Assembly: GCA_944324865.1 (NCBI GenBank)
Contig: CALUXW010000001.1
Location: 124,001 to 188,000, forward strand
Length of the DNA stretch: 64,000 bases
Origin: Candidatus Gastranaerophilales bacterium
GTDB taxonomy: Bacteria; Cyanobacteriota; Vampirovibrionia; Gastranaerophilales; Gastranaerophilaceae
Reading direction: 5' to 3'
Part shown: positions 1 to 64,000 of the stretch, in pieces
Numbering within the stretch: the stretch's first letter is position 1
Layout of the letters: every line of letters begins with the position of its first letter
Notes under the pieces: generated by a model
The model's input: the letters and a program-made list of their open reading frames with translations, nothing else
Told to the model about the DNA's origin: nothing
Database searches by the model: none
Made by a program: the position numbers and the translations under genes

Positions 1-928
1 TTAGTTTTATGATAAAATCATCCATAATTTCTTGAGCTTGTCGCTCTGTTAGTGTGCCGTTTTTTATATCTCTTTCACTGTATATATCAAGAAATGTTGA
101 AACTCTACCAAGTGACATTGCAGCGCCATTTTGGTCTTTAATTGCCGCTAAATATCCAAAATATGTCCACTGTACAGCCTGATGGAAGTTTTTTGCAGGT
201 TGTGATATATCATATCCATAACTTTGCGCCATTGTTTTAATTGCTTCAAGGGCAATAATTTGTTCTGAAATTTCTTCTCTTTCACGTATAATTTCAGATG
301 TCATATTTAATCTGTCAGAGGAAGCTTTTTCGGCTTGTTTTTCATCAATTAATCGGTCTATACCGTATAATGCAACACGCCTATAGTCACCAATTATTCT
401 ACCCCTTCCGTATGCATCTGGCAGTCCTGTAATTATCCCGCTTTTTCTGCAAGCACGAATTTCCGGAGTATATGCCTGAAATACACCCTCGTTGTGCGTT
501 TTTCTGTATTTAGTGAATATTTCTTTTACTTTTTCATCCTCTTTTAATCCGTATGCTTTGCAAGAAGCTTCAACCATTCTGTGTCCACCCCAAGGCATTA
601 TTGCCCTTTTAAGTGGTGCATCAGTTTGGACTCCGACGATAAGTTCATTCTCTTTATCAATATAGCCCGGATTATACGCATCAATTTCGGATGGAGTAGA
701 AACATCAGCATCAAGTAAGCCATTGTTTTCATGTTCTTTTTTCATTAATTCTTTTACTTTTGACCATATATTAAGGGTCCTTTCCGTTGGTTCCGATAAA
801 AAGCTTTCATTACCAAGGTATGGTGTATAATTGCATTGTATAAAATCAACCACGTCAATATTTTCAGTCCATATACCTTTATTAAAACCTTGCCAACAAG
901 GCATAGTTTTATCAAGAGTGCATTCCAT
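1..928 (-). CDS. pflB: Pyruvate formate-lyase, N-terminal part (runs off the window)
   Basis: Glycyl-radical enzyme that cleaves pyruvate with CoA to acetyl-CoA and formate in the cytoplasm of fermenting cells. About 309 N-terminal residues are in the window. Reading down from the ATG at 926-928 gives MECTLDKTMPCWQGFNKG, followed by typical PFL stretches such as GLPDAYGRGRIIGDYRR and MSLGRVSTFLDIY. A strong ribosome binding site (AAGGAGA) lies just before the start. The active-site Cys-Cys pair and the glycyl-radical loop fall outside the window, so integrity cannot be judged. It is divergent from nrdD, another glycyl-radical enzyme. No pflA activase is visible here. Confidence 0.95.
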   Translation of the reverse strand, partial: MECTLDKTMPCWQGFNKGIWTENIDVVDFIQCNYTPYLGNESFLSEPTERTLNIWSKVKELMKKEHENNGLLDADVSTPSEIDAYNPGYIDKENELIVGVQTDAPLKRAIMPWGGHRMVEASCKAYGLKEDEKVKEIFTKYRKTHNEGVFQAYTPEIRACRKSGIITGLPDAYGRGRIIGDYRRVALYGIDRLIDEKQAEKASSDRLNMTSEIIREREEISEQIIALEAIKTMAQSYGYDISQPAKNFHQAVQWTYFGYLAAIKDQNGAAMSLGRVSTFLDIYSERDIKNGTLTERQAQEIMDDFIIKL

Positions 929-981
929 TATTTTCTCCTTTTTAATAAGTTATGTGTCGTTAATATGTTTGCTTTCGGCAA

Positions 982-1010
982 CAAATATAAAATTTCGGTG
1001 AAGCTGTCAA
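982..1010 (-). promoter_or_regulatory. Probable promoter of pflB
   Basis: On the minus strand a perfect -35 hexamer TTGACA (1005-1010) is followed, after 15-17 bases, by a TATATT/TATTTG -10 region (982-989). This would place the start of transcription about 45 bases before the pflB ATG. Assigned from hexamer match and spacing only. Confidence 0.5.
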
Positions 1011-1159
1011 TAAAAATTTTATTTAACTTTTTCATGATTGTCAAATTATTAACAAATGCATTATGTTAATTTTTGTTAATTTCGTTTTATCTAATTCTTA
1101 CTTTATTTAACCGATATTTAAAAATAATACTTCACACATGATCTATATTGGTATTATTA

Positions 1160-1266
1160 TAAAAATGTATCTTAAGGAAAGCAAGGGTGCAAGTCCCTCA
1201 CTGGTCCGCAGCCGTTACAGTCGGAATGCTTATTATACATTTGTATTACGAGACTAATAGGAGTTT
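1160..1266 (+). promoter_or_regulatory. Cobalamin (B12) riboswitch upstream of nrdD
   Basis: The leader contains the conserved B12-box core GGGTGCAAGTCCC (1185-1197), then a CCGC...CCGTTACAGTCGG element (1206-1223). An 8-bp closing stem pairs AAATGTAT (1163-1170) with ATACATTT (1235-1242), and an inner stem pairs AAGCA with TGCTT. A final hairpin TATTA-CGAGAC-TAATA ends directly against the AGGAG ribosome binding site of nrdD. This layout fits a compact cobalamin riboswitch that blocks translation when adenosylcobalamin is bound. B12 riboswitches are known in front of B12-independent ribonucleotide reductases in genomes that also hold the B12-dependent class II enzyme. A plausible promoter (TTCACA, 18-base spacer, TATTAT) lies just upstream at about 1131-1160. 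The rest of the 343-base gap between pflB and nrdD holds only the pflB promoter region. Confidence 0.85.
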
Positions 1267-1271
1267 TTCTC

Positions 1272-3530
1272 ATGCAGAATGCATTTAACAGTGACGATAA
1301 GGTCGTTAAATTTAAACCACTTGTTTTTGGTGAAGCTGTCAATGTTGTCAAGGAAGCAAATAAGGATTTCAGACAACAGTTTGTTAATGATGTTGATTGT
1401 AATTTAAGTTCTATTTGTATTGTCAAAAAAGATGGTACCAAGGAAAGATACAATGTAGATAAAGTTGTAAATGCCGTAAAGAAATCTGCATCAAGAATGC
1501 TTATAGAATTTAATAATAATGATATTGCTAAAATATGCAATTACGTGAATAAGAATGTATTGCTTCTTAATAAGTGCGAAGTTGATATTTTGGATATACA
1601 TAATATAGTTGAAAGTGCGCTTGAAGACATAAATCCAAAAGTAGCCCAAAGTTATAGAAACTACAGAAATTATAAGACTGACTTTGTGAAAATGTTGGAC
1701 AAGGTATTTCAAGAAAGTCAAAAAATTATGTATATAGGTGATAAAGAGAATTCCAATGCTGATTCTGCACTTGTGTCGACTAAACGTTCATTAATTTTTA
1801 ATCAACTAAATAAAGAACTTTATAAAAAGTTTTTCCTCACAGTCGATGATCTACAAGCAGTTCGTGATGGTTATATTTATATTCATGATATGCCTGCACG
1901 CAGAGATACGATGAATTGTTGCCTTTTTGATGTTGCAAATGTTTTAAAAGATGGTTTTGAAATGGGAAATTTATGGTATAACGAACCAAAAACACTTGAT
2001 GTTGCGTTTGATGTTATAGGTGATATTGTTATGGCTGCAGCAAGTCAGCAATATGGAGGTTTTACTGTACCCGAAGTCGATAAAATTTTATCTCCATATG
2101 CACAAAAGACCTTTAGTGCATGCTACGACAGATACATTTGCATGGGTCTGCCTTTTGAAAAAGCTGAACAAGAGGCAATGAAAGATGTAGAGCATGACTT
2201 TGAACAAGGTTTTCAAGGTTGGGAGTATAAATTTAATTCTGTTGCATCATCACGTGGTGATTATCCATTTATAACAATGACTTTCGGATTGGGTACTTCA
2301 AAATTTGAAAAAATGGCATCGCTTATTATGCTCCGTACAAGAGAAGCAGGACAAGGTAAAAAAACGTGCAAAAAACCTGTCTTATTTCCAAAGCTTGTAT
2401 TTTTATATGATGAAAATTTACATGCGCAGGGCAAAGAGTTGCATGACATATATCTTGCAGGTATTGAGTGTTCAAAAAAAGCGATGTATCCTGATTGGCT
2501 ATCATTAACTGGTGATGGATATGTGGCATCAATATATAAAAAATACAAAAAAGTGATATCACCGATGGGTTGTAGAGCATTTTTGTCGCCTTGGTTTGAA
2601 AGAGGTGGATTAAACCCTGTCGATGAATATGACTCACCTGTTTTTGTTGGTCGCTTTAATGTCGGTGCAGTCAGTCTGCATTTACCAATGATTTTGGCAA
2701 AAGCACGAAAGGAAAGTAAGGATTTTTATTCTGTACTTGATTACTATTTAGAGTTAATAAGGAAAATTCATATCAGAACCTATGAATACCTTGGCGAAAT
2801 GCGAGCTTCTATTAATCCGTTAGCTTTTTGCGAAGGTGGATTTTACAATGGGCATCTTAAACCGTCAGATAAAATTAAACCTTTACTTAAGGCTGCCACT
2901 GCTTCATTTGGTATTACAGCATTAAACGAATTGCAAGAATTATATAATGGTAAATCCTTAGTTGAAGATTGCACTTTTTCTCTTGAGGTAATGGAATATA
3001 TTAACAAGAAAATACAACAATTTAAAGTAGAGGATGGCAATTTATATGCAATTTATGGTACACCTGCTGAAAATCTCTGCGGATTGCAGATAGAACAATT
3101 TAGAAAAAAATATGGAATAGTTGACAAAGTTTCTGATAGGGGCTACGTTTCCAACAGTTTTCATTGCCATGTATCCGAAAAGTTGACACCTATTGAGAAG
3201 CAAAATATTGAAAATAAATTTTGGAATTTATTTAATGGCGGGAAAATTCAATATGTTAAATACCCTGTTTCTTACAACACAAAAGCTATTAACACACTTG
3301 TAAAAAGAGCTATGCAAATGGGTTTTTATGAGGGCGTAAATTTGTCACTTGCGTATTGTGACGAGTGTGGACATCAAGAGTTATCTATGGATGTTTGTCC
3401 TAAGTGCGGCAGCAAAAATTTAACTAAAATTGACCGTATGAACGGATATTTGTCTTACTCCAGAGTTAATGGTGATACTCGTTTAAATGATGCAAAAATG
3501 GAAGAAATAAAAGATAGGGTAAGTATGTAA
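1272..3530 (+). CDS. nrdD: Anaerobic (class III) ribonucleoside-triphosphate reductase
   Basis: Reduces ribonucleoside triphosphates to deoxyribonucleotides under anaerobic conditions using a glycyl radical. The 752-residue protein has an N-terminal ATP-cone (about residues 48-140) for allosteric control. A catalytic domain includes a Cys pair in the segment RRDTMNCCLFD. The C-terminal zinc site is made of C696, C699, C709 and C712, and the glycyl-radical loop reads RMNGYLS with the radical Gly near residue 725. The tail resembles the E. coli/T4-type NrdD. The start follows AGGAG within the riboswitch leader. It overlaps nrdG by one base, so the two are translationally coupled. Confidence 0.96.
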   Translation: MQNAFNSDDKVVKFKPLVFGEAVNVVKEANKDFRQQFVNDVDCNLSSICIVKKDGTKERYNVDKVVNAVKKSASRMLIEFNNNDIAKICNYVNKNVLLLNKCEVDILDIHNIVESALEDINPKVAQSYRNYRNYKTDFVKMLDKVFQESQKIMYIGDKENSNADSALVSTKRSLIFNQLNKELYKKFFLTVDDLQAVRDGYIYIHDMPARRDTMNCCLFDVANVLKDGFEMGNLWYNEPKTLDVAFDVIGDIVMAAASQQYGGFTVPEVDKILSPYAQKTFSACYDRYICMGLPFEKAEQEAMKDVEHDFEQGFQGWEYKFNSVASSRGDYPFITMTFGLGTSKFEKMASLIMLRTREAGQGKKTCKKPVLFPKLVFLYDENLHAQGKELHDIYLAGIECSKKAMYPDWLSLTGDGYVASIYKKYKKVISPMGCRAFLSPWFERGGLNPVDEYDSPVFVGRFNVGAVSLHLPMILAKARKESKDFYSVLDYYLELIRKIHIRTYEYLGEMRASINPLAFCEGGFYNGHLKPSDKIKPLLKAATASFGITALNELQELYNGKSLVEDCTFSLEVMEYINKKIQQFKVEDGNLYAIYGTPAENLCGLQIEQFRKKYGIVDKVSDRGYVSNSFHCHVSEKLTPIEKQNIENKFWNLFNGGKIQYVKYPVSYNTKAINTLVKRAMQMGFYEGVNLSLAYCDECGHQELSMDVCPKCGSKNLTKIDRMNGYLSYSRVNGDTRLNDAKMEEIKDRVSM

Positions 3531-4021
3531 TGAATTATCATGATATAACAACTGACGATATGCTTAATGGCGACGGCTTAAGAGTTGTGCTATGGGTTGC
3601 AGGTTGTACACACCATTGTAATGGATGTCAAAACCCTATTACATGGGATGTTACAGGTGGTATAACTTTTGATGCAGCAGCTGAAAGTGAGTTATTTGAA
3701 AAACTTAGTAAACCGCATATTGACGGAATAACCTTTAGTGGTGGTGACCCAATGCATCCGCTTAATCGTGAAGAAGTCTGCAGGCTTATTAAAAAAACAC
3801 ATGGATTATATCCTCAAAAAACAATTTGGCTGTATACAGGTTTTTTGTGGGAAGACATTAGAAATATTGACGAACTCAAATATGTGGATGTCATTGCTGA
3901 TGGTCGATTTGAATTAGATAATTTGGATAATAACCTGCATTGGGTAGGTAGCCCTAATCAGCGTGTAATAAATGTAAAATCTACCCTTGCAAGCGGAAAA
4001 GTAGTTTTGCATAATACATAA
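3530..4021 (+). CDS. nrdG: Anaerobic ribonucleotide reductase activating protein (radical SAM)
   Basis: Generates the glycyl radical on NrdD by reductive cleavage of S-adenosylmethionine with a [4Fe-4S] cluster. The 163-residue length is normal for NrdG. The cluster motif CxxxCxxC appears as CTHHCNGC (about residues 26-33), and the SAM-binding GGDP motif follows (TFSGGDPMHP). The start ATG shares its A with the TAA stop of nrdD. No clear terminator follows; the roughly 100 bases to the next gene hold only an imperfect inverted repeat near 4088-4112. Confidence 0.95.
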   Translation: MNYHDITTDDMLNGDGLRVVLWVAGCTHHCNGCQNPITWDVTGGITFDAAAESELFEKLSKPHIDGITFSGGDPMHPLNREEVCRLIKKTHGLYPQKTIWLYTGFLWEDIRNIDELKYVDVIADGRFELDNLDNNLHWVGSPNQRVINVKSTLASGKVVLHNT

Positions 4022-4124
4022 TTGTAACAATTGCTTAATATTTTTTCATATTTTCTAAATTTCTAAATAAATTGTGCCGACTATAAACTGGTAGTGTAAT
4101 GTATTACTAGTAAAGGATGGCTTT

Positions 4125-5960
4125 ATGGGAACTAACTTAAATCTAGGCGATGCTTTAAAGAAACGCTTATTCGAATCTAATGTAAATCTAAGCGATGTTT
4201 TAAAGAAAATCGCATCTGATGCCGGCTTTATTTCTTCAGCTGGCGGCAAATTCGCTGAAGGCGAATCACTTGAGGTTTTATTTGTGTCGGGTGGTACAAA
4301 TAATGCTGACACCATTGTATTAAAAGATACTAGCGGTGATAACTATAGTATTTCTGCGCAAAGCTTGCAAGGATTTTTGTCTGATGATGAGTATAATGCG
4401 CTTATTAACGGAGGAGCAAATAAAACTGAAGATGCATCTGCTACTAAAGGTGCTACAGAAATTGTCCTTGATGGTGCAGTTGAAGAAGTTGAAAAAACTG
4501 AAGCTACAAGCGAAACAAAAGATACATCGGCAATCCAAGATGAAATTGATGCGCTTGAAACCCAACGTGAAGCAAATCAAAAATCAATGGAAACCTTAAA
4601 AGACCAAATTGAAGACTTAAAAGAACAAATCGAACAATCAATCCAAGATGCTCTTGCTGCAATGGAAGAAATTGAAGAAGAACAGAAGAAAAAAGCAGAA
4701 GAAGTTGTAGCTGAAGAGTTGAAAAAATTCCAAGAATCCAATGGCGCTATGTCGCAAGATGAATTCAGCTCTAATGTTAAAAGTGCATTGGCTGCGATCA
4801 ATCCTTCTATGGGAGAAGCATTAACTTATATTATGTCTGCAGATAATAATATGGCATTAATGAGCAATTTATTAAATCAGCTAAGTCAAAAAATTGATAT
4901 CGACAAACAACTAGGTGATCAAATTGATGGCAAGGAACAAGAGCTCGAAGCTGCAAAAGCTGCTGCAGAAGCTGCTAAAAGTGCTGCATCATCTTCATCT
5001 TCATCTTGCAGACCTTGCGACCCCATTGGTGCAAATTTCGGCGAAAATCTCGGGTTTGACCTTGACGGTGATGGTGATGCAGGTCAAATACAGATTGATT
5101 TCTTCTATGACGAAGACGGCGACGGTAAAATTAACTCTATGAACGATTTTGTTGGTGCTAAGTCTGATGCATCCGGTGCTGATGGTTGGGATGAAATGTC
5201 AGCTATGGATGTTGATGGTGATGGAACTATTTCAGACGATGAGCTTGCAAACAACAATGTCAAAGTAATGATTACTGAGGTAGATGACGACGGTACAAAA
5301 TCTCAAAGGGCATTGTCTATCGAAGAATTTACGGAACAAGTCGGAAAAGGCGACTTAGAAATTTCTACACAAAAACATGACGAAATTAATAATAATGTAG
5401 TTGGACCATTTGGATTTAGTGATAATGATAGTAACCAAATGTTAGGCACATTTGATATCGGTTTTAGTGAAGATGACAGCGTAGATACAATCGGATATCA
5501 AACACTTGATGATCAAAATTGGCTCGTTGAAAATTATTCAGATAACATGGACATCGAAAGTCTAAAAGCTGAAGGTGTTGATGTATCTGCTGTTGAATCA
5601 GCAAATGCAGAAGAAGCAGGCGAATTAAGTCAATTTGAAGAATTTGTTAAACAATATCAAGATGAAGTAATGCCTCAATTGCAAACTGAAATTAATGATG
5701 CATATGCACAATTAGGCTTAACGCAAGAATCCATAAGTATTTTCAAAGATCTTGCCGAAGCAACTGCTGAACTTGAAGGTACAAAAATTGCAAATAAACT
5801 TGAAGAACAAGAAAAACAAGCAACTCAAAAAGCCGAAGAACAAGAAGAACAAGCTGATGAAGCCGAAGAAGCTGCTGAAGAACAACAAACTCAACAAGTT
5901 GATGCACATGAAGAAGCAGAGCAAGAAATCCTTGAAGAAAAAAAACTTGAGGATGAATAA
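4125..5960 (+). CDS. Acidic coiled-coil protein with EF-hand-like calcium loops, unknown function
   Basis: I do not recognise this 611-residue protein. It begins with two similar short helices (LNLGDALKKRLFESN and VNLSDVLKKIASD). A strongly charged coiled coil follows (about 138-205), then an Ala/Ser-rich linker to CRPCDP (295-300). Next come three Asp-rich loops at about 312-323, 329-341 and 362-373. The third, DVDGDGTISDDE, is a textbook EF-hand loop. The last 100 residues are a Glu/Gln/Ala-rich coiled coil. There is no signal peptide or membrane segment. It stands alone, with AAAGGA before the ATG and a strong terminator after it. Calcium binding is inferred from the loops; a structural or surface role is a guess from composition. 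Confidence 0.8.
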   Translation: MGTNLNLGDALKKRLFESNVNLSDVLKKIASDAGFISSAGGKFAEGESLEVLFVSGGTNNADTIVLKDTSGDNYSISAQSLQGFLSDDEYNALINGGANKTEDASATKGATEIVLDGAVEEVEKTEATSETKDTSAIQDEIDALETQREANQKSMETLKDQIEDLKEQIEQSIQDALAAMEEIEEEQKKKAEEVVAEELKKFQESNGAMSQDEFSSNVKSALAAINPSMGEALTYIMSADNNMALMSNLLNQLSQKIDIDKQLGDQIDGKEQELEAAKAAAEAAKSAASSSSSSCRPCDPIGANFGENLGFDLDGDGDAGQIQIDFFYDEDGDGKINSMNDFVGAKSDASGADGWDEMSAMDVDGDGTISDDELANNNVKVMITEVDDDGTKSQRALSIEEFTEQVGKGDLEISTQKHDEINNNVVGPFGFSDNDSNQMLGTFDIGFSEDDSVDTIGYQTLDDQNWLVENYSDNMDIESLKAEGVDVSAVESANAEEAGELSQFEEFVKQYQDEVMPQLQTEINDAYAQLGLTQESISIFKDLAEATAELEGTKIANKLEEQEKQATQKAEEQEEQADEAEEAAEEQQTQQVDAHEEAEQEILEEKKLEDE

Positions 5961-5977
5961 TCAAATAACTAAATATT

Positions 5978-6002
5978 AAACGCCCCAAAAGGGGCGTTTT
6001 TT
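5978..6002. terminator. Rho-independent terminator, usable from both strands
   Basis: Perfect 9-bp stem AAACGCCCC/GGGGCGTTT with an AAAA loop, followed by a run of T. It ends the EF-hand/coiled-coil gene and reaches the last codons of the convergent exporter gene. Confidence 0.92.
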
Positions 6003-7599
6003 ATATAACACCACGATGTTTAAAGATTCTGTAATATGCTCGTATTGTTGTAATAATTTTTCTTTTCTTTGGCATCTTAAAAAGTAATATAAAAGGTATT
6101 GCTAGTATACACATTAGCGAGAGTAATAAAAATACGTCATAGAATGCACATAGCTTAGATTGCAAAAGCATTTGTTTATACAAATATCCGCTAGCCTTTT
6201 TTGCTGCTAAATATGGGGCAAAATATGTTAAAAATTTTGATTTTAAAATAATTATTTTATATTGAAAATTCAAATTTGTTGGCGAAAGATATGCTACAAG
6301 GTAATTTTGATGAATTTGTGACACTCTTGTGACAAAAGTGGATACAGCTGAAGTAGAAACAGCAGTAACAATATTTTTAAATAGCGCATGTAGTCCTGCG
6401 GCATCAGCAAGTTTGGTTTTGGAAAGGGTAATAAACGATAATGCGCTGACAGGGACAAAAGTTACTGCTATCCCTATTCCTAAAATGATATTTGGTAAAA
6501 TTATGCTTTCAATTGAAGCTGTGGTATTTAAGCGTGAAAACATAAATACAGATATTGACATAATTATAAGTCCAATTACTGTTAAGAGTCTATTTTCGAC
6601 TTTATCGGCAATTCTGCCCATAATTAATAACCCTAAAAAACATGAAACAGCTCTGGGAAACACTGAAACACCTGCAAAATATGGTGAATAACCAAGCATA
6701 TTTTGACCAAACATAGGGATTAATAACAAAGTTCCATATAGCATAATGTTTATAAATGAGCTTATAAAGGTGCCAATTAAAAAATTTCGATCCTTAAATA
6801 CCCTAACATCGACAATTGGCTTTTTTGTTTCTAATTCCCATACATAGAAAAATACAAATGATACAACTGAAATTAAAGTTAACCAGTAAATCCAATAAGT
6901 ATCAAACCAATTAAATTGTTCACCTTTGTCTAGAACAATTTGCATACAACCCATAGCAAGAATAATGGACAATAAACCGACATAATCCATTTTTCTTTTT
7001 GGTGCATTGAGAGTTTTTTCAGAATTTATGAAAAATTTTATTAATAATAGACTAATTAAACAGATTGGTATATTCATTATAAAGACCCACTTCCATGAAT
7101 AGTTATCTGTCAGATAGCCTCCGACAAAAGGACCAAAAAGTGGTGAAAACATTGCTGCAAACCCAAAAAAACCCATTGCAACACCTTTTTTCTCAGGTGG
7201 AAATGTGTCAAGCAAAACTGCCTGTGCCAGTGGCAAGAGTGCCCCACCGGCAGCACCTTGTACTATACGACATAATATTAACATGTGTAAATCTTTGCAT
7301 AAAAGGCATAAAATACAACCTAAACAAAACAGACTTACACTCCAATATGCAACGCTTTTTTTACCGCTTGTATTTAACCACCAACCGAATATGGGTAACA
7401 TTATACCGCCTGAAATAATATATGCCGTAATTATACTGTTTGCCTCGTATGGTGTTGCGCCAAAATAGCCTGCAATATGTGGTTGACATACATTTGTGGC
7501 AGATGAAGCAACCATGGACATAAATGCAGGTAAAAGTATTGTAATTGCGACAATATAAGGATTTACTTTTTTTGGTTTTGTTGTTAATTGCTTGTTCAT
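6001..7599 (-). CDS. DHA2-family (EmrB-like) multidrug efflux MFS transporter
   Basis: A 532-residue inner-membrane proton antiporter of the 14-helix DHA2 family. Family features include the N-terminal TNVCQPHIAGYFGATPYEA region, the LCRIVQGAAGGALLPLAQA segment (motif C-like) and the FFGFAAMFSPLFGPFVGG helix after it. It is close to the broken emrB at 30655-32279, with matching blocks throughout, including the MLLQSKLCAFYDVF/LTMQSRLFAYFDTF tail region. It has no adaptor gene beside it. A 14-bp-arm palindrome covers its ribosome binding site and is nearly identical to the marR/tolC operator at 33862-33885. It may therefore be controlled by that MarR protein and work with EmrA and the NodT-like channel encoded there. 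The substrate is unknown. Confidence 0.92.
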   Translation of the reverse strand: MNKQLTTKPKKVNPYIVAITILLPAFMSMVASSATNVCQPHIAGYFGATPYEANSIITAYIISGGIMLPIFGWWLNTSGKKSVAYWSVSLFCLGCILCLLCKDLHMLILCRIVQGAAGGALLPLAQAVLLDTFPPEKKGVAMGFFGFAAMFSPLFGPFVGGYLTDNYSWKWVFIMNIPICLISLLLIKFFINSEKTLNAPKRKMDYVGLLSIILAMGCMQIVLDKGEQFNWFDTYWIYWLTLISVVSFVFFYVWELETKKPIVDVRVFKDRNFLIGTFISSFINIMLYGTLLLIPMFGQNMLGYSPYFAGVSVFPRAVSCFLGLLIMGRIADKVENRLLTVIGLIIMSISVFMFSRLNTTASIESIILPNIILGIGIAVTFVPVSALSFITLSKTKLADAAGLHALFKNIVTAVSTSAVSTFVTRVSQIHQNYLVAYLSPTNLNFQYKIIILKSKFLTYFAPYLAAKKASGYLYKQMLLQSKLCAFYDVFLLLSLMCILAIPFILLFKMPKKRKIITTIRAYYRIFKHRGVI

Positions 7600-7604
7600 T
7601 AATC

Positions 7605-7636
7605 TATCCTTGTGTTATGATGATAACACAAGGATA
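7605..7636. promoter_or_regulatory. Palindromic operator (MarR-type) before the DHA2 exporter
   Basis: Perfect 14-bp inverted repeat (7605-7618 and 7623-7636) around GATG. The inner half-site CTTGTGTTAT and its complement occupy 7609-7632. The same 24 bases, with one central change, occur at 33862-33885 upstream of marR and tolC. The site lies between the dtxR-like stop and the exporter start and covers the exporter's AAGGAT ribosome binding site. Confidence 0.75.
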
Positions 7637-7637
7637 A

Positions 7638-8054
7638 TTATTTGCAAAATTTACTTTTAAAATCATTGTTACAGGTCTTTTTATAGTAATTAGTAAACTT
7701 AATTAGTCTTTTAAGCATGTCTTGTGAGATTATATGTTCAATTGCACATGCGTTTTTTTGTGCTTCGCTGTGTGATGCGCCTAAAATATCTTTAAAAAAA
7801 ATGTACAGTGACTGGTGCTTAGCGATTATTTCTTTTGCAGCTTCTTCACCTTGAACTGTTATTGATATAGAATTATATCTGCCATAATTAATAAGATTTC
7901 TATTTGCAAGTTTTTTAAGTGCTTCAGTTGTAGATGCACGAGTAACTCCGAGTGCTTTTGATACATCAATAGCTTTTACAGAATTATTTTTTTCCAAGAT
8001 TAAATAAATGGTTTCTAAATAATCTTCCAAACTGGATGTTAATTTATCACTCAT
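7638..8054 (-). CDS. DtxR/MntR-family metal-dependent transcriptional repressor
   Basis: A 138-residue cytosolic repressor. The N-terminal winged helix (about 8-65) shows the family pattern SLEDYLETIYLILE, then VSKALGVTRASTTEALKKL as the recognition helix. The following dimerisation/metal-binding region contains H-Q-S-L-Y-I-F-F and CAIEHIIS, which matches the ligand-bearing helices of MntR/IdeR. It lacks the C-terminal SH3 domain, as in MntR. It lies 30 bases downstream of the membrane protein 8085-9107 on the same strand. The DtxR-like palindrome ahead of that gene suggests autoregulation by iron or manganese. Which metal it senses cannot be told from sequence. Confidence 0.88.
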   Translation of the reverse strand: MSDKLTSSLEDYLETIYLILEKNNSVKAIDVSKALGVTRASTTEALKKLANRNLINYGRYNSISITVQGEEAAKEIIAKHQSLYIFFKDILGASHSEAQKNACAIEHIISQDMLKRLIKFTNYYKKTCNNDFKSKFCK

Positions 8055-8084
8055 TTTATTATTATGTTTATTTTTTGCAACTTG

Positions 8085-9107
8085 TCAATCTTTTTTGTTC
8101 TTGTTTGTGTATCCTGTGGCTGCCCTGTATCCTGATATTAAATACATTATAGGTAAAAGCGGCTCTATCCACTTTACTCCCGATAATATACCTGCTGTTG
8201 CTATATCATCAGTATGCAATGCAATATCAATAGCTTCAGGCTTTCTATATTGATATTCATAGTTTGTTTTTTTATATTTATTAATTATCGGATGAACAAT
8301 TTTATTACTAACAAAATTAGCTATATAACTGCCTCCAACTACTCCAACTGCAAGTATTCCACATAGTATTGCAAGTGTTTTTTTAGGTGCACTTAGAGAC
8401 TTTATAATACCTGCCTGATTCATTTTTTCTGCAGTGTATAAAAATGTTGCTGCACCTAAATTGCAAAGAAATATATTTGCAAAAAATTGGTAAAAACCTT
8501 CTTTAAACTTATTTACAGTTTTTTCATTTGTGTATTCATTCGTAATCTTGTCTGATAAAATTCCGCCAAATATTCCGCTAATAACCGGTATAAAGCCCAA
8601 GATAGAAAGTTTGGATATTTCATTAAAAATTTCTTTGCTACTTACGCTATCTTTTGTGCCAAAGAGTGAATTTATAAGTTCTGTAGACGAATCTTTTTTG
8701 TGATTAATATTACTAAGTAAAAAATCTGTTTCATTAGGGTTTAAGAATTTTGTTTTAGCCTTATTTAGTATTTGTTTAACCCTTTCAGATTCAATTTTGT
8801 TTTCCAGTATAAATTTACTTATTTGTGCGTTCTGTTTTTTTAAAATCTCATTTGAAGATAAATTGTTGATTAGTTTCTCGCCATTGATTCTAATAAATTT
8901 ACAACCTAAAATAGTTGATGAACAAATGCAAGCCATGATAATAATATTTTTTATGGCACTTTTCTTTCTTTCGTCTTTTGGCTTTTCAAATATGTCTTTT
9001 GTAGCAAATAAAAGTGCGGTACTAGACATCAAAAGTGGCATTTTTTCACCTAATTTTGATGATAGCAATGGTTGATCTAAAAATTTAGTTATAGAAGTAA
9101 TTTTCAT
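8085..9107 (-). CDS. Multi-pass membrane protein of unknown function, likely metal-regulated
   Basis: No family recognised. The 340-residue protein begins MKITSITKFLDQ. It has at least four hydrophobic segments, near residues 53-72, 167-186, 208-226 and 243-262, separated by Lys/Asn-rich loops. The middle (about 85-150) is polar and helical. The gene starts 8 bases after a 36-bp DtxR-like palindrome and probably forms an operon with the DtxR-type repressor that follows. That context suggests a link to metal homeostasis, but there is no transporter signature. Confidence 0.75.
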   Translation of the reverse strand: MKITSITKFLDQPLLSSKLGEKMPLLMSSTALLFATKDIFEKPKDERKKSAIKNIIIMACICSSTILGCKFIRINGEKLINNLSSNEILKKQNAQISKFILENKIESERVKQILNKAKTKFLNPNETDFLLSNINHKKDSSTELINSLFGTKDSVSSKEIFNEISKLSILGFIPVISGIFGGILSDKITNEYTNEKTVNKFKEGFYQFFANIFLCNLGAATFLYTAEKMNQAGIIKSLSAPKKTLAILCGILAVGVVGGSYIANFVSNKIVHPIINKYKKTNYEYQYRKPEAIDIALHTDDIATAGILSGVKWIEPLLPIMYLISGYRAATGYTNKNKKD

Positions 9108-9114
9108 ATTTATC

Positions 9115-9150
9115 TGTTAGCCTCGCCTAACATGTTAGGATAGACTAACA
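9115..9150. promoter_or_regulatory. DtxR/IdeR-like palindromic operator
   Basis: A 36-base near-palindrome with three mismatched pairs. Its centre CCTAACATGTTAGG is perfectly self-complementary, and the outer arms are TGTTAG and CTAACA. TTAGG/CCTAA half-sites are those of DtxR, IdeR and MntR operators. The length would fit two repressor dimers. It overlaps the presumed promoter and GAGG ribosome binding region of the 8085-9107 gene. Confidence 0.7.
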
Positions 9151-9222
9151 ATAAATTATTCTATATAATTTGTCAAGTATTATTTTCTTGAGTTTATAGT
9201 ATTAATTTGATATAAAGATTTT

Positions 9223-9783
9223 ATGAAAGAAAATTGTAAACTCAATAATTCATTTTTTGAAAGGCACCCACTGCATGTTGCCAAAGATTTACTGGGTTGC
9301 ATTTTGTGTATTAAAGACCAGAATAATACAGTTTTAAGAGGTATGATTGTTGAAACTGAAGCATACAGACAGGATGAGCCTTCTTGCCATGCTTACAATG
9401 GAGTTACAAAACGCTCCAGCACGCTTTTTAAGCGTGCAGGCACTTTGTATGTATATTTTACTTACGGTATGCACTATTGTGCTAATGTTGTCACGGAAAA
9501 AGAGGGAATTGGCAGTGCTGTTTTGATCAGGGCTCTTGAACCGTTGTTTTGCAATGATATCAGAATTTGCGCTGGCCCGGCAAAATTATGTAAAGCACTT
9601 GGAATTTCTACAGATTTAAATGAGACTGATTGTTGTTCAAGTAATAGTTTGGTCTGGTTTGAAAAATACAAAAAATTGTCTGATTGTGATATTGAGCAGA
9701 CTGTACGAATTGGAATTAAAAAAGCACAAGAGTTACCATGGCGTTTCTATATTTCTTCCAACCCTTGTGTATCAAAAAAATAA
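9223..9783 (+). CDS. mpg: 3-methyladenine DNA glycosylase (AAG/MPG family)
   Basis: Base-excision repair enzyme that removes alkylated purines such as 3-methyladenine and hypoxanthine. The 186-residue length and sequence fit the AAG family. It has FFERHPLHVAKDLLG near the N-terminus, then the catalytic region MIVETEAYRQDEPSCHAYNG with the general-base Glu. YVYFTYGMHYCANVV and IRICAGPAKLCKALGI complete the active-site and DNA-binding blocks. It is transcribed alone and ends back to back with the TolC-family gene, with no base between the stops. Confidence 0.93.
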   Translation: MKENCKLNNSFFERHPLHVAKDLLGCILCIKDQNNTVLRGMIVETEAYRQDEPSCHAYNGVTKRSSTLFKRAGTLYVYFTYGMHYCANVVTEKEGIGSAVLIRALEPLFCNDIRICAGPAKLCKALGISTDLNETDCCSSNSLVWFEKYKKLSDCDIEQTVRIGIKKAQELPWRFYISSNPCVSKK

Positions 9784-11082
9784 CTACAGATTTGCAGTTT
9801 GATCAAATTTTTCTACATCAACTTCACGCAAAAAATTTATCCAACAAGAATAATATTGAGAAAGTGCGTATGTATAGCCAACAATAATAGATCTGTATGA
9901 TTGTTCAATAACAATAAGTGTAGTTAAATCTGCCTTGCCATCTTCATAATTTTTTTTAGATGTACGCATCATTGTTTTTGAGTTTTCAATCAAACTGTCT
10001 GTGTAATAGTTTAAATTTACTCTTGCATTAATAAGTTTTTCATAAGCACTGCTTAAGTTTGCAAAAGCATTGTTTTGAGCAGCTGCATACTTTAATTGTG
10101 CTTTTTGAATTTCAAGTTTTGCATTGTTAATCTCGGGTGAATAGTTGTATAAAATAGGCAAATTTACAAGATTAGCACCTGCATATGCGCCATTTAAAAA
10201 TTTTCCTTCACCTGACATGCCTATCGGTTGATATAAGTATCCAGCAGATATTTCTAAGTCAGGCATTCTTTGATCAGTAGCAATCTTTAGATTATTTTTT
10301 GCAACTTCTATTTCCTTTTGTGCGATTTTTAAGTCAAATCTATTTTGCTCAGCTATCGCCAAAATTTCGCTAAATGATGGGAGATTGGACTTTGGAGAAG
10401 GAGTTAATAGTTTATCAAAGTTCTCATCATCATCAAAAGTAATAATAATAGAATCGTAAATGGGATCAGTATCCATGACACTGTTAAACTGGAATCGAGC
10501 TGCTAAAATATTGGTACGAGCTGTATTTAGTTGAGTTCTTACATGATTAAGTGAAATATTTGCTTGAATAACATCTGTTTCGCTTGCTTGTGAGTTCTTA
10601 TATCTTTGATTGACAATTTTATTAATATCAGATAAAAGCTTTTCTTCAATCTCGAGAGATTGGGCTATTGTTTTTGCAGCAATCAGGTTTATATAGGCTT
10701 CTCTTACATCCATTTTAAGATCAAAATGCTTATATCTTGAAACTTCTTCGCTTACTTGGTGTGTAGCTATTGCACTTTTTTTTCTGTGCTTTCTTTTGAA
10801 AAGCTCAATCATTTGCGTTACACCAATAGAATGAGGATTGCCTTTGCCTGCATCACCCATGTTCCAGTACGTATTTAAGGAAGGATTTTGCAACCTGTTT
10901 GAGGCTTTTATTTCGTTTTTTGCAATTTCAACATTTAACTCCTGCGATTCAAGTTCAATACTGTTTTGAATAGCAATTTTCAATGCTTCATCTAAGGTAA
11001 TTTGTTTAATATCTTCAAGCGCAAGTGAAGAAGCGCTAAAAACAAAAAGTATAAATGTTGTTAACAATACTTTTAACTTCAC
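9784..11082 (-). CDS. TolC-family outer-membrane efflux protein (CusC/CzcC-like)
   Basis: Outer-membrane channel subunit for a tripartite exporter. The 432-residue protein has a signal peptide (about 1-21, ending SASSLA) and two TolC repeats, each starting with the DEALKIAIQNS-type helix (about residues 30 and 240). Long coiled-coil segments follow (QANISLNHVRTQLNTARTN, NARVNLNYYTDSLIENS). There is no N-terminal lipobox Cys. No pump or adaptor gene lies beside it, so its partners are unknown. It is more distant from the NodT-like channel at 33917-35299 than expected of a recent duplicate. Confidence 0.88.
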   Translation of the reverse strand: MKLKVLLTTFILFVFSASSLALEDIKQITLDEALKIAIQNSIELESQELNVEIAKNEIKASNRLQNPSLNTYWNMGDAGKGNPHSIGVTQMIELFKRKHRKKSAIATHQVSEEVSRYKHFDLKMDVREAYINLIAAKTIAQSLEIEEKLLSDINKIVNQRYKNSQASETDVIQANISLNHVRTQLNTARTNILAARFQFNSVMDTDPIYDSIIITFDDDENFDKLLTPSPKSNLPSFSEILAIAEQNRFDLKIAQKEIEVAKNNLKIATDQRMPDLEISAGYLYQPIGMSGEGKFLNGAYAGANLVNLPILYNYSPEINNAKLEIQKAQLKYAAAQNNAFANLSSAYEKLINARVNLNYYTDSLIENSKTMMRTSKKNYEDGKADLTTLIVIEQSYRSIIVGYTYALSQYYSCWINFLREVDVEKFDQTANL

Positions 11083-11170
11083 AACTTACCCAATTGTCTA
11101 AATGCTAATATCATCTTATCACCAACATTAAGATATGGCATGTTTTTTCTAAATCTGCTATTCTATATTT

Positions 11171-12529
11171 ATGAAAAAACATGAATTTTGGTTATTTTTT
11201 ACTGCATTAATGGCTGCACTTGGAGGGTTACTTTCTGGGTACGATACCGGAGTAATTTCGGGTGCGCTGCTTTATATAAATCAAACTTGGGATTTAAATG
11301 ATTTTCAGCAAGGGTTTCTTGTAAGTTCAGTATTGATTGGCGCACTTTTGGGTGCCGCCTCAAATGGTAAATTAGCTGATATTTTTGGCAGAAAGACAAT
11401 TATAATTGCTACATCAATTATGTTTTTTGCTGGATCTATACTCTGTGCAATTGCTCAGAGCCCGACACAGTTAATTATTTTTAGAATACTTACAGGCTTT
11501 GCCGTTGGTGCTGTTAATTTTGCTGCACCATTATATTTGTCCGAAGTTTCTCCAAAAGACAAACGTGGAATGTATGTTTCTTTATTTCAATTGGCAATTA
11601 CGGCTGGCATATTATTTTCATATTTGGTAAATTCATTATTTTCTCATTTTGAGCATAGTTGGCGCCTTATGTTGCTTGCTGGGGTTGCACCTGCATCGGT
11701 TTTATTTATCGGAATGCTATTCTTAAATGATACTCCACGCTGGTTAGTATTAAAGGAAAGAGATAATGATGCGAAAAATGCCTTTATAAAAATTCAAGGT
11801 GAAATTGATACTGATTATGAAATTTCTGAGATTAAAAAATCATTTAATACAGATAAAGTAGGAAAATTTGCATTTAAAAAATGGCTTATTATGCCCTTTG
11901 TTGTTGGGATTGGTATAATGTTTGCCCAAATATGCACAGGTGTAAATACCATTATATACTATGCACCAACTATTTTTAAATTGGCGGGATTTAATAGCAA
12001 CCAAAGTGCAATTTATGCTACAAGTTTAATAGGTATTGTTAACTTCCTAATGACTTTTGTCGCAATTGCATACAGTGACAAACTAGGCAGGAAACCACTC
12101 CTGTATATAGGGCTTGGTGGTGTAATGATTAGTTTAATAATTATGGGCTGTGTCTTTGCATTTATGCCTCAGCTTGGCTCATTAGTTAAATGGTTTGCTG
12201 TAGGTAGCCTGTTGTTTTATATCATCTGTTTTGCTTTCAGCCTTGGACCTGTTGGAATGACATTGATATCAGAGGTATTTCCTCTGCAAGTAAGAGGTGT
12301 CGGAATGAGTATATGTATGGTTTCTAATTTTGTTTTTAATTTTATAATTACTTTTAGTTTTCCTGTTATGTTAAAAAGTATTGGTGCTGCGTACACTTTT
12401 TGGCTTTTTGTTATTATTTGCATTGTTTGCTTGTTCTTTGTTTATTTCTTTGTGCCTGAAACAAAAGGTATTGCACTTGAAAAAATTGAAGAAAATTGGA
12501 AAAATGGTATTAGGGCAAGGGATTTTTAG
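11171..12529 (+). CDS. Sugar:H+ symporter, MFS sugar-porter family
   Basis: A 452-residue, 12-helix inner-membrane transporter like XylE, GalP and AraE. Signatures seen are GYDTGVISGALLYI in helix 1, the LADIFGRKTIII loop (GRK motif), FAVGAVNFAAPLYLSEVSP, the sugar-contacting segment QICTGVNTIIYYAPTIF in helix 7, YSDKLGRKPLLYIG, and the C-terminal PETKG motif. It is a single gene; its stop overlaps the stop of the convergent MEMO-AMMECR1 gene by 3-4 bases. The sugar cannot be assigned. Confidence 0.92.
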   Translation: MKKHEFWLFFTALMAALGGLLSGYDTGVISGALLYINQTWDLNDFQQGFLVSSVLIGALLGAASNGKLADIFGRKTIIIATSIMFFAGSILCAIAQSPTQLIIFRILTGFAVGAVNFAAPLYLSEVSPKDKRGMYVSLFQLAITAGILFSYLVNSLFSHFEHSWRLMLLAGVAPASVLFIGMLFLNDTPRWLVLKERDNDAKNAFIKIQGEIDTDYEISEIKKSFNTDKVGKFAFKKWLIMPFVVGIGIMFAQICTGVNTIIYYAPTIFKLAGFNSNQSAIYATSLIGIVNFLMTFVAIAYSDKLGRKPLLYIGLGGVMISLIIMGCVFAFMPQLGSLVKWFAVGSLLFYIICFAFSLGPVGMTLISEVFPLQVRGVGMSICMVSNFVFNFIITFSFPVMLKSIGAAYTFWLFVIICIVCLFFVYFFVPETKGIALEKIEENWKNGIRARDF

Positions 12530-13857
12530 ATATATTCAGTGTAAAATTTATATGCCTTAAAGGTAGTTGAAAAATGGTCGGATTTAAAACCGGCTTTCTG
12601 TTTTAACGACTGTAAAAATAGCTTTTTATTAGGGATTTGTTCCCACACACTTGGAAGGTAAACAGCCCTTTTGCCTAAATCAGAAATAATTAGTCCATCT
12701 TTAAACGGTTCTATTTTTTCTAAAAGTTCATCTTCACTAACAAAATTTATTTCATGATATTTGCTTAATAGTGAAATTTTTATATCTAAATCATCTAATT
12801 CATTTTTATCGACTTGTTTAAAACGAGGGTCAGCATATGCACTTGAATATGAATTAGCAATTAAATCATCGATTAGCGGTCTGCAAGGAGCAATAGAACC
12901 TATACATCCTCTTAATTCACCTCTTTTTTCAAGTGTTACAAAACAGGCACCGTACTGATTAAGGACACATGGGTAGTTTTGTGGAGCTGATTTTCCATTA
13001 TTTAATATAGAATCAAAGCATATTTTCTTAATTAGATCTGAATGATATTTTTTAATATAAGAGTTTGTATCTCCTTCGTAAAGAAACCAGCTGCCATATC
13101 CTACAACATTATCTTTATCTTTTGTTACAGTGTATGAATTTTGCAGAAATAATCTTATAAAAGAAAATTTGTTTAATGCAGCGAATTTAACAGCAGCTCT
13201 TATAGAATTTATATTACATGCCTGGTGATTGTGAAAATCCTTAAATAAATTTGTTTCTATTAAGCGGGCTGTTATGTTATCAATTTTGATAGCATTTGCA
13301 TTTGTTAAAAAATGGCTTAAATCACTTGAAATAATAAAAGATACATCTTGTTCATTATAGTAATCATTTATAATTTCATATACAATATTATAATTACAGT
13401 TCCCAACAAGTATCGGTATTATATTAAAATCATCTTTTAAGTTAGATATTAGTGGTAGTTGTACTTCTATTGAATGTTCGTCATTAAATGCATTATTATT
13501 AAATTCTATTGCGTATTTATCAATAATTTTTTTTGCTATTTCTTTGTTTACGGGTATATTTGCATTTGGAATTTGAAAATAATCGTAATCAGGAATTGCT
13601 AAATTATCAACGTACATCTTATGTGCAGGTGCAATTATAAAAATATTTTTTCCGCTTAAATGTTTTAATGAAAGATATGCACCAAAGCCAGAGTATCTAT
13701 AACCAGCATGCGGCGCAATTACTAACTTTGCCTTGTATTCAATGTTATAGTAATCATTAAGCTTATAATCATAAATTACTTGTTTTATACCTTCACTATT
13801 ACTCGGATAAAATAGTCCTGCAACATTAGATTTTTTAATTGACAAATTACGCTCCAA
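12526..13857 (-). CDS. MEMO-AMMECR1 fusion protein (AmmeMemoRadiSam system)
   Basis: A 443-residue fusion. Residues 1-260 are a MEMO domain related to class III extradiol dioxygenases (VAGLFYPSN, VIAPHAGYRYSGFGAYLSLK, DEHSIEVQLPL, ISSDLSHFL), including the His residues of the metal site. Residues 275-443 are an AMMECR1 domain, with the signature LRGCIGSIAP at the centre. Bacteria that carry this pair usually encode a partner radical SAM protein, and here it is the divergent neighbour starting 37 bases away. The biochemical role of the three-part system is not established. Confidence 0.93.
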   Translation of the reverse strand: MERNLSIKKSNVAGLFYPSNSEGIKQVIYDYKLNDYYNIEYKAKLVIAPHAGYRYSGFGAYLSLKHLSGKNIFIIAPAHKMYVDNLAIPDYDYFQIPNANIPVNKEIAKKIIDKYAIEFNNNAFNDEHSIEVQLPLISNLKDDFNIIPILVGNCNYNIVYEIINDYYNEQDVSFIISSDLSHFLTNANAIKIDNITARLIETNLFKDFHNHQACNINSIRAAVKFAALNKFSFIRLFLQNSYTVTKDKDNVVGYGSWFLYEGDTNSYIKKYHSDLIKKICFDSILNNGKSAPQNYPCVLNQYGACFVTLEKRGELRGCIGSIAPCRPLIDDLIANSYSSAYADPRFKQVDKNELDDLDIKISLLSKYHEINFVSEDELLEKIEPFKDGLIISDLGKRAVYLPSVWEQIPNKKLFLQSLKQKAGFKSDHFSTTFKAYKFYTEYI

Positions 13858-13894
13858 AGTTTTAAAAATACTAATAATTAATTATAATATAGTT

Positions 13895-14899
13895 ATGTAT
13901 AATTTTTCAAATACGGACGAACAAATTATAATTTGTGACGTATGTCCTAGAAGATGTCATTTAAAAAAAGGGCAAAATGGTTTTTGTTTTATTAGATGCA
14001 ACACCGGTAAAAGCATTGAATATACTTCGTATGGTCATATTACTGCTCTTGCTGTTGATCCTGTCGAGAAGAAACCACTTTTCAATTTTTATCCCTCATC
14101 TTATGCTCTTTCGCTCGGAACTTATGGTTGTAATATGGGATGTAAATTTTGTCAAAACCATAAAATTACAAAATTTAACTTAAATCCTAATGATTTGCTC
14201 TATATTTCCCCACAAATGCTTGTTAGGAAGGCAAGAGAGATGCAATGTCAAAGTATTGCATTTACATATAATGATCCGGTAATTTTCTATGAATATGTGC
14301 TTGATGTTTCAAAAATTGCTATTAATTATGGAATTAAGACAGTTGCAGTTAGTGCTGGTTATGCGCAAAAGGAAATCAGGAAAAAACTTTTTACAAAAAT
14401 GGATGCAGTAAATATTGATTTAAAAGCTTTTTCTTCTGATTTTTATAAAAGAAATTGCGCTGCTGAACTTAGTGTTGTGCTTGATACATTAAAATTTATT
14501 AAAAATGACACTAATGCATGGTTAGAAATTACAAATTTAATAATTGAGGGTGAAAATGATTCACCTGATGAATTAATAAACATGTGTGAATGGATTGTTA
14601 TGAACCTGGGCAAGAATGTACCTCTGCACTTTAGCGCATTTCACCCCGCATATAAAATGCTACACAACAAAGCAACTTCTTCTTCAAAGCTTAGCCTTGC
14701 CTATGACATTGCAAGAAAAACGGGTTTAAATTATGTTTATGTTGGCAACATACGTGATATTGAAAAATCTACAACTTATTGTAAAGAATGTGGTTCTATT
14801 TTAATAGAAAGAGATTGGTTTAAAGTAATTAGCAATAAATTAAACAAAAATGCCAAATGCCCATGTTGTGGTTGTACTTGTGATGGCATATTTATTTAA
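13895..14899 (+). CDS. amrS: AmmeMemoRadiSam system radical SAM protein
   Basis: A 334-residue radical SAM enzyme related to pyruvate formate-lyase activases. An N-terminal Cys cluster (CDVCPRRCHLKKGQNGFC) precedes the [4Fe-4S] motif CNMGCKFC (about residues 78-85). The C-terminal part has a further Cys-rich knuckle (CKECG, then CPCCGCTC). Divergence from the MEMO-AMMECR1 gene across a 37-base gap gives a complete AmmeMemoRadiSam set. It overlaps the convergent acyl-CoA ligase by 4 bases. The symbol follows family naming; substrate and product are unknown. Confidence 0.88.
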   Translation: MYNFSNTDEQIIICDVCPRRCHLKKGQNGFCFIRCNTGKSIEYTSYGHITALAVDPVEKKPLFNFYPSSYALSLGTYGCNMGCKFCQNHKITKFNLNPNDLLYISPQMLVRKAREMQCQSIAFTYNDPVIFYEYVLDVSKIAINYGIKTVAVSAGYAQKEIRKKLFTKMDAVNIDLKAFSSDFYKRNCAAELSVVLDTLKFIKNDTNAWLEITNLIIEGENDSPDELINMCEWIVMNLGKNVPLHFSAFHPAYKMLHNKATSSSKLSLAYDIARKTGLNYVYVGNIRDIEKSTTYCKECGSILIERDWFKVISNKLNKNAKCPCCGCTCDGIFI

Positions 14900-16581
14900 T
14901 AATTTAATAATTCTTTTAATTTATTCCGTTTAACTTTTCTTGTCGTAGTCCTTGGTAATGGTTCATTCAGAATAAAAATTTTTGTAGGTCGTTTGTACGA
15001 GGCAAGTTGTAATGACATTCTTTTAACTTCTGATTTAATTAAATTTTCGTAATTAACATTATTTTTAATTTCATCTTTTGGTAATATTGCAACTGCAACT
15101 TCTTCACACCCTTCTTTTGCACCCTGTGTTTTAGAATATCCAAAAACACAGATTTCTTTAAATAAGGCAGAATTTTGCAATACCATCTCAATCTCTTCAG
15201 GAAATACTTTCTTTCCTCCAGAAAGCACAATCATACTTTTTATTCTGCCTGTAATATATATAAATCCTTTTTTATCAATTCTTGCTATATCACCAGTATG
15301 CAGCCATCCATGCTCATCAATGACTTGCTTTGTTAGGTCATCACGCCCATAGTAACCCTTCATAACACTCAAGCCTCTAAGCAAGAGTTCGCCGGTTTGT
15401 GAATCAATCATTGCATCAAAACATTTTAGCGGCTTACCAACTGATGCCAGATTTTTTCTATTGTGACAGTTAACACTAACAACAGGACTGGTTTCTGTTA
15501 GGCCATAGCCATTATATATTTCAATACCGATATTTTCAAAAAATTTACCTACATTAATATCCAGCGGAGCTCCACCCGTAATACATCCCTTAAAACTTCC
15601 GCCAAAACTTTTATGTATATCTTTAAAAATAACTCTTTTAATTTTAGTCGATGGTAGAAACTTTGATATATTATATGCAACTTTGAAAAAAAATCTTTTT
15701 ATTTTTGTGCCAGAATTAATTTTATTCTCAATACTTGATTTTAAAAGTTTTAAAAATGCAGGCACTACAATCATAAATTTAACATTTTTTTCACGCATTA
15801 TGCTTAATATATCATTAGGTTTTAGACTATTAGTGTAATATATACTAAACCCCCATTTCATAAACAAAGAAAAACCAACAGTAAGCTCAAAAAGGTGATT
15901 CATTGGCAAAATTGAAAGGACTGAAATTTCAGTTTTACCATATTCCGGAAAAATTACATCTTTAACCCACTCAAGCGATTCAAGTTGGGTTACCATATTT
16001 AAATAGCTTATCTCAACACCTTTTGGTGCACCTGTTGTACCAGATGTGTAGATTAATATGGCAGTCGAGCGCAAATGTGGCCGTCTGAACTTGACGTCAA
16101 AATTATTACTCAGATTATATATTGTCGTAAAATTACTTTTAATCGGACACTCGTCAATAAGTACAACATGTTTTATAAAATCAAGCTCATTTTTAAGGAT
16201 TAATGCCTGTTCAAAATATTGATTACTAACAAATAAAACTTTTGGTTTGCAGTCTGTTAATATTATTCGTAATTCATGTAGAGTTAATTTTACATCCAGG
16301 GGTGTAAAAATTGTACTACTTAATGCAGAAGCAAAAAAACATGCTCCAAACTCTGGCTTAGACTCACATAATGTGGCAACTCTATCACCCTTACCAAGTT
16401 TTATGTCATAAATCATCCAGCTTGCAATTTTTCTGGACAAAAGTCCAATACCTTTATATGTAAATTCTTTCCATCCATATGCAGATCTTGTTGCAAGGGC
16501 GATTTTATTCTCATAATCACGAGTTTTGTCTTGTAGAAACAAGAGTAAATTTCTCATTTGATTTGTTTTTTTCAGAGTCAT
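14896..16581 (-). CDS. Long-chain acyl-CoA synthetase (AMP-binding family)
   Basis: Activates a carboxylic acid, probably a fatty acid, to its acyl-AMP and then acyl-CoA. The 561-residue protein has the AMP-binding P-loop YTSGTTGAPKG (about 175-185), the A5 motif YNGYGLTETSPVVS, the A7 motif WLHTGDIARID and the late lysine motif near PRTTTRKVKRNKL. The segment YITGRIKSMIVLSGGKK is the adenylation-domain hinge. It is a stand-alone gene; a 6-bp inverted repeat (TAACAC/GTGTTA) sits just upstream of the start. No beta-oxidation genes are nearby, so recycling of fatty acids for lipids is more likely than catabolism. Confidence 0.9.
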   Translation of the reverse strand: MTLKKTNQMRNLLLFLQDKTRDYENKIALATRSAYGWKEFTYKGIGLLSRKIASWMIYDIKLGKGDRVATLCESKPEFGACFFASALSSTIFTPLDVKLTLHELRIILTDCKPKVLFVSNQYFEQALILKNELDFIKHVVLIDECPIKSNFTTIYNLSNNFDVKFRRPHLRSTAILIYTSGTTGAPKGVEISYLNMVTQLESLEWVKDVIFPEYGKTEISVLSILPMNHLFELTVGFSLFMKWGFSIYYTNSLKPNDILSIMREKNVKFMIVVPAFLKLLKSSIENKINSGTKIKRFFFKVAYNISKFLPSTKIKRVIFKDIHKSFGGSFKGCITGGAPLDINVGKFFENIGIEIYNGYGLTETSPVVSVNCHNRKNLASVGKPLKCFDAMIDSQTGELLLRGLSVMKGYYGRDDLTKQVIDEHGWLHTGDIARIDKKGFIYITGRIKSMIVLSGGKKVFPEEIEMVLQNSALFKEICVFGYSKTQGAKEGCEEVAVAILPKDEIKNNVNYENLIKSEVKRMSLQLASYKRPTKIFILNEPLPRTTTRKVKRNKLKELLNY

Positions 16582-16648
16582 ATAACACCAAAAATGCTAA
16601 GTGTTAATATTCTACAATATTATTTAAAATACTACAATTATATTAAGA

Positions 16649-18094
16649 CTATACAATAGGTTTAGAATCTTTTGTGAAATCATTTATTGCCTTAGTTGCA
16701 GTTCTAACAGTATTTAAACAAGCATTACCGCCAACGCAGCCTCCTTCACAGCACATAACCTCTATTAAATTGCCAAATTCGCATTCTTCTTTTTTGGCAA
16801 AGTTTTTAAGTGTACGTATTGATTCCTTGTTAATACCATTAACAAGGTATGGTTTCACTTCTGTCTGCCCGTTGTCTGCAACTTCAACAGACTTTGCCAC
16901 GCCGCCAGTAAGACCAAAATTTCTACCTTCTTTAGAAGACTCAACATCAAATTTACTTTCTTTAAGCTCTGAAAGCTCAATCTTGTGGGCTACAAAAAGT
17001 GCACCCAATTCTTCATAATTCATGACATAGTCAACATTAGGATTTTGCTGTGCTTCGCTTTTTTTTGCAACACAAGGCGAAATAAATACGCTCACAGCAT
17101 CAGGGTAATTTTGTCGGCATATTTCTGCAGTATAATACATCGGTGTTTTTGTTTCGGACCTAAATTTTGATAGTTCATTTAAGTGCTTATCTACAAGATT
17201 ATTATAACCGGCACAACAAGATGTTGTCATGAACTTATCACCGCCTGTTATTCTTTCATTGAACTCTTTTGCTTCATTTATTGCAGTAATGTCTGCACCC
17301 TGAGCAACCTCGATTACATCTGCAAAGCCACACTTTAACAATGCTGTTTTTAATTGATAAATATTACAAGGTAATTGTCCGGCAACAGATGGAGCAATCA
17401 TAGCAATCACTTTTTTACCTTGTTTAATTTTAGTTAATATGTCAATAATTTGACTCTTTTCATGTATTGCGCCAAATGGACAAGCACTCACACATTTTCC
17501 ACATGATATGCATTTATTAAAGTCGATTCTTGCATGCCCTTGTTCGTCTTTAGAAATAGCATCTACAGGACAAGCATTTTCACAAGGTACTATGATTTTA
17601 ACAATTGCATGATAAGGGCAAACTTGGATGCATTTGGTACAATTTTTGCACTTTGAACTATCGATTTGTGACTTGCCGTTTACAATTGAAATTGCGCCAA
17701 ATTTACAATTTTCTATACAAGGACGTGCAACACAACCTTGACATAAATCAGTAACAAATATTCTATTTGGGACACAACCTTTGCAAGCAGATTCGAGTAC
17801 AGTTAAAGTGTGCTCGTCAGGTTTTTCGCGTTCTTGTGCCCATTTAGCATAATTTGAAAGTAAAATTCTTTCATCACAGTTTTCAATCGGGAAACCAAGA
17901 GTTGCGATTATTCTGTTTCTTAAAATCTCTCTTTCTTTATAAATACAACAACGATACGGGACTTCTGAACCCTTTGGGCGCATTTCAAAAGGTATCAAAC
18001 GTGTATTTTCTTCAAAGTCGTCTGACAAAAAAGCCTTTATCGTTTTAATTAATATTTCTCTTTTTAAGTGTGTAGCTTGATTATTTTTGTCCAT
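16649..18094 (-). CDS. [FeFe] hydrogenase, group B-like
   Basis: A 481-residue hydrogenase with an unusual N-terminal domain (1-100), then ferredoxin-type Cys clusters (about 104-205) and the H-domain. The three H-cluster signatures are altered from the textbook form: L1 is TSCCAGY (291-297), L2 is SPCVAKK (339-345) and L3 is MCCEGGC (447-453). All cluster-binding Cys and the proton-relay Cys of L1 are kept. The variations resemble group B enzymes of anaerobes. The start overlaps the end of the small [2Fe-2S] gene by 14 bases, so it is the last gene of the 21484-16649 operon. The electron partner is probably ferredoxin, by family knowledge. Confidence 0.88.
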   Translation of the reverse strand: MDKNNQATHLKREILIKTIKAFLSDDFEENTRLIPFEMRPKGSEVPYRCCIYKEREILRNRIIATLGFPIENCDERILLSNYAKWAQEREKPDEHTLTVLESACKGCVPNRIFVTDLCQGCVARPCIENCKFGAISIVNGKSQIDSSKCKNCTKCIQVCPYHAIVKIIVPCENACPVDAISKDEQGHARIDFNKCISCGKCVSACPFGAIHEKSQIIDILTKIKQGKKVIAMIAPSVAGQLPCNIYQLKTALLKCGFADVIEVAQGADITAINEAKEFNERITGGDKFMTTSCCAGYNNLVDKHLNELSKFRSETKTPMYYTAEICRQNYPDAVSVFISPCVAKKSEAQQNPNVDYVMNYEELGALFVAHKIELSELKESKFDVESSKEGRNFGLTGGVAKSVEVADNGQTEVKPYLVNGINKESIRTLKNFAKKEECEFGNLIEVMCCEGGCVGGNACLNTVRTATKAINDFTKDSKPIV

Positions 18095-18344
18095 TTTTCA
18101 ACTTTCTATCAATTACGTCTATTACTTTTTCAACAGTTGCTTTGCTTACAATTTCATCATCAACAGTTACATATGGTGCTTGCGACTCCGTATTTGATGA
18201 ACATAGGTCTAAACAAGTAGAAGCGTAAACTTCGACTTTATCACCGTACTTTTCCGGAATAATATCAGTCAACTCTTGTAAATCTGAAGCACCCATTACA
18301 AAACAGGTTGTTCCCATGCAAATTTTTACGATGACTTTGTTCAT
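18081..18344 (-). CDS. Small thioredoxin-fold [2Fe-2S] protein
   Basis: An 87-residue ferredoxin-like protein of the NuoE C-terminal type. Cluster ligands are visible as CMGTTC and CLDLC, with the usual Cx4C...Cx3C spacing. It is encoded between the SpoIIE-like phosphatase and the group-B-like hydrogenase, overlapping the latter. It probably carries electrons between the hydrogenases or to a regulatory partner. AGGAG precedes the start at about 18350. Confidence 0.85.
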   Translation of the reverse strand: MNKVIVKICMGTTCFVMGASDLQELTDIIPEKYGDKVEVYASTCLDLCSSNTESQAPYVTVDDEIVSKATVEKVIDVIDRKLKNGQK

Positions 18345-18353
18345 ATTTTCTCC

Positions 18354-19517
18354 TTATATATAACGCAAAGTTACTTTTTTAATATATTTATCTTCTAGTA
18401 GTTTTGCCATTTTTTTTACTATATTTTTTCTAATCTCTATCTCTATAGGCAAGTTTGGATCATAATGTGCTTGATTTAATTTTGCACCAACCATAAATTC
18501 AATGCAATCACTGCTAAGCAAAAATTGCATTAAATCGTAAGCAGCATTTTTTTCATTATCATTAAAACCACTTTCAAGATACTCGACTGCCTTTGTAAGT
18601 GTTAATATTCCCTCGGTAACCAGATCAATACCCTCCATTTGTGATATTGCCGGCAACTTACCTACACTTCTTATGTTATTACATCTGACGGGTATTTTTA
18701 ATTCTCTCGAAATTAAATTAGCCGTAGTACCTCCACAAATTGCCTTTTTGGCTTTTGAATTATAAAACTCTGTTGCATATTCAAAATCTTTATCTTGATG
18801 ATAGGGTGGTCCGGTAAAAATAAGTGCTCTTCGCGGCTCTCTGTAATATACTACACAACATGAAGTGTCATCTTTCGCCTTTCTATCAGGCTCAGTATTT
18901 AATGCAACTCTAACAGCAAACCTAGCAAGCTCACTGCTTGATATATCAGGATTTGAATTAATTTTTTCCAATAAAAATTTTATCAATCCACTTCTTCTCA
19001 GACCTAATTTAAGATTTGGATTACCCAAACCTGCCTGAGTTACTCCATCTGAACAAAAAATCAATCTGTCGCCAAGTTTCATATTTAACTTATAAACACG
19101 CATATGACGATTTTTAAAAGTGTCTGAATCAATCGTAGTAAAGTTTGGCTCTATGACTTTTCCATCACTGATATATATAAAATTTGGGTTTCCTTCTTCA
19201 ACAACTTTAACTTCACCATCTTCGCTACAATGTGCAACAGAAAAAGTTGAATAGCTAATCTTTCTTACTTGACAAACAGGTAATGAATTCATAATAACTT
19301 CACAAGCTGTTTTTATATCTGCACCTGCTTCTACGAATTTCAAAAGCATTGTTGCAGTCATTGTAGCTAAAATATTTGCTTTAATTCCACTCCCTAAACC
19401 ATCAGAAAGTACTGCTATCAAATCTCCGCTATCAGGGTACCTTTTAGACAAAAAATAGTCACCATAAGTATTTTGATTGTATTTCTTTTCCTGTACGCAA
19501 TCAATATCAATAAACAT
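18354..19517 (-). CDS. SpoIIE-like PP2C serine phosphatase linked to the sensory hydrogenase
   Basis: A 387-residue soluble protein. Residues 1-225 form a PP2C/SpoIIE phosphatase domain with metal-binding Asp motifs LSDGLGSG, FCSDGVTQ and KDDTSCCVV. The C-terminal part (about 235-387) is an extra domain seen in phosphatases found next to group C [FeFe] hydrogenases (TGPPYHQDKDFE..., KAICGGTTANLISREL). Its ATG overlaps the stop of the PAS-hydrogenase gene by one base, so the pair is translationally coupled. This context makes it a likely output of H2 or redox sensing; its protein target is not known. Confidence 0.88.
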   Translation of the reverse strand: MFIDIDCVQEKKYNQNTYGDYFLSKRYPDSGDLIAVLSDGLGSGIKANILATMTATMLLKFVEAGADIKTACEVIMNSLPVCQVRKISYSTFSVAHCSEDGEVKVVEEGNPNFIYISDGKVIEPNFTTIDSDTFKNRHMRVYKLNMKLGDRLIFCSDGVTQAGLGNPNLKLGLRRSGLIKFLLEKINSNPDISSSELARFAVRVALNTEPDRKAKDDTSCCVVYYREPRRALIFTGPPYHQDKDFEYATEFYNSKAKKAICGGTTANLISRELKIPVRCNNIRSVGKLPAISQMEGIDLVTEGILTLTKAVEYLESGFNDNEKNAAYDLMQFLLSSDCIEFMVGAKLNQAHYDPNLPIEIEIRKNIVKKMAKLLEDKYIKKVTLRYI

Positions 19518-21235
19518 TATTTTTTGTCCCCATCAGAGGTATCATAGTCTTGCGCAATGGTACTTAATAAGAGTTCTGTTTCAACCATGTGTTCACCTAA
19601 CAGGCAAGCTATTTCTTGCACTATTGCAATATTCTTGTTTATTACTTCATGGGCTTTTTGAGCAATTTTTTCACGACCCATTTCACTCTGTGTAACGTCT
19701 GTTATAATTGCACCTGCCAGCTCATTCTTTTCAATCGAAAAAGCACTAATATCATATAGTTTATTTTTTACAGGATAGTGTTCTTTATGAATATCTTTTG
19801 CGGTCTTTAAGGTTTCTTTAAAAATATCAGCAAAATCAACTATCCTATCTATACAGGCTCCATTGAGTCCTTCAGGCCTTTCGGAAAAAATATCATACAT
19901 ATCAGAGCAAAACATTTTCATAAATGCTTCGTTTGATTCAACAATTTTTAAATCTTTATCCACCATTACTATTGCCGAAGGCATACACCTAAGCATCGCA
20001 GCAGCTTTTTGCATTGCAATTTTACGCATATAAGACACGCACATAGAAGGTTCTGCTTCACCGGAAAGCAAGGCACAGGCAAGCTCTCGGCAAGTATTAT
20101 AACCGCAGCCACCACAATTTAGTTCATCTTCTTCAGTATATTTACCAATTTTTTTTAGTGCCTCAGAAATTGTTTCATAATCATAATTGTGTTTTTCAAG
20201 CTGTTTTTGTTCGTAATGTTTTTTTACCACAGTTTTTGGTTCAGATGGAATTTTGTTTCTGGTTTTAACTTTCGAAAGCAAATCACTTATTCTTAAAAGT
20301 TCTGATTTTTTTGAAGAATTACAAGGTCCGGCCAGACAGCCACCATTGCAAGCCAGTGCTTCAATAAATATTTTTTTTGTTATGTTTGCGCAATCTAATC
20401 CCTTAAGCGCTTTTTCAAGATTTTCAATTGAGCTTATATTTAAAAACTGAACATCATCTGCCATTTCACCTTTTTTAATTGTTTCATTCATTCCGCCTTC
20501 CATGGCGTATAGTGAACCTTCGCAAGCAGATTCAGGTACAAAAATTTCACCACCTGTATCTTCAATATCATTTGCTGATATAAATTCTTCTTGGAACCAA
20601 TACTTTAATTCTTCATATGTCAGTGCGACATCAATTAAGTCAGGATTAGCATCAGATTCATTCTTTTTTGCAATACAAGGTCCAATAAAAACAATGCGTA
20701 CGCCCTTGCCATATATTTCTTTAAGCATTTTGGCATGAGTTAGAGCAGGTGATGCTACAGGTACAATATTTGGTAAAAATTTAGTATTATATAGTCTGAT
20801 ATAATCAACTACTACAGGGCAAGCGCTTGATATAAAAAGTCCATTGTCACAATTTTTCATTATTTTGGCACATTCAATAGAAACTTCTTGTGCACCGAGC
20901 GCAGTTTCGCTTACGTGTTTAAATCCCAGTTTTTTTAGCATAGTAATCATTTTTGAGGGGCTGTATTCAAAAATTCCGGACCAGCTTGGCGCAAGTGAAA
21001 CAATAACTTCTTGTTTTGCAAGGAAAAGATTTTTAACTTTTTCAATATCGTTCCTAACTCTTTTTGCATTATTTGGACATGCTTGCACGCAATTTCCGCA
21101 AGCTATGCACTTATCTGGTAAAACTGACGCATGTCCTTGTTGGATACTTATTGCTTTTACATGACACTGTCTAACACATTTGTAGCAGTCATGACATTCG
21201 TTGTTTAAAGTATAGACGGGATAAAGTTTATCCAT
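19517..21235 (-). CDS. hydS: Sensory-type (group C) [FeFe] hydrogenase with Fes and PAS domains
   Basis: A 572-residue protein. Two [4Fe-4S] ferredoxin motifs (C14-C24, C43-C53) precede an H-domain with L1 SSACP (136-140), L2 GPCIAKK (185-191) and L3 ACNGGC (295-300). A four-Cys [4Fe-4S] motif of the Fes type follows (374-399), then a PAS domain (about 412-520). The Ala in L1 replaces the proton-relay Cys of catalytic enzymes, a known mark of the sensory HydS group. With the coupled phosphatase downstream, the likely role is to sense H2 or redox state and signal by dephosphorylation. The symbol is by family resemblance. Confidence 0.9.
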   Translation of the reverse strand: MDKLYPVYTLNNECHDCYKCVRQCHVKAISIQQGHASVLPDKCIACGNCVQACPNNAKRVRNDIEKVKNLFLAKQEVIVSLAPSWSGIFEYSPSKMITMLKKLGFKHVSETALGAQEVSIECAKIMKNCDNGLFISSACPVVVDYIRLYNTKFLPNIVPVASPALTHAKMLKEIYGKGVRIVFIGPCIAKKNESDANPDLIDVALTYEELKYWFQEEFISANDIEDTGGEIFVPESACEGSLYAMEGGMNETIKKGEMADDVQFLNISSIENLEKALKGLDCANITKKIFIEALACNGGCLAGPCNSSKKSELLRISDLLSKVKTRNKIPSEPKTVVKKHYEQKQLEKHNYDYETISEALKKIGKYTEEDELNCGGCGYNTCRELACALLSGEAEPSMCVSYMRKIAMQKAAAMLRCMPSAIVMVDKDLKIVESNEAFMKMFCSDMYDIFSERPEGLNGACIDRIVDFADIFKETLKTAKDIHKEHYPVKNKLYDISAFSIEKNELAGAIITDVTQSEMGREKIAQKAHEVINKNIAIVQEIACLLGEHMVETELLLSTIAQDYDTSDGDKK

Positions 21236-21238
21236 TTA

Positions 21239-21484
21239 TCAACCCCTAATTTTATCTAATATTTCTTTTAATTTATCTTTTGTAATGTTTGAATATAAGT
21301 TACCGTCAATTGTTATATTGGGACCTTGAGCACATTTTCCTTCGCATCTTGACCCAGATATATCAATTTTAGCATCCAGATTATTTTCGTCGACATATTT
21401 CTCAATAAAATTTAAATGCTCTTCATTTCCTCTTGCAAAACAGGAGCTACCCAAGCATACTGTAATATTTATTTTTTTATCCAT
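21239..21484 (-). CDS. Small thioredoxin-fold [2Fe-2S] protein
   Basis: An 81-residue ferredoxin-like protein with ligands CLGSSC and CEGKC (Cx4C and Cx3C pairs). It is the first gene of the leftward hydrogenase operon, ending 3 bases before the PAS-hydrogenase start. A TATAAT-like -10 (21504-21509, minus strand) lies upstream in the 126-base gap shared with hydC. Similar one-domain proteins accompany sensory [FeFe] hydrogenases in other anaerobes. Confidence 0.85.
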   Translation of the reverse strand: MDKKINITVCLGSSCFARGNEEHLNFIEKYVDENNLDAKIDISGSRCEGKCAQGPNITIDGNLYSNITKDKLKEILDKIRG

Positions 21485-21546
21485 TTTTAATATCCTATTT
21501 TACATTATAAGTATAGTCCAAAGCGAGTATTTAGGCAATTTAATAT

Positions 21547-21574
21547 TTGATTTTAATACTTTAGCGTGTAATAA
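21547..21574 (+). promoter_or_regulatory. Possible promoter of hydCBA
   Basis: TTGATT (21547-21552), a 16-base spacer and TAATAA (21569-21574), about 37 bases before the hydC ATG. It sits in the shared divergent region of the hydrogenase island. Match only; no operator was recognised. Confidence 0.4.
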
Positions 21575-21610
21575 TTTCTTATAGAGTTGTTAGTTAAAAA
21601 GGAGAAACTC

Positions 21611-22111
21611 ATGAGCACACAAACCTCAGGTGGCATTAACATTAAAAAAGTTGATGACATCATTAACTCTTGTGGTGCAAAAAAATCAAATCTAATTGCT
21701 ATCTTGCAAAAAGTTCAAGAAGAATTCAGATATTTGCCTCAAGATGCCATTACTTATATTGGAACAAAAATAGACGGATTGTCACCTGCAACAGTTTATG
21801 GGGTGGCAACTTTTTATGCGCAATTTTCGCTTGAACCCAAGGGAAAATATGAAGTAAAATGCTGCGATGGCACAGCTTGTCACGTTAGGGGCTCCATGCC
21901 GGTTTATAGTTATTTGACACAAAGGTTTAATTTAAAAGAAGGAAAATACACTTCAGATGATGGCCTGTTTTCAGTTGAAACAGTTAGCTGTCTCGGTGCA
22001 TGTGGCTTAGCACCTGTTGTTGTCATTAATGGTAAAGTTTACCCTCAGATGACAACAGATGCAATTAAAATAATTATTGATAGTATTGTTGCGCAAGAAA
22101 ATGAGGGCTAA
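21611..22111 (+). CDS. hydC: NuoE-like [2Fe-2S] subunit of the bifurcating hydrogenase
   Basis: Small subunit (166 residues) of a trimeric NAD/ferredoxin-dependent [FeFe] hydrogenase. An N-terminal helical domain (NLIAILQKVQEEFRYLPQDA) precedes the thioredoxin-fold [2Fe-2S] domain, with ligands CDGTAC and CLGAC. I chose the ATG at 21611, not the in-frame ATG at 21587, because AAGGAG lies directly before it. It is followed after 4 bases by hydB. The gene order hydC-hydB-hydA is that of electron-bifurcating hydrogenases such as the Thermotoga enzyme. Confidence 0.92.
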   Translation: MSTQTSGGINIKKVDDIINSCGAKKSNLIAILQKVQEEFRYLPQDAITYIGTKIDGLSPATVYGVATFYAQFSLEPKGKYEVKCCDGTACHVRGSMPVYSYLTQRFNLKEGKYTSDDGLFSVETVSCLGACGLAPVVVINGKVYPQMTTDAIKIIIDSIVAQENEG

Positions 22112-22115
22112 ATAT

Positions 22116-23984
22116 ATGGAAACTGAAGTTAAAAAATTGACTATAGATATTGAACAAGAGCGACAAAAGGCAATTGAGTTAATTAAAAAACAAGGTCTGA
22201 GAGTTTTGGTGTGCAATGGAACAGGTTGTATTGCTAATGGTTCAAATGATGTTATGGAAAAATTCAGAGAACTCGGCGCCGATGTGTCTGTTTTAAGTGA
22301 GCATGATAAAGTTACAATAGTTCCAACAGGTTGTCATGGCTTTTGTGAGCAAGGTGTTTTAGTTATAATACCAGACTTTGATATTACATATGTTAAAGTT
22401 AAACCACAAGATGTTGAGGAAATTGTTAATTCGCACATAAGAGAAGGTAAGCCAGTAGAAAGACTTTTATATACTGATCCTAAATCCACTAAACATGTGT
22501 ATAAAAACGAAGAAATAAACTTTTACGCAAAACAAACTAGAACATCATTGAAAAATTGTGGTGAAATAAATGCCGAGTGCATTGATGAAGCTATTGCTGT
22601 GGGCGGATACAGAGCTCTTTCAAAAGTATTAGAACAAAATAATCCAGATGCCGTAATCGATGAAATCGAAAAATCAGGACTGCGTGGTCGAGGTGGCGGT
22701 GGTTTTCCTACAGGTAGAAAATGGAGATTTACTGCAGCAAATAGAGGTGGAAAATCTTATGTTGTTTGTAATGGTGATGAAGGGGATCCGGGTGCATTCA
22801 TGGACAGGTCTGTCATGGAAGGCGACCCGCATAAATTACTTGAAGGTATGGCTATCGCCGGTTTTGCAATAGGTGCTGATGAGGCTTATATCTATGTTCG
22901 TGCTGAATATCCACTTGCAATAAAACGCCTTAAAATTGCGATAGAGCAAGCGGAACAAAGAGGTTTTTTAGGTAAAAATATCATGGGTAGCGGTTTTAAC
23001 TTTGATATCCATATAAAAGAAGGTGCAGGCGCATTTGTTTGTGGAGAGGAAACTGCTCTTATGGCATCAATTGAAGGTGAACGTGGTATGCCTCGACCAA
23101 AACCGCCATTTCCTGCAAATTGTGGTCTATTTGGTCGCCCAACATTGATTAATAATGTTGAAACTTTGGCAAACGTGCCTGTGATTATCGATAAGGGTGC
23201 CCAATGGTTTTCATCATTTGGAACGGAGACATCAAAAGGCACAAAAACTTTTGCTCTTACTGGTGAAGTCAATAATACAGGGCTTATAGAAGTACCAATG
23301 GGAACAACATTAAGAGAAATTGTTTTTGATATTGGTGGTGGCATAAGAAACGGCAAGAAGTTTAAAGCTGTTCAAATTGGCGGACCGTCAGGTGGATGCT
23401 TAACTGAAGAACACTTAGATATTCCAATGGACTATGATAACTTAATTAAAGCTGGCGCAATGGTCGGCTCAGGCGGACTTGTTGTTATGAACGAAGATAC
23501 ATGTATTGTTGAAGTTGCACGTTTCTTTATGCATTTTACTCAAAATGAAAGTTGTGGCAAGTGTGTACCTTGCAGAGAAGGCACAAAAAATATGCTTAAG
23601 ATATTAGAAAAAATAGTGCGTGGTCAAGGCGAAATGAAAGACTTAGACACTCTTGAAGAATTAGCATTAGCTGTCAAAGAAGGTTCATTATGCGGACTTG
23701 GCAAAACTGCACCAAATCCAGTGCTTTCAACGTTGAAATATTTTAGAGACGAGTATGTCGCACACATTAAAGATAAGAAATGTCCTGCAGGAGTCTGCAG
23801 TGCACTAAAGGTTATTAAAATCAATGAAGATCTTTGCAAAGGTTGCACAAAATGTGCACGCAATTGTCCTGTGGGTGCTATTGAAGGAACTGTCAAAAAT
23901 CCTCATAAAATTAATCAAGAAAAATGTATTAAGTGTGGTGCCTGCATAAGCGCATGCCCGTTTAAGGCAATATCACAGGTGTAA
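22116..23984 (+). CDS. hydB: NuoF-like NAD/FMN subunit of the bifurcating hydrogenase
   Basis: A 622-residue subunit that binds FMN and NAD(H). Order of domains: an N-terminal thioredoxin-fold [2Fe-2S] domain (CNGTGC and CHGFC); the FMN/NADH-binding domain with RGRGGGGFPTGRKW and the NGDEGDPGAF motif; the [4Fe-4S] site CGKCVPCREG; and a C-terminal 2x[4Fe-4S] ferredoxin domain (CKGCTKCARNCP, CIKCGACISACP). The start at 22116 is preferred since it follows the hydC stop and a GAGGG site; an earlier TTG at 22077 would overlap hydC. Together with hydA it should couple H2 formation to simultaneous oxidation of NADH and reduced ferredoxin. Confidence 0.93.
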   Translation: METEVKKLTIDIEQERQKAIELIKKQGLRVLVCNGTGCIANGSNDVMEKFRELGADVSVLSEHDKVTIVPTGCHGFCEQGVLVIIPDFDITYVKVKPQDVEEIVNSHIREGKPVERLLYTDPKSTKHVYKNEEINFYAKQTRTSLKNCGEINAECIDEAIAVGGYRALSKVLEQNNPDAVIDEIEKSGLRGRGGGGFPTGRKWRFTAANRGGKSYVVCNGDEGDPGAFMDRSVMEGDPHKLLEGMAIAGFAIGADEAYIYVRAEYPLAIKRLKIAIEQAEQRGFLGKNIMGSGFNFDIHIKEGAGAFVCGEETALMASIEGERGMPRPKPPFPANCGLFGRPTLINNVETLANVPVIIDKGAQWFSSFGTETSKGTKTFALTGEVNNTGLIEVPMGTTLREIVFDIGGGIRNGKKFKAVQIGGPSGGCLTEEHLDIPMDYDNLIKAGAMVGSGGLVVMNEDTCIVEVARFFMHFTQNESCGKCVPCREGTKNMLKILEKIVRGQGEMKDLDTLEELALAVKEGSLCGLGKTAPNPVLSTLKYFRDEYVAHIKDKKCPAGVCSALKVIKINEDLCKGCTKCARNCPVGAIEGTVKNPHKINQEKCIKCGACISACPFKAISQV

Positions 23985-23996
23985 GAGAGGTGGAAT

Positions 23997-25754
23997 ATGT
24001 CAAATACATTATTTATAAACGGTAAAGAATGCGAATACACTAATGAGTCAAATCTTTTGGAAGTAATCAGAAATAATGGCTTTAATGTACCAACTTTTTG
24101 TTATAGACCCGATTTAACACAATATGGTGCATGTAGAATGTGTGTGGTAGAGATTGAAGGAAGAGGGATACAATCTTCATGTACAATGCCCCCTGAACCG
24201 GGATTAAAAATTCATACAAATACAGAAAAAACAAGACGCATTAGAAAAATAGTACTTGAACTTTTATTGGCTAACCATGATCGTGAATGTACTACATGTG
24301 ATAAATCGGGCAAATGCGAATTACAGCAGTATGCACAAGAATATGGTATAAATGATATTAGATTTGCAAAGAAAAAACCACAGGATTTTCTACCTATTGA
24401 CAATTCTAATCCATCAATCGTTCGTGATCCTAATAAATGCATATTATGCGGCGCCTGTGTTCGTGCATGCTCTGAATTTCAAGGTCATAGTGTCTTAGGA
24501 TTTGCAAACAGAGGATCAAAAACTGTCGTTCAACCCATGGCTGGCAAGGGACTTGGTAGTGTAGATTGTGTATTTTGTGGACAATGTCAAGCAGTTTGTC
24601 CAACGGGAGCACTTACTATTAAATCTGATATTGAGAGAGTATGGGATATTATTAATTCAAAAGATAAAAAAACAGCTGTGCAAATGGCTCCATCTGTGCG
24701 TGTTGCACTTGGCGAAGAGTTTGGCTTGAAAGCTGGTGAAAATATTATAGGAAAACTTAATGCCGCACTTAGACAGCTTGGTTTTGACTTGATTTTTGAT
24801 ACCAACTTTTCAGCCGATTTAACTATTATGGAGGAAGCTAGTGAGTTTATTGAAAGGCTTACAAAAGGCGAAAATCTACCCTTGTTTACTTCTTGTTGTC
24901 CTGCATGGGTCAGATATTTAGAGACACAACATCCAGATATGTTAAAGCATCTTTCTACTTGTAAATCACCACAAGGCATGATGTCGCCTGTTTTAAAAGA
25001 ACTTGTTCCTAAATATTTTGATGGTTATACAAAGGAAAATTTGTATGTCATATCAATAATGCCTTGTACTGCAAAAAAAGCAGAGGCAATTCGTGGACAA
25101 CTTTATACTGATGGAAGAGCACAAACAGATGCAGTTTTGACAACACAAGAAATTGCAAAAATGATTAAATCTGCAGGTATTGATCTTACCACAATAAAGC
25201 CCGAAGATAACGATTCGCCCTTTGGCCAGTACACAGGTGCGGCAACAATTTTTGGTGCTTCTGGTGGTGTTGCTGAAGCTGCAGTGCGTACTGCGTATGA
25301 GTTTGTAACACATGAAGCTCTCGACAACATAGATTTTAAACCATTGAGAGGAGTTGACAAAAATCACAGAACAAAAGAGGCAACAATTGATATTAAAGGT
25401 ACAATGGTAAAAGTAAGAGTAGTTTCAACATTAAAAGAGGCAGAAAAATCTATCAGAGAAATTAAGGATGGCAAGGCAGACTTTCACCTTTTAGAAGTTA
25501 TGGCTTGCCCTGGTGGTTGTGTAAATGGTGGCGGACAACCGCGAAGCTGTGACAACTCAAAGATAAAAGAACTTCGTGCAGAAGGTTTATACAAAGAAGA
25601 TTCGCAGCTACCTTTTAGAAAGTCACATCAAAATCCTGATATAATCAAGTTGTATGAAGAATTTTTGGAAAAACCAAATTCACACAAAGCACACGAACTA
25701 TTGCATACAACTTATGATGATATGTTTAAAAATTCTTATCGTGATTTGGTTTAA
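23997..25754 (+). CDS. hydA: [FeFe] hydrogenase catalytic subunit of the bifurcating complex
   Basis: The 585-residue catalytic subunit. An N-terminal plant-type [2Fe-2S] domain has Cys 35, 46, 49 and 62. The His-Cys3 [4Fe-4S] site lies near 94-107, and two [4Fe-4S] clusters at 148-158 and 191-201. The H-domain is canonical: TSCCPAW (298-304), MPCTAKK (355-361), MACPGGC (502-508). Every catalytic ligand and the proton-relay Cys are present, so this is the true H2-producing enzyme of the island. AGAGG precedes the ATG, 12 bases after hydB. No hydE, hydF or hydG maturase is in the window. Confidence 0.95.
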   Translation: MSNTLFINGKECEYTNESNLLEVIRNNGFNVPTFCYRPDLTQYGACRMCVVEIEGRGIQSSCTMPPEPGLKIHTNTEKTRRIRKIVLELLLANHDRECTTCDKSGKCELQQYAQEYGINDIRFAKKKPQDFLPIDNSNPSIVRDPNKCILCGACVRACSEFQGHSVLGFANRGSKTVVQPMAGKGLGSVDCVFCGQCQAVCPTGALTIKSDIERVWDIINSKDKKTAVQMAPSVRVALGEEFGLKAGENIIGKLNAALRQLGFDLIFDTNFSADLTIMEEASEFIERLTKGENLPLFTSCCPAWVRYLETQHPDMLKHLSTCKSPQGMMSPVLKELVPKYFDGYTKENLYVISIMPCTAKKAEAIRGQLYTDGRAQTDAVLTTQEIAKMIKSAGIDLTTIKPEDNDSPFGQYTGAATIFGASGGVAEAAVRTAYEFVTHEALDNIDFKPLRGVDKNHRTKEATIDIKGTMVKVRVVSTLKEAEKSIREIKDGKADFHLLEVMACPGGCVNGGGQPRSCDNSKIKELRAEGLYKEDSQLPFRKSHQNPDIIKLYEEFLEKPNSHKAHELLHTTYDDMFKNSYRDLV

Positions 25755-25771
25755 ATATTAGCAATTTGTAA

Positions 25772-25800
25772 AAACGGCACTAATTCAAGTGCCGTTTTTT
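25772..25800 (+). terminator. Rho-independent terminator after hydCBA
   Basis: A 10-bp stem AAACGGCACT/AGTGCCGTTT with loop AATTCA, followed by a T run, 17 bases after the hydA stop. Confidence 0.92.
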
Positions 25801-25836
25801 ATTGCAAAAGTATATTTTTCCTTGTAAAATTGTTAT

Positions 25837-25924
25837 GGAGAGTTGTCCGAGCGGTTTATGGTGCGGATCTCGAAAGTCCGTGCAGGCTAATTACCTGCCG
25901 AGGGTTCGAATCCCTCACTCTCCG
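25837..25924 (+). tRNA. tRNA-Ser (anticodon CGA)
   Basis: An 88-base cloverleaf. Acceptor stem GGAGAGT pairs with ACTCTCC and the discriminator is G. The anticodon arm CGGAT-CTCGAAA-GTCCG has anticodon CGA. A long variable arm (GCAGG...CCTGC) is typical of class II tRNAs, and the T-arm is GAGGGTTCGAATCCCTC. CCA is not encoded. The next gene starts 10 bases later. Confidence 0.95.
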
Positions 25925-25934
25925 GATTTAAGTT

Positions 25935-26939
25935 ATGTTTGAAATTAAAATTTTAGATTCAACCCTAAGAGATGGCGGTTATGCTAATAACTGGTGTTTT
26001 GATTTAAAGACATCAAAAAGTATCATTTCTGCGCTTTATTTTTCAAAAATCGACTTTATAGAAGTCGGTTTTTTGTCTGACGAACGAAATTTTACAGATA
26101 AAACTAAATTTAATTTACTTAGTGATATTAATCAAATTGTCGACGATAATATTGATCTATCGAAACTATACGTAATGATAAAATATTCAGATTACGATAT
26201 ATTTAATCTCCCTAATGCTAATAAAACTTTAATAAAAAATATAAGATTAATTTTTAAAAAACACCAGTGCAACTATGCACTTAAATACGCAAGAATTCTA
26301 ATTGACAAGGGTTACAATGTATTTTTAAACCCAACTTTTTATGCAAATTATAGCAAATATGAGTTAGAATTGTTAATTGCAAAAGTAAACACGCTTATGC
26401 CCCATGGCTTTACACTTGTCGACTCAACAGGAAGCCTGGACCCTATCAACATAGACAAAAATTTTGAATTACTAAATAAAGAAATTAACGGCAAAATTGC
26501 GTTAGGATTTCACTTTCACGATAACTTGAATAATGCATTTAGTAATGCGAAAATATTGGTTAAGAAAAAGTTATCAAGAAATTTATTTATAGATTCAACA
26601 TTAATGGGTATAGGGCGTGGTGCGGGTAATCTTAGTACGGAGTGTATTTCACAGTATTTAAATACGCATTGTAATAAAAATTATAATACAGATTTAATAT
26701 CTCAAATTTCAAACTCTTGCATAAAAAGTATATACAATAATACATCAAACTTGAATAAAACCTGGTATTATTTTTCTGCAGTAAACAAATGTCATCCTGA
26801 TTATGCAAAATATTTGTCAAAATACAAACATTTGTCAACTGACAAATTAAATGCAATATTTAAAGCCATACCTGCAAATAAAAAAGATGTATATGATAAA
26901 GACTGTATTTCTACTTTATTTTCTTTAATGACGAAATAA
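25935..26939 (+). CDS. DRE-TIM metallolyase (HMG-CoA lyase/4-hydroxy-2-oxovalerate aldolase-like)
   Basis: A 334-residue TIM-barrel enzyme of the HMGL-like family. The DRE signature at the N-terminus reads LDSTLRDGGYANNW (residues 6-19), and the metal-binding HxH is in LGFHFHDNLNNAF. Such proteins cleave or join C-C bonds using a divalent metal. The best family match is aldolase-type members rather than isopropylmalate synthases, because the C-terminal regulatory domain is missing. The C-terminus (about 235-334) is Lys/Asn-rich. It starts directly after tRNA-Ser without a clear Shine-Dalgarno site. No pathway genes are beside it, so the substrate is open. Confidence 0.82.
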   Translation: MFEIKILDSTLRDGGYANNWCFDLKTSKSIISALYFSKIDFIEVGFLSDERNFTDKTKFNLLSDINQIVDDNIDLSKLYVMIKYSDYDIFNLPNANKTLIKNIRLIFKKHQCNYALKYARILIDKGYNVFLNPTFYANYSKYELELLIAKVNTLMPHGFTLVDSTGSLDPINIDKNFELLNKEINGKIALGFHFHDNLNNAFSNAKILVKKKLSRNLFIDSTLMGIGRGAGNLSTECISQYLNTHCNKNYNTDLISQISNSCIKSIYNNTSNLNKTWYYFSAVNKCHPDYAKYLSKYKHLSTDKLNAIFKAIPANKKDVYDKDCISTLFSLMTK

Positions 26940-29700
26940 AATTATTTTGCTCTACATCTCCATCAACTTTTGTTAAAAACACTTGGCAATCTTTTTCATC
27001 AGCATCTATTGGCGGGAGGAATTGTAACTCGGTTGCATAATAACTACTGTCATTCCTTGAATTTAGTGGTACCTTATTTGCAAGACTGTTTAACGAAAAA
27101 TTCCTTAAAAAGCCACCAAAGCCTTTATGTTGGTTTGAAAACTTTGTATAAATTCTAAGTGTAGCATCCCGCGTAATAAGATCAAACCTACCAACAATAA
27201 GCGAACTTAGCTGTGGTGACATTGACTTAATTACTATTTTTTCAATAACATTATTCTTAAGTTCAAGATCACCTTCAATTTTGTCAAAATTACCTTCTGG
27301 AATATTCAAAATATCAAAAAATATCGAGGGGCTTATCATAGCAAGTGGATTTCTAAATAATGCAGCAAATTTTAATACATATTCTATTAAACCAATTTTA
27401 CCAATAGTTCCATTTAAAACGGTAAATTTCATGATGCCATTTAGTGCAAGTGAATCGTCTGTTTGAATATGTATAATACCATTTGCTTTGCCTGTAATTT
27501 CACGTGATAAACCCAACATTGAAGTTGCCATAATATCAGAATTAATATCTTTTACTCCAAGTAATAAATCATATTTATGATTTTTTAAGTCGCATGCAAT
27601 TTTGCAAGACGAAATACCTTCTGCAATGTTAAATCTATTAGAGTTAATTTTTAACATACCATTATCATCAAGTGTGAGAGTAGCTTTTAAATCTGAAACA
27701 TTAATTCCCTTGTATTTTGCTTTAATAAGATTAAATACACAATTTTTAACAATTAACAGTCCAGTGTCAAATACAGGAGCACTGTCAATATTTTTATTTT
27801 CATCAAGGTTATTTTCATCCGCAACCATTAACTTTTCGACACTCTGCTTGTCAGTATTGTCAAGCTTATTTTGTTGATTTAATGATAGAATAAAACGCTC
27901 AATGTCAAGATTATCCACAGTAAGGTTGACATCTTGAATTATAACAGGAAGTTTCATTTCATTTAATACTGAAGCATTTAAATTATAATCAGAACGCTTG
28001 TATTTACCTTGTGTAGAAAGTTCAATATTTTTGCCTAAGGCAGTAAGTTTAGCACTTCTTATAAATAATCTTTGTGCTGGTAGTGCTACTTTGTCCATTG
28101 ATAAGTCAGCATTAATAAACGGTGTTGCACTACCAGCAAAAAACTCAAGACTGCCTGAAATTTTACCTTTTCTAAAAACTTTTTGTCCGATTAAAACATT
28201 CAAAAACTCACTAGGAAGGGGTTTTGGAATTACAAACCCTAAATTTTTTAGTGCACAAGTTTTTGCATCCAATTTTCCCCATATTGTCAATAAAGGCTTA
28301 ATTTTGCTGTTTCTATCAATTGTTGATGCAATGTAGTAGTTAATTTTCTTGATATAAATATTATTACTATCGAAATCAATCTCAGCAGTAGCAACTCTGT
28401 CATAATTAATAGGACTTAAAGAAGAGCCGTCAACAAGTATATCATTACCCTTTTTGAGTACAAAAGCTGACCAAATATTCATATCGTTATATTTTGATTT
28501 ATAATAAATAACAGTATTAGCAAACCCAGTAATTTCCAAAGGATAACCGACAATTTTTGACAGATGATTTTTTGAAAATTCTTTACTTGCAATAGCTTTT
28601 ACAATTATATCAGTTTCAAAAGATTTATAATAATCCTTAATTGTACCTTTTATTTCAACGTTATTTTTTTTATCGTTACAATAATAGCCCTTAATGTCAC
28701 TTAGTGAAATAACGTTCGGATTAATGTCAATATAGCCTGAATTTAAGGTTAATTTTAAATCAGCAAGTGGTATTAACGTCAAATTTGCAGAATTTAAGTT
28801 AACTAAGCCTTGAAGCCCTTTGTTTGTAAGTTCAACACTAAAATCAAAGTTACCGCTAATATTCTTAAAATAAGATAATAATTCTTCGCCATTGGGTATA
28901 ATAAAATTTGTTTTTAGCAAGTCAACAACAGTTGCTACATTGAATTTTTTTGAACTTGCACTTGCGTGAATAAATTTTCTGCCAAGCTCAAGATTTAACA
29001 AAATAACAGATTTATCGATATATAAAGGACAATTATCTATTATGATTTTTCTATTTTTTGCAAATACTTTGTTGTCGTCTTTAATATTCAAGGTAAGTTT
29101 TTTACCGTTATTTATAATGTCTAACAAGATATCAAAATGAACGTATTTAGGATTTCGTTGCGCTGTAATTTCAAGCCCTGTACCATTAAATACGACTTTA
29201 GTTTGTTCGCAATATTGATAAACAATAATACATTTTTTAACATATAGTAATGCATTGAAAATATCTATAAAAAAGTCAGAAGAATTACTTTGTTTTTTGT
29301 TATCTTGCACAAAAAGTGACAGCAATTTGTTAACATCAACAAAAATAAAATCTGCGCCCAGCTTATCTATCACCAATCTTTTGTCAAATATATATAGGAA
29401 AGACAATTTTGTATCAAATTTTTTAATATCAGTTATTACAGTATTATCTTTTTTAATTAGCAATTTATCAAATTTAAGTTTAATTACAGGTTTTACGGAT
29501 GTTTCAAGTTTAGTGTTTGCTAGGTCGATTTCACAATTAAAATTTTTTTCTAATCTAGCACACAAAAAGTCTATAAATCCTGAATTTGATACTAATGAAG
29601 GCAATGCAACTAAATATAAGAAGATTGCAATGAATAGTGCTAAAACAGCTGAAATTGCCAAATATAAAATAATTTTGTGTGTTTTTCCCAATTCCGTCAT
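26911..29700 (-). CDS. AsmA-like envelope protein
   Basis: About 929 residues with one N-terminal membrane anchor (about residues 8-31 from the ATG) and a long periplasmic part rich in beta strands. It has the AsmA C-terminal domain pattern (MLGLSREITGKANGIIHIQ, LNGTIGKIGLIEYVLKFAAL). AsmA/TamB/YhdP-type proteins are thought to form bridges that move phospholipids to the outer membrane. I prefer the ATG at 29700 (TGGGAT upstream) over the GTG at 29712. It overlaps the end of the convergent aldolase-like gene by 29 bases. Its presence supports a two-membrane cell. Confidence 0.85.
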   Translation of the reverse strand: MTELGKTHKIILYLAISAVLALFIAIFLYLVALPSLVSNSGFIDFLCARLEKNFNCEIDLANTKLETSVKPVIKLKFDKLLIKKDNTVITDIKKFDTKLSFLYIFDKRLVIDKLGADFIFVDVNKLLSLFVQDNKKQSNSSDFFIDIFNALLYVKKCIIVYQYCEQTKVVFNGTGLEITAQRNPKYVHFDILLDIINNGKKLTLNIKDDNKVFAKNRKIIIDNCPLYIDKSVILLNLELGRKFIHASASSKKFNVATVVDLLKTNFIIPNGEELLSYFKNISGNFDFSVELTNKGLQGLVNLNSANLTLIPLADLKLTLNSGYIDINPNVISLSDIKGYYCNDKKNNVEIKGTIKDYYKSFETDIIVKAIASKEFSKNHLSKIVGYPLEITGFANTVIYYKSKYNDMNIWSAFVLKKGNDILVDGSSLSPINYDRVATAEIDFDSNNIYIKKINYYIASTIDRNSKIKPLLTIWGKLDAKTCALKNLGFVIPKPLPSEFLNVLIGQKVFRKGKISGSLEFFAGSATPFINADLSMDKVALPAQRLFIRSAKLTALGKNIELSTQGKYKRSDYNLNASVLNEMKLPVIIQDVNLTVDNLDIERFILSLNQQNKLDNTDKQSVEKLMVADENNLDENKNIDSAPVFDTGLLIVKNCVFNLIKAKYKGINVSDLKATLTLDDNGMLKINSNRFNIAEGISSCKIACDLKNHKYDLLLGVKDINSDIMATSMLGLSREITGKANGIIHIQTDDSLALNGIMKFTVLNGTIGKIGLIEYVLKFAALFRNPLAMISPSIFFDILNIPEGNFDKIEGDLELKNNVIEKIVIKSMSPQLSSLIVGRFDLITRDATLRIYTKFSNQHKGFGGFLRNFSLNSLANKVPLNSRNDSSYYATELQFLPPIDADEKDCQVFLTKVDGDVEQNNFISSLKKIK

Positions 29701-29759
29701 AATAAATCCCACAAGATATTAAAATTATATCATAATATTTTTTATGGTATCATTAAAAT

Positions 29760-30665
29760 ATGAAAAAGATAATTTGCTTAATATTTTTTAGTTTATTGGT
29801 TATACAAAACTGTATGTATTCTCAGACTTTGCAAGGAAATTTAACTGTTAATGATTTAGTTGTATTTAGTGAAAATGAAAAGTTTGGATTAAAAGACAAA
29901 GCAGGTAATATTATTGTTGAACCTATTTATAAAAAGCTGATAAGAGTTGGAAATTCTTCATGGATTGTTCAAAAAGGTTCAAAGTTTGGTCTTATCGACA
30001 CCAATGGGAACTATCTTGTTGAACCTAAGTACAGGCATGTAGATCGAATTTTGGGTAAATATGCAAAATTAGGAAATACACGTGATTTTGGGCTGTACAA
30101 TGAAAGGGGTGAAATAATAATTCTTCCTGAATATTCACGAATAGACCCACTTTTTGGTGAAATGTTCTTAACTTATAAAAATTATAAGTACGGAATTATT
30201 GATAGCAGTGGAAAAGTTGTTCTTGAAAACGAATATGACGATATTTATATGCCTAATCCAAACCTTTTAAAGATAAAGTATCAGGGTGATTGGTATGAAG
30301 TTGAACGTGCACAAAAAGGTGAAATCGAATTGCCTGATAATACCCAAAAAATCAGTGTTGAAGGTAATGAGCTGAAAATCACAAAAGTAATAACTGATAC
30401 AGGGCTAATATCTGGTTATGGTGCACTAACTGCTGCAGATTACCTGTTAAAATTATTTACATCAATTTCACCAGCATATGAACAAACAATTGATGAATTA
30501 ATGTATTCACAAGGTGCGGAAACAGTTAATATCTTGTTTCAATTAAGTTGGCTACCCAAATTTCCTGTAACTTACCTTCAAAAGTATTTTGATAACTTAC
30601 GTCATCCATATAATGGACCCTTATCTGATATACGTGAAGATGTTATGAAACACATTAGTGAGTAG
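29760..30665 (+). CDS. Secreted WG-repeat protein
   Basis: A 301-residue exported protein. It has a signal peptide (about 1-21) with a Cys in the hydrophobic region (VIQNCMYSQT), so lipoprotein processing is possible but the lipobox is poor. Residues 35-170 hold at least four WG-type repeats of the form KFGLKDKAGNIIVEPIY, KFGLIDTNGNYLVEPKY and KYGIIDSSGKVVLENEY, expected to make a beta-propeller-like fold. The C-terminal 120 residues are not recognised. It is divergent from the AsmA-like gene, with a 59-base gap. Its stop overlaps the end of the broken emrB. Confidence 0.85.
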   Translation: MKKIICLIFFSLLVIQNCMYSQTLQGNLTVNDLVVFSENEKFGLKDKAGNIIVEPIYKKLIRVGNSSWIVQKGSKFGLIDTNGNYLVEPKYRHVDRILGKYAKLGNTRDFGLYNERGEIIILPEYSRIDPLFGEMFLTYKNYKYGIIDSSGKVVLENEYDDIYMPNPNLLKIKYQGDWYEVERAQKGEIELPDNTQKISVEGNELKITKVITDTGLISGYGALTAADYLLKLFTSISPAYEQTIDELMYSQGAETVNILFQLSWLPKFPVTYLQKYFDNLRHPYNGPLSDIREDVMKHISE

Positions 30666-32279
30666 CACTTCTGATTCTGTTCATCTTTTTGTAATGGCGC
30701 AATGATCTTAAAAACCACAAATATTGTTTTTTAAGATAACTTCTTCCTTTTTTGTTAATTCGGAATAGCAAGCACATTGGTATAATTGCAAATGAAATAA
30801 ATGCCAACATTGAGAATGTATCAAAATATGCAAATAGCCTTGATTGCATAGTTAAATCCTGATAGATTCGCATGTAAGCACATTTAGTTGCTAAATATTG
30901 TGGCAAATGTAGTAGAAAAATATTCTTAAGAACAAGTAATTTATTATTAAAAGTCAATGAATATGGTGTTAAATTATGAATAAGCATATATTGATGCATT
31001 TGAGAGTGCCGTTCAACACAAGTTGCTGTTAGTGAGGTAGCAAATGCACCTGCGACCGATCTGATAAGTGCGCCCAAACCAGCACCATCATGTATTTTAT
31101 TACCGGGTAATGTAGCAAATGAAATTGAACTTACTGAAATAAAAGTAAATGCAATTCCGCTGCCTAATGCAAGATTTGGAATCATAATATTTTCGATCGA
31201 GGATGACAGATTTATATTTGTGAACAAAAAGGTGCCGTAACCTATTATTATAAGGCCTATTACAGTTAATATTCTATTGTCAACATTGTCTGCAATTTTT
31301 CCGATAATTAATAGCATTACAGCAACACTTAAGGGGCGTGGAAGTATTGACAACCCGCTTGCAGTTGGTGAATCCCTAACAATGTTTGCAAAAAAGCTGG
31401 CAACAGCATTAATGTAGAGTATAGTACAACTTGAATAAAAGCACCTAAAATAGAACCAATAGTAAAGTTTATATCCTTAAATACTGATATATCAGCAATT
31501 TGATTCTTGCGCTCCCACTCCCAACAAATAAAAAATACAAAACAAAACAGACTAATTGCAGACAAAACACAAATCCAAGTTGTATCAAACCAATTATACT
31601 GTTGACCCTTGTCTAACACATATTGCATACACCCTAAGCCAATTATAATTGAAAGCAAACCAAGAGAATCAACGGTTGTAATTCGCTTCTGTATAATTTC
31701 AGGCGGAACACAAATAAACAGATAAACCAAGATAAGTGATATTATACCAATAGGTATATTAATTAAAAAAATCCATTGCCAACATGAATTATCTGTTATC
31801 CATCCGCCAAAAGTAGGTCCTAATAAAGGTGGTAAGATTATTTATAATCCGAATATTCCCATAGCCTTACCTCTTTGTTCAGGAGGGAATGTAGAAAGCA
31901 GTACAGCCTGACACATGGGAAGTAGCGCACCACCCCCTATTCCTTGTATTGCACGTGCAAAGAGCAAAAAATGTAGGTTAGTTGCTAAAACGCAAAGTAA
32001 TGCACCCAAAATAAACATTGTAATTGCAAGGTATAATGTATTTTTTTGTCCAAGCGTTTTTGTGAACCAACCTGACAAAGGTAAGACCATAGCATTAGCG
32101 ATTAGATAGGTAGTGATAACAGTATTTGTTTCATATTGAGTTGCACCAAGAAATCCAGCAATATGTTTCATTGCAACATTAGTAGCAGAAGTGCCCAATA
32201 CAGCAAAGAATGTTGGTAAAATAACACTAAAAGCGATTAAGTAAGGGTTAACATTTTTATTGATTTTTTTCTTTTTCAT
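30655..32279 (-). pseudogene. emrB: Broken emrB-like DHA2 MFS transporter (stop codon plus frameshift)
   Basis: Homologous along its full length to the intact exporter at 6001-7599, but the reading frame is cut twice. (1) An in-frame TAA at 31842-31844 directly after MGIFGL, where the intact copy continues FAAMF; the same frame then goes on without gap. (2) A one-base loss near 31351-31358: the frame ending in LLGIHQLQAG switches to LSILPRPLSVAVML. The pieces are 145, about 170 and about 233 codons. It starts 2 bases after emrA. Two lesions argue for a true pseudogene, though sequencing or assembly errors cannot be excluded. Confidence 0.85.
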
Positions 32280-32281
32280 TC

Positions 32282-33355
32282 TTATCTAATTTTAATTTTT
32301 GGTACAACAGACATACCAGGAGCAATATTGTAATGCGAAACATCTTCACAAAATATTATTTTCACAGGAATCCTTTGTACTATTTTTACATAGCTTCCGA
32401 CAGCATTCTCAGGAGGAAACAAGCTAGATTTAGCTCCTGTTGCTCTTTGTAAGCTGTCAACTTTACCTTTAAATCTTACTTTAGGGTATGTATCGAGTTT
32501 TATTATCACATCCTGACCTTCTCTAACTTGTTCTAGCTGTGTTTCCTTATAATTGGCAACAATCCAAACTTCATCAGAAACTATTGACATAAGCGGTTGA
32601 GCAATCTGGACATAATTACCTTCTTCGACAGTTCTTGCTGAAATTTTTCCATCCTGAGGGGCATATATTTTTGTATAAGACAAATTTAGCTTAGCTTCAT
32701 CAATTTCACTTTCAAGTCGCTTTATGGATGCTGCAATTTCATGTTGTTTAGCAACCGCTTGCTGTGTTGCAATTTCTGCAGCTTTTTTCTTTTCTTGTTC
32801 TGCAAGATAATTCGCACTTAATGACAAATAAGCTGTTTTAGATGCATCTAGTTCTTCTTGAGAAACTATACCATTGCTGCTAAGCTTTAAATCTCTTTCA
32901 TAAGTTCTTTTTGCATAATCTAAACGAGATTTAACACTTGAAATGTCTTTTCCGGTTTTTACTACAATACTTGCACTTTCTTGAATATTTTTATTAGATG
33001 CATTCAGTTGAGCTTTTGCCTCCATAAGTTTTGCCTCTTTTTGTTCAAGAGCAACAATGTAGTCATTGGGATCAATTTCTAATAATAAATCGCCTTTTTT
33101 AACCTCTTGATTATCTTTTATGTATAATTTTACCACCGGGCCTGCTACACGAGGAGCAATGGAGATAATATGACCCTCAACAAAGGCATCGTCAGTAGAT
33201 TGATAATAGTGTGCATGTAATAAAGCATAAATACCTGCAAGAGCAAGTATCAAAAAAGTTATAACAGGCACAATTATTCTTTTTTTTACTTTATAATGAG
33301 GTTTATTTTTTTTCTGCGTATCTTCTTTTAAATTATTGTTGTTATCTTCAGCCAT
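32282..33355 (-). CDS. emrA: HlyD/EmrA-family efflux adaptor
   Basis: Periplasmic adaptor linking an EmrB-type pump to an outer-membrane channel. About 357 residues: a cytoplasmic Lys-rich start, one membrane helix (VPVITFLILALAGIYALLHA), then the biotinyl-lipoyl half-motif QSTDDAFVEGHIISIAPRVAG, typical of EmrA. A long alpha-helical hairpin and the second lipoyl half (IYAPQDGKISARTVEEGNYV) follow. I chose the ATG at 33355 because TGGAGA lies just upstream; the longer frame from 33385 overlaps marR. It is in an operon with marR (upstream) and the broken emrB (downstream). Confidence 0.92.
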   Translation of the reverse strand: MAEDNNNNLKEDTQKKNKPHYKVKKRIIVPVITFLILALAGIYALLHAHYYQSTDDAFVEGHIISIAPRVAGPVVKLYIKDNQEVKKGDLLLEIDPNDYIVALEQKEAKLMEAKAQLNASNKNIQESASIVVKTGKDISSVKSRLDYAKRTYERDLKLSSNGIVSQEELDASKTAYLSLSANYLAEQEKKKAAEIATQQAVAKQHEIAASIKRLESEIDEAKLNLSYTKIYAPQDGKISARTVEEGNYVQIAQPLMSIVSDEVWIVANYKETQLEQVREGQDVIIKLDTYPKVRFKGKVDSLQRATGAKSSLFPPENAVGSYVKIVQRIPVKIIFCEDVSHYNIAPGMSVVPKIKIR

Positions 33356-33368
33356 TTTTATCTCCAAT

Positions 33369-33839
33369 CTACAAAGACATATCAACCTTGTCTAAGAGGT
33401 TATTTAAAACTTTATTTAAAACATTTAAACATACATTCATTTCTTCTTGATTAATACCTTGCGTCATAACACTCCTGTATTGCTCGGTAACACTTGAAAG
33501 TTTTGCAAAAATATCTTTTGCCTTTTGTGTTAAAAATATCTTGAATACTTTTCTTTTATTTGTATCACTTATACGCTCTACATAACCATTTTTTTCAAGT
33601 ATATTTATTATTCTTGTTATATTAGGCCTATCTTTTAGTGTTATTTCACTGAGTTGACGCTGATAAAGACCGTCATGATGCATCAAAACTTCTATTACAA
33701 CAAACTGCTCCGGGGTAATATCAAAGTTATGATTTTTAAAACATTGACGTGAATAAATTCTGGTGTAAACACCTGCTGCAACGAGCATTGCACCTGGCAA
33801 CTTTCTATAATTTTGAACATCGGGTTTAATTGTTTTCAT
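33369..33839 (-). CDS. MarR-family transcriptional regulator of the efflux locus
   Basis: A 156-residue winged-helix repressor. It shows the MarR pattern: ITPEQFVVIEVLMHHDGLYQ, then QLSEITLKDRPNITRIINIL as recognition helix and NGYVERISDTNKRKVFKIFL as wing. It is the first gene of the emrA-emrB transcript and divergent from the NodT-like tolC. The 14-bp-arm palindrome in between is the natural operator. A near-identical palindrome before the exporter at 6001-7599 extends the proposed regulon. The inducer, likely a small aromatic or bile-type compound by family habit, is unknown. Confidence 0.9.
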   Translation of the reverse strand: MKTIKPDVQNYRKLPGAMLVAAGVYTRIYSRQCFKNHNFDITPEQFVVIEVLMHHDGLYQRQLSEITLKDRPNITRIINILEKNGYVERISDTNKRKVFKIFLTQKAKDIFAKLSSVTEQYRSVMTQGINQEEMNVCLNVLNKVLNNLLDKVDMSL

Positions 33840-33857
33840 AAAAATACTTTTCTTTTA

Positions 33858-33889
33858 TTTTCTTGTGTTATGATTATAACACAAGAAAA
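33858..33889. promoter_or_regulatory. Palindromic operator between marR and tolC
   Basis: Perfect 14-bp inverted repeat (33858-33871 and 33876-33889) around GATT. The core half-site CTTGTGTTAT and its complement occupy 33862-33885. It differs by one central base from the site at 7609-7632. It lies 19 bases upstream of the marR start and 28 bases upstream of the tolC start, so it can control both directions. Confidence 0.82.
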
Positions 33890-33916
33890 AATAATACAAC
33901 AAATGGAAAAATTATT

Positions 33917-35299
33917 ATGAAGAAGTTAACAATATTAATTCTACTAATCATGCTTGTATTTACAAATGCTGCTATTGCCAAGAAAGAGAAGCAAACAGAC
34001 AATGATAAACAAGTTGGTTATTTAAATATTCAATGGTGGGATGAATTTAATGATCAAAATTTGCATGATTATATGTTAATTTTATTCAAAAACAATCACG
34101 ACTTTAAAATCGCACAGTTAAGAATTAAAGAAGGTGAGCAAATAGTAAAACAAAGCCTTGCCAATGAATTACCACAAATAGGGCTCAGTGGTAACGTAGA
34201 GCGAATTTTAAGAGCAAGTGATCAATATTTTGGTCCAAACATGCTTATTCCTAATTTTTCGCAAACAAATTTACTCTTTCCAATTAGCGCAAGTTATGAA
34301 ATAGACATATGGGGAGCAAACAGGACAAGAACAAAAAGTATTCAAAAACAACTGGAGATGGTTCAACAGGAGGAAAGAGCAAAATATATTTCAATTTCAG
34401 GAGACTTTGCTGCTGCATACTATAATTTAGTTAAATGCGATAAAATACTTAAAATACAAAATGAACTTGTCGATTTACAAAAAAACATAGTAAATTTAAC
34501 ACAAATCAAATATAATGCAGGAAAATGCAGCATCGACGACTTAATAGAACAAAAGAAAATTCTAAAAAACTTTGAAGAACAATATAACACAATTAATAAA
34601 GACAGAAAACTTGTTGAAGAAGAAATAAAATATGCTCTCAGCGACAGTAGTATTGAAGAAATACCTGACAGCTCACAATCGTATATTCCTAAAATATCAT
34701 TTCCAGATCAAATTTCATCCGAAATAATAGAAAACAGACCTGATGTGATTGTTGCACTAAAAAAACTTGAACATATGGGACTGGATGTAAAAGTAGCAAA
34801 AAAGGAGCTCTTGCCCAGATTCATATTATTCGGACAGTTTGGCTTTAATGCATATCGACTCAGCAACTTATTTAACAATAATGCCATACTTTCATCCTTT
34901 GGAGTAGCTCCAATTTTAGATATATTTACAGGTGGACGAAAGGTAGCATACTTAAGATATAAAAAGTATAAATATGATGAAGCACTTGAAAACTATAAAC
35001 AAACAGCGCTAAATGCATACAAAGAAGTCAATGACACACTTGTATGTGCAAAAATCTACTCGAAAAACTTACAAAGTGCCAAAGAAAGACTAGAGTTGGA
35101 AAAAAAGAACTACAATATAGCGTTTACACGATACGAGAATGGAAAAGGAACGTTACCACACTTATACGAAGCAAAAGAACGTGAACTATTAGTTGAAAAA
35201 AATATTGTTGAATCAGACATAAACACTTTGATAGCAATAATAAGCCTTTATAAAAGTACCGGTGGGAAAAACCTTAAAGAAATCAGCGAAAATATATAA
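33917..35299 (+). CDS. TolC/NodT-family outer-membrane efflux channel
   Basis: A 461-residue outer-membrane channel with a signal peptide (about 1-22, MKKLTILILL...AAIA). NodT-type features include WWDEFNDQNLHDYML, SYEIDIWGANRTRTKSI and ENRPDVIVALKKLE. The ATG at 33917 is chosen because the longer frame from a TTG at 33863 lies inside the operator and would hide the signal peptide. There is no lipobox Cys at the mature N-terminus. With emrA it supplies the adaptor and channel of an Emr-type tripartite exporter. Confidence 0.9.
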   Translation: MKKLTILILLIMLVFTNAAIAKKEKQTDNDKQVGYLNIQWWDEFNDQNLHDYMLILFKNNHDFKIAQLRIKEGEQIVKQSLANELPQIGLSGNVERILRASDQYFGPNMLIPNFSQTNLLFPISASYEIDIWGANRTRTKSIQKQLEMVQQEERAKYISISGDFAAAYYNLVKCDKILKIQNELVDLQKNIVNLTQIKYNAGKCSIDDLIEQKKILKNFEEQYNTINKDRKLVEEEIKYALSDSSIEEIPDSSQSYIPKISFPDQISSEIIENRPDVIVALKKLEHMGLDVKVAKKELLPRFILFGQFGFNAYRLSNLFNNNAILSSFGVAPILDIFTGGRKVAYLRYKKYKYDEALENYKQTALNAYKEVNDTLVCAKIYSKNLQSAKERLELEKKNYNIAFTRYENGKGTLPHLYEAKERELLVEKNIVESDINTLIAIISLYKSTGGKNLKEISENI

Positions 35300-35360
35300 A
35301 TATAAGTACAATGCCTTTTTGGATGATGTATAATTGCAATCCTTAAAATATCATACATAT

Positions 35361-35906
35361 ATGAAAATACTTGTAATTAACGGCCATAAATACTACTGGT
35401 ACTCTACAGGAAGGCTAAACAGAGTTCTTTTTGAACATATTGTTAATACGCTTTGCAATACTCATGATGTAATGACGACAATCGTTGAACAAGGTTATCG
35501 TGTTGAACAAGAAATTGAAAAATACGTATGGGCAGATGCAATAATTTATCAGAATCCATTAAATTGGTTTAGTGTGCCTTGGATATTAAAAAAATACTTT
35601 GATGAAGTTTTTAAAAACGGAATTTTTTTTAAAAATAATGAAAAATATGGTGAAGGTGGTCTTTTGAACGGTAAAAAATACATGTTTTCACTAACGTGTG
35701 CATCAGCAGAATCAGAATTTAGTAAATCAAAAGGATTTTATGATTTAAGATCAATAGATGACATCTATATTAGCGAACATAAAATGCATGAGTTTTGTGG
35801 CATGGAAAAAATTGATACATTTTGCGCATATAATGTAATGAAAGACCCACAAACGGAAAGAAATAAAGACAAGTTAAAATTTCATCTTAATAAATATTTT
35901 AAGTAG
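35361..35906 (+). CDS. NAD(P)H:quinone oxidoreductase, MdaB/flavodoxin-like
   Basis: A 181-residue FAD/FMN enzyme of the modulator-of-drug-activity type that reduces quinones by two electrons. It begins MKILVINGHKYYWYSTGRLN, as in MdaB, and has the YQNPLNWFSVPWILKKYFDEVF segment spread over the flavin-binding loop. The 35361 ATG matches the family N-terminus; a TTG at 35334 with GGATGATG upstream is an alternative start. It follows the NodT-like gene on the same strand and may belong to the same drug/quinone response. Confidence 0.87.
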   Translation: MKILVINGHKYYWYSTGRLNRVLFEHIVNTLCNTHDVMTTIVEQGYRVEQEIEKYVWADAIIYQNPLNWFSVPWILKKYFDEVFKNGIFFKNNEKYGEGGLLNGKKYMFSLTCASAESEFSKSKGFYDLRSIDDIYISEHKMHEFCGMEKIDTFCAYNVMKDPQTERNKDKLKFHLNKYFK

Positions 35907-37589
35907 TTACTGAACAATTCCACTGCTAAGATATTTGGAAATTTTACTGAAATCATAACTACCATCATTATTTTTTGAATTCAATAAAACTTTAATACAA
36001 AACAGTTCGGGGGTTTTTTTAAAGCAAACTTTTTTAATTATTCCCATTAATCTATCTTGATTGAAATTTTCAAATTCATCTCCAAGAAATGTTCTTATTG
36101 AATCTTGTAAGAGTTGTTTTTGGTTATAAATAAAATTATCACTAAGTATATCATTAAGCTCGTTTTTGCTTTTATCTATAAATAAAGAAGGGGTAAGTGA
36201 TTCCATTTGTTTATAAACGAAAAAAATCAATGAAGAATCTGCATCATTGTCGAGTTTTTTAATTAGTTTTGCTATCTTTTCACGTCTAGAGTTAACATAA
36301 CTGTTTATGCATTGCTCATATAGATTATCAAGTGCTGCATCGCGATTATGATGACCCAAGTCAGATGCTATGGCTGAATTGACTAGTTCAACTACAGATG
36401 CGATAGTATTTTTATCAGTTGCAGTATATATTGTAGAATGGGGTTTTAAATGTAGCGAATTTAGTTCATTCAGAAATGAAGCAACCACTTGGTTGTCTTT
36501 TACACAATCAAGCTCTGTATTTAAGTTAGCTCTTATATCATTAAAATACTTTACCGGATATGTCTTTTGATTATTACTCGGGTAAATATACCTTAGATAC
36601 TTTAATATGTTACGCAATACAACCGGATTTTCTGTGACAAACTTAGAAAATTTTGTTGATTCTCGTTTCGAATTACACCACACATGTGTAGCAAGATAAT
36701 TTGAAGGATTAGACTTTCCATTATCAGAATATGGCTTTACATGCTCAGCGCTTGATAAACAAGGTAATAAAAGTGTAGAGTAAAACAATATTGCTTCATC
36801 ATCAGCCATGGAAACAAATTGGTTATCGATTTTAGGATCTTTACGCAAAGCCTTAGAAATATATTTTACCAAATAAGCATCAGGGTCTGTTTTAGAAGAT
36901 GGCAATCGTGAAATAATTGATATTAAATTTGTTATTGAATCAATATTTTCTTTTTTTGAAAATTTGCCTACGATGTGCACTACATTGGATATTACACCTT
37001 TACGATATTCTACTTGAATTTTATTAATTAAAAAATTTGATAAATCTTCCATAGAAATATCAGGCTTAAGTATGACATCTTGCTCTTTTACTTTATTAAT
37101 ATAATCGGTAAGCTCTTGACAACCGATTTCAGATGCATATTCTAACACTTTATTATATATATCAAGCTGTTTGTGAATCATACGAGTTCTGGAAACAGTA
37201 TAAGCAATTGGTAAAATCTCTTTGCCATTCTTCTGAGGAAAAGACATTGCCAGCAATTCAAATGATTTAATAGCCTCTTTAGTATTTGAACTAAAAGCAG
37301 AAGGGTTTTGTGAGACAAATTTTTCTATCTCATTTACCAACTCAACTCCACGCAAAGTTGTAATTTTTTTTATATCTCCTCTTGTAAGCATTGGTTTGCC
37401 ACAATATGCACATGGCACACCTTTTATCTGTTTTAGTTTAAAATAATATCCAAAATTTATATCCAGTCCTGCATTATATTTATCATAATGGCAATTAGAG
37501 CCTACAATGGCATTTAAACTACTACAAGTGTTACTATAGGCACTATTGCCAACATAATAATTGTTCAAAATGACAGGCGATATCTTCAT
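35907..37589 (-). CDS. Unknown protein with split HNH-endonuclease-like motifs
   Basis: A 560-residue soluble protein starting MKISPVILNNYY, with INFG at about residues 46-49. A zinc-knuckle CAYCGKP occurs near residues 61-67. About 230 residues later comes SAEHVKPYSDNGKSNPSNYL followed by HVWCNSKRES, which reads like the second half of an HNH nuclease (EH..P.S..G..N.....CN.K). The long helical insert between the halves is not recognised, nor is the C-terminal 200 residues. DNA cleavage is therefore only a possibility. It ends 1 base after the convergent quinone reductase. Confidence 0.7.
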   Translation of the reverse strand: MKISPVILNNYYVGNSAYSNTCSSLNAIVGSNCHYDKYNAGLDINFGYYFKLKQIKGVPCAYCGKPMLTRGDIKKITTLRGVELVNEIEKFVSQNPSAFSSNTKEAIKSFELLAMSFPQKNGKEILPIAYTVSRTRMIHKQLDIYNKVLEYASEIGCQELTDYINKVKEQDVILKPDISMEDLSNFLINKIQVEYRKGVISNVVHIVGKFSKKENIDSITNLISIISRLPSSKTDPDAYLVKYISKALRKDPKIDNQFVSMADDEAILFYSTLLLPCLSSAEHVKPYSDNGKSNPSNYLATHVWCNSKRESTKFSKFVTENPVVLRNILKYLRYIYPSNNQKTYPVKYFNDIRANLNTELDCVKDNQVVASFLNELNSLHLKPHSTIYTATDKNTIASVVELVNSAIASDLGHHNRDAALDNLYEQCINSYVNSRREKIAKLIKKLDNDADSSLIFFVYKQMESLTPSLFIDKSKNELNDILSDNFIYNQKQLLQDSIRTFLGDEFENFNQDRLMGIIKKVCFKKTPELFCIKVLLNSKNNDGSYDFSKISKYLSSGIVQ

Positions 37590-37621
37590 ATCAATATAAA
37601 TCCTAAAGAAAAAGAAAATTG

Positions 37622-38617
37622 CTAATTGACATCTTGTAAAAAGTCTGAATTATTTATTCTTAATGCAAAATATGGCATAGATTTATCTTTCTCAACCATA
37701 AATAATACAAATGGTTTTGAAAAATCATACTTTATTCCTCTGCCCGGGATAGGCATCGACATTTCAACCGCCTCAATAGCTGCCTCATTTCTTAACTTTG
37801 CGCCCTTATTATCAAGATTAAATTCAATATCATCAATAGCTTTAGCAATTATAAATTTTGTACCACGAATTGTTCTATTATACAGTTTATTATATTCAAT
37901 TTGGCGATTTAAAGATATAAAAGGAACAATAAGCTCATCACTCTCGCCCAGACTTATATTGTTAACAGTTTTTTTTGTAAGTTGTGCGTATAAATCATAC
38001 ACATTTTGATTTGAATCTGTTCTATATAAAATGATTTTATCTTGATTTTTTGTTTCAATAGAAACTGCGTAGTCCCAGTCAAAAGCATAGAACAGTGGAC
38101 GCACTTGTTTTTTATATTTACGTGCATTATCAGGTGTAAAACCAAAATATTTAAATAATTGCTTAGAATTGTTGAAAGACATATTTTCAAGCACGTCAAA
38201 TTCATTAGCAAACTCAACATCTTTTTTAAATAATGCATACAAAAAATAATCATTCTTACCCTTTTGAGTCCAATCTATAGAATCTAATATTTTACTTGTC
38301 TCTCCGAATTTCTCAAATATTTCACGTTGAATTTTAGCTTTTAAAGAGTAAGAAATTGGTGCAGCAATTTTATAATACGAGCTATCACTGACATCATCAG
38401 CGCAAAATTCATTGGCATTTAAGACCCAGACAATAGCAGGATCTATACCAGCAAAATTAATCTTTTTTGGAGCCAACAAATCCTTAAAATCTTGCCAAAC
38501 AAGTTGAAAAGCAGGAGTAAAAATATCATGTCGTGTTGATAATCCATCTGCAAAAACTGGTAAAGTTATTGAAATTATAACTAAAAATATAGACAAAAAT
38601 AATTTAATACTTTTCAT
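37622..38617 (-). CDS. Secreted serpin-like protein
   Basis: A 331-residue protein with a clear signal peptide (1-23, ending LPVFA). The last 100 residues resemble the C-terminal end of serpins: an IEFNLDNKGAKLRNEAA hinge-like segment, a reactive-loop-like stretch (VEMSMPIPGRGIKYD), then FSKPFVLFMVEKDKSMPYFA in place of the serpin signature. The N-terminal 200 residues are not clearly serpin, and the protein is shorter than most serpins. If real, it would be an exported protease inhibitor. It may form a unit with the HNH-like gene 32 bases downstream. Confidence 0.65.
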   Translation of the reverse strand: MKSIKLFLSIFLVIISITLPVFADGLSTRHDIFTPAFQLVWQDFKDLLAPKKINFAGIDPAIVWVLNANEFCADDVSDSSYYKIAAPISYSLKAKIQREIFEKFGETSKILDSIDWTQKGKNDYFLYALFKKDVEFANEFDVLENMSFNNSKQLFKYFGFTPDNARKYKKQVRPLFYAFDWDYAVSIETKNQDKIILYRTDSNQNVYDLYAQLTKKTVNNISLGESDELIVPFISLNRQIEYNKLYNRTIRGTKFIIAKAIDDIEFNLDNKGAKLRNEAAIEAVEMSMPIPGRGIKYDFSKPFVLFMVEKDKSMPYFALRINNSDFLQDVN

Positions 38618-38767
38618 AATACCTCCAATATCAATTTCTACTAGAATTATATACTAATCTAAAATCAATTATTATTTATGAATTTTAAGAAATGTAAAAA
38701 TATAAAATTTCGACAACAAAAAAAATAATTACGTACGTTTTAAAAAAGCAATGAAAGAGAGGTAAAA

Positions 38768-39331
38768 ATGCGCATACAACCATCTACAAGTTTTAGTTAC
38801 AAAAATAATACATCATTTGGAATGGCAAAACTTACAACAAAAGGCCAAGAACTAGCAAAACAAGTCCTAAATGTTGATTTTATAGACTTTGCAAAACTCC
38901 AACAACCATACACAAAAAAGGGTATGTTGGAAGACCTTATAAGCAAAAGAGAACATGACCCGGACAAAATAAAAAAATTATTCAAATTTGCAACGACTGA
39001 ATTTGAAGATAAAAATGCGGAATTTATAAGGATGCAAATTTTACCCTTCAATACACGTAGAAAGATTAAACAATATCTTGCAAAAGACCATGCACAGTGT
39101 GCGGCAATGACAGGCTTCAATACAGATAAAAACCAATGTCTATGTCTCACAGAATTTGGTACTGCTATTGTCGAAAATTTACTTAATGTTTTTGATGTAA
39201 ATGTATCGAATAGATTGGTTTCTAAAAATGACGGGATTAAAATTCTCGACTTATTGAGAGACTACATTCCTGTAGATACGCTCCTTAAAAGAACGGGTAT
39301 ACTGACTGACAAAGCTTATACAAAAAGATAA
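38768..39331 (+). CDS. Unknown protein with N-terminal M-R-I...SFG motif
   Basis: No family recognised. 187 residues, basic, mostly helical, without signal peptide or membrane segment. It begins MRIQPSTSFSYKNNTSFG, a polar Ser/Asn/Thr-rich leader that ends in F-G at residues 17-18. Similar leaders occur in other unknown proteins of this window. The rest has a Cys-containing middle (QCAAMTGFNTDKNQCLCLTEFG). GAGAGG precedes the ATG. It is a single gene; a terminator at 39449 follows the 118-base AT-rich tail. Confidence 0.7.
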   Translation: MRIQPSTSFSYKNNTSFGMAKLTTKGQELAKQVLNVDFIDFAKLQQPYTKKGMLEDLISKREHDPDKIKKLFKFATTEFEDKNAEFIRMQILPFNTRRKIKQYLAKDHAQCAAMTGFNTDKNQCLCLTEFGTAIVENLLNVFDVNVSNRLVSKNDGIKILDLLRDYIPVDTLLKRTGILTDKAYTKR

Positions 39332-39448
39332 AATTGTTAATAATTGTTAATTTCAATTAAATACATATAAAGTTTTTTATATTACAACCGTACTAATTAT
39401 TATAGTTATTTAGTAGTGTTGGTAATAAATTAATTTTGTGCTTATTTG

Positions 39449-39480
39449 ACGCAAATCTTCCATTTGATTTGCGTTTATTT
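39449..39480 (+). terminator. Rho-independent terminator
   Basis: A 9-bp stem ACGCAAATC/GATTTGCGT with loop TTCCATTT, followed by TTATTTTT. It lies between the small unknown gene and the convergent response-regulator gene. Confidence 0.8.
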
Positions 39481-39517
39481 TTATCAATACGTATCGTATC
39501 GGTTGGTACTGATAATG

Positions 39518-40204
39518 CTATACTAGACCTTCTTTAATTGCTTTTACCGCAGCCTGAGTTCTATCATCAACCACTAGCTTCTGTATTATATTACAAACAT
39601 GTGCCTTTGAAGTATGTTCACTTATTTTTAGAATTTGTGCTATTTCGTAATTAGACTTGCCGTCAACCACAAGCTTTAGCACTTCATACTCTCTTTCTGT
39701 TAAATTTGCATGGGTTGCTTTAAAATTTGCTCTACTTTTAATTTTTGCAGGAATAATATTCCCATTTTGCTCTCTTAATATCGGAACAGCTTTTGGATCA
39801 ATCCACATAGCACCATCATTTACACTTCTTAATATCATTGTTAACATATCAGAACTTATATCCTTTAACACATATGCATTGACACCTGCTCTTAAGGACT
39901 CAATTAAAACATCTGGCGCAATATGTGAAGTAAGCATCATGACCTTAGTATTAGCATTGTTTGCAATAATCCTTTTTGCTACTTCAACTCCCGACATATC
40001 CTCTAGTCCAATATCTAATATAACAACGTCAGGATTATGAACTTTTACTTTTTCAATACCTTCTTTGCCTGTTTGTGCTTCAGTTATTACGCTTATGTCA
40101 TCTTGTTTTTCAAATAATGATTTTAAGCCTACACGCATTAGTTTATGATCTTCGATAATAATTACACGTATTTTTTTACTAAAATTTGACTCGTTTATTT
40201 GCAT
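39518..40204 (-). CDS. NarL/FixJ-type response regulator (orphan)
   Basis: A 228-residue regulator. The receiver domain (about 10-130) has acidic pocket IIEDH, phosphoacceptor Asp in VVILDIGLED, Thr in MMLTSH and Lys in YVLKD. The LuxR-type HTH (about 165-225) reads LTEREYEVLKLVVDGKSNYE, then IAQILKISEHTSKAHVCNI. The ATG at 40204 is used because AAAGGAG is well spaced from it, unlike the GTG at 40210. No histidine kinase gene is nearby. Family members act as DNA-binding outputs of two-component systems. Confidence 0.92.
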   Translation of the reverse strand: MQINESNFSKKIRVIIIEDHKLMRVGLKSLFEKQDDISVITEAQTGKEGIEKVKVHNPDVVILDIGLEDMSGVEVAKRIIANNANTKVMMLTSHIAPDVLIESLRAGVNAYVLKDISSDMLTMILRSVNDGAMWIDPKAVPILREQNGNIIPAKIKSRANFKATHANLTEREYEVLKLVVDGKSNYEIAQILKISEHTSKAHVCNIIQKLVVDDRTQAAVKAIKEGLV

Positions 40205-40378
40205 ACTCACTCCTTTATAAACATTTTAATTGAGTATAATAACTATTAAAAATTATTTCATTAACACATGTAATACCTGCTTACTAATTACTAAAAATTG
40301 AAAGATTATAATTCATAATATATTTTTGTACCAAGCAAACAAATAAGTTTGAGTCTTACATAATATATATTATAGCTA

Positions 40379-40395
40379 CCAATCGATATGATTGG
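40379..40395. other. Short inverted repeat in the divergent promoter region
   Basis: CCAATC and GATTGG flank GATAT in the 286-base gap between the response regulator and the FAD-dependent oxidoreductase gene. It could be a regulator site but has no second copy that I found. The rest of the gap is AT-rich and shows only the extended -10 element listed next. Confidence 0.35.
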
Positions 40396-40446
40396 ATATT
40401 GTCTTAAAATGCCTACAGTTACTAACTATGTATATTCGAGAAATCA

Positions 40447-40455
40447 TGTTATAAT
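40447..40455 (+). promoter_or_regulatory. Extended -10 promoter of the FAD oxidoreductase gene
   Basis: TGTTATAAT matches the extended -10 consensus TGnTATAAT exactly, 36 bases before the ATG. No good -35 box is present, as expected for this promoter type. Confidence 0.5.
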
Positions 40456-40490
40456 TAGCATGATTAATTACTTAAAAAAGAGTTGTAATT

Positions 40491-41750
40491 ATGTTATTAA
40501 ATTATGATGTTAGCATTATAGGTGGTGGAATTGCAGGAATTTCATGCGCGTACATTTGCTCAAAACTCGGACTAAAAACATTACTTGTTGAAAAAGAAAG
40601 CTACCTTGGTGGAGATATAACAGGTTCACTTGTTATACCTGTTATGAAAACAGAAACTAAAAATTTAAATACTTCTTTCTACAAAGATTTAATAGAGTTA
40701 GCAAATAAATATGGTGCACAAATTACTTATTCTGATTCGAACGATGGCTGGTTTAATCCTGTCATTTTAAAATTTGTATTTGAGGATATGTTAAAAAAAT
40801 TTAACTGTGACATACTGTTTGAATCAGAAGCTCAATTTATTGAGACTAAAGATAAATTAATAAAAAAAGCTCACATTATGTCAAAATTTTTATCATTACC
40901 AATCGTGTCGAAATACTTTGTTGATGCTACAGGCAATGCATCATTTTCAAAACTTGCAAAGTGCGAATTTTGGAATGACACATCGCAAAAACAGCCTCCA
41001 AGTCTTAGATTTTTAATAAGTGGTGTAGACTTAGCTAAACTTGCAAGTTTTTTAGAGAGAGTAGATAGCGATACAAATGTTACCACTACCTATCGTATCG
41101 ATAATATCGTTCATCTAAGTACTGCATTCACATGGGATAAAACAAAAAAATGGGCACTGGCACCGTATTTTGAGAAAGCATTAAAAGAAAATATTCTGCA
41201 AAATAGTGATTTATCTTATTTTCAACTGTTTAGTGTAGCTGCAATGCCTGACACTGTTGCACTTAATTGTCCAAGACTTAGGGATTTTGACTATAATGAT
41301 CCATTAGACTACTCAAATGCAATTATAGATGCACGTAAAGCTATTGTGAGACTGCACAAATTTCTTGTTAATTATATAGAAGGTTTTGAAAACTCATATA
41401 TATCTAATATAGCACCTAAAATAGGCGATAGAGAAACTCTAAGAGTTAAGTGTAAATACGATTATACAATTAATGACATAATTGAGAATACTGAATTTAA
41501 AAATCCAGCTTTGTATTCAAACTATCCTGTCGATATTCACTCAAACAAAAAAGATAAGTCAGTTTTATTTAAAGTTTGTTCTTACTGTTTACCTGTTGAA
41601 TCATTAATTGTTAAGAATTATGAAAATTTATTTGCAATTGGTAAAATAGCAGGTTGTGATTTTAAATCCCAAGCCGCACTCAGAGTACAGTCCAGCTGTA
41701 TGTCCATGGGCGAAGCTGTGGCAAATTATATTTATCTTAATGTTAATTAA
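40491..41750 (+). CDS. FAD-dependent oxidoreductase (FAD-dependent, PF12831-like)
   Basis: A 419-residue flavoprotein. The N-terminal dinucleotide fold shows VSIIGGGIAGISCAYICSKL (residues 7-26), followed by the acidic strand-end LLVEKESYLGGDITG. A late GKIAGCDFKSQAALRVQSSC block near residues 384-403 is the second FAD contact. This layout is that of uncharacterised FAD-dependent oxidoreductases related to succinate-dehydrogenase-like and thiazole-type proteins. There is no signal peptide. The substrate is unknown; it stands alone and divergent from the response regulator. Confidence 0.82.
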   Translation: MLLNYDVSIIGGGIAGISCAYICSKLGLKTLLVEKESYLGGDITGSLVIPVMKTETKNLNTSFYKDLIELANKYGAQITYSDSNDGWFNPVILKFVFEDMLKKFNCDILFESEAQFIETKDKLIKKAHIMSKFLSLPIVSKYFVDATGNASFSKLAKCEFWNDTSQKQPPSLRFLISGVDLAKLASFLERVDSDTNVTTTYRIDNIVHLSTAFTWDKTKKWALAPYFEKALKENILQNSDLSYFQLFSVAAMPDTVALNCPRLRDFDYNDPLDYSNAIIDARKAIVRLHKFLVNYIEGFENSYISNIAPKIGDRETLRVKCKYDYTINDIIENTEFKNPALYSNYPVDIHSNKKDKSVLFKVCSYCLPVESLIVKNYENLFAIGKIAGCDFKSQAALRVQSSCMSMGEAVANYIYLNVN

Positions 41751-41852
41751 TGTAAATATTTTTTTGATTTATCTAAACTATTTTAAATTGTTGTCGACAA
41801 ACCACATTGTAGGTGTATTCACATCGATAATGTTAGTAAAAATAGGAGATAA

Positions 41853-44654
41853 ATGATGGGACTATTTGATGGTATTAGTAGCTCACTTAAAAAAGTACAG
41901 CCTGCAGTCGATACAACAACAAACAAAACTCCAACAACATCGACCTCAAGTTCTGGCAGTTCAATTTTTCAAAACAGTAAGACTCAAATTGGTGATAAAC
42001 TCGAATTAAACACCAATACAGTCAAGGCAAATGACAGTGGAAACTATTATATTGAAGTGGATCAACAAAAAAATAGCACCTTACTTGATATTGTCGGTAA
42101 TGCCTACAATGGCTGGGAAGATTTAAATGACGATGAGAGAACCGCTTTGGTTGATATTGTTATGGATGCTAACCCGGAAATTTATGGTACATCAGTTAAT
42201 AATGTATCTGGTCAGTATGTAACCGACAGCGACAGAAATAGCACGGGTGCAAATGACGACTATAGAAGCAAAAGATTGAACACAATAATAAAAGAAGGCG
42301 ATAAAATAAATATCCCTACACTTGATCCTACAATCGACGAAGACAGTGTTAAGATATTAAATGCGGCTGAAACAAACAATGAAGGCGATGTAGAACATAT
42401 CCATGTAGGAACACTTATTGCTACTCCACATGACACACAAGAATTTGTTTATGAACCAGATGCTAAAGTTGCATTTTTGTCAGCTGAAGATGGAAGCGTA
42501 AATACACTGGCATCTGTTGTAGCAGCACATTTTGATACAGAAGCTGATCCACAGAAAGCCTACGCAATTGCACTCGATCAAGCTAAAGCAAACTCTGATT
42601 TAGTTCTAGAGAGAATTAATGAAAAAAATGGTACAAACTATGATGATGTTGCAACTATTCCGCAAGATGTATTGCTAAATACAAACATTTACAGTGAGAA
42701 AGAAAATGTACCAAATGAATTAGTGATGGTTGAATCAAGATACGAAGATTTTGCAAACAATTCAGACTTAACATCAGCAAGATATGTAGACAAAGAACTA
42801 TATACTGCAGAAATGTCAAATGTTACCATAGACCCCAATTACGAAGGTAAAAGCGGGGATGTCTCAGGTGACACTAAAATATATAAATCTGTTGAAGATG
42901 CAATATTAGACAACTATAAAACACAGGTAAGTAAAGAAAAAGTATTTGAACTTGGTGAACCAGAAACAACAACTACACTTAGCGATAATAATACACAAGA
43001 AGTCTATCATGACGGCACTGTTGTAATAAGAGACAGTCAAAGTGGCGAAATTATTTCTGCCGAAAAGCCGATACAAAAAAATACTGATGCATATGCAGTT
43101 ATAATGGATGGCTTAAAAGATAATGCAGCTAATTCTGCTATAGTATATGGTAAAAGCGGCCAAGATGCCCTAGATGCATTAAACAATATTTCTGAGGCAA
43201 CAACACTTAATTTACAACCGACGGAAATTCAAAGAATTGCTGTAGGATGTGATGAAGAAACCGCAAAATTGGCCTTTGCCGAAGGTTCAGATACTGTATT
43301 TTCATACTTACATTCATCAGTTGATGAAGTAGACATGAATGAACTTGATGAAAACGGCAATTATAAGTATACGTCAGTTATGGATTTAATGCAGTTTTAT
43401 GCAGACCCAAGCGACGAATCAGCGCAAAACGGCAAAACATTACTTGATAGATACAACGAAAATCCTGACGACCCCGAAACACAAGCATTAATAGGAGCAG
43501 CTGTACAAAATATAATCTCAAATAATGACTTTTTTAAAAATTCTACATTCGAAGTAAACGGCGAAGAAGTTGCTGGCAAAGATTTAACAGTACAACAAGC
43601 TCTTTATCTTGATTTAATAAATGATGAAGGAAAACCTGTAGTCAGCACACTAACCCTTGGTGATGCAGCATATAATATAACAAGTCCGCCTGAAGAGGCT
43701 GATAAAGACTACGGATGCTGTACTCCATCTGTCAGCGAACCTCAAATACCTGATGGCGACGGAGAATCGGAGCCTGTTATTGAACCTGACACAGATTCAG
43801 ATACAGATGTTGATGTGGATATTGACACAGATACAGACGTCGATACCGATACTGATGTGGATACAGATATTGATGTAGATACCGATGCTGATGTGGACAC
43901 AGATGTTGATGTTGATACAGACATAGACACTGATACTGATACAGATACTGATGTAGATACTGATACTGATACCGATGTAGATGTAGATACAGACACAGAT
44001 GTTGATACAGACATAGACACTGATACTGATACAGATACTGATGTAGATACTGATACTGATACCGATGTAGATGTAGATACAGACACAGATGTTGATACAG
44101 ACATAGACACTGATACTGATACAGATACTGATGTAGATACTGATACAGATATAGACACCGATACAGACGTTGATGTTGATACGGATGCCGACATAGATAC
44201 AGACACTGATACCGACGTAGATACAGACACAGATGTTGATGTTGATACAGATACAGACACAGACAACGGACCAACAACAGAACCTGGACCTCCAACATAT
44301 CCGTCACTTGACCCAGAGTTTCCAGAACTAGGAGATAATGATGACGATGTAGATGCAGACAATGATGCTGATGCTGATAGTGACATTGACAATGACAACG
44401 ACAATGTAACCAAACCAGGTGACTCCTCTGACTCAGAAAGCGACAGTGAATCAGAAGGTGACAAAACTCAAGATTCGACAAAACCATCAAATCCGAGCAC
44501 AGGTAGCGGTGACAACTCCGAAAACGACTCATCTTGTGCACCAACACCAGATGTAGATTCACCAACAGATGGCTTTGGTAACCAAACAATAAGACCAAAT
44601 AATTCATCGCTACTTAATTTAGACCTGGATGATATCGATGATATCTTTAACTAA
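41853..44654 (+). CDS. Large acidic Asp-Thr repeat protein, paralog 1
   Basis: A 933-residue, very acidic protein without signal peptide (start ATGATG after AGGAG; the second ATG at 41856 is equally possible). Residues about 50-150 look like a divergent LysM unit ([20 protein letters not shown]...[10 protein letters not shown]...[10 protein letters not shown]). Residues 182-630 share a core with the next gene ([59 protein letters not shown]). Residues 644-805 are Asp-Thr/Asp-Val/Asp-Ile dipeptide repeats, then a [16 protein letters not shown] spacer, a Ser/Asp/Glu tail and the terminal [10 protein letters not shown] infer a calcium-binding cell-surface or secreted protein. Confidence 0.85.
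43921..44145 (+). repeat. Exact 90-bp tandem repeats in the Asp-Thr tract, paralog 1
   Basis: Units 43921-44010 and 44011-44100 are identical, and a third copy continues from 44101 for about 45 bases before diverging. Third-position codon choices are the same in each copy, which points to recent duplication. Each unit codes for 30 residues of Asp-Thr/Val/Ile. Confidence 0.9.
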
Positions 44655-44666
44655 AGTCGCACATTA

Positions 44667-44709
44667 ATATTAATAAAGCGGTACTATAACAGTACCGCTT
44701 TATTAATAT
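44667..44709. terminator. Terminator hairpin after paralog 1
   Basis: A 19-bp perfect stem with core AAAGCGGTACT/AGTACCGCTTT, extended on both sides by A-T pairs, and loop ATAAC. The T-rich right arm can end transcription of the 41853-44654 gene. Confidence 0.85.
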
Positions 44710-44811
44710 GTAAATTTATGTAAATATTTTAAAAAATTTTGATATTTAGGCAAATTTTTTTTTCACGTGTTTTATAAAATTGTATATTTTTATAAAAATT
44801 CAGGAGATAAC

Positions 44812-47754
44812 ATGTCCGAAATCAAAATTATACCATTTCAAACCAAGACAAATCAAAATAATGCAATGTCAACTACTGTATCTAATCCAATCAGCAATAG
44901 TACATATAATGCAGATTTTCTTTCGTTTGGTTCAAGCGAAAATAAGAAAAAACGTACAAATTTTGTCAACAAATTTAAAGCTATATTTGGTGCAACATTA
45001 ATCGCGCTTGGAACAACTGCTTGCCAAAAAGGAGCTGATAAAATAAATTCAGCTACAGACAATACAAGCAGCTCAATAAACTATGAAGAAGAAGTGTCTA
45101 CTCCTGAGTCAAGCACATTTGATGACTATTATACTGAGCAATCCAAAGATAATTATTATGAAACTAATAACAGCAACGATAATTATAACAATACAGATGA
45201 ACAAAGCGAATCTTATAATTTAGAGGATCATATACATGCCGCAACTGTTATTACTACCCCACATGAAACAGTCCGATATGTCTATGTTCCAAGGGGTGGC
45301 AATAATGAAGGCGGAGTCAATGTAGACGTAAAGCTTTCCTCTGATGATACACTTGCAAATATAATACAAGAATATTTCGGGGGAATAAACGATGACAACA
45401 TATACCCAATCGCACTTGATCAAGCAAAAGCAAATGCGCAAGTAATACTTGATGCAGTTAATGATAGTAGTGAAGAACACTTTGAAGATGTTGCAGATAT
45501 TCCTGCTGATAAACTTTTAAATACAAAATTAAACCCTGATAGCAAAGATTTATTAATTGAACTCGTGAACTCTTCACATGAAGATTTCTCAGATGAAAAC
45601 AGTGATGAAATATCTATGACAACTTTTGTTGACCAGGAAAGATTTAGTTCGGATAACGAATATGTAATAATAGATCCATCTTGGGACGGAAAAACATCCA
45701 ACGCTGATGGTTATCCAACATATAATAACATCTCTGAAGCTATATTAAATAATTATAGAAGTAATAACGCAGAAAAAGATGGCAAACTTGTTGAATCAAT
45801 ATGGACAGATTCATATTCTGATATCGTTGATGGAATAAGGGACGATGCACTAAATTCAGATATTTTTAAAGGTATGTCTAGAGATGATGTCTTTGAATAT
45901 ATTAATAACACCAACTTTACAGATAAAATTATTATACGCCTTGGTGATGTTGAAGCACAAAGAATAGCTCTTGGTTGCGATGAACACGGTGCAAGAGAAA
46001 ATATCACAAATGGTAGCGATTATAAATTTTCTTACTTACAATCAACTGTCAAAGATGTAGACTTAACAGAAAAAGTTGATAACGAATATAAATACCAAAA
46101 AATGTTGGATTTGATGCAGTTCTATAAATCGCCAACAGATGCTTACGAAGGTAATGGCAAAACATTGCTTGACAGATATTTAGAAAATCCAAATGATGAA
46201 GAAAATAATGCATTAATCTTAGTTGCAATAAAAGATATAATTCAAAATGATGATTATTTCAAGACTGCAGAATTTAATATTGACGGCAAAATAGTAAGTG
46301 GCGACGAGCTTACACCTCAACAAGCAATGGACATAGAGCTAATTAAAAATGATAAACCAATTACAAATAATGTCAAACTTGCTGATGCTGCATACAATAT
46401 TTTGGGTGGAACAGATGGTAGTGATGGTGAAGAAGTAATATATATAAATGCACCTGACCTACAAAATATACAAGATGATATAACACCTCCTGATGTTGAT
46501 ACAGATTCTGACTCAGATACGGATATCGATATTGACACCGATACCGATACAGACGTAGATGTTGATACAGATACCGACATAGATACAGATACAGACACAG
46601 ACACAGATACCGATACGGATACTGACATAGACACAGACACAGACACGGATACCGATACAGATACCGACATAGATACAGATACTGATACAGATGTAGATAC
46701 CGATGTGGACACTGATACAGATACCGACGTAGACACTGATACGGATACTGACACCGACGTAGATACCGATGTGGATACAGATACAGATACTGACGTAGAC
46801 ACTGATACGGATACTGACACTGATACCGATGTGGATACCGATACAGACACAGACACCGACGTAGATACAGATACTGATACAGATACCGATGTAGATACAG
46901 ATACAGACACCGATGTGGATACAGATACTGATGTAGACACAGATACAGATACCGACGTAGATACAGACACTGATACCGATGTGGATACAGATACAGATAC
47001 AGATACTGACATAGACACAGACACGGATACCGATACAGATACTGATGTAGACACTGACACAGATGATGATGTTGTTGAACCAGATCCACCGGATTACCCA
47101 TCGTTAGATACTGACACTGATACAGATACCGATGTGGATACAGATACAGATACAGACACCGATGTGGATACAGATACTGATGTAGACACTGATACGGATA
47201 CTGACACCGACGTAGATACAGACACTGATACGGATACTGACACTGATACCGATGTGGATACCGATACAGATACTGATGTAGACACTGATACGGATACCGA
47301 TGTGGATACAGATACAGATACTGATGTAGACACTGATACGGATACTGACACTGATACCGATGTGGATACAGATACAGATACTGATGTAGACACTGATACG
47401 GATACTGACACTGATACCGATGTGGATACAGATACGGATACTGACACAGACACAGATACTGATGTAGATACTGATACCGATGTAGACACTGACACGGATA
47501 CAGACACCGACGTAGATACAGACACTGATACCGATGTGGATACAGATACCGATACAGATACGGATGACGACTGCGCAAGTAGCCCTTCAGTAGACAGCCC
47601 GGATGACATATACGGTGATTCAACTATCGTAACAAGAAATCAAACAGAATCATTAGACAATAACACGCAAAATCAAGTCGAAGATGATTTCTTAAATGAC
47701 ATTTTATCAATTGACGAAATAGATGATATGGATGATATATTCCAAAATTCATAA
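44812..47754 (+). CDS. Large acidic Asp-Thr repeat protein, paralog 2
   Basis: A 980-residue paralog of the preceding gene. The ATG at 44812 follows AGGAG. The N-terminus has a polar leader ending in FLSFG (residues 36-40), a Lys-rich stretch and a hydrophobic segment ending in a Cys (AIFGATLIALGTTAC), like an internal anchor or lipobox but without the usual -3 residue. Residues 140-550 match paralog 1 ([69 protein letters not shown]). Residues 561-919 are Asp-Thr repeats, split by VEPDPPDYPSLD. The end reads IDDMDDIFQNS. About 15 kDa of extra repeat sets it apart. Function unknown. Confidence 0.85.
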   Translation: MSEIKIIPFQTKTNQNNAMSTTVSNPISNSTYNADFLSFGSSENKKKRTNFVNKFKAIFGATLIALGTTACQKGADKINSATDNTSSSINYEEEVSTPESSTFDDYYTEQSKDNYYETNNSNDNYNNTDEQSESYNLEDHIHAATVITTPHETVRYVYVPRGGNNEGGVNVDVKLSSDDTLANIIQEYFGGINDDNIYPIALDQAKANAQVILDAVNDSSEEHFEDVADIPADKLLNTKLNPDSKDLLIELVNSSHEDFSDENSDEISMTTFVDQERFSSDNEYVIIDPSWDGKTSNADGYPTYNNISEAILNNYRSNNAEKDGKLVESIWTDSYSDIVDGIRDDALNSDIFKGMSRDDVFEYINNTNFTDKIIIRLGDVEAQRIALGCDEHGARENITNGSDYKFSYLQSTVKDVDLTEKVDNEYKYQKMLDLMQFYKSPTDAYEGNGKTLLDRYLENPNDEENNALILVAIKDIIQNDDYFKTAEFNIDGKIVSGDELTPQQAMDIELIKNDKPITNNVKLADAAYNILGGTDGSDGEEVIYINAPDLQNIQDDITPPDVDTDSDSDTDIDIDTDTDTDVDVDTDTDIDTDTDTDTDTDTDTDIDTDTDTDTDTDTDIDTDTDTDVDTDVDTDTDTDVDTDTDTDTDVDTDVDTDTDTDVDTDTDTDTDTDVDTDTDTDTDVDTDTDTDTDVDTDTDTDVDTDTDVDTDTDTDVDTDTDTDVDTDTDTDTDIDTDTDTDTDTDVDTDTDDDVVEPDPPDYPSLDTDTDTDTDVDTDTDTDTDVDTDTDVDTDTDTDTDVDTDTDTDTDTDTDVDTDTDTDVDTDTDTDVDTDTDTDVDTDTDTDTDTDVDTDTDTDVDTDTDTDTDTDVDTDTDTDTDTDTDVDTDTDVDTDTDTDTDVDTDTDTDVDTDTDTDTDDDCASSPSVDSPDDIYGDSTIVTRNQTESLDNNTQNQVEDDFLNDILSIDEIDDMDDIFQNS
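46496..47570 (+). repeat. Asp-Thr-coding degenerate hexamer repeat, paralog 2
   Basis: About 1.07 kb of GAY-ACN codon pairs, with GTN or ATA in place of ACN about every third to sixth pair. Third positions vary freely while the amino acids do not. Several 60-base blocks repeat exactly, for example 47341-47400 against the start of 47401-47460. A short unique spacer lies at about 47065-47103. Confidence 0.9.
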
Positions 47755-47765
47755 GTTAGAATAAT

Positions 47766-47799
47766 ATTATAAAAGGTGGTCAAAGCCACCTTTTATAAT
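47766..47799. terminator. Bidirectional terminator between paralog 2 and mnmA
   Basis: A 14-bp perfect stem ATTATAAAAGGTGG/CCACCTTTTATAAT with loop TCAAAG. The right arm contains the mnmA stop codon (47793-47795). Confidence 0.85.
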
Positions 47800-48860
47800 G
47801 CAGCTTTAATTATACCACCACCTAAAACTAAATCGTCATCATAAAATACAACTGCCTGTCCTGGGGCTACGGAACTTTGTGGACTATTGAATAATACTCT
47901 GGCATTGTTCAGATTATCAATGCTTACACTGCAATCAAATGGAGTTTGTGATGATCTGATTTTAGCTTTTGCAAAAAAACTTTTTTTTGGACCATCCCAA
48001 AATACCCAACTTAAATTGTCGGCAATGAGCCCGCTTGAATAAGTATCGTCTTTTGTTGACACAATCAATCTATTACTGTCTTTATCAAATCCAATTACAT
48101 ATAATGCTTCACTATATGACACTAAAATTCCTTTTCTTTGACCAATCGTATAATTGTGCAATCCGCTATGATAACCTAAAATATTACCAAATTTATCAAC
48201 AATTTCGCCTTTAGCCGAATTACAGTCGAGCAAGTCAGAATATGAACCTGAGTAAAAATCCTGACTATCTCTTTTATTGGCAACGGATATATTGTGTCTA
48301 AATGCATAGTTTCTTACCTCATCCTTATGCATTTTACCAAGAGGAAATAATACATTTTTTAAGGTATCTTGACTTAAAGCATAAAGAAAATAAGATTGGT
48401 CTTTTTTTGTATCAATAGCCCTTTTTAATTGGAATTTACCTATTTTGGAGTTATATTCATTTATTACATAATGCCCGGTTGCAAATTTATCAAAATTTAT
48501 ACCATTCATTTTTGCCTTAGAGGGAAATGCATTGAATTTTATCAAGGGATTACATAATACGCAAGGATTTGGTGTACGTGCATTTAAATATTCATTTTTA
48601 AATACGTTAAAAACATAACTATGAAACTCTGGGGAAACATCAATTAAAGTAAAATCACAGCCGATCCTCTCGCAGTTTTGTTTTGCATCATTAATTTCTT
48701 GAGTCTTATCTGTGGCATAACAAGAATTACCTGCCTGTAAAAACTTATCGCCTGAATAAATTTGCATCATTGCAGCATGCACAGTATTACCTTGTGACAT
48801 TAATATATGTGCAGCAACAGCAGAATCTACTCCGCCTGAAACTCCCACTAAAATTTCCAT
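47793..48860 (-). CDS. mnmA: tRNA 2-thiouridine(34) synthase
   Basis: Thiolates the wobble uridine of tRNA-Lys, -Glu and -Gln. 355 residues from the ATG at 48860, which fits the family start MEILVGVSGGVDSAVAA with the PP-loop SGGVDS at 8-13. The catalytic nucleophile is C103 in TPNPCVLCN, and an extra C100 gives a CxxC pair. The second catalytic Cys of the E. coli enzyme (C199, in ICFIG) has no counterpart: here the sequence is SQDFYSGSY (199-207). This may mean a different sulfur-transfer or Fe-S mechanism. The TTG/GTG starts upstream lack a ribosome site. Confidence 0.9.
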   Translation of the reverse strand: MEILVGVSGGVDSAVAAHILMSQGNTVHAAMMQIYSGDKFLQAGNSCYATDKTQEINDAKQNCERIGCDFTLIDVSPEFHSYVFNVFKNEYLNARTPNPCVLCNPLIKFNAFPSKAKMNGINFDKFATGHYVINEYNSKIGKFQLKRAIDTKKDQSYFLYALSQDTLKNVLFPLGKMHKDEVRNYAFRHNISVANKRDSQDFYSGSYSDLLDCNSAKGEIVDKFGNILGYHSGLHNYTIGQRKGILVSYSEALYVIGFDKDSNRLIVSTKDDTYSSGLIADNLSWVFWDGPKKSFFAKAKIRSSQTPFDCSVSIDNLNNARVLFNSPQSSVAPGQAVVFYDDDLVLGGGIIKAAL

Positions 48861-48926
48861 AAGAGTAATTTTAACATAAATAAACACTTGTTTGACAGTA
48901 AAATTTAATTTTTGTAAAATTATAAA

Positions 48927-49178
48927 ATGCTACCAATTGTTAATGAAAAAATTATTGAACAAACTTTAGACAATGTAATGTCAGATATGCATGCATGGCG
49001 TAAAAACATGATACATTACATAAAAGAAGAAAATCCAGAAATTAACAGTGCAATAATAGAAATAGCGCAAAAATCCGACCTTGATCCAAAAGCTGTTGCA
49101 ACTGGTGCATATATTACTTATGCACTACTTGAACAAGCAGCTCGAGAAGATGAAAATATAACTAATTTTGAAGAATAG
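48927..49178 (+). CDS. Small conserved-looking protein of unknown function
   Basis: 83 residues, acidic and helical, with no membrane segment or known motif. It contains the stretch MHAWRKNMIHYIKEENPEIN and ends in an Ala/Glu-rich helix. It is divergent from mnmA and lies 23 bases upstream of the uridine-kinase-like gene on the same strand, so the two may be cotranscribed. I do not recognise a family. Confidence 0.65.
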   Translation: MLPIVNEKIIEQTLDNVMSDMHAWRKNMIHYIKEENPEINSAIIEIAQKSDLDPKAVATGAYITYALLEQAAREDENITNFEE

Positions 49179-49201
49179 TTTTTTTAGTGTAATATATAGA
49201 T

Positions 49202-50035
49202 ATGTCAAATTCAAACAATTCAGATAAAATAATTGAGATGTCTTATGTGGCAAGGATTTTAAACAATATAAGAGAAGTAATTGCCAAAGACAGAGAACAA
49301 AAACAACCTCTTATTTTAAGAATAAATGAAGCATTTATTTTTAATATTGCAAGAAAGGCCTTAGTAGACAAAAATTCAACGTTTTTGATGTCTATTGCGG
49401 GTGAATCTGCATCAGGAAAAACAACACTTGTAAAAAATACTGCAAAAGCTTGTTTAAAATCTGATACAAATGATGTCTACACCGTTGTATGCTGCGATGA
49501 TTACTACAAAGATGCATCAAAAGAACTAAAACAAGCAGGTAGCTATGAAGAACTCTTTAAGTCAGGTTTTAGTTTTGATACACCTGATGCAATTGATTTA
49601 TCACTTATGAAAGAACATTTAATATCACTTAAACAAGGCAAGGAAATACGCTCACCACTTTACAATTTTGTCACTTGTGAAAGTAAAAAAGATATGGTTT
49701 TAAAAAAACCTGCAAAACTAATTTTAAACGAAGGCTTGTATGTCTTAAATGAGTGTATGCGTGATATTGTAGATGTAAAAATATACGTCTATACTCCTTT
49801 TGAAATAATAAAGGAACGTTGGTATGCCCGTGCAGTCTCACGGGGTAAAATAGGCAAAGCAGCAGATATGCAATTTCATGACGTTAATCAGACTGCATTC
49901 CGCTACATCCGACCTACTATGGATATTGCAGATATAGTTGTTAACGGTCTTACAACACAAGAATATATAGAAGAAATGACGCATAGTTTTATTAATGCAA
50001 TTGTAGATGTCATAAAAAATAAAGTTAGTACTTGA
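49202..50035 (+). CDS. Uridine kinase/phosphoribulokinase-family P-loop kinase
   Basis: A 277-residue cytosolic kinase. Walker A is GESASGKTTL (about residues 67-76). The acidic motif CCDDYYKD and the later substrate-binding DTPDAIDLSLM and SPLYNF resemble uridine kinase and phosphoribulokinase. The late PTMDIADIVVNG segment also fits. The 60-residue N-terminal extension (IIEMSYVARILNNIREVIAKD) is helical and unusual. The phosphate acceptor cannot be assigned. The TGA stop overlaps the -35 box of the tRNA-Gln gene. Confidence 0.82.
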   Translation: MSNSNNSDKIIEMSYVARILNNIREVIAKDREQKQPLILRINEAFIFNIARKALVDKNSTFLMSIAGESASGKTTLVKNTAKACLKSDTNDVYTVVCCDDYYKDASKELKQAGSYEELFKSGFSFDTPDAIDLSLMKEHLISLKQGKEIRSPLYNFVTCESKKDMVLKKPAKLILNEGLYVLNECMRDIVDVKIYVYTPFEIIKERWYARAVSRGKIGKAADMQFHDVNQTAFRYIRPTMDIADIVVNGLTTQEYIEEMTHSFINAIVDVIKNKVST

Positions 50036-50061
50036 CATAAATGCTTTATTATATATTATAA
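50032..50061 (+). promoter_or_regulatory. Promoter of tRNA-Gln
   Basis: A perfect TTGACA (50032-50037), a 17-18-base spacer and ATTATAA (50055-50061), 11 bases before the tRNA. The -35 hexamer includes the stop codon of the upstream kinase gene. Confidence 0.75.
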
Positions 50062-50071
50062 ATATATCCGT

Positions 50072-50144
50072 TGGGGCGTCGCCAAGTGGTAAGGCAGCTG
50101 GTTTTGGTCCAGCCATTTCAGAGGTTCGAATCCTTTCGCCCCAG
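50072..50144 (+). tRNA. tRNA-Gln (anticodon UUG)
   Basis: 73 bases. Acceptor stem TGGGGCG pairs with CGCCCCA, discriminator G. The anticodon arm GCTGG-TTTTGGT-CCAGC carries TTG. The T-arm is GAGGTTCGAATCCTTT. CCA is not encoded. This tRNA is a substrate of MnmA encoded 1.2 kb away. Confidence 0.95.
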
Positions 50145-50289
50145 TTTATTAAAAGCTCTCTTTTGGAGAGCATTTTTATTGTAATTTTAATTTTTATTTT
50201 GATATTCACATGTATAAGTAATGTGTTTATAGAAATAATCAACTATAAGAAATATAATATTTTCATCAATCAGATTACAGGAAACGATT

Positions 50290-50649
50290 ATGAGAAAATT
50301 ATTAGCAGCCATTGTCGCACTGTGTGCTATATATGGTGGTATCAGCGAAACACAAGCGGTTAAGAGATTCACAACATACACACCACTTAGAAATTATTAT
50401 GGTAACTACAATACAAACTACCCACAAGTTATTAAAAGGTACGACACTAATGGTAGGACAATAGGAACATATATTAATAATGCAAACTACGCAAACTTCA
50501 ACAATCCTAATTATAAATATATAATTCCAAACAAAGTTATGAATCGCACTTATTACTATAATAACAACTATAATCCCGCAATGTACCGATACAATGGTGC
50601 ACTCGGTGGATTAAAAAGTTATAATAGGTTTGGACAAAGAATACGATGA
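50290..50649 (+). CDS. Small secreted Asn/Tyr-rich protein, unknown function
   Basis: 119 residues with a signal peptide (about 1-23, ending SETQA). The mature part is rich in Asn and Tyr (for example NYYGNYNTNYPQ and YYYNNNYNPAMYRYNG) with few charged residues except Arg and Lys. AGGAAA precedes the ATG. It overlaps the end of ogt by 39 bases on the opposite strand. The composition suggests an extracellular or envelope-associated peptide. No family recognised. Confidence 0.7.
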   Translation: MRKLLAAIVALCAIYGGISETQAVKRFTTYTPLRNYYGNYNTNYPQVIKRYDTNGRTIGTYINNANYANFNNPNYKYIIPNKVMNRTYYYNNNYNPAMYRYNGALGGLKSYNRFGQRIR

Positions 50650-51123
50650 TTCTAAATTTAAAAGTGCTTCTTTACAAGCCAACCCTGCAGCATAACCGCC
50701 TGTAGTACCATTTGATGATATTACCCTGTGACATGGGATGATTATTAATATAGGGTTATTGGAAACAGCATTGCCAACAGCACGAAATGACATATTTGTA
50801 CCAAAAAGACTATTTGAGATTCTTGCATATGTTACTGTAGTGCCCCATGGAATTTGCAACAATTTTTGCCATATTTTAATTTGAAAACAGCTGCCACACA
50901 GTAGCATTGGCAAATTAAAATAAGGTTGTACACCTTTAAAATAAATATCAAGCCACCTTTTAACATTGTCAAATACATACAAGTCTTTCTCAGTCAAAAA
51001 ACTCGCATCTATATTCTTTAAATAATGTTTTTGATTTAAAAAATTTAATGAAATCAAATAATCATTATTACCAATGATAATTATTTTACCCAAAGGTGAA
51101 TCGTAATAAGTCTTATAAATCAT
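50611..51123 (-). CDS. ogt: Methylated-DNA-[protein]-cysteine S-methyltransferase
   Basis: Single-turnover repair protein that takes methyl groups from O6-methylguanine onto its own Cys. 170 residues. The active-site motif IPCHRV is followed by ISSNGTTGGYAAGL, and upstream lies the DNA-binding helix IPWGTTVTYARISNSL. It lies just before the tRNA-Leu gene on the same strand. Together with mpg at 9223, the window encodes two alkylation-repair enzymes. Confidence 0.94.
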   Translation of the reverse strand: MIYKTYYDSPLGKIIIIGNNDYLISLNFLNQKHYLKNIDASFLTEKDLYVFDNVKRWLDIYFKGVQPYFNLPMLLCGSCFQIKIWQKLLQIPWGTTVTYARISNSLFGTNMSFRAVGNAVSNNPILIIIPCHRVISSNGTTGGYAAGLACKEALLNLESSYSLSKPIITF

Positions 51124-51130
51124 AATAAAT

Positions 51131-51211
51131 TGTCGAAGGAGGGACTTGAACCCTCACGGATCACTCCACACGCTCCTGAAACGTGCGCGTCTACCATTTC
51201 GCCACTCCGAC
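51131..51211 (-). tRNA. tRNA-Leu (anticodon CAG)
   Basis: 81 bases on the minus strand. Acceptor GTCGGAG pairs with CTTCGAC, discriminator A. The anticodon arm CACGT-TTCAGGA-GCGTG carries CAG. A class II variable arm (TGGAGTGATCC) is present, and the T-arm is GAGGGTTCAAGTCCCTC. CCA is not encoded. Confidence 0.93.
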
Positions 51212-51247
51212 GAATATATATATTTTAATACAGTGCATAAAATTTGT

Positions 51248-53131
51248 CTAAACTTTTTTTGTTACCATTGGGTATTTTGTCCAGTATAATCTTATGAAAA
51301 AACAAGCAACATGCTGAATTGAGTCAACTCTAACCCATTGACGTGTAGCTTTAAATCTTATAGCCCCGATTGTTTTTTGCGGAATTTTATGAACAAATGA
51401 CATTTGCGGGGAATTATAAAGTTGAAATTGACAGCAGGCAGCTTTTTTTGCAGCTTCTAAAATCTTATTTGCAAAAGCGCTATTATTAAGTTTACTTGCA
51501 AGATAATAAGCAGCTATAAGTCCCTCACATCTTGCTCCATCAGGATAGTAATGATCACCATAGTTGTAGTACATACCACCTTCAAAATCAATATAAGGAC
51601 TGTCATTTTTTTTATACATTCTTTTGATCATTTCAGATGCATCATTATATACAAAGTTTATATGATTTTCCTTAATAAAATTAGGATAGTTTGCCCATTC
51701 TTCAATAGCTTGCATTAACCATGCATCTGATGGCAATGGAGTGAATAATTCAGAGTATACCTTAGGTCGCTCATTAACAATCCAATCCATAGCAAGACTC
51801 GCTTTTGAAACAACAGATTTTTCTAATTGAATATCATCCTTGAAATTATTCGCAAAAAGACCTAAGCCCAAAAGTGCTTCACCAGGATAATAAAAAGAAA
51901 ATGTTTCCATTCTTTCTTTGTCGGTCATAGTTATTAAAGGTTGCGCATTATTATATAATGGATGAATATAATAGCCCAAAAACTCGCCTTCATTAGTAAG
52001 TCGAGAAAGCAAATGTCTTACATAACCTTTGATGTATCTGTCGTAAGATTTATCAGCAGTGTAAATACGATATTGCATAAGCGCAATAAGCGCCATACCT
52101 ACTCCGCCAAGTTTTGATTTACTGTTGTAAAATGGATAAAAACACTCATCACCGTTAATTAAATGACTTTTTGAAATTGAAATAGTAAAATCTATCGCTT
52201 TTTTGGCAAATTTTAAATATTTCTCATCAGCAGTATTGTTATAAGCTCTGATTAAGGAAATTATACCACCACAATGGCGCAAATCGTTATAATATCTGTT
52301 ATCCTCTGGGCGCAAAGGGTGCTCATGGTCTTTTGTAGAATCTTGTGTACAATCATAATAATACAAAAAACGTCCATCAGGTTGCATGTTCTTGATTAAC
52401 CACTCTATTGAATTATTAAATTGATTTATTAAAGTGTCGTAGCTAAAAGAATTATAAAGAATATTGCACCTGTATAACGGACAACATTTGCCATTATAAC
52501 TTACGACCGCACGAGAAGTTGTAATGTATTTTTTAAAAGATTTGTCTTTATTTAATAAATTAATTCGTTGTGATATTTTATTAGTTAATTTTGAAATATA
52601 AGTTTTTCTTATTAGATGATTAAGTGCATTTTTAAGTCCCATATGCGAATGAACAATTGCATCAGTAGGGGTATATATGTATTTTCGCCCATTTTCATCA
52701 ACTAATTCTAAACCGTTTATTCCAATTTCGAATCTTAGTGAATTAAATTTTGATTGTGTTAGTTTTGCAAAATCAACTTCACGTCTTGAAATATACCATT
52801 CCAATAATATTCTGCACGAATTATCCGATACATTGAAATCCAAAAATCTCTTTGCATTTCGTAACTTTGAAATACAAATATTTAAGCTGTCCTGCAGTGA
52901 ATCTGAAAGTGAATTTGCACGCATTGGCGTATTTTCACTTTGAAATAAAGTAAGGAAAACATTTGTAAGATTTGGGTTAAAATCAATGTAAGATTTTAAA
53001 TCTAAACAAGAAATATCAATTTTTTTACCGTCAATTAGCGAATTTCTAATCAAAGAAAGCAAATGTGATATAGGCTCAAAATCTTGAGAAAAATAAGCCC
53101 TAGCATTGTCATTTTGATAAGTAAAATCCAT
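51248..53131 (-). CDS. Alpha/alpha-toroid protein with an AMMECR1-like N-terminal region
   Basis: A 627-residue soluble protein. Residues about 15-160 resemble an AMMECR1 domain (SLQDSLNICISKLRNAKRFL, then FEIGINGLELVDENGRKYIY). Residues 200-600 have the periodic helices of an alpha/alpha toroid, the fold of glycosidases, epimerases and related enzymes (RYYNDLRHCGGIISLIRAYN, GKLGGVGMALIAL-type helices, YYPGEALLGLGLFA, YPDGARCEGLIAAYYLASKL). Sugar binding or modification is a fair guess from the fold. It may be part of the same unknown pathway as the MEMO-AMMECR1 system, but no gene links them here. Confidence 0.65.
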   Translation of the reverse strand: MDFTYQNDNARAYFSQDFEPISHLLSLIRNSLIDGKKIDISCLDLKSYIDFNPNLTNVFLTLFQSENTPMRANSLSDSLQDSLNICISKLRNAKRFLDFNVSDNSCRILLEWYISRREVDFAKLTQSKFNSLRFEIGINGLELVDENGRKYIYTPTDAIVHSHMGLKNALNHLIRKTYISKLTNKISQRINLLNKDKSFKKYITTSRAVVSYNGKCCPLYRCNILYNSFSYDTLINQFNNSIEWLIKNMQPDGRFLYYYDCTQDSTKDHEHPLRPEDNRYYNDLRHCGGIISLIRAYNNTADEKYLKFAKKAIDFTISISKSHLINGDECFYPFYNSKSKLGGVGMALIALMQYRIYTADKSYDRYIKGYVRHLLSRLTNEGEFLGYYIHPLYNNAQPLITMTDKERMETFSFYYPGEALLGLGLFANNFKDDIQLEKSVVSKASLAMDWIVNERPKVYSELFTPLPSDAWLMQAIEEWANYPNFIKENHINFVYNDASEMIKRMYKKNDSPYIDFEGGMYYNYGDHYYPDGARCEGLIAAYYLASKLNNSAFANKILEAAKKAACCQFQLYNSPQMSFVHKIPQKTIGAIRFKATRQWVRVDSIQHVACFFIRLYWTKYPMVTKKV

Positions 53132-53274
53132 ACTACCGCCAATCTATTTTTAAAAAATTATAACATAATTAACAAAATTTTAATATAAATATCTTAACAA
53201 AAAAATTCGAAACCATTGTTAGGCAATGCAAAAAGTGATATTATAATTCCGACAATTAAATAGGAGTAGTAAAT

Positions 53275-54627
53275 ATGAGCAACTACATTGAAAGCGTACT
53301 GGAGATTACGAAGAAAAAAAATCCAAATGAAAAAGAATTTATTCAAGCAGTAAGTGAAGTTCTTGAAACACTTAAACCTGTTATGGAAAGACATGGTGAA
53401 TTTGAAAACACATCATTATTGGAAAGATTAGTTGAACCAGAAAGAATAATATCTTTTCGTGTACCTTGGGTTGATGACAACGGCAAAGTGCAAGTAAACA
53501 GAGGTTTCCGAGTACAATTTAACGGAAGTATAGGACCATATAAAGGTGGATTAAGGTTTCACCCTAGTGTAAACCAAAGTATTATGAAATTTCTTGCATT
53601 TGAACAAATATTTAAAAATGCACTAACAGGATTGCCAATTGGTGGTGGAAAAGGTGGCTCAGACTTCGATCCAAAAGGAAAATCAGACAACGAAATTATG
53701 AAATTTTGTCAAAGCTTTATGAATGAGCTTCAAAGACATATAGGACAAGATTTAGATGTACCAGCAGGTGATATTGGAGTCGGAGCAAGAGAAATCGGTT
53801 TCATGTTTGGACAATACAGAAAAATAAAAAATACCTTTGAAGCTGGAGTTTTAACAGGAAAAGGGTTAGAGTATGGAGGTTCGCTCGCAAGAAAAGAAGC
53901 TACAGGTTATGGACTTGTTTATTACATGCGAGAAATGCTAAAAGCAAATAATAAAAATTTTAATGACAAAGTGGTTACAATTTCAGGTTCAGGTAATGTT
54001 GCAATATATGCTGCTGAAAAAATAGCGCAATATGGCGCCAAAGTTGTAGCTATGAGTGATTCAAATGGATGTATATACCATGACAAAGGCATTGATCTTG
54101 ACGAAATTAAACGCATAAAAGAAGTAGAACGCTTGAGAATTAAAGAGTATCTTAAAAAGCATCCTGATGCTAAATACATGGAAAACAAAGAAGGTGAAAC
54201 ACCTGCAGTATATACAATTAAAGCCGATATTGCACTTCCTTGTGCTACCCAAAATGATATTAATTTAAAAACTGCTGAATTAATGGTTAAAAACGGTGTA
54301 TTTGCAGTTGGAGAAGGTGCAAATATGCCAACTGATATCGAAGCTATTAACTACTTTTTAAGCAAAGGAATATTGCTTGCACCTGCAAAAGCAGCAAATG
54401 CCGGTGGTGTAGCAACATCTGCGCTTGAAATGTGCCAAAACAGCATGCGATATTTTTGGTCATTTGATGAAGTCAATAAAAAACTTGACGATATAATGAC
54501 TAACATATTTAAAGCTTGCAAGGAAACTGCAGACGAGTACGGACTTGGAACAAACTATGTAGCTGGTGCGAATATAGCTGCATTCAAACGAGTTTCGGCA
54601 GCAATGATGGCACAAGGAGTTATTTAA
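53275..54627 (+). CDS. gdhA: NADP-type glutamate dehydrogenase
   Basis: Hexameric enzyme that makes glutamate from 2-oxoglutarate and ammonium. 450 residues, the bacterial hexameric type. Signatures are RVQFNGSIGPYKGGLRFHP, the catalytic Lys in LPIGGGKGGSDFDPKGKS, VPAGDIGVGAREIGFM, and the Rossmann motif GSGNVAIYAAEK. The start follows TAGGAGT. It is a single gene with its own terminator. Under anaerobic, ammonium-rich conditions it is the likely main route of nitrogen assimilation. Confidence 0.96.
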   Translation: MSNYIESVLEITKKKNPNEKEFIQAVSEVLETLKPVMERHGEFENTSLLERLVEPERIISFRVPWVDDNGKVQVNRGFRVQFNGSIGPYKGGLRFHPSVNQSIMKFLAFEQIFKNALTGLPIGGGKGGSDFDPKGKSDNEIMKFCQSFMNELQRHIGQDLDVPAGDIGVGAREIGFMFGQYRKIKNTFEAGVLTGKGLEYGGSLARKEATGYGLVYYMREMLKANNKNFNDKVVTISGSGNVAIYAAEKIAQYGAKVVAMSDSNGCIYHDKGIDLDEIKRIKEVERLRIKEYLKKHPDAKYMENKEGETPAVYTIKADIALPCATQNDINLKTAELMVKNGVFAVGEGANMPTDIEAINYFLSKGILLAPAKAANAGGVATSALEMCQNSMRYFWSFDEVNKKLDDIMTNIFKACKETADEYGLGTNYVAGANIAAFKRVSAAMMAQGVI

Positions 54628-54644
54628 AATTCAATATAGTATAC

Positions 54645-54677
54645 AATACTGCCTCATTATTGGGGCAGTATTTTTTA
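54645..54677. terminator. Rho-independent terminator after gdhA
   Basis: A 9-bp stem AATACTGCC/GGCAGTATT with a 10-base loop, followed by a T run. The tail reaches the stop of the convergent membrane-protein gene at 54675. Confidence 0.85.
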
Positions 54678-56309
54678 TTTGAAACAATTTTGCGCAACTG
54701 CTTCATAGATACCACCCTGTGCAAGGGATTTGTCTCTTTTTAATTCAATAATAAAACGTTTAGAGTTGCTATCAACATTTTGGATTTGTGACTCTTTTTT
54801 CTTTGCCAAAGCTACTTTTTTCTCTGTGACATGTCTATTGTACGCAGGCAAGAGAACGCCTAAAGATATTATAGAAAATCCTAGACTTGCTAATTGACAT
54901 ATAGAGCGCATATTTTTATCCTTTGGTAAAACTTCATCAAAAGACTTAAGTGTGGTATTTTTAATCCAATCACCAATTCGATGCAAAATAGGGCTGCTTG
55001 AATCAGACTTACCTAACCTGTTCAACAACTTAACATCTGGCTTGGCTTTCTCAATAATGCTTGCCGTAGCCTTTCCTGCATAGTCGCCTAAAAAATATAA
55101 ACCTGCAAAAGATGCCATGTCTCTTACAGTACTTTCTCTAAGTTCATTGGGATCTTCAGAAGCAAACATTCTGCTTACAAATGTACCTGTTGCAATCCAT
55201 CTGCATTGATCTACAGTGGGGAACATCCCTTTAAACTGAAACATAGACAAGCTTGGTTTTTTCATCATAGACAAAAGCGCAAGCGATATCATTGAACCGG
55301 CAGCTAAAAGTTTTTGAGAAAAAAACTTAGCCTTTTGAGAAGTATTTAACTCAGTAAAAGTATTACCTTTTTCAAAATCTTTATAAATAGGTGCACCTTT
55401 TTGCTTGTATTTGTGCCTAGTTATTGCGCGATTGATACTTTGTACAGACATAGCCAGAGGTAAGATGATGGCAAGACCCAACAAACTTTTTGCATTAACA
55501 AGTTTATTTGCTCTCCTTGCAAATATGTCCAAATCAATATTTTTTGATGTTTTAGATAAATTCTTTACAATATCTACACTATCTCTTAGCAGTTCTGATA
55601 TATTAGAACCAAACTTTACACCTTTTTCAATATTGTAACTAAGTATTTCACCAGCATGAGTACTATCTGTAATAATGCTTGACGCCTTGGAAATCAACTG
55701 TTTTAAAGACTTTTTATCAATAGACTCGTCAAGCGCAGCATCAGATAAAATCTTTACAACCTGATCCATTTTTTCAGAACCTAACTTAGTTGAAAATTCA
55801 ACCCATTTATCTCCATCGCGCCCATTTAAGCCAGTCAATAACTTTCTAAAATATGTTTCAGTGACTTCACGACCAAAGTCGGATTGTACGACACTCCTTG
55901 ATTCTTTAAATGTATTTACAAATTTATTTATACTTTCGCTATTAGCCCACGAAGAAGATAAATCAACGTTGGGATACTTATTAGCAATAATTGGTTTATT
56001 CAAAAGCTTTGCTACTGCAAGCACAATAAACGATGGCATTAAACAGTTGACAAAAAGACCCGAAAATTCACGCCTCATAGTCTCCATTGCAGCCGGCACA
56101 CCTGTTTTAACCAAATCAAATATTGTTCTTGGTATATCAGTAGCAGCAGAATCAGTAACAGCAACGCCTATCATAGGGTACTTATCACACATTTGAAGTC
56201 CCTTTGTTGCCAGGTCAAGCATATATGAACCCTTAAATGCTTGACTAGATTTTAGACTATGATGTTTATTACTTTTAATATTATTGTTGTTAATTGATAA
56301 TATTTTCAT
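54675..56309 (-). CDS. Unknown membrane-associated protein with N-terminal M-K-I...FKG motif
   Basis: About 544 residues from the ATG at 56309 (a TTG at 56327 is also possible; neither has a clear ribosome site). The Asn/Ser/Lys-rich leader MKILSINNNNIKSNKHHSLK ends in FKG (about 25-27). Hydrophobic segments lie near residues 80-100 (FVNCLMPSFIVLAVAKLL), 285-300, 335-350 and 480-500. The rest is basic and helical. No catalytic motif was recognised. The leader resembles those of other unknown proteins in the window. Confidence 0.7.
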   Translation of the reverse strand: MKILSINNNNIKSNKHHSLKSSQAFKGSYMLDLATKGLQMCDKYPMIGVAVTDSAATDIPRTIFDLVKTGVPAAMETMRREFSGLFVNCLMPSFIVLAVAKLLNKPIIANKYPNVDLSSSWANSESINKFVNTFKESRSVVQSDFGREVTETYFRKLLTGLNGRDGDKWVEFSTKLGSEKMDQVVKILSDAALDESIDKKSLKQLISKASSIITDSTHAGEILSYNIEKGVKFGSNISELLRDSVDIVKNLSKTSKNIDLDIFARRANKLVNAKSLLGLAIILPLAMSVQSINRAITRHKYKQKGAPIYKDFEKGNTFTELNTSQKAKFFSQKLLAAGSMISLALLSMMKKPSLSMFQFKGMFPTVDQCRWIATGTFVSRMFASEDPNELRESTVRDMASFAGLYFLGDYAGKATASIIEKAKPDVKLLNRLGKSDSSSPILHRIGDWIKNTTLKSFDEVLPKDKNMRSICQLASLGFSIISLGVLLPAYNRHVTEKKVALAKKKESQIQNVDSNSKRFIIELKRDKSLAQGGIYEAVAQNCFK

Positions 56310-56396
56310 ACTGCTAATAGATGACAAATGATAACCAGTATATTAAAACATAAAAAAAACAAATTTTATATTTTTTTATAAATTCTTAATTAGTTT

Positions 56397-57410
56397 TTAG
56401 GAAAGCTTATCCTTAAGATATTTTACTGTTTTTTCCACATTGTGAGAATACATGATTGCTCTAACAAATGCAGCTCTATTGCATCCACAAGATATAATCT
56501 CATCTATCGAATTTTCGTCTATAGCTCCAATTGCAAAGTATGGGATTGAAATATTTTTTACAACCCAATTTAAATATGATAAACCAGCAGGCTCTCTATT
56601 TGGTTTGGTAGGAGTTTTAAACACAGGACCAACACCAATATAATCAGCACCACATCTTTGTGCTTCGATAGCATCCTGAGGTTTATGAGTAGAAATTCCA
56701 ATAATAGCATTTTCGCCAAGTAAATCTCTAGCGCTACTTATATCAATATCATCTTGACCAAGGTGTACCCCGTCAGCATTAAGAATTTGAGCTATATCAA
56801 CTCTGTCATTCACAATAAATAATGCACCATATTGTAGTGTAAGCTGACGTATTACCCTACCATATTTTATAATTTGTGAAGCGCTTTTATGTTTTTCTCT
56901 TAGCTGAATGATGTCTACACCACTCTTCAATGCTAGCGCAACAGTATCTAAAAACTTGTCATCGGAGTCAAAATTGTCAGAATTAGTAACAAGATAAAGC
57001 TTTTTGTTATTAAGTAAATATTTTTTTATGTTCATAAACAAACTCTCATTCATTTTTTTTTCAATACAATAAACTTTATATCTATACTCATCGCTTAAGC
57101 CGCCATATTCATTTAAAACTCTCAATGCTTGCTGTAATCTTTTAAAATTTGCCTTAAACACAGTTTTTATATCACATTCTTCCCTGCTTATTTTTGTAGG
57201 ATTTTCAATATCGACACCGACATCATGTGCAGTATCACGAGAATTAAGCAAAAAATCATACTTACTATCAAAAAAACTGCAGATTTCATGCCGCATATTT
57301 TTTAATTGTGTTGATAAGTCTAAATCATTTAGCTTGAAGCGCGCAATTTCCTCAAGAACCCTTAGTGCTTCTGTTGAGCGGTTTAAATTTGCATCTATTA
57401 TTCTAAACAA
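56397..57410 (-). CDS. thiE: Thiamine phosphate synthase with cyanobacterial-type N-terminal domain
   Basis: Joins HMP-pyrophosphate and thiazole phosphate into thiamine phosphate. The C-terminal ThiE domain (about 130-337) has KLYLVTNS, IQLREK, FIVNDRVDIA, DGVHLGQDDI and GVGPVFKTPTK. The N-terminal 120 residues (FRIIDANLNRSTEALRVLEE) are the extra domain seen in Cyanobacteria. No ATG is available. The TTG at 57410 with GGTGAT before it gives a family-like N-terminus; the frame stays open to a TTG at 57452. No other thiamine genes are nearby. Confidence 0.9.
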   Translation of the reverse strand: MFRIIDANLNRSTEALRVLEEIARFKLNDLDLSTQLKNMRHEICSFFDSKYDFLLNSRDTAHDVGVDIENPTKISREECDIKTVFKANFKRLQQALRVLNEYGGLSDEYRYKVYCIEKKMNESLFMNIKKYLLNNKKLYLVTNSDNFDSDDKFLDTVALALKSGVDIIQLREKHKSASQIIKYGRVIRQLTLQYGALFIVNDRVDIAQILNADGVHLGQDDIDISSARDLLGENAIIGISTHKPQDAIEAQRCGADYIGVGPVFKTPTKPNREPAGLSYLNWVVKNISIPYFAIGAIDENSIDEIISCGCNRAAFVRAIMYSHNVEKTVKYLKDKLS

Positions 57411-57493
57411 AATATCACCAATAAAAATACTGCCTAAGTGATTATATAACAAAGAATATAGTTTATAAACAGAGTTAGATTTAATTTCTTAAT

Positions 57494-58075
57494 ATGAAAT
57501 ATAAAATTAAAGATAATACCCTGGACAAATTAATCGAACTCGCAAGAAATGGCGATATGGACGCACTTGAAGAAATAATCAGACGTCAGCAAAAAACAGT
57601 ATTTGCAACATTATACTATTTAAATGCAAAACCAGACGAGATTATGGATTTAACACAGGAAATATTATTTAAGGTAGCTAAAAATATAAAAAAATTAAAA
57701 AATCCCAGAACATTTAAATCTTGGTTAAATCAAATCATAATAAATCAATTTTATGATACATTAAGAAAAAAACAAAAGAGCGCAAAAAAGGTTTGTATTG
57801 AAGGAAATACAGATGAAAAAATTAACTTCGATATACCAGATTACACAACAAACCCTTATCAAAAAGCAATAGACAAAGAATTAGAATTTGCAATAAAAAA
57901 CTCAATTTACAAACTCCCTGACCCATTTAAAGCAGCAATAATAATGCGCGAATTACAAGGGCTAAGTTATGAAGAAATTGCGCAAGCAACAAATTCAAAT
58001 ATAGGAACAGTAAAATCACGAATTGCACGTGCGAGATTAAAATTGCAGGAATATTTAAAACCATACTTGAGCTAA
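57494..58075 (+). CDS. ECF-type sigma-70 factor
   Basis: 193 residues. Sigma region 2 (about 10-80: MDALEEIIRRQQKTVFATLY, DLTQEILFKVAKNIKKLK, FKSWLNQIIINQFYDTLRKK) and region 4 (about 130-185: LPDPFKAAIIMRELQGLSYE, EIAQATNSNIGTVKSRIARA). Region 3 is missing, as in ECF factors. The downstream gene, 9 bases away, encodes a zinc-finger anti-sigma factor, so the two form the usual regulatory pair. The stimulus is not visible. Confidence 0.93.
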   Translation: MKYKIKDNTLDKLIELARNGDMDALEEIIRRQQKTVFATLYYLNAKPDEIMDLTQEILFKVAKNIKKLKNPRTFKSWLNQIIINQFYDTLRKKQKSAKKVCIEGNTDEKINFDIPDYTTNPYQKAIDKELEFAIKNSIYKLPDPFKAAIIMRELQGLSYEEIAQATNSNIGTVKSRIARARLKLQEYLKPYLS

Positions 58076-58084
58076 GGAGAAAAA

Positions 58085-58546
58085 ATGCTAAAAGGAAATT
58101 TAACTTGTGAAAATATTTCAAGATTAATTTTACCTTATATAGATGACAAATTATCAGACGATAAGCGCAATAGGGTAGCACTACATCTGAGAAATTGTCC
58201 TTTCTGCATGGAAAAATATGCTATTATAAAATCATTGTTTGATAAAATAAAACAAAGAAATATACAGCGTGCAAAAAAATTTCAACAATACAGACTGCTG
58301 AGCGCATATTGCGATAATGAGGTCAGTCAAAACACAAAAGAAAATATCGAGGCATCACTCGCATTATCATGCGAGCTGGCACAAAGAACAATAAAAATTA
58401 ACTCATTAAAAAAACTGATGCATACTACCTTTGAAAGTCAATTTGCAAATTTAGATCTAAACTTGGAAAAAAAAGTAATGCAACGATATAAAGAACAAAA
58501 TATACTCTTTAAAATTAAAAAAATAATTAATTATTTTTCTCGGTAA
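58085..58546 (+). CDS. Zinc-finger anti-sigma factor, soluble
   Basis: 153 residues. The zinc-binding anti-sigma motif HxxxCxxC appears as HLRNCPFC (about 38-45), after C9 and the YIDDKLSDDKRN helix. A second, degenerate copy (LLSAYCDNEVSQNTKENIEA) follows at about 78-110. No membrane segment is present, so this is a cytoplasmic anti-sigma, which could respond to redox state through its zinc site. AAGGAG precedes the ATG. It overlaps the next convergent gene by 20 bases. Confidence 0.88.
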   Translation: MLKGNLTCENISRLILPYIDDKLSDDKRNRVALHLRNCPFCMEKYAIIKSLFDKIKQRNIQRAKKFQQYRLLSAYCDNEVSQNTKENIEASLALSCELAQRTIKINSLKKLMHTTFESQFANLDLNLEKKVMQRYKEQNILFKIKKIINYFSR

Positions 58547-58862
58547 TTTCTACAATAACGCCATTTGCACGCAATGCTTCTATGAAACTATCTGCAGCTT
58601 CTTTTTGAATTTGTTGTGGTACAACTCTTAATAATTCAACTGTTTTAGATATTACCGGATCTTTATCATACCAACGACTACCATTAAAGGGTTTTACAAT
58701 CTCATAAAATCTATCCAATGCTTCCTTTGAAACCTTTTCCTCAACTTTTTGCAAAAAAATCAAGGCTTGAGCATGTAGCTCTTCCTGATAATTTTTCAAC
58801 AAATCAATAACTTCTACCAATAAAGGATCATAGTCGTACCAACGCTTATATTTATGTGTCAT
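58527..58862 (-). CDS. Small protein with two RWYDxDP repeats, unknown function
   Basis: 111 residues, an internal duplication. Repeat 1 begins RWYDYDPLLVEVIDLLKNYQ (about 7) and repeat 2 RWYDKDPVISKTVELLRVVP (about 63). Each repeat continues with a helix containing A-Q-x-F/A-D. The ATG overlaps the end of murA by 11 bases, so it is translated in the murA transcript. No known domain. The Trp-Tyr-Asp motif may bind a helix or peptide, but that is speculation. Confidence 0.75.
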   Translation of the reverse strand: MTHKYKRWYDYDPLLVEVIDLLKNYQEELHAQALIFLQKVEEKVSKEALDRFYEIVKPFNGSRWYDKDPVISKTVELLRVVPQQIQKEAADSFIEALRANGVIVEITEKNN

Positions 58863-60165
58863 TAGAACCTCCGGCAGATTTTAATAAATCAGTGTTATCA
58901 TTAACTCGTGAAACACAAACACCTAACCCTTTAAGTTTTTCAGTAAATTTTTCATATCCCCTATCAATATGATTCAACCCATGAATTTCGCTCTCGCCAC
59001 GTGCCATAATTGCAGCAACAACAAGTGCTGCACCTGCGCGTAAATCAGGCGCACAAACAGACGTACCTACAAGATAGTCTACACCTTTTATAATGGCATG
59101 ATTTTTGCTTTGTTTTATGTTAGCACCCATTTTCCACAGCTCAGCAATATGCATAAATCTGTTTTCATACAGACTTTCCGTAACAACACTAATACCGTTA
59201 GACGTCGACAAAAGAGCCATAGCCAATGCTTGTAAATCAGTAGGAAATCCCGGATATGGTTGTGTAATGAAATTCATGGGCAAAAGTCGCATATTAGAAG
59301 AAACCTCCATGACATTAGGTTCCAAAAGTTTTATTTTTGCACCCATCTCCAATAATTTTCCTGTAAATATGGTTAAATGGTTTGGGAAGACATTTTTTAT
59401 AATTCCATGACCACGAGATGCAATTATCGCACTCATATACGTTCCGGCTTCTATTCTGTCGGATATTGTAGTATATTCAACACCATGCAATTCAGAGTGT
59501 TTAACACCGCAAATTACAATCTCATTAGTTCCGGCACCTTCAATTTGCGCACCCATCGCCTTTAAAAAATTTGCCAAATCAACTATTTCAGGCTCTTGCG
59601 CAGCATTTTGTATCCTTGTAGTTCCGCTTGCAAGCACAGCTGCCAACATAATGTTTTCAGTTGCACCGACAGAAGGAATATCAAGACAAATATCATTACC
59701 ACAGAGCTCGAGAGCTTTTGCATGCACATACCCTTGCACAATCTCGCATTTTGCACCAAGGGCCTCAAGTCCTTTGATATGGAAATTAACACGCCTTTCA
59801 CCAATTTTACAACCGCCCGGCAATGCTACTTTTGCTTCTTTCATTCTGCCAACCAATGCGCCCAAAACTACAAAAGAAGCGCGCATTTTGCTCACAAATT
59901 TATCCGAAGCTACAATACTTGTAAGATTACGTGCATCAATTTCAACCCACTTTTCATTTTTATTGTAAATACAATGTGCACCCAGACATTCAAGAACGTC
60001 GAGCATAATTTCAACATCTGTAAGTTCCGGAACATTATAAATTTTAGAAACATCTTGAGCCAATAATGCAGCTGCCATTAACTTTAAAACAGCATTTTTT
60101 GCACCACTTATACTTACTTCACCTTCTAATGGGCGCGAACCGCTAATGATTAATTTTTCGCTCAA
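58852..60165 (-). CDS. murA: UDP-N-acetylglucosamine 1-carboxyvinyltransferase
   Basis: First committed step of peptidoglycan synthesis: transfers enolpyruvate from PEP to UDP-GlcNAc. 437 residues. Substrate-binding K-N pair in GAKNAVLKLM (residues 21-30). The catalytic Cys, target of fosfomycin, is C119 in LPGGCKIGERR, so this copy has the normal fosfomycin-sensitive residue. AGGAAA precedes the start. It is followed by the RWYDxDP gene and preceded by murE on the same strand. Confidence 0.96.
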   Translation of the reverse strand: MSEKLIISGSRPLEGEVSISGAKNAVLKLMAAALLAQDVSKIYNVPELTDVEIMLDVLECLGAHCIYNKNEKWVEIDARNLTSIVASDKFVSKMRASFVVLGALVGRMKEAKVALPGGCKIGERRVNFHIKGLEALGAKCEIVQGYVHAKALELCGNDICLDIPSVGATENIMLAAVLASGTTRIQNAAQEPEIVDLANFLKAMGAQIEGAGTNEIVICGVKHSELHGVEYTTISDRIEAGTYMSAIIASRGHGIIKNVFPNHLTIFTGKLLEMGAKIKLLEPNVMEVSSNMRLLPMNFITQPYPGFPTDLQALAMALLSTSNGISVVTESLYENRFMHIAELWKMGANIKQSKNHAIIKGVDYLVGTSVCAPDLRAGAALVVAAIMARGESEIHGLNHIDRGYEKFTEKLKGLGVCVSRVNDNTDLLKSAGGSNDT

Positions 60166-60228
60166 GTTTCCTCCATTTCAACTTATATTCTAATACAAGA
60201 ATAAAAGTTTGAAAATACTTTTTACAAT

Positions 60229-61695
60229 TTAATTTGCCACATTAAAAACTTTTGCTACTTCTTCACGGTCGTCAAAATGAATTGTTTTATCTTTTAATAT
60301 TTGATAGTCTTCATGTCCCTTGCCTGCAACGATAATAACGTCTTTATCTGAGCAGATTGTCTTAAGCAATTTTATTGCTTCAGCTCTGTCAGGTTCAACA
60401 AACACGGTTTTAGGATTAATTAACTTAAGACCGGATAGTATATCTGTAATAATTTGTTGCGGGTCTTCAGAACGTGGATTATCCGAAGTAATAATAATTT
60501 TGTCACTTAGCGACTGTGCAATTTTACCCATTTTAGGACGTTTAGTTGCATCCCTATCACCACCGCAGCCAAACAAACAAATCAAACTTCCCTCCTCGGG
60601 TGTCAACTCTCTTGCGGCACGCAATATGTTTTCCAGACCATCAGGAGTATGAGCATAATCTACAATTACAAGAGGTGAAGTACAGACAATTTCAAACCTT
60701 CCAGCTACACTTTTTGTGCTCTCAAGTGCCGCTTTTGAAACATCCAGAGAAATACCATTTGCAATTGCACACCCAATAGCAGCAAGAGCATTATATACGC
60801 TAAACATTCCATTTAACTTTAATTTAATATCAATCTCCGCATCTTTATAAACACAAGTAAAACTAACACCTGATGATGCAAACACAATATTTTTCGCCAT
60901 TAAATCTGCATCATTTCGAATGCCATAGGTCATTATTTTTACTTTTGAGCTAATGACACCGATAAAACCAGATGCATATTTATCATCATTATTAATAACA
61001 GCATAAGATCCCGCATCAAGACCTTCAAATAATTTTGCCTTAGCCTTAAAATAATTGTCCATTGTAATATGAAAATCCAGGTGATCTTGCGTTAAATTTG
61101 TAAATACTGCACCTGAAAACTTGCATTTACGAACTCGATACTGTTCTAAAGAGTGGGAACTAACCTCGGTAACAACATTCAAAATGTCAGACTTAAGAAT
61201 TTTTTGTAAAGTATGCTGCAACTCTGGAGCCTGCGGTGTTGTATGTTTTGCCTCGTAATAATCACTGGTTGAGGAAAGCCTATAACCCAATGTACCAATT
61301 AGTGCACATTTTTTCGAATCTTGTTCAAATATTTTTTGGATGAGGTGTGTAACTGTAGTCTTACCATTAGTACCTGTTACGCCTATTAAGTTTAATTCTC
61401 TGGAAGGGTTATGATAAAAACAAGCTGATAAATCAGCAATTTTTTTCTGTGTTGAGTCAACAATTAACTGTGGGATTTCTATATTTAACGGCTTTTCACA
61501 CATAAGCGCCACAGCGCCTTTTTCAAAAGCCATTTGTGCATATTCATGTCCATCTACATGTTCACCTTTCAGACATACAAAGATTTCATGTGAATTTATT
61601 GTTTTTGAATTATAAGAAATTCCACATATATCAACATCTTTAAAATTTAAAACTTGTTTTGGTTCAACTTCTTTAATTATTTTACTTAATTCCAT
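60229..61695 (-). CDS. murE: UDP-MurNAc-L-Ala-D-Glu:meso-diaminopimelate ligase
   Basis: Adds the third residue of the peptidoglycan stem peptide. 488 residues from the ATG at 61695 (GGAGAG upstream; the frame extends to 61722). P-loop GVTGTNGKTTVTH, the carbamoylated-Lys region and the C-terminal DNPRSEDP. DNPR is the marker for meso-DAP rather than lysine, so the wall is Gram-negative type. It sits 14 bases... directly after ftsI in the same operon direction. Confidence 0.95.
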   Translation of the reverse strand: MELSKIIKEVEPKQVLNFKDVDICGISYNSKTINSHEIFVCLKGEHVDGHEYAQMAFEKGAVALMCEKPLNIEIPQLIVDSTQKKIADLSACFYHNPSRELNLIGVTGTNGKTTVTHLIQKIFEQDSKKCALIGTLGYRLSSTSDYYEAKHTTPQAPELQHTLQKILKSDILNVVTEVSSHSLEQYRVRKCKFSGAVFTNLTQDHLDFHITMDNYFKAKAKLFEGLDAGSYAVINNDDKYASGFIGVISSKVKIMTYGIRNDADLMAKNIVFASSGVSFTCVYKDAEIDIKLKLNGMFSVYNALAAIGCAIANGISLDVSKAALESTKSVAGRFEIVCTSPLVIVDYAHTPDGLENILRAARELTPEEGSLICLFGCGGDRDATKRPKMGKIAQSLSDKIIITSDNPRSEDPQQIITDILSGLKLINPKTVFVEPDRAEAIKLLKTICSDKDVIIVAGKGHEDYQILKDKTIHFDDREEVAKVFNVAN

Positions 61696-61736
61696 AATTT
61701 CTCTCCATATATGGTGATGCAAAAAATATTTTACTC

Positions 61737-63455
61737 TTAAATTGCATTTTTGTTAATATCTTTTTTCTTGTCAGGATTTAAATTCATAATCTTTACAAGT
61801 TCAGTAGTAATATCTTTAAAAATAGGAGCAGCAACAGTAGAACCCCAAATTGCTTCACCTCCAGGACTGTCAACAACAACATATACCAGTATTTTCGGAT
61901 CACTTGCAGGCAAAAAGCCTACCATTGAAGTATACAACTTATTCGAATATCCAGCACCATTATCCAAAGGGCGACGTGATGTACCTGTTTTTGCAGCAAC
62001 ATAATATTCATCCATTTTTGCAATGTTCTTACCGTTTTCAATTGATTTAACCAGTATATCAGTCAAATCTTTTGCTGATTGTTCACTCATAACACGTCTT
62101 TGAACTACTTTTTGTTCTAAAAGTTCAGGAGTATATTTTATTACATGAGGAGTAATCCATATACCATTATTTGCAATTGCGGCAACAGCAGCAGCCATTT
62201 GTATCGCAGTAACTGATGCACCATAACCGTATCCCATAGCACCATGTGTCGCTACATCCCAGCTTTTAGGAGGAGGTAAAATTCCTGATGACTCACCGGG
62301 CAAATCAATTCCTGTCACATCGCCAAAATTAAAAGTTTTTAAAGTATCATAAAACTCTTGAGAACTCATCATTTGCGCAACTTTAGCACTTCCGACATTA
62401 CTTGAGTGTTCAAAAAGATAAACTAAATCAATCAATCCGGGATTTTTATTCTTGTAGTAATCGTAATTTTTAATTTCCCACCAACCAATTTTCATTTTTC
62501 CTGTATCAAGTATACGAGAATTTTTATTCACTTTACCATTTATCATGGCACAGGCAACAGTAATAACCTTAAATGTTGAACCAGGTGGATAAACATCTGT
62601 AATTGCCCAATTTTTCATATCAACCATTGAATATTTTTGATAATTATTAGGGTCATAATAAGGATATGCAGCAAGTGCCAAAACTTCGCCAGTCTTAGGG
62701 TCCATAACAATTACAGCACCTCTAAGGGCTTTAGTTCTTTGTACAGTTTTGTTTAAATATTTTTCACAAATATGTTGAACAGCAGAATCAATAGTAAGAT
62801 TAAGTGTTTTTCCTTTAATTGGTGCTGCTATATCCTCCGGATTAGTATTAAAATTATATATAACATCACCACGAGGTGTTTTTTCGTAAGTTATATTTTT
62901 ATCAAAATATTCGAGATAGTCTTTAGCAACATACTCAATACCTCCAGCCACGTCAGCATCAGCATTATAGTAACCAAGTACATGAGAGGCCAGACTTCCT
63001 TGCGGATAAACTCTTTTATTTTTTACTTCCAGGGATAATTCACGCAAACCTTTTGCTTTAATGGCTTCAGCAGTTTTTCTGTCAAGCGATTTTTTTATAG
63101 AAATTACGGGTTCGTCACCTGCAAGAGTTTTGGCAAGAGAAGAAACGGGTATATTTACAAGCGGAGATAGTATTTCAGCTAATTCTTGCGGAGTATGATC
63201 ATAATACATAGGATGAGCATACAAATTGAAAGAAGTGTTATCAGATGCTAATTTATAACCATTTCTATCTAAAATTTCACCACGTAAAACAAAAAGTTTT
63301 GATGCCCGCTGTTTTTTTGCACGATCACGATATTGTCTAATATCAAGAACTTGAATTAGAAACAAGTAAACAAGCAGTAATGCAATGAAAGTACTAAAAC
63401 CAAACTGCAAACATCCGATTCGCTTATCAAATTTTTTATATCTATCTTTGCTCAT
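61737..63455 (-). CDS. ftsI: Peptidoglycan transpeptidase FtsI (class B PBP)
   Basis: Septal penicillin-binding protein. About 572 residues with one N-terminal membrane helix (STFIALLLVYLFLIQVL), a PBP dimerisation domain and the transpeptidase domain. Catalytic motifs: STFK (in PPGSTFKVITV), SSN (in HSSNVGSAK) and KTG (in AAKTGTSRRP). The ATG at 63455 is preferred to the TTG at 63479, which lies inside the end of the ftsL-like gene. It is between the ftsL-like gene and murE, as in the standard division and cell-wall cluster. Confidence 0.94.
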   Translation of the reverse strand: MSKDRYKKFDKRIGCLQFGFSTFIALLLVYLFLIQVLDIRQYRDRAKKQRASKLFVLRGEILDRNGYKLASDNTSFNLYAHPMYYDHTPQELAEILSPLVNIPVSSLAKTLAGDEPVISIKKSLDRKTAEAIKAKGLRELSLEVKNKRVYPQGSLASHVLGYYNADADVAGGIEYVAKDYLEYFDKNITYEKTPRGDVIYNFNTNPEDIAAPIKGKTLNLTIDSAVQHICEKYLNKTVQRTKALRGAVIVMDPKTGEVLALAAYPYYDPNNYQKYSMVDMKNWAITDVYPPGSTFKVITVACAMINGKVNKNSRILDTGKMKIGWWEIKNYDYYKNKNPGLIDLVYLFEHSSNVGSAKVAQMMSSQEFYDTLKTFNFGDVTGIDLPGESSGILPPPKSWDVATHGAMGYGYGASVTAIQMAAAVAAIANNGIWITPHVIKYTPELLEQKVVQRRVMSEQSAKDLTDILVKSIENGKNIAKMDEYYVAAKTGTSRRPLDNGAGYSNKLYTSMVGFLPASDPKILVYVVVDSPGGEAIWGSTVAAPIFKDITTELVKIMNLNPDKKKDINKNAI

Positions 63456-63460
63456 AAAAT

Positions 63461-63979
63461 CTAATAGCCCATCGACCAAGCTTTTTTCTGAGCGTTGTCT
63501 TGATTTTCAAACCTGACACTGGGAATTTTTGCAGCAGAAAGTTCAACAACCTTGGTTGCACGATGTAACATATTAGATTTAGCAACCGCAATATCCACAT
63601 TGTAATATGACTGCAGATTATCTAGCTTATTTTGTAAATCTTCATTTTCATAATTTAGCGCAAGTGTCTCTTTCCTTATTTGATTTAACGAAACCTCACC
63701 CATGGTTACAAAATAATAACTCACCAAACAAACAAAAACCAAAAAGCCCAACATAGCACACAAAAAACTGTTAACACGGGCAATTGCCATTTCTTTATAA
63801 GATTTTTCTTTTGTAAAATAACCGCTAATTATTTGATTACCATTTGAAACACCTCGGCTAAGATTAAAATTTGTATCATTTGGGCGATAAGGACTACGCA
63901 TAATACCATGCAATTGCGGTTTTGAATTTTTGCCGTTTTTATTATTTTTATTATTTCTGTTAAAAGAAAGTGAACTCAA
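63461..63979 (-). CDS. FtsL/DivIC-like cell division protein
   Basis: 172 residues: a basic Asn/Lys-rich cytoplasmic tail (1-70), one membrane helix (SFLCAMLGFLVFVCLVSYYF, about 71-90), then a short coiled coil (LNQIRKETLALNYENEDLQN). Size, topology and position just before ftsI fit FtsL, a member of the septal ring trimer with FtsB and FtsQ. It starts at TTG with AGGAGA upstream. The 20 bases to the window end hold only this ribosome site. Confidence 0.8.
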   Translation of the reverse strand: MSSLSFNRNNKNNKNGKNSKPQLHGIMRSPYRPNDTNFNLSRGVSNGNQIISGYFTKEKSYKEMAIARVNSFLCAMLGFLVFVCLVSYYFVTMGEVSLNQIRKETLALNYENEDLQNKLDNLQSYYNVDIAVAKSNMLHRATKVVELSAAKIPSVRFENQDNAQKKAWSMGY

Positions 63980-64000
63980 GCTATCTCTCCTAAACTTAAA

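Follow-up and report, generated by a model that had tools for sequence, protein, structure and literature searches.

Copies of a predicted MarR operator mark the dispersed genes of one EmrAB-TolC-type efflux pump in Gastranaerophilales

Two copies of a 24-bp palindrome lie in the window, by which we mean the whole stretch of 64,000 nucleotides analysed here, and both are very probably operators of a single MarR repressor. This protein would repress marR-emrA, tolC and a remote emrB, so that the pump parts are made together, and the ancestral gene block would have been split with its operator kept. The window is on contig 1 of a draft genome (1.79 Mb, 63 contigs, 94.8% complete) from the Gastranaerophilales, an order of non-photosynthetic relatives of Cyanobacteria. 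A sequence-only reading of the window had proposed that one MarR governs a pump spread over two loci. This proposal is supported by the exclusivity of the site, its conservation in congeners, the joint decay of the two loci, and the displaced tolC genes that carry the site, and from these we infer that MarR binds it. The sequence-only reading overlooked two points: the emrB next to emrA is a pseudogene, and the site is a predicted operator of the whole lineage.

Copy 1 of the palindrome (CTTGTGTTATGATGATAACACAAG, 7609-7632) is immediately 5' of emrB1, and copy 2 (CTTGTGTTATGATTATAACACAAG, 33862-33885) is between marR (33369-33839, − strand) and the divergent tolC (33917-35299, + strand). The sole difference between them is the last centre base, exactly as first reported, and the two placements given then also hold: marR and tolC flank the 33862 copy, while the span 7605-7636, away from marR and downstream of an MntR-like gene, directly precedes the EmrB-like exporter. 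Copy 1 is 5 bp past the stop of the MntR-like gene and 9 bp 5' of the emrB1 ATG, and the Shine-Dalgarno sequence of emrB1 (AAGG) starts within its last bases. Copy 2 is 22 bp 5' of marR and 31 bp 5' of tolC. The whole-genome search with the 24-base pattern, which had been suggested as a check, was performed with CTTGTGTTAT-NATN-ATAACACAAG; it found these two copies, each at a pump gene, and no others in the 1.79-Mb genome at up to two mismatches. With three mismatches allowed, the chance expectation for the window is 0.02, and no shuffle contained two copies. Furthermore, the two sites are the only perfect palindromes with 10-bp arms and a 4-nt loop in the 64 kb. One extra genome match appears at up to three mismatches (G000:C1:84441, three mismatches). 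We rejected it as a third operator and regard it as a chance match, because it lacks the central AT and is flanked by unrelated genes.

emrB1 (6001-7599, − strand) is intact and encodes a DHA2 (EmrB-type) exporter of 532 aa, which scores 363.7 bits with TIGR00711 (cut-off 230.2) and has EmrB (8zal/8zar) as its best PDB match. Synonymous distances are near or past saturation, and dN/dS is given for emrB1 only; the value is about 0.03, which supports no more than a statement of strong purifying selection, as dS (>1.3) is near saturation. The marR product, the predicted repressor, has the winged-helix MarR domain (PF12802, 44.3 bits, cut-off 27; PF01047, 41.7 bits, cut-off 24.6), and its nearest PDB structures are MarR-family entries. 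The second gene of the marR operon, emrA (32282-33385, − strand, likely start about 33355), encodes a periplasmic adaptor with Pfam HlyD domains. Its best model, TIGR00998, gives 252.2 bits, under the cut-off of 390.8, and it is therefore classed only as an EmrA-like HlyD-family adaptor. The tolC gene encodes a TolC-like outer-membrane channel with the OEP domain (PF02321, 122.5 bits, cut-off 22); it narrowly misses the NodT subfamily model TIGR01845 (202.8 bits against 210).

What is the function of the remote exporter? At the original operon position, 3' of emrA, lies emrB2 (30655-32279, − strand), which is broken into three pieces by an in-frame TAA and a frameshift. These lesions make it an exporter pseudogene, unless both are assembly errors. 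We searched 15 genomes of the genus, the window genome and 14 congeners. The emrB2 relics in this set are at different stages, being near full length in G000 and G005, partial in G014, about 100 bp long in G011, and little or nothing in the others. In the emrB tree, the emrB2 relic branches deeper than emrB1, which groups among the operon emrBs of sister genera. Because the emrA-adjacent copy is a pseudogene, emrB1 is probably the actual working exporter of the pump rather than an extra target of the repressor. Alternatively, emrB1 might be co-regulated and yet be an independent single-component exporter, not a partner of EmrA and TolC, as it is general knowledge that many DHA2 transporters work singly. 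We consider this unlikely, since emrB1 nests within the operon emrBs, both pump loci decay jointly in two species, and none of the genus genomes compared, most of which are MAGs in which an absence may reflect incompleteness, has an intact exporter beside emrA. The reading of emrB1 as the working subunit of this pump is therefore preferred.

The pattern of conservation within the genus bears on the same question. The emrB1-side palindrome is kept at up to two mismatches in 15 of 15 genomes, those with a dead emrB1 included. emrB1 itself is intact in 13 of the 15, and the 12 others have 80-93% identity to the window emrB1. The marR/tolC-side site is present in 11 of the 15 genomes, which are all those with the locus intact and assembled. 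An orthologous marR match was not found in G012 (75% complete) or in G013, where the first locus is broken at contig ends, with tolC at the end of C31 and emrA at the end of C9. G005 has broken copies of tolC, marR, emrA and emrB2, and its remote emrB1 is broken too. A deletion has left a scar at the first locus of G009, where the ends of tolC and emrA abut, and emrB1 of this genome is reduced to three short pieces, with the palindrome retained. The decays in G005 and G009 come out as two distinct events in all 200 bootstrap replicates of a tree of the neighbouring genes, with modest support nearby. Both genomes retain a paralogous tolC2-marR2-emrA2 set, and this speaks for emrB1 being a component of the first pump rather than the second. 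A tripartite pump of the EmrAB-TolC type is predicted here from probable co-regulation, from ancestry in common with contiguous operons, and from co-decay.

A scan of one genome per species (84,980 species) with YTTGTGTTATNATNATAACACAAR gave at least 110 exact matches. Many copies unrelated to efflux had been named as the outcome that would speak against a MarR regulon. Instead, both copies in the genome are at pump genes, and at least 108 of the at least 110 matches listed, nearly all in Gastranaerophilales, are directly before marR, tolC or emrB. Among the matches listed, at least 84 are between marR and tolC and at least 11 directly 5' of marR (at least 95 at marR in all), at least 5 are directly 5' of tolC only, and at least 8 are directly 5' of emrB1. 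One match listed ends at a contig edge, and its upstream genes are the same as in a marR-linked copy. The only exact palindrome outside the lineage among the matches listed is in Clostridium acidisoli (L183:3021-3044), where it precedes an unrelated N-acetylmuramoyl-L-alanine-amidase-like gene and is probably due to chance. At up to one mismatch, the site occurs in 74 of 146 genomes of the family, while the reversed control pattern has 0 matches. Most carriers in the family have a single copy, and several family genomes have MarR-type matches and no palindrome. The usual arrangement outside the genus of the window is ancestral-looking, with tolC on one side of the site and marR-emrA-emrB diverging from it on the other.

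The gene next to copy 1 invites a different assignment. An MntR/DtxR-like regulator gene (7638-8054, − strand, Pfam Fe_dep_repress domains) is upstream of emrB1; its stop comes 5 bp short of the palindrome, and its direction of reading is into emrB1. The emrB1-side site could then be the operator of this regulator, its likeness to the marR-tolC site being secondary. However, the MntR-like operon bears boxes of its own, GTTAGn6CTAAC, in tandem at 9118-9151 before the 8085-9107 gene, and these are the likely MntR-like operator. They occur in all genus genomes (two in 14 of 15, one in G009), and in most of them a TTGACA-like −35 precedes the boxes. Moreover, at most loci across the order the palindrome is beside marR, and MntR is absent. 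We rejected the MntR-like protein as the palindrome binder because it has its own boxes, and this assignment is highly unlikely; MarR is the preferred binder. The 8085-9107 gene encodes a 340-aa membrane protein that is linked to the MntR-like gene across the order and has no Pfam or NCBIfam match.

Where a second copy of the palindrome exists, it marks a displaced pump gene, which is emrB in the genus of the window and tolC in three other genera. In nine of nine genomes of the latter kind in which a second copy was found, the displaced tolC has its own copy. In seven of these (G131, G152, G133, G172, G084, G113 and G158), one copy is 5' of marR and the other 5' of tolC elsewhere in the genome. 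For G043 and G107, in which a single copy had been counted, a further copy with 2 mismatches lies directly 5' of the displaced tolC. In G175 (88% complete), tolC is separate and no second copy was found. On the emrA tree, the separated-tolC state requires at least three changes, one of which may be common to genera g27 and g30. We lean toward the view that the palindrome is a portable promoter-operator unit in Gastranaerophilales. Subunit genes leaving the operon would carry or regain the 24-bp MarR site, so that co-expression of the regulon would survive repeated, independent break-ups, of the exporter once and of the channel at least twice. In genus g64 (L294, L295, L298), the displaced tolC has as its neighbour the MntR-like/340-aa pair found 5' of emrB1 in the genus of the window; either this neighbourhood has received a pump piece twice, or the pair is an ancestral neighbour.

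The palindrome also contains promoter-like elements. Copy 1 has an extended −10-like match with TG, TGTTATCAT (7620-7628, − strand), toward emrB1. Copy 2 has TGTTATGAT (33866-33874, + strand) toward tolC and TGTTATAAT (33873-33881, − strand) toward marR. The extended −10 TGTTATnAT is present on both strands in nearly every copy, a few 1-mismatch variants having it on one strand only. Wherever a species has an open emrB1, its emrB1-side site has the element in the sense direction. In 65 marR/tolC sites, a set selected for the pattern including the centre, the arms and the central AT are invariant and the centre base on either side of the AT varies freely; in 31 sites picked irrespective of the centre, the central AT is always present. 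Among the genus sites compared, the −35 region 5' of emrB1 shows no conservation. From that −10, emrB1 transcripts would begin in the right arm, some 15-20 nt 5' of the start codon and shortly before AAGG. Since TGTTATnAT is on both strands, the simplest reading is repression by promoter cover, in which the MarR dimer probably blocks RNA polymerase.

Such a palindrome might instead act as RNA, as a hairpin, terminator or Shine-Dalgarno mask, and not as a DNA operator. The emrB-side palindrome does fold well as RNA (z −4.9) and would hide the Shine-Dalgarno sequence, and the + strand has a terminator-like match. However, no T-run follows the palindrome in the emrB, tolC or marR direction, flank covariation is not above composition (p = 0.19 and 0.31), and the arm letters are fixed across the order. 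In addition, a common transcript is not expected at one site between divergent genes. We rejected an RNA hairpin or extended palindrome, as the flanks have no excess covariation and no T-run is downstream in the gene direction. A role as RNA is thus most improbable, and the palindrome is better read as a DNA operator.

Could another MarR-family paralogue, rather than the adjacent MarR, bind the palindrome? The genomes have 1-4 MarR-type matches each, and G145 (L288, G145:C37:1-8000) has the order emrB-emrA-operator-tolC with no marR beside the unit and MarR-like genes elsewhere in the genome. However, marR adjoins the site at nearly all loci, and the best-conserved paralogue, MarR2, has a separate operator, TGTTGCAWWTGCAACA, which is unlike the pump palindrome and occurs in perfect form once in the genome. 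The recognition helix KDRPN.tRii.ILE is retained in 88 palindrome-linked MarRs; the helix of MarR2 is KDRANTGRIL, against KDRPNITRII in MarR. We give this possibility very little weight and retain the adjacent MarR as the repressor. The tolC2-marR2-emrA2 set (L250:243-3234, G000:C1) is kept in the genus with its own operator and is likewise without an adjacent exporter. A second split regulon around it was considered and rejected: the MFS gene of 31% identity (C29) is in another operon that lacks TGTTGCAWWTGCAACA.

We propose the following mechanism. One dimer of the marR product would bind each copy of the palindrome, covering the extended −10 on both strands and shutting out RNA polymerase. 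The targets repressed in this way would be marR-emrA, the tolC divergent from them, and the remote emrB at a distance of 26 kb. Release of MarR from the DNA is probably brought about by a pump substrate, by analogy with EmrR of E. coli (PMC6780985, PMC6249546), and all three EmrAB-TolC-type parts would then be made together. The ancestral layout would be a single block, with tolC and marR-emrA-emrB diverging from one operator. In the genus of the window, the block would have lost its emrB by decay, the role passing to a remote emrB that has an operator copy to itself. tolC would have moved off, likewise with its own operator copy, in two or more other lineages.

The closest known systems share parts of this arrangement. 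In E. coli emrRAB, the MarR-family EmrR adjoins the adaptor and DHA2 exporter genes under its control, and the pump uses TolC (PMC6780985). The likeness is in the MarR-family repressor beside the adaptor gene and in the EmrAB-TolC-type parts. The E. coli operon includes the exporter gene, with tolC at another locus, whereas in the present case the operator is shared by tolC, and the remote exporter has its own copy. E. coli tolC is not known to belong to the EmrR regulon. EmrR of Chromobacterium violaceum, as seen by EMSA, directly controls emrCAB (adaptor, exporter and a dedicated TolC-like channel), itself and other loci (PMC6249546). MarR-family control over an adaptor, an exporter and a TolC-like channel is common to both, predicted from sequence in our case; the three pump genes of C. 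violaceum are in one operon, while here they are split, with an operator copy at each piece. FarR of Neisseria is a MarR-family repressor of farAB, an MFS adaptor-exporter operon (PMC6780985); it has three sites in a single promoter region, whereas here there is one palindrome per separated unit. Comparative-genomics regulons of the RegPrecise type have regulator targets over several operons with one motif, their organisation varying by species (PMC5343134). By contrast, the present regulon apparently covers one pump only, from which different subunits have been repeatedly and independently separated with the operator kept. The parts are known (EmrR/EmrAB-TolC type), and the dispersed, operator-tracking layout is new. 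Its novelty lies in the placing of the divergent tolC under the operator of marR, in the replacement of a dead local exporter by a remote one, and in the retention of the operator as subunits were repeatedly displaced. Our literature search, which covered open-access papers, found no description of this regulon or of efflux control in the lineage.

These results sharply delimit a predicted regulon in an uncultured lineage of gut bacteria and offer a natural series of operon break-up, from one block, through a moved channel or a moved exporter, to the decay of both loci. The regulon predicts which distant exporter works with the adaptor; gene order by itself would not reveal it, as the emrA-adjacent copy is dead. 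The 24-base pattern is usable as a marker for pump parts in fragmented genomes of the order. Elsewhere in the window, 4125-5960, which has no family match, encodes an acidic 611-aa protein with EF-hand-like DxDGDG stretches.

Follow-up and report, generated by a model that had tools for sequence, protein, structure and literature searches.

A tandem pair of Asp-Thr repeat proteins in a gut Gastranaerophilales bacterium and their relatives with a kept core and swapped stalks

Two neighbouring genes in the window, that is, the whole 64,000-nucleotide stretch of Candidatus Gastranaerophilales DNA analysed here, encode large proteins with long tracts of Asp-Thr, Asp-Val and Asp-Ile dipeptides, and the question raised by this locus is what kind of proteins these are, where in the cell they would lie and what the tract would do for them. 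A preliminary description had reported tandem paralogs of 933 and 980 residues that share a core, an Asp-Thr/Val/Ile tract, a PPxYPSLD spacer and an acidic tail; both open reading frames were found at the positions claimed, and all four parts were present in each. The first protein, P1 (41853-44654, plus strand, 933 residues), has no earlier start codon available in its ORF, and the second, P2 (44812-47754, plus strand, 980 residues), has an alternative GTG start at 44767 that would give 995 residues. All parts named below are on the plus strand. The P1 core, delimited by alignment and model, covers residues 182-609 (428 residues; 42396-43679) and is followed by the stalk at residues 646-803 (43788-44261) and by the spacer, here PPTYPSLD, with the acidic tail (44265-44651), which carries C-x3-P-x-V at residue 895 (44535) before the C-terminal tip. 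The P2 core, delimited in the same way, spans residues 140-530 (391 residues; 45229-46401), and its stalk consists of two tracts, residues 561-754 (46492-47073) and 766-919 (47107-47568), separated by a spacer with PPDYPSLD (47074-47106); the tail (47569-47751) has C-x3-P-x-V at residue 921 (47572). In a 19-sequence alignment, the two cores were 41% identical.

The pair is flanked by a gene for an FAD-dependent oxidoreductase (PF12831, 40491-41750) on the P1 side and by mnmA (47793-48887), which is on the opposite strand and convergent with P2, on the other. Of the 13 genus regions examined, 12 have the oxidoreductase adjoining P1 (in G006 it adjoins P2), and the remaining region, L026, starts within a P1 stalk. 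A 19-pair hairpin with no T-run was found between P1 and P2 (44667-44709, plus strand; -25.0 kcal/mol, z -6.18) and was not detected by the terminator scan; a terminator-like hairpin between P2 and mnmA (47765-47800) was found by hairpin analysis and, on the minus strand, by the same scan. The two genes may be transcribed separately. No glycosyltransferase was seen when the window's ORF list was inspected by eye. A protein of 180-200 residues (SFGMAKLT..., 38768-39331) accompanies the locus in most genus regions examined and had no Pfam match up to E 0.01. Moreover, a short N-terminal motif, [ISVTNL][STNAC]F[GTSK], of which SFG is an example, recurs among unrelated proteins (sites at 44812-44970, 38768-39331 and 35907-37589, and in L023 14092-14883 and L054 6449). 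Its density per 1000 residues was 5.6 in residues 1-20, 3.3 in 21-40, 2.8 in 41-60 and 0.8-1.2 beyond, in a set of 107 proteins that retains some redundancy as well as some spurious ORFs; it is possibly a lineage-specific N-terminal tag.

The core had been proposed to be new, and this was borne out, as neither an intracellular family nor any other described family was matched: a Pfam search of P1 and P2 up to E 1 returned no family, and Foldseek searches with the P1 and P2 core models gave no hit at E <= 0.001 in the PDB, a Foldseek search of BFVD being equally empty at that threshold. The orthologs showed stray weak Pfam matches to assorted families only. These models were obtained with AlphaFold2 and had a pLDDT of 77.3 and a pTM of 0.67 for P1 residues 1-609, and of 84.5 and 0.80 for the P2 core. 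VIA-align of P1 gave a best Z of 6.3 over 43 residues (rmsd 1.9), with rows mainly on residues 361-407; these matches were set aside because they correspond to a beta-meander insert that resembles one blade of many propellers, a common arrangement. This insert occupies core residues 372-406 of P1 (42966-43070) and is missing from P2. The beta-meander (Y-x-D/N-G-x-x-V ... D-x-x-T/S-G-E) differs in core position among P1 proteins, as observed in the window's own and in those of G001, G008 and G013, and is apparently a movable insert resembling one propeller blade. The core profile matched SepL weakly (E 0.0074), over a short stretch and with no counterpart in the fold searches, and NCBIfam NCS1 gave a stray weak match (E 0.021) to the N-terminus of P2; both were rejected.

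A lead, still unproven, is that P1 residues 60-156 (42030-42320) form a divergent LysM-like module with a long insert. This N-domain resembles LysM (PF01476) in its block pattern, (G)DT/NS-L..I, ANP and (A)GDKINIP, and differs from it by an insert of about 45 residues and a Pfam score under the cut-off. Its hhalign comparison with LysM was weak (P 0.0025 over 30 columns, probability 11.8%), as were those of the core (0.024) and of the distant cores (0.26). In a three-block LysM test, the G001 ortholog reached z 10.3 over shuffles and the other 11 z 1.5 to 3.9, the scores of G012, G013 and G014 not surpassing their best shuffle, and 20 core rows gave z -0.9 to 5.1. Once the insert was removed, Pfam LysM scored 15.5 bits (E 0.017) on G001 and 13.0 on G002, under the cut-off of 20.9, and did not match the window's P1 domain; Pfam aRib and Phage_tail_X were also under their cut-offs on insert-free P1 domains and were dropped. 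The VIA alignment of the P2 core to a LysM module gave Z 2.7 over 51 residues, with an rmsd of 2.7 (16 chains re-aligned). We treat LysM-like modules in the P1 N-domain and in the core as a lead.

Relatives of the pair found in the database were gut Gastranaerophilales MAGs, one being Candidatus Galligastranaerophilus intestinavium, and the pair's own genome (1.79 Mb, 63 contigs) had no third core copy at E <= 1. Of 58 genomes put to a single-sequence search, 13 had the core, and these, the own genome among them, all belong to the window's genus; a core profile detected it in 14 of 383 family genomes, namely 13 of the 15 genus members and G016 from genus g3. G009 was negative for the core, yet it has a P2 tail at a contig start; G006 has P2 and no P1; and in G003 neither the pair nor its two neighbours were found, so the absence may be an assembly gap. 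The full-length homologs of genus g3, in G016 and G078, lie in a different gene neighbourhood. In G078 (L054 6449-10569), a tandem pair was again observed, its two members having the same N-terminal half and different stalks and tails, as if from recent duplication or gene conversion. A G101 protein matched that of G016 in the repeat only (query 493-547) and was dropped as a different protein. When genus g3 was included in the profile, weak N-terminal matches appeared in 7 further genomes (E 1.7e-6 to 2.2e-4); six of these proteins share the layout with other stalks, and that of G100 has no stalk. In single comparisons, the core-only profile set against a profile of five of these six distant homologs gave E 2.3e-9, and one with the N-terminus set against three of them gave E 4.2e-11.

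When a joint profile was run against the 383 Gastranaerophilaceae genomes, 83 of them gave a match, and these fall into 8 of the 41 genera. Only the first 135 of the 506 model positions, the N-terminal anchor region, were matched in G352, G206, G290, G301, G318, G177, G135 and G146, and by our own count 75 genomes in 6 genera are left without these eight; partial matches among the 75 are those of G063 (positions 6-171 only) and G195 (402-505 only). All 11 genomes that matched the g3-inclusive profile in a 386-genome sample of the phylum were Gastranaerophilaceae. Judged by these sequence comparisons, P1 and P2 belong to a family that is unnamed and confined to this lineage; most of its members have a predicted membrane anchor, and across species the core is kept and the stalk is swapped. 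In the tree, P2 proteins formed one clade (100/100), P1 proteins did not fall on one side of a branch, and three outgroup rows were very long. A phage origin was rejected: the P2 core had no match in 50,697 phage records, nor was any relative confirmed in viral_contigs by a pattern-led scan that used the core alignment.

The D-x tracts measure 158 residues in P1 and 194 plus 154 residues in P2, and each D is followed by T, V or I or, seldom, by A, S or D. The longest run of D alternating with another residue was 160 residues in P1 and 190 in P2, against a maximum of 16 in shuffled sequences (2000 per protein). The DT dipeptide is encoded by 7-8 different hexamers, and the nucleotide differences between successive units fell mostly at codon position 3 (81, 111 and 95), positions 1 and 2 having 31-43 apiece; this variety of hexamers, together with the third-position differences, shows that the dipeptide pattern is kept at the protein level. 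Codon use in the tracts was close to that of eight neighbouring genes. In P1, a 90-bp unit present in 3 copies with 95% matches shows a recent DNA expansion. Fully stretched, at 0.34 nm per residue, the 348 residues of the P2 tracts could reach about 118 nm.

Most members of the genus have DT/DV/DI stalks. Other kinds were also found: the G005 P1 stalk is PDTEPDTTPVP, G010 P1 has an EP stalk, as does G007 P1 so far as it is visible, the visible part of the G012 P1 stalk is EEP-type, and the short part of the G014 P2 stalk present on its contig is PTQAPVVTPTPIPQ. Outside the genus, stalks were of the TEPTKP, TPTA, PTQA, SE (G250, G217), EPSI (G112) and DDDSDI (G144) types. On this evidence, stalk chemistry is variable among relatives that by sequence have the same core, and neither Asp nor Thr is required. 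The tract had been suggested to bind calcium and to carry O-linked sugars on Thr; since relatives with the same core have other repeats in its place, some without Asp or with little Thr, neither property can be the shared function of the family, and the suggestion is not supported for proteins of this kind in general. Within the window's genus, the DT tract may bind calcium or be glycosylated. In genus g43, DT-rich stalks were observed in G180 and G123 and a DDDSDI-type stalk in G144 (L133 2281-5704; L195; L198), and we suggest that Asp-rich stalks arose or persisted beyond the window's genus. Many of these MAGs have their stalks at contig ends. The frame is lost within the stalk of G005 P2 and G010 P2 (L026 3240-3760; L030 11850-12289), the conserved tail of the former resuming in another frame, and this could be slippage, as in slippage-based switching, or assembly error; the single in-frame TGA of G011 P1 could likewise be an assembly error or slippage.

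Both proteins had been described as lacking a signal peptide. This fits P1, as a hydrophobic anchor segment was found in none of 12 P1 proteins, which share across the genus the start MG(L/F)xDG(I/V)S, and it fails for P2. Residues 55-71 of P2 (44974-45024) form a hydrophobic segment whose last residue is Cys71, in a lipobox-like setting; the segment follows a positive stretch and is preceded by an N-extension of about 50 residues with SFG and KKK. The eight aligned P2 orthologs all show a basic (net positive) stretch, a hydrophobic segment and then an invariant Cys, as bacterial lipoproteins do. Unlike typical lipoproteins, they have the long N-region with SFG, and the strict lipobox, [LVI][ASTVI][GAS]C, fits five of the eight by our own reading, the window's P2 having Thr at -3. 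P2 is thus predicted to carry an export signal of lipoprotein-like type, and Cys71 is probably lipidated. Among 40 homologs from outside the genus, picked from the joint-profile matches, an N-terminal hydrophobic segment was present in 39, with a Cys near its end in 20; the lone protein without it, that of G300, matches the profile from model position 142 only. Of the reading proposed in the preliminary description, the stalk layout is supported, and the N-terminal segment argues for an extracytoplasmic P2; P1 has no such segment. A loop of the pattern D.[DN].[DE].[ILVA]GD, similar to those usual in extracellular calcium sites, was found in 10 of 12 P1 proteins, the window's own and that of G001 being the two without it, and would favour an outside location for P1.

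The tail has a conserved element of its own. C-x(2,3)-P-x-[VIL] was present in 25 of the 42 stalk-plus-tail regions that reach the C-terminus, against 4.3 expected by shuffling, an excess that is partly post hoc because the pattern was defined after the tails were read; a Cys was present in 41 of the 42. This count left out tails cut by contig ends, the two P2 proteins with a lost frame (G005 and G010) and G004 P2, of which the contig has the last 70 residues only. The motif, which we call Cys-Pro-Val, occurs in three of the five genera included in the tail count (own count: g1, the window's genus, 13/13, g3 3/3, g38 9/15, g57 0/10, g43 0/1). The 10 proteins of g57, read by eye, end in an L-T-S-like amphipathic stretch and then usually in basic residues. 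Of the 13 genus tails, 12 have DDIF among their last seven residues, the exception being G001 P1, and among the tails examined DDIF is confined to the window's genus. A search of the 15 genus genomes for unrelated proteins with such a tip, made with a DNA pattern for DDIF ends that proved noisy, gave 108 rows by our own count versus 69 for the reversed control; the own genome gave 10 rows, and with TAA/TAG the P1 and P2 ends alone fitted, the frame being judged by reading, plus one DDIF-TGA. We infer that C-x3-P-x-V and the DDIF tip would be a docking or cross-linking site.

No literature on the P1/P2 family, or on such surface proteins in gut Melainabacteria, was found among the open-access papers searched; a passage of PMC9388160 on outer membrane-cell wall connectors names Melainabacteria among their holders. 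Like the staphylococcal Sdr/Clf (MSCRAMM) proteins, P1 and P2 have a folded region that bears a long, acidic stalk of dipeptide repeats, and they might be Sdr-like surface adhesins that attach to the host or in a biofilm, the core being a ligand-binding head and DT a stalk that binds calcium and may be O-glycosylated. The gut lineage of the host agrees with this, as do the recurrence of DT-rich stalks in genus g43 (G180, G123) and the matches of NCBIfam MSCRAMM models to the tract. However, the best of these was 131.6 bits against a cut-off of 2500 (SdrD), on or around the tract, and other MSCRAMM models gave 114-122 bits on P2 against cut-offs of 999-1700, and the likeness drawn in the preliminary description lies in the low-complexity tract. 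Moreover, P1 and P2 differ from Sdr/Clf in having no MSCRAMM core, Thr/Val/Ile for Ser, and a stalk that relatives with the same core replace by ones without Asp or with little Thr. A C-terminal LPxTG sorting signal is absent, as had been noted, from both full tails, which end in DDIDDIFN (P1) and DDIFQNS (P2); the anchor of the family is instead at the N-terminus, so that what the stalk holds out is the tail rather than the core. We consider such adhesins unlikely. Stalks of variable length and repetitive sequence that project a functional end are also a feature of periscope proteins, and in the portion of PMC9704523 that defines these, the stalks are arrays of folded tandem domains; such domains are highly identical, whereas the repeated unit of P1 and P2 is a dipeptide or a short low-complexity motif.

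Another reading places the proteins in the periplasm as tethers, with the N-terminus in one membrane, the core on peptidoglycan and the stalk spanning to the other membrane or a partner, its length setting the spacing. The EP-rich stalks recall that of TonB, the LysM-like hints would suit a core on peptidoglycan, and the amphipathic, often basic ends of the g57 proteins point the same way. The class has genes indicating a diderm cell wall, according to the part of PMC4040986 on this subject. Against this, stalks of 348 residues in P2, and of more elsewhere, seem far beyond the need of a periplasm, and no outer-membrane signal or partner was identified; the tether is a possibility that we regard as doubtful. 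It could also be that only P2 is exported and that P1 is cytoplasmic. SSB and FtsZ combine a conserved core, a hypervariable disordered linker and a short conserved acidic C-terminal tip, and P1 and P2 share this arrangement with them; a cytoplasmic P1 would use the tip to dock a partner. P1 has no signal and an ORF that is not extendable upstream, and its DDIF tip is conserved after a variable linker. The pair differs from SSB and FtsZ in that P2 is predicted to be exported, the core is unrelated, and the tip consists, in 12 of 13 tails, of DDIF with at most three residues after it. Against a cytoplasmic P1, the tip and C-x3-P-x-V are common to P1 and P2, which suggests one compartment, and the calcium-site-like loop of most P1 proteins (again, not the window's own) and the LysM-like module point the same way; we find this reading improbable.

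We lean, with moderate confidence, towards P1 and P2 being the genus version of a Gastranaerophilaceae kind of protein that is anchored in the envelope and holds out a short tip on a disordered stalk of exchangeable sequence. The layout would be an N-terminal membrane or lipid anchor, a folded core of about 390 residues and then a long, disordered stalk that ends in a short tip, which is conserved. The hydrophobic segment of P2 would export the chain and Cys71 would probably be lipidated, which would leave the core at the membrane, outside the cytoplasm; there the core and the P1 N-domain, LysM-like in places, may weakly be supposed to touch peptidoglycan. The stalk would act as a spacer whose chief need is to stay extended and soluble, and for this reason repeats such as E-P, P-T and S-E could take the place of D-T. 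It would hold C-x3-P-x-V and the genus DDIF tip away from the anchor, where they may meet a partner or cross-link through the Cys. P1 would be an anchorless paralog with an extra LysM-like module in front, probably working beside P2. The lack of an anchor in all 12 P1 proteins, and of a segment-end Cys in half of the outside homologs, counts against this envelope-anchored model. So do the imperfect lipobox of the window's P2 and of two other orthologs, the absence of C-x(2,3)-P-x-[VIL] from the g57 and g43 tails and its post hoc definition, the restriction of DDIF to one genus, and LysM scores that stay under the Pfam cut-off.

Taken further, the family might constitute an unnamed, family-wide envelope system of gut Melainabacteria, with an anchored core, almost any extended stalk, a fixed Cys-Pro-Val motif and a genus-specific tip, a proposal that we offer tentatively and hold to be rather less probable than its opposite. 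Were the Cys to connect stalks with one another or with a partner, the result would be a cross-linked surface or periplasmic mesh of interchangeable low-complexity polymers, and such a mesh, if true, would be a natural experiment on what a stalk requires. Gut Melainabacteria are known mostly through metagenomes, and a set of large envelope proteins is named here for one of their families. One core tolerates the complete replacement of stalk chemistry, and this would separate the duty of the stalk, that is, reach, solubility and presentation of the tip, from readings based on composition, such as calcium binding and glycosylation, with the short tail motif serving as a handle for seeking the partner.
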